A DNA stretch of 40,162 nt from Rhodobacterales bacterium (lineage in GTDB: Bacteria; Pseudomonadota; Alphaproteobacteria; Rhodobacterales; Rhodobacteraceae). Shown one piece after another: positions 1 to 40,162 of this stretch (position 1 is its first letter; each line of letters opens with the position of its first letter). The stretch lies in contig JAPLPF010000203.1 in the NCBI GenBank assembly GCA_026400325.1, forward strand, positions 1 through 40,162, in the 5' to 3' direction. Under the pieces are notes generated by a model. The model was not told the DNA's origin, ran no database searches, and saw only the letters and a program-made list of their open reading frames with translations. The position numbers and the translations under genes are program-made.

Positions 1-398
1 CAGGTGATGCCGGGGCGGATCTTCAGCGTCCATTCGGTCGCATCGGCGTTGGCTTCCCAGCTTTCCAGAAGGCGGCCTTCGAAGGTGCCGTCCTCGTTGT
101 ACTGGATCAGGTATTCCAGCCAGCCGCGATAGACGTTGGCGATGTGCGGCCAGTCGGCCAGGCGCGGGTCCTTGGTTCCCTTGACTTCCATGGCGACGCG
201 CAGGATGCCGCCGGCTTTGGCTTCTTGCGCAAGCGCCGGGGCCGGAAGGCCGATCAGCCCGTATGCTGCAGCGGCAGAGACGCCCATTGCAGTTGCGCGG
301 GTCAGGAACTCGCGGCGGCTGATCTGGCCTGCCGCGTACTCTTCTGCATGCATTACTGCCGCCGGATGAAGCCCGGCAGCCTGGGTCGTGTTGGTCAT
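1..398 (-). CDS. Peptide-type ABC transporter substrate-binding protein (5' part only)
   Basis: This is the N-terminal 132 residues of a periplasmic solute receptor; the rest lies beyond the left edge. The start at 398 follows a clear GGGAGACGAG ribosome site. The leader contains a twin-arginine motif (ISRREFLTRA, about residues 26-35) followed by a hydrophobic Ala-rich stretch ending in ALAQEA, so export by TAT is likely. The mature start (GGILRVAMEVKGTKDPR and, later, the WTLKIRPGIT element) is typical of the SBP_bac_5 family that binds oligopeptides, dipeptides or nickel/opine-like ligands. The ligand cannot be told from this fragment. The gene points out of the window, so any permease partners are not visible. 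Confidence 0.85.
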   Translation of the reverse strand, partial: MTNTTQAAGLHPAAVMHAEEYAAGQISRREFLTRATAMGVSAAAAYGLIGLPAPALAQEAKAGGILRVAMEVKGTKDPRLADWPHIANVYRGWLEYLIQYNEDGTFEGRLLESWEANADATEWTLKIRPGIT

Positions 399-644
399 TC
401 TCGTCTCCCTGGATGGTCTTTTTGGATCTTGTTCTTCGGCATCACCGACCCCGCTTCCCATCCGCTTCCGGCTTGGCCAGATGCTTTCAGGAAGGAACGA
501 ACCCCGCAACGCCCTGTCTGCATAGCGCAACTATTTTTCCCTCAGGTCAACGATTGCTTTTGCCACTTTATGTTGTGTTTGCGACATCCAGTCGTCGAAT
601 TCGGTTTCCTTGGCTTCAAGGCCGACGATCCGGCCCCCCCGATG

Positions 645-1442
645 TCAGGTCGCCCTGCGAAAGGCCGTGGGTGATTTTCCGGTCAGATGCTGGAACGCGC
701 GGGTGAAGTAGGCGGGCGAGGTGAAGCCAAGCTGCCCGGCAATCCGACCAACCGGAAGCCGGGTTTCGGCCAAAAGCTTGCGCGCCTCGAAGATCCTGCG
801 GTCTTGCAAAAGTGCTATTGCCGGGCGGCCGCAGGCGATGTTGCAGCATCGGGTGAGGTGTGTCGGTGTCACGCCCAAAGCGGCGGCGAAATCGCCCACG
901 CCCATGCCGGTGCGAAAATTCCGCTCCAGCAGGGCTGTATAGCGCGCGACCAGTCGCCGCGTCGCATCGGGGCGCGGGGTCTCGGGCTCGGCCTTGCGGG
1001 CCTGTCGTTCCAGCCAGACGCCCAGAAGCCCGACATAGGCCTCGGTCGCGCGATCATGGGCGGGGGTTTCGCTTTCCATCTCGCGAAGGATCGAATCAAG
1101 CAGGATGTTCACCTCCTGCTGCGAGTGGACGTCCCGGATGCGAAGATGCAACGGGGCTTTGGGCAAGGCGATCTGCGTGCCACGCCCGAAAAAGACCGCC
1201 GAGCCGAAAACCTGGGGGCCGGCTTCGAATCCGTGCATGACGCCGGCAGGAATGAAGATGGCATTATGGGCGGTGTAGCCACGCGTCATGCCTGAAATCG
1301 TGATGCGACCCTGGCCCTTTGTGAACCACAAGAGGCAGGGTTCCGAAAGGGATCGCATCGCCTCGACCCGCCAGCGGCCCCCGGCGGCAAGGCGCGGAAT
1401 GGCGACAAGGCGCACTTGCGGGACGGGCGAAGGAACGGTCAT
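645..1442 (-). CDS. AraC-family transcriptional regulator
   Basis: A 265-residue DNA-binding regulator. The first ~100 residues form a cupin-like sensory domain (the segment around FIPAGVMHGFEAGPQ fits a cupin strand pair), and the last ~95 residues hold two helix-turn-helix motifs, including FAAALGVTPTHLTR and IAGQLGFTSPAYFTRAFQ, the usual AraC/XylS signature. An upstream in-frame extension to 1601 is possible but adds 53 residues unlike the family, so I chose the ATG at 1442. It is read toward the ABC receptor gene, 246 bases away on the same strand, and could regulate it; that is inference. The effector is unknown. Confidence 0.85.
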   Translation of the reverse strand: MTVPSPVPQVRLVAIPRLAAGGRWRVEAMRSLSEPCLLWFTKGQGRITISGMTRGYTAHNAIFIPAGVMHGFEAGPQVFGSAVFFGRGTQIALPKAPLHLRIRDVHSQQEVNILLDSILREMESETPAHDRATEAYVGLLGVWLERQARKAEPETPRPDATRRLVARYTALLERNFRTGMGVGDFAAALGVTPTHLTRCCNIACGRPAIALLQDRRIFEARKLLAETRLPVGRIAGQLGFTSPAYFTRAFQHLTGKSPTAFRRAT

Positions 1443-1526
1443 GTGGCGGGTCCGGATATTGCGAGACCCCGAGTAAAGCAGCCCCTTGGCCGCAACCCAA
1501 GCGAAATTCGCAGACCCGTTGTCGAC

Positions 1527-1559
1527 TTTTCCACAGGCAGGGCGAATTCCTGTGCATAA
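1527..1559. promoter_or_regulatory. Two inverted DnaA-box-like sites
   Basis: The gap between the AraC-type gene and miaA contains TTTTCCACA at 1527-1535 (plus) and TTATGCACA at 1551-1559 (minus). Both fit TTWTNCACA, and they face each other across 15 bases. No AT-rich unwinding region or origin gene is nearby, so this is at most a DnaA-binding or titration site. Confidence 0.35.
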
Positions 1560-1602
1560 GTCCGGGCCTGCGCGGAAAACCGCGCGAAGTTTCGGCCGCA
1601 AG

Positions 1603-2496
1603 CTACGACGCGGGAAAGGAAAGCTGCTTCCAGTCCTTCATGTTCGATCTGAACCATGTCCGCTGTCGCTTGGCATACTGCCGGCTGGCAAGCGTCGCTG
1701 CCGCCACAGCGGAGGCCAGATCGATCCTGCCCATCAGGTGTTCAACAAGCTCAGGGCCCCCGATTGCCCGGGACGAGGGCAGCGTCGCGGACCAGCCGGG
1801 CAGATTCGCACGGGCCTCCTCCAGCGCACCGGCGGCCAGCATGGCATCGAACCGGCGGTTGATCCGATCATTGAGCCAGCCTACTTCTGGCAGGATGACA
1901 ATCGCTTCGGCATGCGCCACGGGAACCATCGGCGACGGGGTGGCGTCCTGCCAGTCACTCAGGCCCCGCCCGGTGGCCTGCAGCACCTCCCAGGCGCGCT
2001 GGACACGGGCGCCGTTCAGCGGATCGATCCGGGCGGCGGTTCGTGGATCAAGCTCGGACAGCAGGGCGGCAAGGCCATCGGTCCGCATTCTGGCATCCGC
2101 AAGCGCGCGGATGGCGGCCGGAACCGCCGGAATCGGCGCAAGTCCCCGGGTCAAGGCATTGAAATTCAGGCCGGTTCCGCCCACGATCACCACCGGCTGC
2201 CCGAGGAGTGGGGCGACCTCGCGCAGCCAGTGGCCGACGGACCAGGGCTGGTCCCGCCCGACATGGCCGTAAAGCGCGTGCGGCAAGGCCGCCTCATCTT
2301 CCTGCGTGGGGCGGGCGGTCAGGATGCGCCAGTTGGCATAGACCTGCAGGGCATCGGCGTTGACGATGACCCGACCGTCGCGGGCTGCAAGCTCCATCGC
2401 CAGCGCGGATTTGCCGCTGGCGGTCGGCCCGGCAATCAGCACGGGCGCCTCGCGCGAGAGGGAGGCGATGGTCACCGGACGGCCTGGCCTTATCAC
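1603..2496 (-). CDS. miaA: tRNA dimethylallyltransferase
   Basis: MiaA adds a dimethylallyl group to N6 of A37 in tRNAs that read UNN codons. The 297-residue product has the P-loop GPTASGKS at residues 23-30, then VNADALQVY in place of the common SADSMQVY, the GGTGLNFNAL loop, and the C-terminal ATRQYAKRQRTWFR-like segment (ASRQYAKRQRTWFR). Length is normal for the family. The start is unsure: GTG at 2496 is used here, and a second GTG at 2475 gives a product seven residues shorter; neither has a strong ribosome site. It is divergent from the pyrH cluster. Confidence 0.93.
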   Translation of the reverse strand: MIRPGRPVTIASLSREAPVLIAGPTASGKSALAMELAARDGRVIVNADALQVYANWRILTARPTQEDEAALPHALYGHVGRDQPWSVGHWLREVAPLLGQPVVIVGGTGLNFNALTRGLAPIPAVPAAIRALADARMRTDGLAALLSELDPRTAARIDPLNGARVQRAWEVLQATGRGLSDWQDATPSPMVPVAHAEAIVILPEVGWLNDRINRRFDAMLAAGALEEARANLPGWSATLPSSRAIGGPELVEHLMGRIDLASAVAAATLASRQYAKRQRTWFRSNMKDWKQLSFPAS

Positions 2497-2568
2497 CTGT
2501 TGAACATGCCCGGCTTTTGCGACATTTTGCGTTCCAGTCCAACCAGAAACCGATATGCAGGGGGCACG

Positions 2569-3232
2569 ATGTCAGGGCTATGGCCTGCATCCGCCCACCG
2601 TTGCCCGGATCGCCGCCGAAGTGAAGTCGGTCCATGACCTTGGGGTCGAGATCTGCATGGTGATCGGAGGCGGCAACATCTTTCGCGGCCTGCAAGGGTC
2701 AGCCCAGGGGATGGAGCGCACGACCGCCGACTACATGGGGATGCTGGCCACGGTGATGAACGCCCTTGCCATGCAGTCCGCGCTGGAAGAAGTCGGTATT
2801 TTCACCCGCGTCATCTCGGCGATCCCGATGGACCAGGTTTGCGAGCCCTACATCCGCCGCCGCGCCGTGCGGCACCTGGAAAAAAAGCGCGTCTGCATCT
2901 TTGCCGCCGGCACCGGCAACCCCTATTTCACCACCGACACGGCGGCGACGCTGCGCGCATCCGAGATGGCCTGCGAGGCGATCTTCAAGGGCACCAAGGT
3001 GGATGGGGTCTATGACAAGGACCCGAAAAAGCATGCCGATGCAAAGCGTTACGACTGCGTGACCTATGACGAGGTGCTGGAACGACACCTTGGCGTCATG
3101 GACGCGACCGCCATCGCGCTGGCCCGCGACAACGCCTTGCCGATCATCGTTTTCTCACTGGATGAGCCTGGGGGCTTTCGCGGAATTCTGGCAGGGCAAG
3201 GCACTTATACCCGAGTCGTCGAACACTGCTGA
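2569..3232 (+). pseudogene. pyrH: UMP kinase, 5' end disrupted by a deletion
   Basis: UMP kinase makes UDP from UMP and ATP. From about 2575 onward the reading frame is a normal PyrH ([11 protein letters not shown], then [49 protein letters not shown]). The N-terminal ~20-25 residues, which should hold the nucleotide-binding K-(L/I)-SGEAL motif, are absent. The expected start is visible: AGGGGGCACG followed by ATG at 2569 and TCA. It then runs directly into GGGCTATGGC in the wrong frame, so translation from that ATG ends at 2637. An in-frame ATG at 2555 would express the body with an unrelated six-residue head. PyrH is normally essential, so a deletion in the assembly or a very recent mutation is likelier than a tolerated loss. 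Confidence 0.85.
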
Positions 3233-3348
3233 CCCCGTGATTGCGCGCCGGTACCGCTTTGGTCTATGCCCCCGGCCAATCGCTCTGCTATAGAGCCGAA
3301 AACCGCGATCCTGCCCGGTCAGGCAGCCTGAAGTGAAGGACATGTGCG

Positions 3349-3915
3349 ATGGCCCATGAAGAGATCGAGATCGACACCGACGACCTGCAGCGCCGGATGG
3401 ACGGGGCGATGAACGCGCTCAAGCACGAATTCGCCAGTCTGCGGACCGGGCGGGCCTCTGCCTCTATCGTCGATGCGATCCAGGTCGAGGCCTACGGCCA
3501 GATGACCCCGATCACTCAGTTGGGGACGGTCAACGTGCCCGAACCCCGGATGGTGGTGATCAACGTCTGGGACAAGGGAATGATCCAGAAGGTGGAAAAG
3601 GCGATCCGCGAAAGCGGCATCGGCATCAACCCGGTCACCGACGGCCCGCTCATCCGCCTGCCGATCCCGGAACTGAACGAAGAGCGTCGCAAGCAGCTGA
3701 CCAAGGTTGCGGCGGGATATGCCGAAAACGCCAAGGTCGCGATCCGCAACGTGCGGCGCGACGGGATGGACCAGATCAAGAAGGCCAAGGGCGCCGGCAT
3801 GGGAGAGGATGACCAGAAGATGTGGTCGGAAGAAGTGCAGGACATGACCGACAAGGCGATCCTTGCGGTAGACCGCGCACTTGAGGCCAAGCAGGCCGAG
3901 ATCATGCAGGTCTGA
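3349..3915 (+). CDS. frr: Ribosome recycling factor
   Basis: RRF works with EF-G to split post-termination ribosomes. The 188-residue product is full length and has the conserved N-terminal helix ([16 protein letters not shown]), the domain II segment [15 protein letters not shown], and the C-terminal helices [21 protein letters not shown] and DQIKKAKG. It sits 116 bases behind pyrH, the usual bacterial order. No frame problem is seen here, in contrast with pyrH. Confidence 0.97.
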
Positions 3916-3931
3916 CGGGGGGACGGGGCCG

Positions 3932-4666
3932 GTGTCCAAGGACTTGCCAAGCGAGGCCGGCATCCGGCCGGTCAACCATCTGGCGATCATCATGGATGGC
4001 AACGGTCGCTGGGCCACCAACCGGGGCTGGCCGCGTCTGGTAGGCCATCGCCGGGGTGCGGAACGGGTGCGCGAGATCGTGCGCGTCTCACCCGACCTTG
4101 GGATCAGGTGGCTGACGCTGTATGCCTTTTCGACCGAAAACTGGAAGCGGTCCACCGAAGAAGTCCTTGGGCTCATGGCCATCTTTGCCCGCTATATCGA
4201 GCGCGAGGCCGACCGCTTGGCCAAGTCGGGCGTCCGGATGCGTTTCATCGGCGAACGCGGCCGGCTTGACCCCAAGCTGCAGCGCCTGATGGCCGGGATC
4301 GAGGCGCGGACCGCCGGAAACGACCGGTTGAACCTGACCGTGGCGGTCAACTACGGCGGCCGCGACGAAATCGTGCGCGCGGTGCGCAGGTTGGCCGAGG
4401 CGGTGGCCGCGGGCGTGCTGGACCCGCAACACATCTCGGAAGGCGCCTTTGCCGGGGCGCTGGATACCGGGGGTCTGCCCGACCCCGACCTCGTGATCCG
4501 GACTTCGGGCGAGACGCGCACCAGCAACTTCCTGCCCTGGCAGGCGGCCTATGCGGAATATGAATTCACCGGCACGCTATGGCCTGATTTCACGCCGGAT
4601 GAACTGGCGGCGATCGTCACCCGCTTTTCCAACCGGGAACGCCGGTTTGGCGCGGTACTGCCATGA
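3932..4666 (+). CDS. uppS: Undecaprenyl diphosphate synthase
   Basis: A cis-prenyltransferase that condenses isopentenyl diphosphate onto farnesyl diphosphate to make the C55 lipid carrier for peptidoglycan. I chose the GTG start at 3932, behind a G-rich ribosome site, giving 244 residues. The catalytic loop MDGNGRWAT is at residues 21-29, with GHRRGAERVR, TLYAFSTENWKR, and the C-terminal substrate loop DLVIRTSGETRTSNFL. The start lies 16 bases after frr and the stop overlaps the cdsA start (ATGA), so it is translationally coupled within the envelope operon. Confidence 0.95.
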   Translation: MSKDLPSEAGIRPVNHLAIIMDGNGRWATNRGWPRLVGHRRGAERVREIVRVSPDLGIRWLTLYAFSTENWKRSTEEVLGLMAIFARYIEREADRLAKSGVRMRFIGERGRLDPKLQRLMAGIEARTAGNDRLNLTVAVNYGGRDEIVRAVRRLAEAVAAGVLDPQHISEGAFAGALDTGGLPDPDLVIRTSGETRTSNFLPWQAAYAEYEFTGTLWPDFTPDELAAIVTRFSNRERRFGAVLP

Positions 4667-5536
4667 GCGAGGCCGATTCCGTGCCTGCGACCGGTGCATC
4701 TGCCAAGGCGGCAGAGCCTGCGGCGGCTGGCCCTGCGGAAAACTCGATCCCGCCAGGACGGTCGGTCGGGCGGTGGGAGGATCTGCGCAAGCGCGTTGTC
4801 TCGGCCGTGGTGCTGGTTGCGGTGGGCGGGGCCGAGATCTGGCTTGGCGGGCCGTCCTTTGCGGTGCTGGTTGTGCTTTTGACCGGGGCTATGGTCTGGG
4901 AACTGGCCAAGATGACTGCGCCGGGCCATGACAACACCCCGCTTGGGCTGGCCGCCCTTGCCAGCCTTTGCCTCGGCCTGACGCAGGTCTTTCCCGACCC
5001 GGTCACCGCCGCTGCCTTGCTGGTCCCGGCACTTGCAATCGCGCTGACCGACCGGCGCGACCGCCGGCTTGCCAGCTTTTATGCTGTGGCGATCATGGTG
5101 GCGGGCTTTGGCCTGATCGACCTGCGGATGACGGCGGGCACACCGGTGATCGTGTGGCTTGTCCTGATCGTGGTTGCCTCGGACGTGTCGGGCTATTTTG
5201 TCGGGCGGGTGGTTGGCGGGCCGAAGTTCTGGCCGACGATCAGCCCGAAAAAGACCTGGAGCGGCACGCTCGCCGGGTGGCTGGGGGCGGCGCTGGTCGG
5301 GTTCGGCTTCGTGGTGGCGGGCTATGGCGGGATCGGGCTGGAGTTTTGCCGGGCAGATGGGGGACATCGGGGAAAGCTGGGTCAAGCGGCGCTGCGGGGT
5401 CAAGGATGCCTCGACCCTGATCCCGGGGCATGGTGGGGTGCTGGACCGGTTCGATGCGCTGATCGGGGCCATCGTGGCGCTGATACTGCTTGGCCTTTTT
5501 GTTGATCTGCCCTTGCCTTCCGTGGCTTCTGGCTGA
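4663..5536 (+). pseudogene. cdsA: Phosphatidate cytidylyltransferase, frameshifted
   Basis: CdsA makes CDP-diacylglycerol, the precursor of all bacterial phospholipids. The first frame carries a disordered head, several membrane segments and [18 protein letters not shown] followed by [13 protein letters not shown]. Near 5340 the frame is lost. The family signature continues one frame over as [17 protein letters not shown], then [21 protein letters not shown], to a stop at 5534-5536. Compared with the family, about 7-8 residues of the penultimate membrane segment are missing at the junction, so this is a short out-of-frame deletion rather than one lost base. The unshifted frame runs to 5505 with an unrelated tail. 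The start overlaps the uppS stop and the stop overlaps the dxr start (TGATG). Confidence 0.85.
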
Positions 5537-6744
5537 TGCGAAGCATTTCCATCTTTGGCGTCACCGGGTCGATCGGCGAGCAGACGGTTGACCTGCTGCG
5601 GCGCGCCGGTGGGGCGCGTGCGTTCCGCGTCGTAGCACTGACCGGGGGGCGCAACATCGCGCGACTGGCCGAGATTGCGCGCGACTTGCAGGCCGAGATC
5701 GCGGTCTGTGCCGATCCGGCCGACCTTGCATCGCTGCGTAATCTGCTGTCGGGGTCCGGTGTCGCGTCGGCGGCCGGACCGCAGGCGATTGCCGAAGCCG
5801 CCGACCGACCCGCCGACTGGGTAATGAGCGCCATCGTGGGGGCGGCCGGGTTGGTGCCGGGGTTCCGTGCGCTGCGTCATGGCCGGACACTGGCGCTTGC
5901 CAACAAGGAATCGCTGGTGACGGCGGGGCCGCTTCTGATGGCCGAAGCCGACCGGCATGGCGCGCGCATCCTGCCGGTGGACAGCGAACATTCGGCGATC
6001 TTCCAGGCCCTTGCGGGCGAGGATATCACCGCGGTCGAGCGGATCATCCTGACGGCGTCGGGCGGCGCCTTGCGCGACTGGCCGCTGGAGGCCCTCGCGG
6101 CCGCGACGGTCAAGGAGGCCCTCGCGCATCCGAACTGGGCGATGGGGCAGCGCATCACGATTGATTCGGCCAGCATGTTCAACAAGGCGCTGGAGGTGAT
6201 CGAGACCCGCGAATACTTTGGCGTGACCCCCGATCAGATAGAAGTCATCATCCACCCCGAAAGCCTGATCCATTCCATGGTCGGCTTTCGCGACGGGGCG
6301 ATCATGGCGCACATGGGCGCGCCAGACATGCGCCATTCCATCGGCTATGCGCTGAACTGGCCCGAGCGGCAGGAGCTGCCGGTGGCGCGACTTGATCTTG
6401 CCCAGATCGCCACCCTGACCTTCCGCGCGCCGGATCTGGCGCGCTATCCGGCGTTGCGACTGGCGCGCGAGGTGATGGCGCGGCGTGGTCTTGCAGGGGC
6501 CGCTTTCAACGCGGCGAAAGAGGTGGCCCTCGATCATTTCCTGTCGGGCGGTATCGGCTTCATGGACATGTCGGGGATCGTCGAAGACACGCTGACAGCG
6601 CTTGACCCCGAAATGGGTGGATCAAATCTGCCGGAAGCCCTTGAGGATGTGCTGGGAATGGACCATCTGGCAAGGGACAGGGCGGGCGAGATCGCACGTC
6701 GCAGGGCCCGGATCACGGCCCAGATCACGGCAAGGAGCCGCTAA
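5536..6744 (+). CDS. dxr: 1-deoxy-D-xylulose 5-phosphate reductoisomerase
   Basis: This is the second enzyme of the MEP isoprenoid pathway; it converts DXP to MEP with NADPH. The 402-residue product shows the dinucleotide site FGVTGSIGEQT (residues 7-17), ALANKESLV, the metal-binding DSEHSAIFQ motif, the flexible-loop start ITASGG-type segment (LTASGGALRDW), HPNWAMGQRITIDSASMFNK and GAPDMRHSIGYAL. All are intact. Its start overlaps the cdsA stop. It supplies precursors for uppS upstream, which explains the clustering. Confidence 0.97.
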   Translation: MRSISIFGVTGSIGEQTVDLLRRAGGARAFRVVALTGGRNIARLAEIARDLQAEIAVCADPADLASLRNLLSGSGVASAAGPQAIAEAADRPADWVMSAIVGAAGLVPGFRALRHGRTLALANKESLVTAGPLLMAEADRHGARILPVDSEHSAIFQALAGEDITAVERIILTASGGALRDWPLEALAAATVKEALAHPNWAMGQRITIDSASMFNKALEVIETREYFGVTPDQIEVIIHPESLIHSMVGFRDGAIMAHMGAPDMRHSIGYALNWPERQELPVARLDLAQIATLTFRAPDLARYPALRLAREVMARRGLAGAAFNAAKEVALDHFLSGGIGFMDMSGIVEDTLTALDPEMGGSNLPEALEDVLGMDHLARDRAGEIARRRARITAQITARSR

Positions 6745-8070
6745 GTGGATTTCGTTGCAGCCATCGGTGGCACCGCGTGGACGGTGTTCTTCTTCATCCT
6801 CGCGCTGTCGATCATCGTCTTTGTTCACGAATACGGGCATTACATCGTGGGCCGCTGGTCGGGCATCCATTCCGAGGTGTTCTCGATCGGCTTTGGCCCG
6901 GTCCTGTGGAAGCGCCGTGACAAGCGCGGGACACAGTGGCAGATCGCGGCGATTCCCTTCGGCGGCTATGTCAAGTTCATGGGCGATGCCGATGCAAGCT
7001 CGGTGAAGAAGGCCGATACATCCGGCCTTACGGCAGAGGAACGCCGCCACACGATGCAGGGGGCGCCTTTGTGGGCGCGGTCCGCCACGGTGCTGGCGGG
7101 GCCGGTGGCGAATTTCATCCTGACCTTCGTGCTTTTGGCAGGGATCCTGCTTGCCGTCGGCGTCCCGCGCGAAGAACCCACTGTCGGCAGCCTGCGCCCG
7201 ACCCCGCATGAAGGGACATGGCTGCGCGAGGGCGACGTGATCCTGGCGATTGGCGGCCTTGCCACGCCTGATCGGGAAAGCTTTGGAGCGGTGGTGTCCG
7301 GCCTGCCCGCACAGGCCGAGATCGACTACCGTATCCTGCGGGACGGCGCCGAACTTACGGTCACCGGCCCGCATCCCTTTGCGCCCGTTGTGGGGCAGGT
7401 GATGATCCGGTCCGCCGCGATGGATGCAGGCCTGCAGGCCGGCGATGTCATCCTGCGCGCCGGTGGCCAGGACGTTGCAGTCTTTTCCGCGCTTCCCGAC
7501 ATCATCGCGGCCAGCAAGGGCGACCCGGTGCCGCTGACGATCTGGCGCGCGGGGGAAACCTTTGACCTGACGCTGACGCCACGCATCCGCACGGTCGAGG
7601 ACGAGGCCGGCGCATTTGTGGAACGCTACCAGATCGGGATCGTTGCCGGGCTGGTCTTTGAACCCGCGATGCGCGCAACCGGCCCGCTGGAAACGGTGGA
7701 CCTTGCCCTTGGCCAGATGTGGGCCATGACGACGTGAACTTTCTCTGGCCTGTGGCACATGGTCTCGGGTGCGATTTCAAGCTGCAACCTGTCGGGTGCG
7801 ATCGGGATGGCCGAAACCATGGGCGACGCGGCGCGCAACGGGCTGGAAAGCTTTGTCGGCATGATGGCCGTCCTGTCGCTTGGTGTGGGCATCCTGAACC
7901 TCTTTCCCGTCCCGGTGCTGGACGGGGGGCATCTGGTCTTTCACGCCTATGAAGCGGTGGCGCGTCGTCCGCCCTCGGACCGGGCGCTGCGGGTGCTGAT
8001 GTCGGTCGGGTTGACGCTGGTCCTGGGCCTGATGATCTTTGCGTTAAGCCGCGATCTGACATGCGTCTGA
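6745..8070 (+). pseudogene. rseP: RseP-type site-2 zinc protease with an in-frame TGA
   Basis: RseP is an inner-membrane metalloprotease that cuts anti-sigma factors and signal-peptide remnants. The GTG start at 6745 directly follows dxr and has AAGGAG upstream. The first part has the zinc motif HEYGH (residues 28-32), FGGYVKFMGD and a PDZ-like region. At 7735-7737 a TGA interrupts the frame after MWAMTT. The same frame then continues without length change through GLWHMVSGAISS, NLSGAIG and the second metal-ligand motif VLDGGHLVF to the stop at 8068-8070. One base change (for example from TCA) explains this. The truncated 330-residue product would lack the LDGGH ligand and the last membrane helices. 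Confidence 0.85.
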
Positions 8071-8143
8071 CCTCCGTAGCGTGTTCTGGTCCGGACAGGG
8101 CCCACGCGCTGGCACGACGAGGCAGACACAAGATATGGGAAAG

Positions 8144-8152
8144 TTATCCACA
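8144..8152 (+). promoter_or_regulatory. Perfect DnaA box
   Basis: TTATCCACA, an exact match to the strongest DnaA box, lies in the rseP-bamA gap just upstream of the predicted bamA promoter. A lone box can arise by chance in 40 kb. If bound, it could link bamA transcription to DnaA. Confidence 0.4.
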
Positions 8153-8166
8153 GGGACCGCAGGCTT

Positions 8167-8195
8167 TTGACAAAGCTTGGCATTCCCGGTAGTCA
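8167..8195 (+). promoter_or_regulatory. Predicted sigma-70-type promoter for bamA
   Basis: A perfect -35 TTGACA (8167-8172), a 17-base spacer and a -10 of TAGTCA (8190-8195) predict transcription from about 8202. This leaves a short leader with a GGACGAGG ribosome site before the ATG at 8229 and argues against the TTG start at 8199. Confidence 0.55.
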
Positions 8196-8228
8196 CACTT
8201 GAGCGGCAAAGAAGGACGAGGACTGAAG

Positions 8229-10595
8229 ATGCAAGGGACCTTCCGCGGGAAAACGGGCCGCCTGTCAACAAGCAGGGCACGGGCCCGGCTTGTCGCAACT
8301 GTGGTTTTCCTCGGCGCTGCAACGGCTTCACAACCGTTCCTGACTCCGGCCTATGCACAGTCCTTTTCTTTTTCGAACGTCACCATCGAAGGCAACAACC
8401 GCGTCGATGCCGCGACGATCCTCAGCTATGCCGGAATCAGGCGTGGCGAGGCTGTTTCCGGTGCTGCCCTCAACGACGCTTACCAGCGCATTGCGAACTC
8501 CGGGCTTTTCGAGGAAGTCGAACTTGTGCCTCAGGGCAACACGCTTGTCATCCGTGTGGTCGAGTTTCCGATCGTCAGCGTCATCAGCTTTGAGGGCAAC
8601 AAGCGCCTCAAGGACGAACAGCTTGCGGGACTGATCGCGTCACAGGCTCGCCGGGTTTATTCACCGGGTCTTGCCGAGGCGGATGCCGCTGCCATCGCCG
8701 AGGCGTACCGCGTGTCCGGGCGGCTGGCCGCGACCGTGACGCCGAAGATCATCCGCCGCTCGGAAAACCGGGTGGACCTGGTGTTCGAGGTGACCGAAGG
8801 CCGCGTCGTCGAGGTCGAGCGACTGAACTTCGTCGGCAACCGGGCGTTCAGCGACCGCCGCCTGCGCCAGGTGCTTGAGACAAAGCAGGCCGGGTTCCTG
8901 CGCAATCTGATCCAGCGGGACAGCTTCATTGCCGAGCGGCTTGACCTCGACAAGCAGGTGCTGACCGATTTCTATCTGTCGCGAGGCTTCATCGATTTCG
9001 AAATCCTTGATGCCAGTGCCGAACTGAGCCGCGAGCGGGATGCGTCCTTTGTGACCTTCACGATCCGTGAGGGCCTGCCCTATTCCGTAGGCCGGGTCAG
9101 CACGGTGTCCGAGGTCGAGGGCGTGGACGCCGCCGATTTTGTCGATGTGCAACGGATCCGGAGCGGTCAGACCTACACACCCCTTGTGATCGACAACACG
9201 ATTACCCGGATGGAAACGCTGGCGCTTCGGAAGGGCCTGAACTTCATCCGTGTCGAACCTCGGATCACCCGCAACGACCGCGGCCAGCAAGTGGATGTCG
9301 AGTTTGCCATCGTCAGGGGCGAACGGATCTTTGTCGAACGGATCGACATCGAAGGCAATGCGACGACCCTGGACCAGGTCATCCGGCGCCAGTTCCGCAC
9401 GGCCGAAGGTGACCCCTTCAACCCGCGCGAAATCCGCCAGTCGGCGGAACGGATCCGGGCGCTCGGGTTCTTTTCGGACGCGCAGGTCAATGCGGAACCG
9501 GGCACGGCCGCCGATCAGGTTGTGGTCAGGGTTGACGTCGAAGAACAGCCAACGGGCTCATTGACCTTCGGGGTCGGCTACTCGGTCAATGAGGGCGCAT
9601 CCTTCAACATCGGATTTTCCGAAACGAACTTCCTTGGCCGCGGCCAAAACCTGTCGCTTCGCATCGACACCGGCAGCGACAACCAGAATTCCAGCTTCAG
9701 CTTCACCGAACCCGCGCTGCTTGGCCGTGACCTGAGCTTTTCGGTCGGGGCTTATTACCGGACATCCGAACAGGACAATGCCTTCTACAACACGCGCAAC
9801 ATCGGCGTGACCACCGGCATCGGCTTTCCCATCGGAGAGCAGTCTCGCCTGGATCTTCGGCTGCGCATCTCGGATGACAAGCTTTACAACGTTGGCACTG
9901 ACAGCTCGCCCATCCTGCAGCTGGAAGACGACACCCCGGCGCTGTCCACCGTGGCACTCGGCTACAGCTATGAGATCGACACCCGGATAACCGGCCTCAA
10001 TCCCAATGGCGGGGTGCTCTTGCGCTTTGGCCAGGACCTGGCCGGCTTTGGCGGCGACACCGAATACGTCGAGACAACGGCGCTCGCCCTTGCCGAGACC
10101 AAGATCCTGAACGAGGAAGTCACCGTCCGCGCAATCTTCGAGGGCGGGGCGATCAGTTCTCTGGGCGGCACATCCAGCCGGGTAACCGAGCGGTATTTCT
10201 CGTCCAGCAGAAAGCTGCGCGGGTTCGAGCCGAACGGCTTTGGTCCGCGCGATCTTGGGTCGGTCAATCAGGACGCCCTTGGCGGCAACCTCTTTGCCGT
10301 TGCCCGGTTCGAGGCCGACTTTCCGCTGGGCCTGCCGGAAGAATACGGCATCACCGCAGGCGCGTTCCTGGATGTGGGCTCGATCTGGAGCCTAGACAAC
10401 GTGAACGGCGCGCCGTCGGTCGACAACCCCAGCGGTGTCGTCGACGACAGCTTCAATCCGCGCGCCGCAGTCGGACTTTCGGTCTTCTGGACCACGCCAA
10501 TCGGCCCCTTGCGGTTCAACTTCAGCCGTGTGCTGATCAAGGAAGACTATGACAAGGAACAGAACTTCGACCTGACGATCTCGACGCAGTTCTGA
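8229..10595 (+). CDS. bamA: Outer membrane protein assembly factor BamA
   Basis: BamA is the Omp85 core of the machine that folds beta-barrel proteins into the outer membrane. From ATG 8229 it is 788 residues, normal for the family. A signal sequence ends near AYAQS, five POTRA domains follow (for example SNVTIEGNNRVDAATI, VISFEGNKRLKD, ERLNFVGNRAFSD), and the C-terminal half is a 16-strand barrel with the conserved lid motif RKLRGFEPNGFGPRD and a terminal strand ending in Phe (LTISTQF). It has its own predicted promoter although it follows rseP. The chaperone gene ompH begins two bases after its stop. Confidence 0.97.
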   Translation: MQGTFRGKTGRLSTSRARARLVATVVFLGAATASQPFLTPAYAQSFSFSNVTIEGNNRVDAATILSYAGIRRGEAVSGAALNDAYQRIANSGLFEEVELVPQGNTLVIRVVEFPIVSVISFEGNKRLKDEQLAGLIASQARRVYSPGLAEADAAAIAEAYRVSGRLAATVTPKIIRRSENRVDLVFEVTEGRVVEVERLNFVGNRAFSDRRLRQVLETKQAGFLRNLIQRDSFIAERLDLDKQVLTDFYLSRGFIDFEILDASAELSRERDASFVTFTIREGLPYSVGRVSTVSEVEGVDAADFVDVQRIRSGQTYTPLVIDNTITRMETLALRKGLNFIRVEPRITRNDRGQQVDVEFAIVRGERIFVERIDIEGNATTLDQVIRRQFRTAEGDPFNPREIRQSAERIRALGFFSDAQVNAEPGTAADQVVVRVDVEEQPTGSLTFGVGYSVNEGASFNIGFSETNFLGRGQNLSLRIDTGSDNQNSSFSFTEPALLGRDLSFSVGAYYRTSEQDNAFYNTRNIGVTTGIGFPIGEQSRLDLRLRISDDKLYNVGTDSSPILQLEDDTPALSTVALGYSYEIDTRITGLNPNGGVLLRFGQDLAGFGGDTEYVETTALALAETKILNEEVTVRAIFEGGAISSLGGTSSRVTERYFSSSRKLRGFEPNGFGPRDLGSVNQDALGGNLFAVARFEADFPLGLPEEYGITAGAFLDVGSIWSLDNVNGAPSVDNPSGVVDDSFNPRAAVGLSVFWTTPIGPLRFNFSRVLIKEDYDKEQNFDLTISTQF

Positions 10596-10597
10596 TC

Positions 10598-11260
10598 ATG
10601 GCGGGGTTGCGCAATCTGGGGCGCACCTTGCTTCGGGCGGGCATTGCGGCGGCAGTCCTGGCAGGGCTGACCATCGCGCCGGTTGCAGCGCAAGACGTCC
10701 GGCCGCAGATCCTGACCGTTGACCAGGATCGACTGTTCGTTGAATCCGCCTTCGGGCGGGCGTCTTTCGACAGGGAACGGTTGGCAAAGACTGCGCTTGA
10801 GGCCGAAAATGCAAAGATCGAGACCGCACTTGTCGCGGAAGAGCAGGACCTGACCAACCGGCGCGCGGCTTTGGAAAGCGATGCCTTCACGGCCCTGGCC
10901 AATGCCTTCGACGCCAAGGTTGAAAGCATCCGCGCCGCTCAGGATGAAAAGGCGCGTGAGCTTGGCCGGGCAAGAGAAGCCGACCGCATGACGTTCCGGC
11001 GCGCGGTGGTCCCGGTTCTTGGCAAGTTGATGCAGGACAAGGGGGCAGTCGCGATCATCGACGGGGCCTCGGTCATCCTGTCCGCCCCCGCCATCGACGT
11101 GACGGATGAGGCGATCGTCCGGATTGATGCCGCCCTTGCCCCGGGCGAGATCGTTGCGCCGCCCGAACCTGATCCAGCCCCTTCGCCCGAGCCAGATGTC
11201 GGGCCGGATGTCGGGTCGACCGAGGTGCAAAAGCCCGCCACGGCGCCCGTAACGCCCTAA
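10598..11260 (+). CDS. skp: OmpH/Skp-like periplasmic chaperone
   Basis: Skp-family proteins hold unfolded outer membrane proteins on their way to BamA. The 220-residue product has a signal peptide (hydrophobic residues ~12-30, ending PVAAQD), a start of the mature part [16 protein letters not shown] typical of OmpH, and a long charged helical region (about 60-130) that would form the tentacles. The C-terminus from ~185 is a Pro/Glu/Asp-rich tail, common in Rhodobacterales homologues. It starts two bases after bamA, so it is co-translated. Confidence 0.88.
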
Positions 11261-11351
11261 GGCACTTGCCGAAACTTGTCACGCCGGGTCTGACTTGCTA
11301 GCAACGGCCCAAGGCCGGACCACTGGCGCCGGATACCGGAAGGGAACAACC

Positions 11352-11813
11352 ATGGATGCAGCCATCCCCACGACCGCCGATCTGGACCTGATCCAACGGA
11401 TCATCCCGCACCGCTATCCGTTTTTGCTGATCGACAAGGTCAGGGATATCGTGCTGAACGACTCCTGCGTCGGGATCAAATGCATCACCCTGAACGAGCC
11501 GCAGTTCCAGGGGCACTTTCCTGGCATGCCGATCTTTCCCGGTGTCATGATCATCGAGGCGATGGCGCAGACGAGCGGAATTCTTGTGGGCCTGTCGATG
11601 GATCTGGTGGACAAGAACGCAAAGGTCTTCTTCATGGGCGTCGACGGGGTCAAGTTCCGCCGCAAGGTCGTGCCGGGCGACGTGCTTGAGTTGCACGGCC
11701 GCGCCTTGCGGGGCGGTGGGCGCGTCTGGAAGTTCGAAGGCCGCGCGATGGTTGAGGGTGAGCTTGCTTGCGAAGCGACCTTCATGGCGATGTTCGACGT
11801 TCCCAAGCCATGA
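11352..11813 (+). CDS. fabZ: 3-hydroxyacyl-[acyl-carrier-protein] dehydratase FabZ
   Basis: FabZ dehydrates beta-hydroxyacyl-ACP during fatty acid elongation and sets the supply of hydroxymyristoyl groups for lipid A. The 153-residue hot-dog fold protein has [11 protein letters not shown], the catalytic His55 in [10 protein letters not shown] and Glu69 in IIEAMAQ, spaced as in characterised FabZ enzymes, and the FRRKVVPGD element. I chose the ATG at 11352, behind GGGAACAACC; a longer form from 11295 lacks support. It lies immediately before lpxA, the usual order. Confidence 0.96.
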
Positions 11814-11823
11814 GGCCCTAGGC

Positions 11824-12630
11824 ATGAGCATTCATCCGACAGCCAAAGTGCATGCCCTTGCAGTGGTCGAACCCGGGGCCGTGATCGGCGAGGGCGCGGA
11901 TATCGGGCCATTCTGCAGCATCGGTCCCGATGTCACGCTGGGGCCACGGGTCATCGTCAAGTCGCATGCCGTCATCACCGGCTGGACCGAAATCGGCGAG
12001 GATTCGGTCGTCTTTCCCTTTGCGACCGTGGGCGAGGTGCCGCAGGATCTGAAGTATCACGGCGAACGCACGCGGCTGATCATCGGTCGCCGTTGTCGAA
12101 TCCGCGAAGCCGCGACCCTGAACACCGGCACCGAAGGCGGCGGCGGGGTCACGCGGGTCGGCGACGACGTGCTGATCATGACCGGCGCGCATGTCGGTCA
12201 CGATGCGCAGATCGGTGACCGGGTGATCCTGGTCAACCATGTCGCCATCGCGGGCCATGTGGTGCTGGGCGACGATGTGATCGTCGGCGGTCTGTCCGGC
12301 ATCCACCAATGGGTGCGGGTCGGGCAGGGTGCGATCATCGGCGCGGTCACGATGGTCACGAACGACGTGATTCCCTATGGCCTTGTGCAAGGACCAAGGG
12401 GAGAGCTGGACGGGTTGAACCTTGTGGGGCTCAAGCGCCGGGGGGTGGATCGGGCCGGGATCACCGCGCTGCGCGCCGCCTATCAGACGCTGGCGCAGGA
12501 AGACGGCAGCTTTCTGGACCGCGCCCGCAAGCTGGCCGAGGAAAGCGACACCCCTCTTGTGCGCGAGATTGCCGAGTTCATCCTGTCAAAATCCGACCGC
12601 AGTTTCCTGACGCCAAAGGGCGGGCGGTGA
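11824..12630 (+). CDS. lpxA: UDP-N-acetylglucosamine acyltransferase
   Basis: First step of lipid A synthesis: transfer of a 3-hydroxyacyl chain from ACP to UDP-GlcNAc. The 268-residue protein is a left-handed beta helix built of hexapeptide repeats (IHPTAKVH, AVVEPGAVIGEGADIG, and so on). The catalytic His lies in the GAHVGHDAQIGD segment, and the C-terminal helical domain (residues ~190-268) is present. The start is 10 bases after fabZ, and the stop overlaps the lpxI GTG start (GTGA). Confidence 0.96.
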   Translation: MSIHPTAKVHALAVVEPGAVIGEGADIGPFCSIGPDVTLGPRVIVKSHAVITGWTEIGEDSVVFPFATVGEVPQDLKYHGERTRLIIGRRCRIREAATLNTGTEGGGGVTRVGDDVLIMTGAHVGHDAQIGDRVILVNHVAIAGHVVLGDDVIVGGLSGIHQWVRVGQGAIIGAVTMVTNDVIPYGLVQGPRGELDGLNLVGLKRRGVDRAGITALRAAYQTLAQEDGSFLDRARKLAEESDTPLVREIAEFILSKSDRSFLTPKGGR

Positions 12631-13433
12631 AAACCGCGCTGATCGCGGGGCGGGGCGCGCTGCCTGCCGCACTCGCCAGTGCAATGCCGCACAAGCCACT
12701 TGTCACCGCGATGGAGGGACATGCCCCCGACGGGATTGTGGTCGATCTCAGCTTCCGGGTCGAGCGGCTCGTGCCATTTCTGCGCGCGCTGGAGCGCGAG
12801 GGCGTGCAAGAGGTGGTCTTTGCCGGCGCGGTGACGCGGCCCAGGCTGGACCCGGCCCTTCTGGACGCTGACACCGCGTCGCTGTTGCCGCGCCTGATGC
12901 AGGCGATGGCGGCAGGGGATGATGCGACCCTGCGGGTGGTGATCGCGCTGTTCGAGGAGTTCGGCTTTACCGTGGCGGGGGTGGAGGCGGTCGCCCCGGC
13001 GCTTTTGCCGGGGCCGGGCGTCCTGGTCGGGACGATCACCGAACAGGACAGGGCCGACGCTCTGCGCGCTGCCGAAATCGTGCAGGCTTTGGGGGCGGTG
13101 GACGTGGGGCAGGGGGCGGTCGTGGTGCAGGGCCTGTGCCTTGGGGTCGAGGCGCTGCCGGGCACCGATGCCATGCTGGAGGCGGTTGCCGGGCTGAAAC
13201 CCGGCCTGCGGCCCGATCCTGCGCGTGGACGGGGGGTGGCGTTCAAGGCGCAGAAACCCGGGCAGGACCGGCGGATCGACCTGCCGACGCTTGGCCCTGA
13301 CAGTGTGCGCGCGGTGGCGGCAGCGGGGCTTGGGGGGCTGGCGTTTCAGGCGGGCGGGGTGATCTGCCTTGATCTGGCCGGGATGCAGCGGCTGGCCGGG
13401 GAGTTGGGGCTGTTCCTTTGGGCGCGGGAATGA
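12627..13433 (+). CDS. lpxI: UDP-2,3-diacylglucosamine pyrophosphatase LpxI
   Basis: LpxI (DUF1009 family) hydrolyses UDP-2,3-diacylglucosamine to lipid X in many alphaproteobacteria, replacing LpxH. The 268-residue product starts with GTG overlapping the lpxA stop. It begins with the family opening ALIAGRGALP and contains VVFAGAVTRPR, LVGTITEQDRAD, DVGQGAVVVQGLCLGVEA and GVAFKAQKPGQDRRIDLPTLG. The position between lpxA and lpxB supports the role. Confidence 0.93.
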   Translation: MKTALIAGRGALPAALASAMPHKPLVTAMEGHAPDGIVVDLSFRVERLVPFLRALEREGVQEVVFAGAVTRPRLDPALLDADTASLLPRLMQAMAAGDDATLRVVIALFEEFGFTVAGVEAVAPALLPGPGVLVGTITEQDRADALRAAEIVQALGAVDVGQGAVVVQGLCLGVEALPGTDAMLEAVAGLKPGLRPDPARGRGVAFKAQKPGQDRRIDLPTLGPDSVRAVAAAGLGGLAFQAGGVICLDLAGMQRLAGELGLFLWARE

Positions 13434-13509
13434 GCCGGGGCCGCTCATCGCTTGCTGTGCTACGCTCTTTGCCGGGCGCGCCGCAGCGAAGAGCGGACGA
13501 AGTCCTGCG

Positions 13510-14652
13510 ATGAGCGGTCCCTTGAAGCTGTTCCTGATCGCGGGCGAACCATCGGGTGACCGGCTTGGGGCGGCCTTGATGGCAGGGCTCAAGACGCTGG
13601 AGTCGGTGACGTTTGCCGGGATCGGCGGCCCGCTGATGCAGGCCGAGGGGATGGAAAGCCTGTTTCCCATGGAAGAGTTGTCGGTGATGGGAATCGCCGA
13701 GGTCGTGCCGAAATACCTGCCCCTCAAGCGCCGCATCCGGCAGGCGGCCGAGGCCGCCCTGGCCAGCGGGGCAGGGGCGCTGGTCACCATCGACAGCCCG
13801 GATTTCTGCCTGCGCGTGGCGAAGATCGTGAAAGCGGCGCGCCCCGATTTCCGCACCATCCATTATGTGGCCCCCTCGGTCTGGGCCTGGAGACCCGGGC
13901 GGGCGGCAAGCATGGCGCGGGTCATCGACCATGTGCTTGCCCTTCTGCCGTTCGAGCCGCCCTACATGACCGCCGCCGGAATGACCTGCGATTTCGTCGG
14001 GCATCCGGTGGTGGCAGAACCTCTCGCCTCGCCTGCCGAGCTGGCTGCCTTTCAGGGAACGGGGCCGCTGCTTCTGGTCCTGCCGGGGTCGCGCCGGGGC
14101 GAGGTTGCCCGGCTTGCCCCGATCTTTGGTCAGATTGTCGGGCAGATGCAGGCGGTGCATCCGGGCCTTCGGATAGCCGTGCCCACCGTGCGCGGCGTGG
14201 CAGACCTTGTCCGTGAGGTGACAGCGGGCTGGCCCGTCCAGCCCGAGATCATCGAGGATGCAGGGCTGAAGCGGGGTGCCTTCGCGGCGGCAAACGTGGC
14301 GCTGGCGGCTTCGGGCACGGTCTCGTTGGAACTGGCGGCAAATGCGTGCCCGATGGTCATCGCCTACGACATGCATCCCTTGACGCTGTGGCTGATGCGG
14401 CGCGCGGCGCTGGTCGATACCGTGACGCTGGTAAACCTTGTGTCCGAGACCCGCGTCGTGCCCGAATTCATCGGGCCGGACTGCCGTGCCGACCGGATCG
14501 CGCCGGCGCTGGAGGCGGCACTGGCCGACCCTGCCGCACAGCGCGCCGCGATGGCGCTGACGATGGACCGGCTGGGCCGCGGGGGCGAGGCGCCAGGCCT
14601 CAGGGCTGCGCGGTCGGTGCTGGCGTCGCTTCGGGCGGCATCTCGCCGTTGA
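13510..14652 (+). CDS. lpxB: Lipid-A-disaccharide synthase
   Basis: LpxB joins UDP-2,3-diacylglucosamine and lipid X to form the lipid A disaccharide. The 380-residue GT19 enzyme starts at ATG 13510 with LKLFLIAGEPSGDRLGA. It also has FAGIGGPLMQAEG, the membrane-facing MGIAEVVPKYLPLKRR, YVAPSVWAWRPGRA, FVGHPV, VLPGSRRGEV and the donor-site stretch ALAASGTVSLELA. It ends the envelope cluster. Its 3' end overlaps the convergent DUF2059-like gene by 53 bases. Confidence 0.96.
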   Translation: MSGPLKLFLIAGEPSGDRLGAALMAGLKTLESVTFAGIGGPLMQAEGMESLFPMEELSVMGIAEVVPKYLPLKRRIRQAAEAALASGAGALVTIDSPDFCLRVAKIVKAARPDFRTIHYVAPSVWAWRPGRAASMARVIDHVLALLPFEPPYMTAAGMTCDFVGHPVVAEPLASPAELAAFQGTGPLLLVLPGSRRGEVARLAPIFGQIVGQMQAVHPGLRIAVPTVRGVADLVREVTAGWPVQPEIIEDAGLKRGAFAAANVALAASGTVSLELAANACPMVIAYDMHPLTLWLMRRAALVDTVTLVNLVSETRVVPEFIGPDCRADRIAPALEAALADPAAQRAAMALTMDRLGRGGEAPGLRAARSVLASLRAASRR

Positions 14653-14984
14653 TGATCGCCAGAACCTGCGGCATCAAGGGGCCCATCTTCTCTTCGATCA
14701 GCTTGGCCACGCCGGGCTGCTGCGCCGCCGTAAGTTGCGGCAGCTTGGCCATCGCCGACCTGCCCTCGGGTGTCGCGTAGAAATCGCGCAGCGCGGTGAT
14801 CTCACCCAGCGTCATCATGTCGGCCATGAGTTCCGACTGGTCGCGCATGAGGGCGGTCATCGGTTCGGTGAAGGTGCAGGGCCAGGTCGACGTATTCGGC
14901 GGCTACCGCCACCCGTTCTTCGCGCGTATCAGCAAGGGCGGGCAGCGGCAGACAAAGTGCCAGCACAAGGAAAAGCGGCTTCAT
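14600..14984 (-). pseudogene. DUF2059-like secreted protein, frameshifted by a deletion
   Basis: The gene starts at ATG 14984 overlapping the mnmA stop (TGATG), with AAAGGA upstream. It encodes a signal peptide (KPLFLVLALCLPLPALAD) and the mature start TREERVAVAAEYVDLAL. Near 14870 that frame fails. The family's second half resumes one frame over as FTEPMTALMRDQSELM, then LRDFYATPEGRSAM, LPQLTAAQQPGV, ending at 14600. Compared with usual DUF2059 proteins about 40 central residues are missing, so a deletion of roughly 120 bases that is not a multiple of three is likely. The family's function is unknown. Confidence 0.75.
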
Positions 14985-16126
14985 CACGGGTGTCCTTTCC
15001 AGATCCAGCCGCCGCCAAAAACACGGCTGCCCTCGGGGGCGTAAAAGACGCAGGCCTGCCCGGCGCTGACGCCGTCTTCGGGGGCCAGAAGTTCAACCTC
15101 GGCCGTTGTCGGCCCCAGAGGGCGCAGGATCGCCGCGCGTGGGGGGCGGGTGGAGCGGACCTTGACCTCGACATGCCATTCGGTCCGGCTGTCAAAGGGG
15201 GCGTCGCCCAGCCAGTTGATTTCCCGCAAGGGGATGATCCGGGTGGACAGCGCCTCTTTCGGCCCGACGATCACGGCCCTGGTGGCCGGGTCCAGCCGGA
15301 CGACGTAAAGCGGCTCTTCCAGGCCGCCGATCCCGAGACCCTTGCGCTGGCCGATGGTGTAGTGGATCACCCCGCGGTGCAGCCCGAGGATGCGGCCGGA
15401 CAGATCGACGATCTCGCCGGCGTCGGCGGACCCGGGACGCAGCTTCTCGATCACCGCGGCATAGTCACCGTTCGGGACAAAGCAGATGTCCTGACTGTCG
15501 GGCTTGTCGGCCACGGGCAGCCCGTATTTCACCGCCAGCGCCCGGGTTTCGGCCTTGGAGGCCAGATGACCCAGCGGAAAGCGCAGGTAGTCAAGCTGCT
15601 CGGGCGTGGTCGAGAACAGGAAATAGCTTTGGTCGCGCGCAGCATCGGCGGCCTGATGCAGCTCTGGCCCGTGCTGGCCAAGCTTGCGCTGGATGTAGTG
15701 ACCGGTGGCCATGCAATCGGCGTCCAGATCCTTGGCCGTGGCAAGAAGATCCTTGAACTTCACCCGTTCGTTGCAGCGGATGCAGGGCACCGGGGTGGCG
15801 CCGGCAAGGTAGGCGTCGGCGAACTCCTCGATCACCGCCTCACGGAAGGTGTTTTCGTAGTCAAGGACGTAATGTGGAAAGCCCATGGTTTCGGCCACTC
15901 GGCGCGCGTCCTGAATGTCTCGGCCCGCGCAGCAGGCCCCCTTCTTCGCCAGGGCGGCACCATGGTCGTAAAGCTGCAGCGTGACGCCGACCACATCATA
16001 GCCTTCCTCGGCCAGCGTTGCCGCGACAACGCTGCTGTCGACGCCGCCCGACATGGCCACGACAACCCGCGTCTGTGACGGGGGTTTCGGCAGTCCGAGG
16101 GAATTCAGGGCCAGGTCGCGCGGCAT
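14984..16126 (-). CDS. mnmA: tRNA-specific 2-thiouridylase
   Basis: MnmA thiolates U34 of the tRNAs for Lys, Glu and Gln. From ATG 16126 the product is 380 residues; a TTG at 16159 would add 11. It has the PP-loop [14 protein letters not shown], the cysteines of [14 protein letters not shown], the catalytic-site [26 protein letters not shown], and the second catalytic Cys in [11 protein letters not shown]. The C-terminal beta domain is complete. It is divergent from sciP and coupled to the DUF2059-like gene behind it. Confidence 0.95.
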
Positions 16127-16251
16127 GGATCGGGTTCCGGGGTCAGGAGTGTGTGGCAATATATGAAAATGCTCTGCACTCTCAATCCCCCGTTTCAGCT
16201 TTGATTAAGCCTGCTGCGGCAATCTGGCCGGAAATGATCAAGGAAAGACCG

Positions 16252-16530
16252 ATGTTCCTGAAACGTGTGGACGGCCCGCGGCAGGTGACGCTGCCCGATG
16301 GCAGCATCCTGTCCCGGGCCGATCTGCCGCCGGCAGACACAAGGCGCTGGGTTGCAAGCCGCAAGGCTGTCGTGGTCAAGGCGGTGGTCTACGGCCTGAT
16401 TCCCCAGCCTGAGGCGCTGGAGCGCTATGGACTGTCGGAGGAAGAGTTCCTGATCTGGCGCACTGCCGTGGAACGGCATGGTGACAATGGCCTCAAAGTG
16501 ACGGCCATCCAGAAATTGCGACAACTTTAG
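16252..16530 (+). CDS. sciP: CtrA inhibitor SciP
   Basis: SciP (DUF1153) is a small helix-turn-helix protein that in Caulobacter binds CtrA on DNA and blocks transcription of CtrA targets. The 92-residue product starts at ATG 16252 behind AAGGAAAGACCG. It has the family's opening RVDGPRQVTLPDGSILSRADLP and the conserved RRWVASRKAVVVKAV and YGLSEEEFLIWRTAVERHG. It lies 98 bases upstream of ctrA on the same strand, so regulator and antagonist are linked. A TTAA half-site precedes it at about 16203. Confidence 0.92.
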   Translation: MFLKRVDGPRQVTLPDGSILSRADLPPADTRRWVASRKAVVVKAVVYGLIPQPEALERYGLSEEEFLIWRTAVERHGDNGLKVTAIQKLRQL

Positions 16531-16552
16531 ATTGTTTATTACTCCCGCTTAA

Positions 16553-16599
16553 GCAAAGTAACTCTCGGTTAACCATTGCCGCTCAAGGTTGTTAACGAT
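16553..16599 (+). promoter_or_regulatory. TTAA half-site cluster upstream of ctrA
   Basis: The sciP-ctrA gap is AT-rich for this genome and contains CTTAAG, GGTTAACC and TGTTAACG within about 47 bases. TTAA(C) is the CtrA half-site, but no pair has the N7 (or close) spacing of a full CtrA box. Autoregulation is possible but not shown. Confidence 0.35.
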
Positions 16600-16628
16600 G
16601 ACGGCACCAGAGCGGAGAGTTCCAGGTA

Positions 16629-17342
16629 ATGCGTATCCTGCTTGTTGAAGACGACCCCACCACATCGCGCAGCATCGAACTGATGCTGACCCACGCCAAT
16701 CTGAACGTCTATTGCACCGACATGGGCGAAGACGGCGTCGATCTGGCGAAGCTGTACGATTATGATCTTATCCTGCTGGACCTGAACCTGCCGGACATGA
16801 GCGGGCATGACGTGCTGCGCCAGATCCGGCAAGCGCGGGTGGAAACGCCGATCCTTATCCTGTCGGGGTCCGACGACACCGAAAGCAAGCTGAAAGGCTT
16901 CGGTTTCGGGGCGGATGACTATCTGACCAAGCCGTTTCACCGCGAGGAACTGGTGGCGCGCATTCACGCGATCATCCGCCGGTCCAAGGGCCACAGCCAG
17001 TCGGTGATCCGGACCGGGCCGGTCGCGGTCAACCTTGATGCCAAGACGGTCGAGGTTGAAGGCAAGACCGTGCATCTGACCGGCAAGGAATACCAGATGC
17101 TGGAGCTTTTGTCCCTGCGCAAGGGTACGACCCTGACCAAGGAGATGTTCCTTAACCATCTTTACGGCGGAATGGACGAGCCGGAACTGAAGATCATCGA
17201 CGTCTTCATCTGCAAGCTGCGCAAGAAGCTGGCCGAGGCGACGGGGGGCTTCAATTACATCGAAACGGTTTGGGGCCGGGGCTATGTGCTGCGCGATCCC
17301 GTAAGCAATGAGGTGGTCCCGAAGCTGGCGGCAAGCGCCTGA
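16629..17342 (+). CDS. ctrA: Cell cycle response regulator CtrA
   Basis: CtrA is the OmpR-type master regulator of alphaproteobacteria; in Rhodobacterales it mainly controls motility, gene transfer agents and competence rather than viability. The 237-residue product has a receiver domain with acidic pocket EDD (7-9), phospho-acceptor Asp51 ([12 protein letters not shown]) and the conserved Lys in [12 protein letters not shown]. The winged-helix output domain contains [42 protein letters not shown] and the wing [11 protein letters not shown]. No nearby kinase is seen; CckA and ChpT must be elsewhere. Confidence 0.96.
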
Positions 17343-21586
<4,244 letters not shown>

Positions 21587-21615
21587 CCGACTGCCCGTCC
21601 ACTGATGCAAGCCGA

Positions 21616-21651
21616 GAACATGATATGTTCGCGGATGTTCTTAAAAAGTTC
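21616..21651 (+). promoter_or_regulatory. LexA-type (SOS) operator, four phased half-sites
   Basis: GTTC-N7-GTTC at 21637-21651 (spacer TTAAAAA) is an exact match to the LexA box described for Rhodobacter and other alphaproteobacteria. Just upstream is a perfect palindrome GAACATGATATGTTC (21616-21630). The four half-sites begin at 21616, 21627, 21637 and 21648, spaced 11, 10 and 11 bases, so all face the same side of the helix. Confidence 0.6.
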
Positions 21652-21681
21652 TTTACAGGGCGGCGGAAAGATGAGAACAAT
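21652..21681 (+). promoter_or_regulatory. Predicted promoter next to the LexA box
   Basis: TTTACA (21652-21657), an 18-base spacer and AACAAT (21676-21681) suggest a start near 21688. The -35 abuts the last GTTC half-site, so a bound LexA would block it. The implied leader carries GGAGG five bases before the ATG at 21706. Confidence 0.4.
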
Positions 21682-21705
21682 ATGGCAACAAAAATGGAGG
21701 TCGCG

Positions 21706-21828
21706 ATGAAAGCCGCAGTCAGAACGCTTCTTGCCCATTCACCGCGTGGCGCGGTGGAGGACGTCATTGGTCTGGCCGCACTTTTCATTCTGCTTTTTGC
21801 AGTGCTTTCGCTGCCCGGCCTGTCCTAA
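21706..21828 (+). CDS. Small single-span membrane protein, candidate SOS-induced
   Basis: I do not recognise a named family. From ATG 21706, preceded by GGAGG at 21696-21700, it encodes 40 residues: a short basic amphipathic head (MKAAVRTLLAHSPRG), then one hydrophobic helix from about residue 20 to 38 rich in Leu, Ala, Ile and Phe, ending LPGLS. Longer in-frame forms are possible from ATG 21682, 21625 or 21583 (the last overlapping the recG stop), but only 21706 has a strong ribosome site and lies downstream of the predicted promoter. Size, topology and the LexA-like operator resemble small SOS division inhibitors such as Caulobacter SidA. That parallel is inference; there is no sequence proof. 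Confidence 0.6.
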   Translation: MKAAVRTLLAHSPRGAVEDVIGLAALFILLFAVLSLPGLS

Positions 21829-21918
21829 GAGTTCTGCCCCGCGCTCTGTCCCCCAAGGGTGACGGTTGTCCTGCCATCATCGATGGCCCGCCGTCCGCCG
21901 TTTCCAGAAGCGCTACTG

Positions 21919-21954
21919 CCGCCGCCGTCCCTTTGGACGTGCGGCGGTTTTTTT
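21919..21954 (+). terminator. Intrinsic terminator after recG and the small ORF
   Basis: A 12-bp GC-rich stem (CCGCCGCCGTCC with GGACG-T-GCGGCGG, one bulged T, loop CTTT) is followed by seven T. It lies 90 bases after the small membrane protein and before the convergent IscU-like gene. Confidence 0.85.
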
Positions 21955-21983
21955 CGTCGAAGATGCGGTATCGGCAGATGCGG

Positions 21984-22427
21984 CTAGGCTGCGGCCAAGG
22001 CGGCCTGCATGGCGTCGCACACCGCCTCGAGCGGCAGCAGGATCGAGGCATGCCGGTTCTTGTAGTCGCGGGCCGGCACCATGACCTCGTAGGCATCGAA
22101 GGGCGGCGGTGGAAGGGGGCCGCTGTCCTTCAGCATGGCGATCAACGCGTCGCGCGCGGTGACCAGTTCCGAAAGGCTGCGGCCGATCGCAACCTGGCCA
22201 AGGACCGCCGCCGAGGCTTGCCCCAGCGCGCAGGCCTTCACGTCCTGCGCAAAATCGACGATGAGCCCGTCCTTCACCACGACATCCGCCGTGACGGTTG
22301 ATCCGCAAAGAGGCGAGCGGCGCCGCGCCGTGCCCCCGGGCCCTGACAGGCGCCCCTGATGCGGAATGTCCGCAGCAAGTGCCAGGATGCGGGCAGAATA
22401 AAGCTTGATGAGGTCGGTGTCGCTCAT
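21984..22427 (-). CDS. IscU/NifU-like iron-sulfur scaffold protein
   Basis: A 147-residue member of the NifU N-terminal (SufU/IscU-like) family, expected to bind nascent Fe-S clusters or act as a sulfur acceptor. The start at ATG 22427 (MSDTDLIKLYSARILALA) matches the family form in Rhodobacterales. Two of the conserved cysteines are visible: Cys41 in SPLCGS and Cys66 in DVKACALGQAS; a further Cys lies near the C-terminus (EAVCDAM). It is divergent from hisI. The exact role (general scaffold or accessory) cannot be fixed from sequence. Confidence 0.8.
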   Translation of the reverse strand: MSDTDLIKLYSARILALAADIPHQGRLSGPGGTARRRSPLCGSTVTADVVVKDGLIVDFAQDVKACALGQASAAVLGQVAIGRSLSELVTARDALIAMLKDSGPLPPPPFDAYEVMVPARDYKNRHASILLPLEAVCDAMQAALAAA

Positions 22428-22511
22428 GTCCTGGTGCCACTGTCGCCGATGGATTTTTCCCGGCCTGCCGCATATGTAGGCCTGCACGGCCCGCAAGCCA
22501 AGGAGAGAGAC

Positions 22512-22791
22512 ATGCCCTTTGACCCTGCAACGCTGAAGTATGACGCCGAGGGCTTGATCCCTTGCGTCGCGCAGGACCAGGCCTCGGGCGAGGTGCTCAT
22601 GATGGCGTGGATGAATGCGGCCTCGGTCGTGGCGACGCTGGCGACGGGCAAGGTGACCTACGGACTGCGACCGGGACTGCCTGCTGGCGCTGGTGGAACA
22701 GGAAGGGCCCGCCTGCCATACCGGGCGGCGGTCGTGTTTTTACACGGCGGTTCGCGGCGGCGAGGAAGTGGTCCTGACCCAGCCGCTATAG
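22512..22791 (+). pseudogene. hisI: Phosphoribosyl-AMP cyclohydrolase, internal deletion
   Basis: HisI opens the purine ring of PR-AMP in histidine synthesis. The 5' part reads normally from ATG 22512 (behind AAGGAGAGAGAC) as far as ATGKVTY at 22661. The family then expects about 25 residues beginning WSRSR and including the metal-binding stretch before the Asp-Cys-Asp motif. They are missing. The frame resumes one register over as [27 protein letters not shown] and ends at TAG 22789-22791. The loss is about 75 bases and not a multiple of three, so the normal start would read into an unrelated 201-residue tail. The zinc cysteines of the second half remain. The stop overlaps that of the convergent gluQ. 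Confidence 0.85.
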
Positions 22792-23688
22792 CCCGACCAT
22801 GCGGCGGATGTCGGCGGGGGTGGCACCTTCCGAGCGGTATTTCTGGATCGCACGCGCATCGTCACGCTTGGCCAGCCGTTTGCCCTGATCATCGCGGATC
22901 AGGCGGTGGTGGTGGTAGACGGGGGTTGGCAGGCCAAGAAGGTGCTGAAGGACGACGTGGATCTTCGTGGCCTCGAACAGATCCTGCCCGCGCACCACTT
23001 CTGTCACACCCTGCGCCGCGTCATCTATTACGACCGACAGGTGGTAGGAGGTGCCCATGCCTCGGCGGGCCAAGACGACATCACCGATATGGCGGATCAG
23101 GTAATCGGCGGTGAACGCGATCAATCCATGCTCGCCGTTCGGCCCCTGACCAGTCTCGCGGAATTCGAAGACGTAGCCTTCCATGGCGCGCCATTCGCCG
23201 AGCTTTGTCGCCTCGGCCATGTCGAGGCGAAGGATTGGGGCGTTGAGATAGTCCGGTGACCAGAGATGGTCGCTCCAGTCGCGACGAAGCGGTTTGCAGT
23301 GGCCTGGATAGACCGGTCCATCCGGACCTTCGACGAGTGGGTCGCCTTCTTGGGGCGCCGAAAGGGTTGAAGTGATATGCGCGCGCGGACATCGGCAACC
23401 GAAGAGCAGTTCGTGGCCGCGAAGTCGTTCCAGTGCGGCCTGATACTCTTTACCGCGTTCCGACTGTCGCATCACGGGTTCGGACCACCAGAGGCCAAGC
23501 CACTCCAGATCGTCAAAGATGGACTGCTCCCACTCCTTGCGGGCACGGCTCCGATCAATGTCCTCAATCCGAAGCAGCCAGTCGCCGCCTTCCTCCATGG
23601 CCATATCAAAGCCGAGAATCGCAGAGTAGGCGTGGCCCAAATGGAGTGGGCCGGTCGGGCTTGGGGCGAAGCGGGTTACGAAAGCCAT
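22786..23688 (-). CDS. gluQ: Glutamyl-Q tRNA(Asp) synthetase
   Basis: GluQ(RS) is a truncated GluRS paralogue that attaches glutamate to the queuosine at position 34 of tRNA-Asp. The 300-residue length, lacking an anticodon-binding domain, fits. It shows [19 protein letters not shown] (the HIGH-type signature), [10 protein letters not shown], the zinc-site Cys pair in [10 protein letters not shown], and a KMSKS-like [13 protein letters not shown]. Its start overlaps the trmFO stop by 13 bases, so the two tRNA-modification genes are coupled. Confidence 0.93.
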
Positions 23689-25007
23689 TCGGCAAAGGCC
23701 TGCTTGGCACGGTCGGTATAGGCCTTGTAGCGGACGGTGCGGCCCCGGCGGCCGCCTTTGGCCTCGATCGGGGGGAAGAGGCCGAAGTTGACGTTCATCG
23801 GCTGAAAAGTCTTTGCCTCGGCCCCACCGGTGATGTGGGTGACAAGCGCGCCCATCGCGGTTTCGGGGGGCGGTGGCGGGAGCTCGTGGCCCTTGATCTC
23901 GGCTGCGGCCATCCGGCCTGCAAGAAGGCCCATCGCGGCGGATTCGACATAGCCCTCGACGCCAGTGATCTGGCCGGCAAAGCGGATATGGGGGTGGAAT
24001 TTGAGGCGCATCTGGTGGTCAAGAAGCGTGGGCGAGTTGATGAAGGTGTTGCGATGGATGCCGCCGAGCCTTGCAAAGCTTGCCTCGTGCAGACCCGGTA
24101 TCATTTTCAGAACAGAGGTTTGCGCGCCATACTTCATCTTGGTCTGGAAACCGACAATGTTGTAAAGCGTGCCAAGTTTGTTGTCGCGGCGCAGCTGGAC
24201 GACGGCATAAGCCTTCTGGTCCGGCTTGTGGGCGTTGGTCAGGCCGACCGGCTTCATCGGCCCGTGGCGCAGCGTCTCGCGGCCGCGTTCGGCCATCACC
24301 TCGATGGGCAGGCAGCCGTCAAAATAACCTGCGGTCTCGCCTTCGTGGAACTCGGTCTTTTCGGCGGCGAGGAGGGCGTCGATGAACGCCTCATACTCGC
24401 CCTTGTCCATCGGGCAGTTGATATAGGCCTTTTGTTCGTCATCGGTCTCGCCCTTGTCGTAGCGGCTTTGCATCCAGGCGATGCCCATGTCGATGCTGTC
24501 GGCATAGACGATAGGGGCGATGGCGTCGAAGAAGGCAAGCGCGTCAGCCCCGGTGGCCTGACGGATGCTTGCCGCAAGGGCCGGGCTGGTCAGCGGGCCA
24601 GTGGCGATGATCCAGTGGCCCGACGCGGGAAGGTCGGTAATCTCTTCATAAGACGTGGAAATCAGCGGATGAGATTTCAGTTTCGCGGTCACGGCGGCAG
24701 CAAAGGGGTCACGATCGACCGCAAGTGCCCCCCCGGCGGGAAGGCGGTGCTTTTCAGCCATCTCCATCACGAGACCACCGGCGGTGCGCATTTCCCAGTG
24801 GAGGAGGCCCACGGCGTTCTGTTCGTGGTCATCCGAGCGAAAAGAGTTGGAGCAGACCATCTCGGCAAAGTCGCCGGTGCGGTGGGCGAAGGTCGCGACT
24901 TTGGGCCGCATCTCGTGGATGACGACCGGGATGCCCGCGTTCGCGGCGGCCCAGGCGGCCTCGGAGCCTGCCATGCCGCCGCCGATGATGTGAAGGGGTG
25001 TGCTCAT
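23676..25007 (-). CDS. trmFO: Folate-dependent tRNA (uracil-54-C5)-methyltransferase
   Basis: TrmFO uses methylenetetrahydrofolate and FAD to make ribothymidine 54 in tRNA. The 443-residue product has the FAD motif [13 protein letters not shown] near the N-terminus, Cys52 in [11 protein letters not shown] (matching the position of a functional Cys in Bacillus TrmFO), [28 protein letters not shown] and the C-terminal FAD segment [19 protein letters not shown]. It is complete. The pair trmFO-gluQ is read after doxX. Confidence 0.95.
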
Positions 25008-25043
25008 TCCGCCGATGTAGGCGGGTTTCGGTGAAAAGGAAAG

Positions 25044-25067
25044 CCGGGGGACGAAAGGGCCCCCCGA
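25044..25067 (-). terminator. Possible terminator after doxX
   Basis: CGGGGG and CCCCCG pair around a 12-base loop in the 69-base gap between doxX and trmFO; on the minus strand a mixed T-rich tract (CTTTCCTTTTC) follows. The T run is weak, so termination may be partial. Confidence 0.4.
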
Positions 25068-25076
25068 CCGGTGCGC

Positions 25077-25454
25077 TCAGGCCTTGTCGATGGCCAGCTT
25101 GCCCGCGCCATTGGCGAAGAACATCAGGAAGGCACCAGCAACGCCAAGGTTCTTGAAGAAGGCCTGCATCTGCATCATGTCGGCGAAGTTGTTGTGATAG
25201 AGGACGGCGGTCGCCACACAGAAGCCGGCCCCGAGAAGTGCCATGATCCGGGCCTGGAAGCCGAGAAGCATCGAGAGGCCGAGCAGGACCTCGAACACGA
25301 TCGTGGGCCAGGCAAGAAAGCCGGGCAATCCGCCCGAGGCGATATAGCCTTCAAGGCCGGCGATGTTTGCGGTCTTGGAGAGACCGGCGGGAATGAACAT
25401 TGCAGCCAGGAAGAGGCGTGCGAGGAACGGGGAGTAGGTTCTAAGCTGGTCCAT
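25077..25454 (-). CDS. DoxX-family membrane protein
   Basis: A 125-residue inner-membrane protein with about four hydrophobic helices and the DoxX opening LARLFLAAMFIPAGLSKT, followed by GLPGFLAWPTIVFEVLLGLSMLLGF. DoxX-like proteins are linked in some bacteria to quinone or thiosulfate redox chemistry and oxidative stress, but the role here is unknown. I chose the ATG at 25454; an in-frame extension to 25508 has no support. Confidence 0.8.
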   Translation of the reverse strand: MDQLRTYSPFLARLFLAAMFIPAGLSKTANIAGLEGYIASGGLPGFLAWPTIVFEVLLGLSMLLGFQARIMALLGAGFCVATAVLYHNNFADMMQMQAFFKNLGVAGAFLMFFANGAGKLAIDKA

Positions 25455-25566
25455 GGGTATCTCTTGTTGTTGCTGACCGGAGCGATGCCGGATGGGCGCA
25501 TGTTGCATGGATCAGCGGACGTGCAAATTCGCAAGAATTGCAGGCCACTTACGCGCCGGCGCACAG

Positions 25567-25869
25567 TCAGCCCCGCAAGCGGCGGCGTTGGTCGGCGGTG
25601 AAGGTGGCGGGATTCTGAACGACGAGGCCCAGTTCGGCAGCTTTCTGGAAGAAGCCGGGGGCGGGTAGGCCTTCGGGCGAAAGGCGCTGGCGGAGGAGGG
25701 CGGCGCGCAGGGGGTTACCTGCCGCCGCGTCGGTTTCCATCAGCGCCTCGAGCCGGGCGGTCAACTCGGACATGCGAACGCCGAGGTCTTTGGCGAGTTG
25801 GCCGTAGGTGGTCGTCTCGCCCGCCGCCGCAAGGGCGGCGAGGCGGGATTCAAGGTTTGCGGTTTTCAA
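25567..25869 (-). CDS. Conserved hypothetical protein, winged-helix-like
   Basis: About 100 residues, not assigned to a named family. The N-terminal half (SRLAALAAAGETTTYGQLAKDLGVRMSELTARLEALM) reads like a small winged-helix domain, as found in MGMT-like and related proteins. The rest (RAALLRQRLSPEGLPAPGFFQKAAELG) resembles Rhodobacterales proteins of unknown function. The start is uncertain; TTG 25869 overlaps the upstream membrane protein by 20 bases, and a TTG at 25920 would extend it. Part of the gyrA-downstream run of genes. Confidence 0.6.
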   Translation of the reverse strand: MKTANLESRLAALAAAGETTTYGQLAKDLGVRMSELTARLEALMETDAAAGNPLRAALLRQRLSPEGLPAPGFFQKAAELGLVVQNPATFTADQRRRLRG

Positions 25870-26044
25870 GGGCGGTGGCGATGCGGTCGAGGTGGCGGGC
25901 GATGTTCGCGCTTGTTTCAACCGACTGCTCGATCAGTTCGAGATGTTTCTTTTGAGCCGGAGCCAATCTCAGACGAGAAACGAGGAACCATACAAGCAAA
26001 AACGCAACCACAAATGGCAGGATAGCCGACATCCAATCGGTCAT
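25850..26044 (-). CDS. Small membrane-anchored coiled protein
   Basis: A 64-residue protein with one N-terminal transmembrane helix (about residues 5-24, ILPFVVAFLLVWFLVSRL) and a charged helical tail (QKKHLELIEQSVETSANIARHLDRIATALEN). It starts four bases after gyrA, using a GGAGGAG site in the gyrA tail, so it is translationally coupled. No function is known to me. Confidence 0.75.
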   Translation of the reverse strand: MTDWMSAILPFVVAFLLVWFLVSRLRLAPAQKKHLELIEQSVETSANIARHLDRIATALENRKP

Positions 26045-26048
26045 TGAG

Positions 26049-28760
26049 CTACTCCTCCCCCTGATCCGCCACGCGGGCTACCGAAACCACTTCTTCGTCA
26101 CTCGCCACGTTGAACACCCGGACGCCGCCTGCCGACCGCGAACGGAAGCTGATCTGGTCGACCGGCACGCGGATCGACTGGCCGGTGGAGGTGGCGAGCA
26201 TGATCTGGTCGCTGAGGTCCACTGGGAAGGAGGCGATGATGCGGCCGCCCCTTGGCCCCGGCGAGATCGCCTTGACGCCCACGCCGCCACGGCCCCGGAC
26301 GGGGTAGTCGTGGCTGGAGGAAAGCTTGCCCGAGCCGCCCTTGGTGATGGTCAGGATCAGGTCTTCCGCCGCCGACATCTCACTGTAGCGTTCCGGGCTA
26401 AGCTGGCCTGCGGGAACGGTTTCTTCCTCGTCATCCACCTCTTCCTCGGTCAACCCGGCCATGAGGCGGCGTTGCTTGAGGTAGGCTTCGCGTTCGGGGT
26501 GGTCAGCCTCGAAATGCCGGATGATCGACATGGAGACGACGTGGTCATTCTCGGCCAGCCGGATGCCGCGCACGCCGGTCGATCCGCGCGACTTGAACAC
26601 GCGAATCTCGGTCGTGGAGAAGCGGATGGCGCGGCCGGCTTCGGTCACCAGCATCACGTCGTCCTGATCGTCGGCGATGGCAGCGTTCACCAGGGTGATC
26701 CCCTCGGGCAGTTTCATCGCGATCTTGCCGTTCCGCATCACGTTGGTGAAGTCGGAAAGGTCGTTCTGGCGGACGTCACCGTCAGAGGTGGCAAAGACGA
26801 TCTGCAGGGTGGCCCAGTCTTCTTCGGGTACGTCCACCGGCATCAGGGCGGCGATGGAGACCCCGCCGTCGATCGGCAGGATGTTGACCAGCGCCTTGCC
26901 CTTGGCGGTGCGACCCGCCAGCGGCAAGCGCCAGGTCTTCAGCTTGTAGACCATACCGTCGGTTGTGAAGAACAACAACCAGGTATGCGTATTTGCAACG
27001 AAAAGGGTGGTCACGACATCATCGTCTTTCGTGGCCATGCTGGCCAGACCCTTGCCGCCCCGGTTCTGCGAGCGGAACTCGACAAGGGGCGTGCGCTTGA
27101 TGTAGCCGCCCGAGGTGATGGTCACGACCATATCCTCACGCTCGATGAGGTCTTCGTCCTCCATGTCGCCGGACCAGTCGACAATCTCGGTGCGGCGGGG
27201 GACGGCAAAGAGGGCTTTGACTTCGCGCAGTTCGTCCGAGATGATTGCCATGATCCGGTCGCGGGATCCAAGAATGTCAAGGTAGTCCTTGATCTTGCTG
27301 GCCAATTCCTCAAGCTCGTCGGTCACTTCCTTGACGCCAAGGGCAGTCAGACGCTGCAGGCGCAGATCGAGGATGGCGCGGGCCTGCACTTCGGACAGGT
27401 TGTAGGTGCCGTCATCGTTGATCGGATGGCTGGGGTCGTCGATCAACTTGATGTAGGCGGCGATGTCTTGTGCGGGCCAGCGGCGGGTCATCAGCTTTTC
27501 GCGGGCTTCGGCGGCGTCGGCGCTGGCGCGGATGGTGCGGACAACCTCATCCACATTCGACACGGCAACGGCAAGGCCGCACAGAACGTGGCTGCGTTCG
27601 CGGGCCTTGCGCAGGTCGAATGCGGTGCGCCGCGCGACAACTTCCTCGCGGAAAGTAATGAAATGGCTGAGGAAATCGCGCAGCGTCAGCTGTTCCGGCC
27701 GGCCACCGTTCAGCGCGAGCATGTTGCAGCCAAAACTGACCTGCATCGGAGTGAAGCGGAAAAGCTGGTTCAGGACGACGTCGGCCGTCGCGTCCCGCTT
27801 CAGCTCGATCACCACGCGTACGCCGATCCTGTCGGATTCGTCGGCGACGTTCGAGATGCCCTCGATCTTCTTGTCGCGCACCATCTCGGCGATGGTTTCG
27901 ATCATCCGGGCCTTGTTTACCTGATAGGGAACTTCGTCGATGATGATGGCGAAGCGGTCCTTGCGCAGCTCCTCGATATGGGTTTTCGCGCGGATGATGA
28001 CCGACCCGCGCCCTTCCAGATAGGCCTTGCGCGCGCCGGATCGGCCAAGGATGAGGGCCCCTGTCGGGAAATCCGGGGCGGGGATCAGGTCCATCAGCGC
28101 CTCGACGCTGAGGTCGGGGTTTGTGATCAGGGCAAGGGCGCCGTCGATCACTTCGCCCAGGTTATGCGGCGGGATGCGGGTCGCCATGCCGACTGCGATG
28201 CCTTCTGCACCGTTGACCAGCATGTTCGGATAGCGGGCGGGCAGGACCGTCGGTTCGCGGTCCTTGCCGTCGTAGTTGTCCTGAAAGTCGACGGTCTCCT
28301 TGTCGATATCGGCAAGCAGGAACGACGCAGGCTTGTCCATCCGCACTTCGGTATAGCGCATCGCGGCGGCGTTATCTCCGTCCATCGAGCCGAAATTCCC
28401 CTGCCCATCAAGGAGTTTCAGAGACATGCTGAAAGGCTGCGCCATCCGCACAAGGGCATCGTAGATCGCGCTGTCGCCATGCGGGTGGTATTTTCCCATC
28501 GTGTCGCCGACCGGTCGGGCCGACTTGCGGTAGGACTTGTCATGCGTGTTTCCGCTTTCGTGCATCGCGAACAGGATGCGGCGATGGACGGGCTTCAATC
28601 CGTCGCGCAGATCCGGGATTGCCCGGGAAACGATCACGCTCATCGCATAGTCGAGATACGCGGTCTTCATCTCGGCCGCGATGTCGATCTGCGGGCCGAG
28701 ATACACCGGGCGATCCGGATTTTCTTCTGTGTTGTCAGTGTCTTCCGGGGTATCGGCCAA
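26049..28760 (-). CDS. gyrA: DNA gyrase subunit A
   Basis: GyrA cuts and rejoins DNA for negative supercoiling. From TTG 28760 the product is 903 residues; another TTG at 28820 would add 20 residues that look non-coding. It has [14 protein letters not shown], the quinolone region [19 protein letters not shown] with the sensitive-type Ser and Asp, the active Tyr in [10 protein letters not shown], the GyrA box-type QNRGGKG, and six beta-pinwheel blades in the C-terminal domain. An acidic insert ([12 protein letters not shown]) separates two blades, common in alphaproteobacteria. The start codon is the only doubt. Confidence 0.95.
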
Positions 28761-28952
28761 GGGTGGTTCCGCCTTCGGTCTTGGGTCAAGATATAGTTGG
28801 CAAAAGACTACACCATCCAAGCTATGGGGTGCAATGGCGGGTTGGGCCGGGCTGGCAGCCGAAGGTTGGGAGTGACAACATACTGTTTCTATTGAAAATT
28901 AGGGGGAACTTGGCAGACTGGTCCCTGGGGGAGCCTGGAAAGGGGTGGATTG

Positions 28953-29222
28953 ATGCAGGCAAACGAAACCGAACGGATGTTGCGGGGATACGGGCTGACC
29001 ACGGCCGAGCTTTACTATCGGATGCCGGATTACCTTCATGTTCTCAACAGCTTCATCTGGCAGGAGTATGATCTTGCGCCGGATTACCCGGAGCTCTTCA
29101 AGTTCATCGAGTTCTGGCAGGAAAAGATCGAGGGACCGCTGCATTCGGTGCGATTTACGCACCGCAAGCTGATCGCGCCGGGGGAATGGCGCAATGTGGT
29201 GGGGGAATTCCGGGTGCATTGA
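28953..29222 (+). CDS. usg: Usg family protein
   Basis: An 89-residue protein of the Usg family, found mostly in alphaproteobacteria; its function is not established. It contains the family's conserved LRGYGLTTAELYYRMPDY, FIWQEYDLAPDYPELFKFIEFW and VRFTHRKLIAPGEWRNV. The ATG at 28953 has AAAGGGG upstream. It is divergent from gyrA and convergent with the ornithine cyclodeaminase gene. Confidence 0.88.
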   Translation: MQANETERMLRGYGLTTAELYYRMPDYLHVLNSFIWQEYDLAPDYPELFKFIEFWQEKIEGPLHSVRFTHRKLIAPGEWRNVVGEFRVH

Positions 29223-29230
29223 CGGGCACC

Positions 29231-29252
29231 AAGTTTCTTAAGCAAGAAATTT
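29231..29252. terminator. AT-rich hairpin between convergent genes
   Basis: AAGTTTCTT and AAGAAATTT pair (9 bp, one G-T) around AAGC in the 65-base gap between usg and the convergent ornithine cyclodeaminase gene. It lacks a downstream T run but is conspicuous in this GC-rich sequence; a transcription stop or RNA-end role is possible. Confidence 0.35.
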
Positions 29253-29287
29253 GTCAGAATCCTTGCTTTGGGATTTTGGGTCCGGTG

Positions 29288-30319
29288 TCAGGCGGCGCGC
29301 AACAGCATCCCGAAAAGGTCGCGGGGATCGTCGGGGTCGGCGATCATGTCGAGCATCGTGCCAAGGCCGGTCTCGGCCAGTTTCGAGCGCACATAGCGCA
29401 GCGCCGAGAAATCCTCGATCGCGAAGCCGACGGAGTCGAACAGCGTCACTTGATCGGCGCTGCTGCGGCCGGGGATCTGGCCGGCCATGACCTGCCAAAG
29501 CTCGGTCACCGGGTGATCCTCCGGCAATTGCTGGATCTCGCCCTCTACCCGCGTCTGGGGCGGGTATTCGACGAAGATGGATGACCGCAGAAGGATGTCG
29601 CGGTGAAGCTCGGTCTTGCCGGGGCAATCGCCGCCGACGCCGTTGATGTGGACGCCGCTGCCCACCATGTTGTCGGTCAGGATCGTCGCGTATTGCTTGT
29701 CGGCGGTGACGGTGGTGATGATCTGCGCGCCCATGATCGCCTCTTCCGCCGTGCGGCAGGGGGTGACGGTCAACCCGCGACCGGCAAGGTTCTTCACGCA
29801 TTTGGCCGTTGCCGCGGGGTCGATGTCGTAAAGGCGCACTTCGCGGATGCCGCAGATGGCGCGAAAGGCGAGGGCTTGGAATTCGGCCTGCGCGCCGTTG
29901 CCGATCAGCGCCATGGTGGTGGAACCCTTGGGGGCCAGCCATTTCGCGGCCATCGCCGAGGTGGCAGCGGTGCGCAGCGCGGTGAGGATGGTCATCTCGG
30001 AGAGAAGAAGCGGATAGCCGGTCGCCACATCGGCCAGAAGTCCGAAGGCGGTGACGGTCTGCAGGCCGCGCTTCATGTTGTCGGGGTGGCCGTTCACGTA
30101 TTTGAAGCCGTAGGTCTCGCCATCCGAGGTGGGCATAAGCTCGATCACGCCGACATCGGAATGGCTGGCCACGCGCGGGGTCTTGTCGAACTCGGGCCAG
30201 CGCAGGAAGTCGGCCTCGATCTCGGCGGCAAGGTCGATCAGGACGCGGTCGATGCCGATGTGGTGGACCAGTTTCATCATGTGGTCGACCGAGACGAAGG
30301 GGACGAGGTTCAGCATCAT
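29288..30319 (-). CDS. ocd: Ornithine cyclodeaminase
   Basis: Converts ornithine to proline and ammonia using bound NAD, completing arginine catabolism with arginase. The 343-residue product (ATG 30319) has the mu-crystallin/OCD fold: ELMPTSDGETYGFKYVNGHP for substrate binding, the Rossmann motif IGNGAQAEFQ, VRLYDIDPAA, and the conserved GGDCPGKTELH with the catalytic Asp. It begins 10 bases after the arginase stop, so the pair forms an operon. Confidence 0.93.
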   Translation of the reverse strand: MMLNLVPFVSVDHMMKLVHHIGIDRVLIDLAAEIEADFLRWPEFDKTPRVASHSDVGVIELMPTSDGETYGFKYVNGHPDNMKRGLQTVTAFGLLADVATGYPLLLSEMTILTALRTAATSAMAAKWLAPKGSTTMALIGNGAQAEFQALAFRAICGIREVRLYDIDPAATAKCVKNLAGRGLTVTPCRTAEEAIMGAQIITTVTADKQYATILTDNMVGSGVHINGVGGDCPGKTELHRDILLRSSIFVEYPPQTRVEGEIQQLPEDHPVTELWQVMAGQIPGRSSADQVTLFDSVGFAIEDFSALRYVRSKLAETGLGTMLDMIADPDDPRDLFGMLLRAA

Positions 30320-30329
30320 TTGGACCCCA

Positions 30330-31253
30330 TTACTTCGAACGTGTAGGGCGGTCAAAGACCTTCTTGCCCATCAGGCTTCCGACGAGGTCGACCATCAGGC
30401 GGGCGGTCATGCCGCGGTCGTCGAGGAAAGGGTTGAGTTCCACCAGGTCAAGCGAGGTGACGAGGGCGGATTCGTGCAGAAGCTCCATCACCAGATGCGC
30501 CTCGCGGTGGGTGATGCCGCCGGGAACGGTGGTGCCGACGGCGGGGGCGATGGAGGGGTCAAGAAAATCGACGTCAAGCGAGACGTGGAGCATCCCGCCC
30601 TCAGCCCGGCATTTGTTGAGGAAGGCGCGCAAGGGGGCGACGATGCCGTGTTCGTCGATCACCCGCATGTCGTTGACGTGGATGTCACGCTCTTGCATCG
30701 CCGCCTGTTCGGCGGGATCGACCGAGCGGATGCCGAACATGCAGATCCGGTGGGCCGGAACCGGTGCGGGGAAGGGGGGGAAGGCGTCAAAGCCTTCGCG
30801 TCCGTTGATGTAGGAGAGGGGCGTGCCGTGCAGGTTGCCGGACGTCGTGGTGAGGGGCGTGTGAAAGTCGGAATGGGCGTCGAGCCACAGAAGGAAAAGC
30901 GGCCGTCCCTGGCGGTGTGCGAAGGCGGCGGCGGCTGCTGCGGACCCGAGGGCAAGCGAGTGGTCGCCGCCCATGATGATGGGAAAGCCGCCAGCAGAAA
31001 GGGCATCGTCTACCTTGTCGGTCAGCACTTGGCACCAGCCGAGGGTTTCGGCGAGGGAATGGACCGCGGGGTTCGCGCAGGAAACGGCGTTCAGGGGAGG
31101 CAATGCAAGGTCGCCCCAATCCTCGACCCCGTGGCCTTCGGCGGCGATCTCGCGGGCCAGGCCGGCCACGCGGTAGGCAGCGGGGCCCATCAGGCAGCCG
31201 GGGCGCTTTTGCCCGGTGTCGATGGGCGCGCCGATCAGGATGGTCTTGGGCAT
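30330..31253 (-). CDS. rocF: Arginase
   Basis: Hydrolyses arginine to ornithine and urea. The 307-residue product carries all manganese-binding motifs of the ureohydrolase family: GGDHS at residues 95-99, DAHSD at 125-129 and SLDVDFLDP with Asp227 and Asp229. The final E/N region, DLVELNPFLD, is typical of true arginase. With the ornithine cyclodeaminase gene behind it, it gives an arginine-to-proline route. A linked Lrp-type regulator is not seen in the window. Confidence 0.93.
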   Translation of the reverse strand: MPKTILIGAPIDTGQKRPGCLMGPAAYRVAGLAREIAAEGHGVEDWGDLALPPLNAVSCANPAVHSLAETLGWCQVLTDKVDDALSAGGFPIIMGGDHSLALGSAAAAAAFAHRQGRPLFLLWLDAHSDFHTPLTTTSGNLHGTPLSYINGREGFDAFPPFPAPVPAHRICMFGIRSVDPAEQAAMQERDIHVNDMRVIDEHGIVAPLRAFLNKCRAEGGMLHVSLDVDFLDPSIAPAVGTTVPGGITHREAHLVMELLHESALVTSLDLVELNPFLDDRGMTARLMVDLVGSLMGKKVFDRPTRSK

Positions 31254-31295
31254 GGGACGGCCTTTCGTTCTTTGATCCGGTTTAGCTGGCGGGGT

Positions 31296-31323
31296 CTGCC
31301 GGTGGCAACCGCCATTCCGGCAG
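31296..31323. repeat. Long hairpin in the arginase-ccmF intergenic region
   Basis: CTGCCGG-TGGC pairs with GCCA-TT-CCGGCAG around AACC: 11 bp with a two-base TT bulge. It lies 42 bases upstream of the arginase start in a 198-base divergent gap. It could be an operator or a leader structure; function unknown. Confidence 0.4.
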
Positions 31324-31356
31324 GATCGGCGTACAAGAACCGGCGAAACGAGGCGC

Positions 31357-31380
31357 GCCCGAACTGCACGCCCGAACTGC
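31357..31380. repeat. 13-base-period direct repeat
   Basis: GCCCGAACTGC occurs twice, at 31357-31367 and 31370-31380, separated by AC, in the arginase-ccmF gap. It may be a slippage duplication or a tandem binding site. Confidence 0.4.
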
Positions 31381-31451
31381 GCGACCTAAGGGCGCAGGTT
31401 CTTTCGCAGGCGGCCGCAAAGGCCTAAGGTAGGGAAAAGAAGGAGCGGGCC

Positions 31452-33425
31452 ATGATCGTCGAGCTTGGGCATTTCGCGCTGATATTGGCGCTGATGGTGG
31501 CGCTGGTGCAGTCTACGCTACCGCTTTGGGGCGCGCACCGGGGCGATGGCGGCCTGATGGCGCTGGCGGTGCCCGCCGCGCTGATCCAGTTGGCGCTGGT
31601 GGCGGCAAGCTTTGCGGCGCTGACCTGGGCTTTCGTGAATTCGGATTTCTCGCTGGCGGTGGTCGTGCAGAACTCGCACACCGAAAAGCCGCTGATCTAC
31701 AAGATTTCCGGCGTCTGGGGGAATCATGAGGGCTCGCTGCTGCTGTGGGTTCTGATCCTTGCGGTCTATGGGGCGGCGGTGGCGCTGTTTGGCGGGAATC
31801 TGCCGGTTCGGCTGCGTGCACGGGTCCTGTCGGTGCAGGGGATGATCGGCGTGGCGTTCATGCTGTTCATGTTGCTGACGTCAAACCCGTTCTGGCGGCT
31901 GGCGGCACCACCCCTGGATGGTCAGGATCTGAATCCGCTGTTGCAGGACCCTGGCCTGGCCTTCCATCCGCCGTTCCTGTACCTTGGATACGTCGGGCTG
32001 AGCATGGCGTACAGCTTCGCCGTGGCCGCGCTGATCGAAGGCAAGGTCGATGCCGCCTGGGGCCGCTGGGTACGGCCCTGGACGCTGGTGTCCTGGATGT
32101 TCCTGACCATCGGGATCGGGCTGGGGTCCTGGTGGGCGTATTACGAGCTTGGCTGGGGCGGGTTCTGGTTCTGGGACCCGGTAGAGAACGCAAGCTTCAT
32201 GCCCTGGCTTCTGGCCATTGCCCTTCTGCACAGCGCCATCGTGGTGGAAAAGCGTGAAAGCCTGAAGGCCTGGACGATCCTTCTGGCGATCATGGCCTTC
32301 GGCTTTTCCCTTATCGGCACATTCATCGTGCGGTCGGGGGTCATTACCTCTGTGCATGCCTTTGCCAATGACCCGGACCGGGGGGTGTTCATCCTGATGA
32401 TCCTGGGTCTGTTCACCGGGGGGGCGCTGGTGCTGTTCGCGCTGAGGGCCGGAGCGATGGAGGCGAAGGGACTGTTCTCGGTGGTCAGCCGCGAAAGTGC
32501 GCTGGTGGCCAACAACATCCTTCTTGCGGTGGCGGCCTTCGTGGTCTTCATCGGGACGATCTGGCCCCTGGTGGCGGAACTGCTGCTGGGCCGGACGCTG
32601 AGCGTCGGCGAGCCTTTCTTCAACGCCGCCTTCACGCCCTTTGTCGTGGGGCTGGCGCTGATCCTGCCGCCCGGTGCGATGCTGGCCTGGAAGCGCGGGG
32701 CGCTGGAACGGAGTTTCAAGGCGCTGGTCCCGGCTCTTGTCCTGTCTTTCGCGCTGGGGGCGCTGGCCTATGCCATGCAGTCCAACCGGACGGCGCTGGG
32801 GCCGGTTGGCCTGGCACTGGGGGCCTGGGTTCTGTTCGGTGCGCTGACCGATCTTTGGGCGCGGACCGGGCGCAATGGCCTTGGCGCAAGGGTGGCCCGG
32901 CTGACCCGGTTGCCGCGGTCGGACTGGGGGAAGGCCGTGGCGCATGGCGGACTTGGCGTGACGATCTTTGCAGTGTCGGCGATGCTGGCCTGGAAGGTTG
33001 AGGATATCCGCGTGGTCCAGATCGGCGAGACCTTTTCCTTGGGGGCATACGAGGTGCGGCTGGACGACGTGCGCGAGGTCAAGGGGCAGAACTACGATTC
33101 GACGATGGGCTTTCTGACCGTCACGCGGAACGGCGCAGTGGTGGCCGAACTGACCCCGGAGAAGCGCTTCTATCCGGTGGCCGGGATGCCGACGACCGAA
33201 GCTGCGATCGACTACAGCTATCTGCGCGACCTCTACATCGTGCTGGGCGACCGGCAGCAGTCGGGCGGCTGGGCGGTGCGCAGCTACATCGAACCTTTTG
33301 CGAACTGGCTGTGGGGCGGGTGCCTCTTGATGGCCTTCGGCGGGTTGCTCAGCCTGTCGGACCGGCGCTACCGTGTCGCTGCCGGGGCGGCGAAGCGGAC
33401 CCCGGTCGGGGTACCCGCAGAATGA
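31452..33425 (+). CDS. ccmF: Cytochrome c maturation protein CcmF
   Basis: CcmF with CcmH forms the heme lyase that attaches heme to apocytochrome c in the periplasm. The 657-residue protein is strongly hydrophobic with many membrane helices. It has the tryptophan-rich heme-handling WWD motif GWGGFWFWDPVENASFMPWL at about residues 230-250, and VKGQNYDSTMGF-like sequence and EKRFYPVAGMPTTEAAI in the large C-terminal periplasmic loop. Its stop overlaps the ccmH start (ATGA). The usual preceding ccmE is not here; arginase lies upstream on the other strand. Confidence 0.95.
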   Translation: MIVELGHFALILALMVALVQSTLPLWGAHRGDGGLMALAVPAALIQLALVAASFAALTWAFVNSDFSLAVVVQNSHTEKPLIYKISGVWGNHEGSLLLWVLILAVYGAAVALFGGNLPVRLRARVLSVQGMIGVAFMLFMLLTSNPFWRLAAPPLDGQDLNPLLQDPGLAFHPPFLYLGYVGLSMAYSFAVAALIEGKVDAAWGRWVRPWTLVSWMFLTIGIGLGSWWAYYELGWGGFWFWDPVENASFMPWLLAIALLHSAIVVEKRESLKAWTILLAIMAFGFSLIGTFIVRSGVITSVHAFANDPDRGVFILMILGLFTGGALVLFALRAGAMEAKGLFSVVSRESALVANNILLAVAAFVVFIGTIWPLVAELLLGRTLSVGEPFFNAAFTPFVVGLALILPPGAMLAWKRGALERSFKALVPALVLSFALGALAYAMQSNRTALGPVGLALGAWVLFGALTDLWARTGRNGLGARVARLTRLPRSDWGKAVAHGGLGVTIFAVSAMLAWKVEDIRVVQIGETFSLGAYEVRLDDVREVKGQNYDSTMGFLTVTRNGAVVAELTPEKRFYPVAGMPTTEAAIDYSYLRDLYIVLGDRQQSGGWAVRSYIEPFANWLWGGCLLMAFGGLLSLSDRRYRVAAGAAKRTPVGVPAE

Positions 33426-33892
33426 GGGCGTGGTGGGGACGATGGGCAGATTGCCCATCCTGCGCCTTGGCGCTGGCCCTGCTGGCCACGCCGGCGGCGG
33501 CGGTGCAGCCGGACGAAATGCTGGCTGACCCCGGGCTGGAGGCCCGCGCGCGCGAGATCAGCCGCGACATCCGCTGCCCGGTCTGCCAGGGCGAGACGAT
33601 TGACGACTCAAGCGCGCCGATCAGCCGCGACCTGCGCCTCATCATCCGCGAACGGCTGGTGGCCGGTGATACGGATGCCGAGGTCGTGGATTACATTGTC
33701 GCGCGCTACGGCGAATTCGTGCTGTTCAACCCGCGCGCCGAGGGGTCGAACCTGATCCTCTGGCTGGCTGGCCCGGCATTGCTGCTGGCGGCGATTGCGG
33801 TCGCGGTGGCGGCGCAGCGGCGGCGCATTCTGCCCGAAGAGCAGCTGACGCAAGCAGAAGAGGCGCGCCTGACCGAAATCCTGAAGGACTGA
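33422..33892 (+). CDS. ccmH: Cytochrome c maturation protein CcmH
   Basis: A 156-residue thioredox partner of CcmF that keeps the apocytochrome cysteines reduced. It has a signal peptide (hydrophobic 13-27, ending PAAAVQP), the active CxxC at residues 52-55 in RDIRCPVCQGETIDDSSAP, ARYGEFVLFNPR, and a transmembrane helix near 108-128. Length fits the short CcmH/Ccl2 form without a TPR domain. Overlap with ccmF implies coupling. Confidence 0.94.
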   Translation: MRAWWGRWADCPSCALALALLATPAAAVQPDEMLADPGLEARAREISRDIRCPVCQGETIDDSSAPISRDLRLIIRERLVAGDTDAEVVDYIVARYGEFVLFNPRAEGSNLILWLAGPALLLAAIAVAVAAQRRRILPEEQLTQAEEARLTEILKD

Positions 33893-34010
33893 CGCCGCGT
33901 TCGGGCTTTGGGTCGGTGCAGGGACGGCGTAGCCTAGCTGGCGACCGGCCACCCGCGCACAGCCTGTTTCGACAACGGGGGGCGGGGGCCCCTGCCAGAC
34001 GGAGGACAGC

Positions 34011-34781
34011 ATGGCCGAGTTTGTGACAGTCGAAACCGAAAGCGGCATCTGCAGGATCACCTTGAACCGGCCCGAGGTGATGAACGCCTTGAACCGCGGC
34101 CTGCGACGCGATCTGACGGTCGCGCTTAGGGCGGGCTGGTCATCGCGGGTGATCGTGCTGACCGGGGCGGGGCGCGGGTTCTGCTCGGGGCAGGACCTGA
34201 CAGACGCCGAGGGGCTGGATGAGGCGGGCTTCGAGGCGACACTGAACGACGAATATGTCCCGATGATCCGGGCGATCACCGATGCCCCGGTGCCGGTCAT
34301 CGCGGCGGTGAACGGCGTGGCGGCGGGGGCGGGGGCGAACCTGGCGCTTGCCTGCGATCTGGTGATTGCCACTGGATCGGCCAGCTTCATCCAGGCCTTC
34401 GCCCGGATCGGCCTGATCCCTGATGCCGGAGGCACCAGCTTTCTGCCGCGCCGGGTGGGGCTGCAGCGCGCGATGGGGGCGGCCCTTCTGGCCGAACCCG
34501 TCAGCGCTGGCCAGGCCGAGGCCTGGGGGATGATCTGGCAGGCGGTGCCGGACGAACGCTTTGCCGACGTGGTTGCCGCGCGGGCAAGCCAACTGGCCAG
34601 GGGGCCGACCGGGGCCTTTGCTGCGCTGAAACAGGCGCTGCGCGGGGCTTTCGACCAGCCATTGGAGGCACAGCTGGCGCTGGAGGCACGCCTGCAGGCC
34701 GTCTGCGGCGCGAGTGCCGACTTCCGCGAAGGCGTGGCAGCGTTTCAGGAAAAGCGCGCGCCAAGGTTCACCGGGCAGTAG
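34011..34781 (+). CDS. Enoyl-CoA hydratase/isomerase family protein, PaaG-like
   Basis: A 256-residue crotonase-fold protein. It shows RITLNRPEVMNALN, the first oxyanion-hole segment GRGFCSGQDLTD, NGVAAGAGANLALACDL for the second, and FARIGLIPDAGGTSFLPR. The GQDL signature and overall spacing resemble PaaG, the phenylacetyl-CoA epoxide isomerase, but no other paa gene is nearby, so a generic enoyl-CoA hydratase of fatty acid oxidation is equally possible. It begins 118 bases after ccmH. Confidence 0.8.
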   Translation: MAEFVTVETESGICRITLNRPEVMNALNRGLRRDLTVALRAGWSSRVIVLTGAGRGFCSGQDLTDAEGLDEAGFEATLNDEYVPMIRAITDAPVPVIAAVNGVAAGAGANLALACDLVIATGSASFIQAFARIGLIPDAGGTSFLPRRVGLQRAMGAALLAEPVSAGQAEAWGMIWQAVPDERFADVVAARASQLARGPTGAFAALKQALRGAFDQPLEAQLALEARLQAVCGASADFREGVAAFQEKRAPRFTGQ

Positions 34782-34833
34782 GCCGGGCTTCAGCCCGGCG
34801 TTGCCGCGAATAGAAGTCGGGCCGAAGCCCGAC
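34782..34833. repeat. Paired REP-like palindromes
   Basis: GCCGGGCTTCAGCCCGGC (34782-34799) and GTCGGGCCGAAGCCCGAC (34816-34833) are two near-identical 18-base hairpins in opposite orientation, 16 bases apart, immediately after the crotonase-type gene and before the convergent ilvN stop. The form is that of a REP/BIME unit; it may act as a two-way transcription stop or RNA stabiliser. Confidence 0.65.
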
Positions 34834-34841
34834 CGGCACCG

Positions 34842-35402
34842 TCATACCCCGCGCGACAGGGCGGCCACACCGGTGCGGGCAATTTCCATCAGGCCAAGGG
34901 GACGCATCAGGTCGGCGAAGGCGTCGATCTTGTCCGGCGTTCCCGTCATTTCGAACACAAAGCTTTCCAGCGTGGAATCAACCACGTTCGCCCGGAAAAT
35001 CTCGGCCAGTTGCAGCGCCTCGACCCGCATCGCCCCCGTTCCGGCCACCTTCAGAAGCGCCAGTTCACGCTGCACGCTTGGCCCCTCGGCAGTCAGGTCG
35101 TGAACGGCATAGACCGGCACCATCCGGCGCAACTGCGCCTCGATCTGGTCGATCACGGCTGGGGTGCCACGGGTGACCACAGTGATGCGGCTGCGGTGGC
35201 CGGTGTGGTCAACCTCGGCGACGGTCAGGCTGTCGATGTTGTAGCCCCGGCCCGAGAAAAGCCCGATGACACGCGCCAGAACGCCGGGTTCGTTTTCCAC
35301 GATCACCGCAAGGGTGTGGCTTTCCTCGACCTCGCTGTTGGTGGCGCGAAGGTCATAGGCGGAATGGCTGGTTGAGCCTTTTTTGATGTTCAGTGCGGAC
35401 AT
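34842..35402 (-). CDS. ilvN: Acetolactate synthase small subunit
   Basis: Regulatory subunit that gives acetohydroxyacid synthase its valine sensitivity. The 186-residue long form (also called IlvH) begins after a short head with the ACT domain SHTLAVIVENEPGVLARVIGLFSGRGYNIDSL-type sequence (residues ~28-60, shown by NEPGVLARV and FSGRGYNIDSLTVAEV), and the C-terminal domain has RELALLKV and FRANVVDSTLESFVFEMTG. It follows ilvB by 70 bases and shares the attenuated transcript. Confidence 0.95.
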   Translation of the reverse strand: MSALNIKKGSTSHSAYDLRATNSEVEESHTLAVIVENEPGVLARVIGLFSGRGYNIDSLTVAEVDHTGHRSRITVVTRGTPAVIDQIEAQLRRMVPVYAVHDLTAEGPSVQRELALLKVAGTGAMRVEALQLAEIFRANVVDSTLESFVFEMTGTPDKIDAFADLMRPLGLMEIARTGVAALSRGV

Positions 35403-35472
35403 GGCGTGTCTTTCATCTGTCTAAAAATATCCCACGGGGGTCCGGGGGGTGTGAACCCCCCGGTTCGACGCC

Positions 35473-37125
35473 TCACACCAGCACCGCCCCCTTTGCGCCG
35501 ATCACCCCTTGCGTATCGGCATCGCCCAGAAGCATCTCGTTGTGCGGCTTGCCCGAGGGGATCATCGGAAAGCAGTTCTCGTGCTTTTCCACCAGGCAAT
35601 CAAAGATCACCGGGCCGTCATAGGCCAGCATTTCGTTGATCGCGTCGTCCAGGTCCTTCGGGTCGCCGCATTTGATGCCCTTGCAGCCGAACGCCTCGGC
35701 CAGTTTCACGAAATCGGGCAGGCTTTCGGACCATGAGGACGAATACCGCTCGCCATGCAGAAGCTCTTGCCATTGGCGGACCATGCCAAGGCGTTCGTTG
35801 TTCAGGATGAACTGCTTGACCGGCGCGCGGAACTGCATCGCGGTGCCCATTTCCTGCATGTTCATAAGCCAGGACGCCTCACCCGCGACGTTGATCACCA
35901 GCGCCTCGGGGTGGGCGACCTGCACGCCGATGGATGCGGGCAGGCCGTAGCCCATGGTGCCAAGGCCGCCCGAGGTCATCCAGCGGTTGGGGTCTTCAAA
36001 GCCCAGGAACTGGGCGGCCCACATCTGGTGCTGGCCGACCTCGGTTGTGATGTAACGGTCGCGGCCTTTGGTCAGCGCTTCAAGCCGTTCCAGCGCATAC
36101 TGCGGTTTGATCACCGTGGCCGAATTCTTGTAGGTCAGGCACTTTACCGCCCGCCATTCGTTTATCTTCGCCCACCACTTCGCAAGGCCCGCCTTGTTGG
36201 TGCGGCTGCCGCGCGCGCGCCACTGGCGGAGCGTTTCTTCAAGAACCGCTGCGATGTCGCCGACAATCGGCACATCCACGCGGATGACCTTGTTGATCGA
36301 GGAGGGGTCGATGTCGATGTGCGCCTTCTTCGAGCCGGGCGAGAAGTCCTTGATCCTGCCGGTGATGCGGTCATCGAAGCGGGCACCGATGTTGAACATC
36401 GCATCACAGCCGTGCATCGCGAGGTTGGCCTCGTACAGTCCGTGCATCCCCAGCATGCCGACCCAGTTCGTGCCGGATGCAGGATAGGCCCCAAGCCCCA
36501 TCAGCGTGGAAGTGACCGGGAAGTTGGTCTCGGCCGCCAGTTCACGCAGAAGCTGGCTCGCACGGGGACCAGAGTTGATGACGCCGCCGCCAGTGTAAAG
36601 GATCGGGCGTTCCGCGTCTTCGATCATCTCGACCAGGCGGGCGATCTGGGCAGGGTCGCCCACGGTCTTTGGCTGATAATGCGAAATCTTCGCCGTCTCG
36701 GCCGGGGTGTAGTCTGCGGTTGCAAACTGCACGTCCTTGGGGATGTCGATCAGCACCGGGCCGGGGCGGCCATGGGTCGCGACGTGGAAGGCCTGATGGA
36801 TGGTTTCCGACAGCTTCGCCGTATCCTTGACGACAAGGGGGATGGAATCCATCAGCGCGTCGACAAGGCCGGTAACGGCGTTGGTCGCACCGGGGCCGGA
36901 GGTGACAAGCACCACGCCGGGCTTGCCGGTGCTGCGCGCATAGCCTTCGGCCATGTGGACCGCGCCCTGTTCGTGGCGCACAAGGATGTGGCGGATGTCG
37001 TTTTGCTGGAACATCTCGTCATAGATCGGTAGCACGGCGCCGCCGGGATAGCCGAACACGACCTCAACCCCCTGATCCTTGAGCGCCTGGATCACCATCC
37101 GCGCACCGGTCATCTGTTTCGACAT
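35473..37125 (-). CDS. ilvB: Acetolactate synthase large subunit with an in-frame internal gap
   Basis: Condenses pyruvate with pyruvate or 2-ketobutyrate in valine, leucine and isoleucine synthesis; needs ThDP, Mg and FAD. ATG 37125 has AAGGAG upstream. The product is 550 residues against ~584 usually. FGYPGGAVLPIYDE, the cofactor Glu52 in RHEQGAVHMAEGYA and TSGPGATNAVTG are present, but Val99 (SIPLVV) is joined directly to KDTAKLSE. About 34 residues are missing, namely the conserved GQV...GSDAFQE segment lining the active site and the stretch after it. The frame is kept. The ThDP motif reads GEASWLMNMQEM through NN, with Glu where many homologues have Asp. The gapped protein is unlikely to be active. 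Confidence 0.88.
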   Translation of the reverse strand: MSKQMTGARMVIQALKDQGVEVVFGYPGGAVLPIYDEMFQQNDIRHILVRHEQGAVHMAEGYARSTGKPGVVLVTSGPGATNAVTGLVDALMDSIPLVVKDTAKLSETIHQAFHVATHGRPGPVLIDIPKDVQFATADYTPAETAKISHYQPKTVGDPAQIARLVEMIEDAERPILYTGGGVINSGPRASQLLRELAAETNFPVTSTLMGLGAYPASGTNWVGMLGMHGLYEANLAMHGCDAMFNIGARFDDRITGRIKDFSPGSKKAHIDIDPSSINKVIRVDVPIVGDIAAVLEETLRQWRARGSRTNKAGLAKWWAKINEWRAVKCLTYKNSATVIKPQYALERLEALTKGRDRYITTEVGQHQMWAAQFLGFEDPNRWMTSGGLGTMGYGLPASIGVQVAHPEALVINVAGEASWLMNMQEMGTAMQFRAPVKQFILNNERLGMVRQWQELLHGERYSSSWSESLPDFVKLAEAFGCKGIKCGDPKDLDDAINEMLAYDGPVIFDCLVEKHENCFPMIPSGKPHNEMLLGDADTQGVIGAKGAVLV

Positions 37126-37146
37126 CTTCCATCTCCTTCGCGCAAC

Positions 37147-37176
37147 AAAAAGCCCCCGGACGTTTCCGTCGGGGGC
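37147..37176 (-). terminator. ilvBN leader attenuator terminator
   Basis: On the minus strand GCCCCCGACG pairs with CGTCCGGGGGC (10 bp, one bulged C) around a GAAA loop, followed by five T. It lies between the leader peptide and ilvB, 22 bases before the gene, so it can only act as a conditional stop. Confidence 0.88.
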
Positions 37177-37218
37177 GCATGGGAACCTGAATGGCTTTAC
37201 CGTCACCGGCCCATGCGC
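37175..37218 (-). promoter_or_regulatory. ilvBN antiterminator stem
   Basis: GCGCATGGG (37218-37210, inside the last codons of the leader peptide) is perfectly complementary over 9 bases to CCCATGCGC (37183-37175). The downstream arm shares its last two bases with the base of the terminator stem, so the two structures compete. Confidence 0.7.
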
Positions 37219-37250
37219 ATCCTTCCTACAATGACAAGAACTGCAGCCAT
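37203..37250 (-). CDS. ilv leader peptide
   Basis: A 15-codon ORF, MAAVLVIVGRMRMGR, begins at ATG 37250 with AAGGA eight bases upstream and stops at TGA 37205-37203. Codons 4-8 are Val-Leu-Val-Ile-Val, exactly the amino acids made by the downstream enzyme. Slow translation there when branched-chain amino acids are short would leave the antiterminator arm in the last codons free; completion to the stop would cover it and let the terminator form. Confidence 0.85.
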   Translation of the reverse strand: MAAVLVIVGRMRMGR

Positions 37251-37277
37251 CTGGCGCTTCCTTCATGTTCGGATGGA

Positions 37278-37306
37278 ACAGTAGGGCGGGGTATGCCGGG
37301 CGTCAA
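37278..37306 (-). promoter_or_regulatory. Predicted ilvBN promoter
   Basis: On the minus strand TTGACG (37306-37301), a 17-base spacer and TACTGT (37283-37278) predict a start near 37271, about 20 bases before the leader peptide ATG. The -35 is good and the -10 is weak. Confidence 0.5.
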
Positions 37307-37522
37307 CGGGATTTGCAATACGAAAATGTCCGGAATGACTGGTACTATTGAACTATTCTTTCATTGGGGGGGCGCTCTGCGCAACATTTGCAATCTTGCG
37401 CAGGAATGCACAAATGATGAGCGGGAATGAGTCGCCTTGCCGCGCGACAAGCAAAGGCAATCCGTCTATTGCAGGCCCCATGACGCCCGGGCAGGACCGG
37501 GTCGCAAAATGGAGCCTTCCGG

Positions 37523-38134
37523 ATGAGATTCTTCACGACACCAGGAACCTGTTCGCTTGCTTGCCACATCGCGCTGTACGAATCCGGGGCGAAGTTCACC
37601 GCCGAGATCGTCGACCTGCGTGCGAAAACACTATCGGACGGAGCGGACTTTCGCGCGATCAACCCGAAGGGTGCCGTGCCCGCGCTGGAGATCGAACCGG
37701 GCGAAGTGCTGACCGAGGGTGTGGCGATCATGCAATATGTCGCCGACAGCGTTGGCGGGGCAGGGATTGCACCGGCAGCCGGCACGCTCGACCGCGCACG
37801 GATGCAGGAGGCGATGAACTACATCGCGGGCGAATTGCACAAATCCGGCTTCGGCCCGATGTTCCGTCCCGGCCTGACCGATGAGGCACGACAGGCGCAG
37901 CGGGCGGTGACCGAGACAAAGCTTGCCTGGCTTGAAGATACCCTGTCGGACGGGCGCGCGTATCTTGTGAGCAGCGGATACACGCTGGCGGACGGCTATC
38001 TGTTCACCATCAGCGGCTGGTCGCAGAAGTTCGGGATCGACCTTGCCCATTTTCCCAACATCACCGCGCTGCGGGCCCGCGTTGCCGCCCGCCCGGCCGT
38101 GCAGGCCGCGATGCGGGCGGAAGGGATGATCTGA
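37523..38134 (+). CDS. Beta-class glutathione S-transferase
   Basis: A 203-residue GST. It has the beta-class Cys10 in TTPGTCSLACHIALYE, the cis-proline loop NPKGAVPALEI, the glutathione-binding EGVAIMQYVAD with its acidic-residue pair, and the C-terminal helical domain with YTLADGYLFTISGW. ATG 37523 follows GGAGCCTTCCGG. Such enzymes conjugate or store glutathione on electrophiles; the substrate is unknown. It is divergent from the ilv leader and convergent with the VOC gene. Confidence 0.9.
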   Translation: MRFFTTPGTCSLACHIALYESGAKFTAEIVDLRAKTLSDGADFRAINPKGAVPALEIEPGEVLTEGVAIMQYVADSVGGAGIAPAAGTLDRARMQEAMNYIAGELHKSGFGPMFRPGLTDEARQAQRAVTETKLAWLEDTLSDGRAYLVSSGYTLADGYLFTISGWSQKFGIDLAHFPNITALRARVAARPAVQAAMRAEGMI

Positions 38135-38174
38135 ACCAGCCCAGCAGCGGGGCCAGACCCGGCCCCGCCTGCGA

Positions 38175-38585
38175 TCAGATTGGTGGCGAACCGGACTCCA
38201 TGCCGTAGCACACCGCGTTCAGTTTGTTGCCGTCGGGGTCGCGAACATAGGCCGCGTAAAAACGCGGGCCATACTCGGGGCGCTGGCCGGGCGACCCCTC
38301 ATCCGTCCCGCCCTTTGCAAGGGCAGCGGCATGGAAGGCGTCTACCGCTGCCCGGGTCCTGGCAAGGAAAGACACCATCGTGCCGTTGCCGACGGTTGCA
38401 GGATTGCCATCGAAGGGCTGGGTCACCCACAGGTGCGGGCCGGGGTCATCCAGCCCCCAAGCGGCAGAGCGGTGGTCCGGGTCGTAATCCTCGATCCGGG
38501 CGTGGCCAAGCGGGGCGAGGATCGCATCATAGAAAACCACGGCTCGGGCAAGGTCACGGGTGCCAAGAGAGACGTAAGAGAACAT
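38175..38585 (-). CDS. Glyoxalase/VOC-family protein
   Basis: A 136-residue vicinal-oxygen-chelate protein (ATG 38585). It has FSYVSLGTRDLARAVVFYDAIL at the start, a middle strand PHLWVTQPFDGNPA, and YAAYVRDPDGNKLNAVCYG at the end, the usual pattern of glyoxalase-like lyases, dioxygenases and resistance proteins. The metal ligands and substrate cannot be fixed. A start at 38708 would add 41 residues without family resemblance. Confidence 0.85.
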   Translation of the reverse strand: MFSYVSLGTRDLARAVVFYDAILAPLGHARIEDYDPDHRSAAWGLDDPGPHLWVTQPFDGNPATVGNGTMVSFLARTRAAVDAFHAAALAKGGTDEGSPGQRPEYGPRFYAAYVRDPDGNKLNAVCYGMESGSPPI

Positions 38586-38673
38586 GCGCAGCGCCTGTAT
38601 CAGCAGGGTGATTCTGGGTCCGGGCAAGAAGACTTGCCCACTTTCCGCGTATTTGTCTGCGTCAAGATGTCCT

Positions 38674-39979
<1,306 letters not shown>

Positions 39980-40007
39980 TCCCACGGCGATCGGCGGACA
40001 AGGGAAC

Positions 40008-40034
40008 GGCCCCGGGGAAACCCGGGGCCTTTTT
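40008..40034 (+). terminator. Intrinsic terminator after the TRAP receptor
   Basis: A perfect 9-bp stem (GGCCCCGGG with CCCGGGGCC) with a GAAA loop and five T, 29 bases after the stop codon. It may limit readthrough, giving more receptor than any downstream gene. Confidence 0.9.
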
Positions 40035-40068
40035 CGTCGGGTAAAGGCCCGCAAGCTGCGATGCAAAA

Positions 40069-40090
40069 GGCGGGCCGTTTCCGGCCCGCC
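40069..40090 (-). terminator. Likely terminator for a gene entering from the right
   Basis: GGCGGGCC pairs with GGCCCGCC (a further G-C inside). On the minus strand it is followed by TTTTGC, suggesting the end of a convergent transcript from beyond the edge. Confidence 0.5.
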
Positions 40091-40107
40091 TTCCAGTCTG
40101 TCTTGTG

Positions 40108-40133
40108 GCGCTGCCCGAAGCGTCGGGCAGCGC
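40108..40133. repeat. Perfect 11-bp hairpin near the right edge
   Basis: GCGCTGCCCGA and TCGGGCAGCGC pair around AGCG, with no T run on either side. A minus-strand TGA at 40151-40149 after Val-Asn-Pro codons could be the end of a gene beyond the edge, placing this hairpin in its 3' untranslated region; too little is visible to call a gene. Confidence 0.5.
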
Positions 40134-40162
40134 GCGTGGCTGGTGGCCTCAGGGGTTGACCA

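Follow-up and report, generated by a model that had tools for sequence, protein, structure and literature searches.

The window analysed here, the whole 40,162-nucleotide stretch of DNA, lies on contig 26 of the 3.56-Mb genome of a Rhodobacterales bacterium. Within it, ctrA (16629-17342) directly precedes a ligA-recG pair, with ligA at 17400-19547 (LigA, 814 bits) and recG on the forward strand at 19544-21586 (NF008164, 1038 bits), overlapping the end of ligA. These are followed by a LexA-like region with a 40-residue open reading frame (ORF), for which recG is the directly upstream gene, and then by a SufU/NifU-like gene on the other strand. The ORF occupies 21706-21828 on the forward strand and is followed by a probable intrinsic terminator at 21918-21954 on the same strand (a 13-pair hairpin with one bulge and then a T run), which was recognised by folding and was not listed by a simple scanner. 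Because of this likely terminator and the position of the gene between recG and the opposite-strand SufU/NifU-like gene, the small gene looks monocistronic.

Upstream of the ORF, half-sites start at 21616 (GAAC), 21627, 21637 and 21648 (all GTTC), at the steps of 11, 10 and 11 bases that an earlier note on this DNA had described. The last two form the core LexA-type box GTTC-N7-GTTC (GTTCTTAAAAAGTTC, 21637-21651, forward strand), the first GTTC of the array (21627-21630, forward strand) starts 10 bases before it, and GAAC (21616-21619) is the outer half-site of an upstream palindrome. The promoter-like element that had been placed by the array was also recovered: a -35-like TTTACA (21652-21657, forward strand) abuts the last half-site and was paired by a promoter scanner, at 9 of 12 matches and a spacer of 18, with a -10-like AACAAT (21676-21681, forward strand; conserved alignment columns 28-33), which is weak and uncertain in its assignment. 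The strong ribosome-binding site previously reported before the ORF is GGAGG at 21696-21700 on the forward strand, ahead of ATG 21706, and an SD-like motif was present in 49 of 50 relatives. Of the first 30 loci examined, 29 have an ATG that opens a frame of exactly 40 codons and follows an SD-like motif (GGA or AGG at minimum), while the frame in locus L028 has 39. Since relatives keep 40 codons, ATG 21706 was taken as the right start, and the longer starts at ATG 21682 (48 residues) and ATG 21694 (44 residues) were rejected.

Conservation was assessed in 53 loci of relatives, which were the best-scoring tblastn and profile matches and are therefore a non-random set chosen by protein score, with loci picked by promoter pattern excluded. 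The earlier note had linked the small gene to recG and to the ligA-recG pair and had suggested looking for the recG-small ORF pair and the box in relatives. The small ORF lay directly behind recG on the same strand in 50 of the 53 loci (49 by script and L016 by eye, the automatic start calls being wrong for L004, L016 and L043), and ligA preceded recG in all 42 named loci with long enough sequence. An exact GTTC-N7-GTTC was found within 200 bases upstream of the small ORF in 50/53 loci and the triple GTTC-N6-GTTC-N7-GTTC in 43/53; in Markov shuffles of the 53 promoters the box occurred in a mean of 0.16 and a maximum of 2 of 53 and the triple in none. For 51 promoters, an alignment was anchored on the box itself, so that the box columns are invariant by construction; at fixed offsets from it, the outer GTTC was exact in 42 promoters, TT[TG]AC was present in 42 and a downstream GAAC in 44, all well above the flanks. 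A fourth half-site at a step of 10 or 11 bases was found in only 8 of 41 relatives, and the GAAC/GTTC palindrome at 21616-21630 was accordingly rejected as an operator.

Counts within the one genome behave differently from conservation between species. In the window, GTTC-N7-GTTC was seen twice against 1.03 expected, a count reached by 28 of 100 shuffles; across the whole genome the box occurred 110 times versus 144 for the reversed pattern, and the triple pattern once versus three times. Box statistics from the single genome are thus at chance level and were rejected as evidence, and it is conservation between species that marks the array as more than chance. The chance-level counts are what favours a reading in which the GTTC array is recognised by another regulator, or is maintained just for RNA polymerase, with the gene lying outside the SOS regulon; the comparison with lexA promoters described below makes that reading very improbable.

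The LexA box of Caulobacter is reported as GTTC-N7-GTTC (PMC12700426), and an in-silico list of LexA sites in Dinoroseobacter shibae, a member of the same family, likewise gives a GTTC-type motif, with sites at lexA, recA, dprA, pde2 and gene transfer agent (GTA), flagella and pilus genes (PMC6473078); its main text contains no recG, sulA, sidA or "division inhib". A lexA gene was present in 185 of 198 family genomes. The promoters of the best-scoring lexA matches, from 20 other genomes, all carried the exact box (20/20), and three phased half-sites were counted by eye in 14 of them. A matrix trained only on 30 lexA sites from these 20 promoters gave the site at 21634 on the forward strand, which covers the core box, the top rank of the window (16.8 bits, the next site reaching 13.6). 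In the genome under study, the same box was found upstream of lexA, recA, uvrD and uvrA, the last being an N-terminal fragment where a contig ends. Of the 110 sites, 100 were listed, and 20 stretches were chosen by hand from these, chiefly for an AT-rich spacer; five of the 20 lay at repair genes (lexA, recA, uvrA, uvrD and photolyase), the others within ORFs, at further genes or in places that were not identified. In other genomes, among them G063, G067, G003 and G082, some matches to the triple pattern lie a short way upstream of lexA as well. The matrix ranking and the shared boxes at lexA, recA, uvrA and uvrD both speak against another regulator, as does the finding that lexA and the small gene are missing together from 5 of 198 genomes where 1.2 would be expected (Fisher p 0.004), a figure confounded by genome incompleteness. 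Eight of the 198 genomes had the small protein and no lexA match, seven of them in at least 260 contigs and one 64% complete. The earlier proposal of a LexA-type operator is borne out by these comparisons, and from the motif the small gene is very probably under LexA/SOS control.

A second LexA-like box, GAAC-N7-CAAC, which the earlier note had overlooked, lies on the reverse strand at 21675-21689 (GAAC at 21675, CAAC at 21686), over the -10-like hexamer and the probable start region; its GAAC sits 27 bases past the start of the last half-site and its CAAC 11 bases further. GAAC-N7-[CG]AAC was present in 48 of 51 relatives' promoters, whereas no other spacing in the range 0-20 gave more than four, and in 45 of the 51 the box was within one base of the same offset. 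An exact GAAC-N7-GAAC occurs at this position in L026, L028 and L058, with a fourth exact match, in L025, further downstream. By the lexA-trained matrix the second box is the seventh best site of the window (6.6 bits) and the best reverse-strand site in 41 of 50 promoters; its scores over all promoters range from -1.7 to 17.0 bits, so it is weak in many genomes. Since the second box covers the -10-like hexamer, the core promoter is bracketed by opposed LexA-like boxes. The double operator put forward in the earlier note therefore stands insofar as two LexA-like boxes are conserved, but not as the pair then named, the partner of the core box being the opposed box at 21675-21689 and not the unconserved palindrome.

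The small protein has the consensus M-x3-[IVL]-[KR]...R-S..T..(E/Q)-D19-x-x-G22..(A/S)-L....L...L-x-L-P-G. D19 and G22 were invariant in 110/110 forty-residue members, L34 was present in 109 and P37 in 106, in a set that includes some sequences chosen with a bonus for D..G; some of the diverged ORFs in genomes missed by the profile lack G22. No charged residue was found at positions 20-36 in any of the 110 members, and residues 1-18 carry a mean net charge of about +1.2. AlphaFold2 placed helices at 2-11 and 13-35 (mean pLDDT 84, pTM 0.48), and the predicted topology is N-in with a single span and almost nothing outside, in line with the small membrane protein that had been noted at this position. 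Searches of Pfam, NCBIfam and PHROGs gave no credible match to a named family; weak matches of single members to Gluconate_2-dh3, DUF3149, an antiporter subunit and one PHROG (E 0.025 to 0.092) were set aside. For 2781 non-independent pairs with dS below 1.5, the ORF had a median dN/dS of 0.51, and 2681 of these pairs were below 1; among the 25 pairs with the smallest dS, however, 18 exceeded 1, and dN/dS was therefore not used as evidence.

The distribution of the gene was followed first by protein similarity. By tblastn, the small ORF was detected in 73 of 295 family genomes, and a profile built from 30 members found by tblastn matched in 179 of 198 family genomes, some of these matches being weak (E up to 0.01), and gave no match in the other 19. 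Both ORF and box are thus clearly conserved, against the possibility raised earlier that neither would be. In a class-wide alphaproteobacterial sample, 4 of 289 genomes matched, all of them Rhodobacteraceae, and the 20 genomes listed from the 285 unmatched all belong to other families; as far as sampled, the protein family appears restricted to Rhodobacteraceae. Three genomes (G002, G105 and G187) have two profile matches each, perhaps small-protein paralogues.

The gene was also approached from the promoter side. A scan of species genomes with the promoter pattern GTTCNNNNNTGTTCNNNNAAAGTTCTTTAC returned at least 118 stretches; among the 118 listed, recG lay upstream in 115, a small hydrophobic ORF downstream in 115 and both in 112, so that the promoter pattern alone retrieves the gene. 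When ORFs were first chosen, in 80 pattern stretches, those with D..G, ATG, SD and a length of 40 codons were favoured; the figures for all 118 listed come from a test free of this bonus. Of the six exceptions, L221, L225, L239 and L241 end too early, L230 is without recG and L171 without a fitting ORF. By name, 113 of the 118 listed are of Rhodobacteraceae type, and five are metagenome-assembled genomes named only Alphaproteobacteria or Pseudomonadota. Among 30 genomes with no or a weak profile match, recG was found in 24 and the box behind it in 12 of these (4 of 13 without a match and 8 of 11 with a weak one), each of the 12 loci having at least one diverged hydrophobic ORF of 34-50 codons; in the other 12 of the 24, no box was found behind recG. 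Where the box is present in such genomes, the putative operator outlasts recognisable similarity of the protein. Behind recG of alphaproteobacteria outside the family, the box was found in 0 of 28 genomes (30 were taken and 2 were too short), and an arrangement wider than Rhodobacteraceae was rejected.

SidA of Caulobacter crescentus, a 29-residue inner-membrane inhibitor of division induced by the SOS response, is reported to interact with FtsW (PMC4211646). The gene described here resembles sidA in being alphaproteobacterial and in encoding a very small, LexA-controlled membrane protein, its size, topology and regulation being predicted from sequence. It differs in length (40 residues against 29), in its fixed place behind recG, in its triple half-site array with an opposed second box, and in a profile that matched, in the class-wide sample, the four genomes of its own family and none of the other 285; the comparison draws on how small the protein is, on its predicted topology and regulation and on the lack of SulA. 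SulA (PF03846) was found in 0 of 100 family genomes, with the E. coli control detected, and the 40-residue protein itself gave no match to PF03846. A checkpoint effector like SidA fits because the operator is tight and of damage type, the membrane protein is tiny, the gene is retained across the family and SulA is absent from those 100 genomes. The best explanation is that the protein is probably a membrane-acting, SidA-like inhibitor of division induced by the SOS response.

On that explanation, LexA in an undamaged cell would occupy both the GTTC array abutting the -35 and the inverted box over the -10 and shut the promoter tightly; upon damage, activated RecA would lead to cleavage of LexA and the 40-residue protein would be made. 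Its short, mostly basic N-terminal helix would remain in the cytoplasm, an uncharged transmembrane helix would begin near the invariant D19-x-x-G22 and a tiny LPG tail would reach the periplasm; the protein would most likely delay division by binding to one of the transmembrane proteins of the divisome (FtsW, FtsI or FtsN), as SidA does in Caulobacter. By analogy, we consider this topology together with inhibition of division likely. Small SOS-induced membrane inhibitors that target FtsW or its partners are described as a recurrent solution (PMC4211646, PMC13396833), and a 2026 paper calls small membrane division inhibitors a "seemingly widespread" mechanism (PMC13396833). YneA, SosA and ChiZ, damage-induced inhibitors of other bacteria that act late in division, are likewise small and membrane-bound, damage induction being presumed for the protein studied here; YneA and ChiZ have a LysM domain and SosA an extended outside region (PMC13396833), whereas the predicted outside part of the 40-residue protein is a few residues.

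The conservation of D-x-x-G and of small residues points to a dedicated partner, which could also belong to a part of the damage response other than the arrest of division. The protein would then be a LexA-controlled membrane factor with another task, such as the regulation of a transporter, a protease or a kinase, possibly in the CckA-CtrA relay; a same-strand CtrA match of more than 60% identity does lie upstream in 25 of the 27 named loci whose sequence is long enough. That linkage may reflect merely a stable chromosome segment, and the partner is hypothetical, so that we regard this alternative as rather unlikely.

TisB and DinQ are LexA-controlled membrane peptides of E. coli, and the protein studied here shares with them its size, one predicted span and LexA-type control; the LexA-type operator and its tight layout would equally suit a SOS-induced peptide of this type that inserts in the inner membrane and lowers the membrane potential, causing dormancy with the divisome unblocked. 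A long structured leader and an antisense RNA are usual in type I toxin systems, and neither was seen at the small gene: the distance from the -10-like hexamer to the ATG is 21-62 bases (median 34, 48 loci), no Rfam match was found in 21400-22100 and no antisense RNA was recognised, an unfamiliar one being possible. The span, moreover, is uncharged and conserved at the single positions given above, more like that of a protein with a specific partner, and the gene is chromosomal and kept across the family; at E 0.01, neither the plasmid nor the phage collections contained a match to the one member used as query. The short leader and uncharged span make a TisB-like toxin the less likely reading, and we judge it improbable.

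Returning to the SidA-like inhibitor, a more specific form of the proposal would have two opposed LexA operators bracketing the -35 and -10 of a family-wide, undescribed SOS checkpoint effector of Rhodobacteraceae, with at least two LexA dimers clamping or looping the short promoter and with the operator more conserved than the protein; we hold this combination only tentatively, at somewhat under an even chance. Rhodobacteraceae are abundant marine and phototrophic bacteria, and in the open-access literature we found no account of how they halt division during DNA damage and no description of the 40-residue gene behind recG. With SulA absent from the 100 genomes tested, the small gene is a near-universal candidate for the brake on division in these bacteria at times of damage. 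Also of note is a conserved 40-residue gene without a credible match in Pfam, NCBIfam or PHROGs, under an operator layout (phased triple array and opposed box) that single-box LexA models miss.

Three further observations concern LexA-type boxes elsewhere. Since 14 of the 20 lexA promoters (L093-L112) have three GTTC in 10/11-base phase, extended LexA arrays may be common in Rhodobacteraceae. In the genome under study, the box at L118:1480-1494 (C40:27879) overlaps the start of a DNA photolyase gene (Pfam PF00875/PF03441), and photorepair may thus be under LexA. A PA0069-family radical SAM gene has an AT-rich box at its 5' end (L119:1540; C45:11639 of the same genome).
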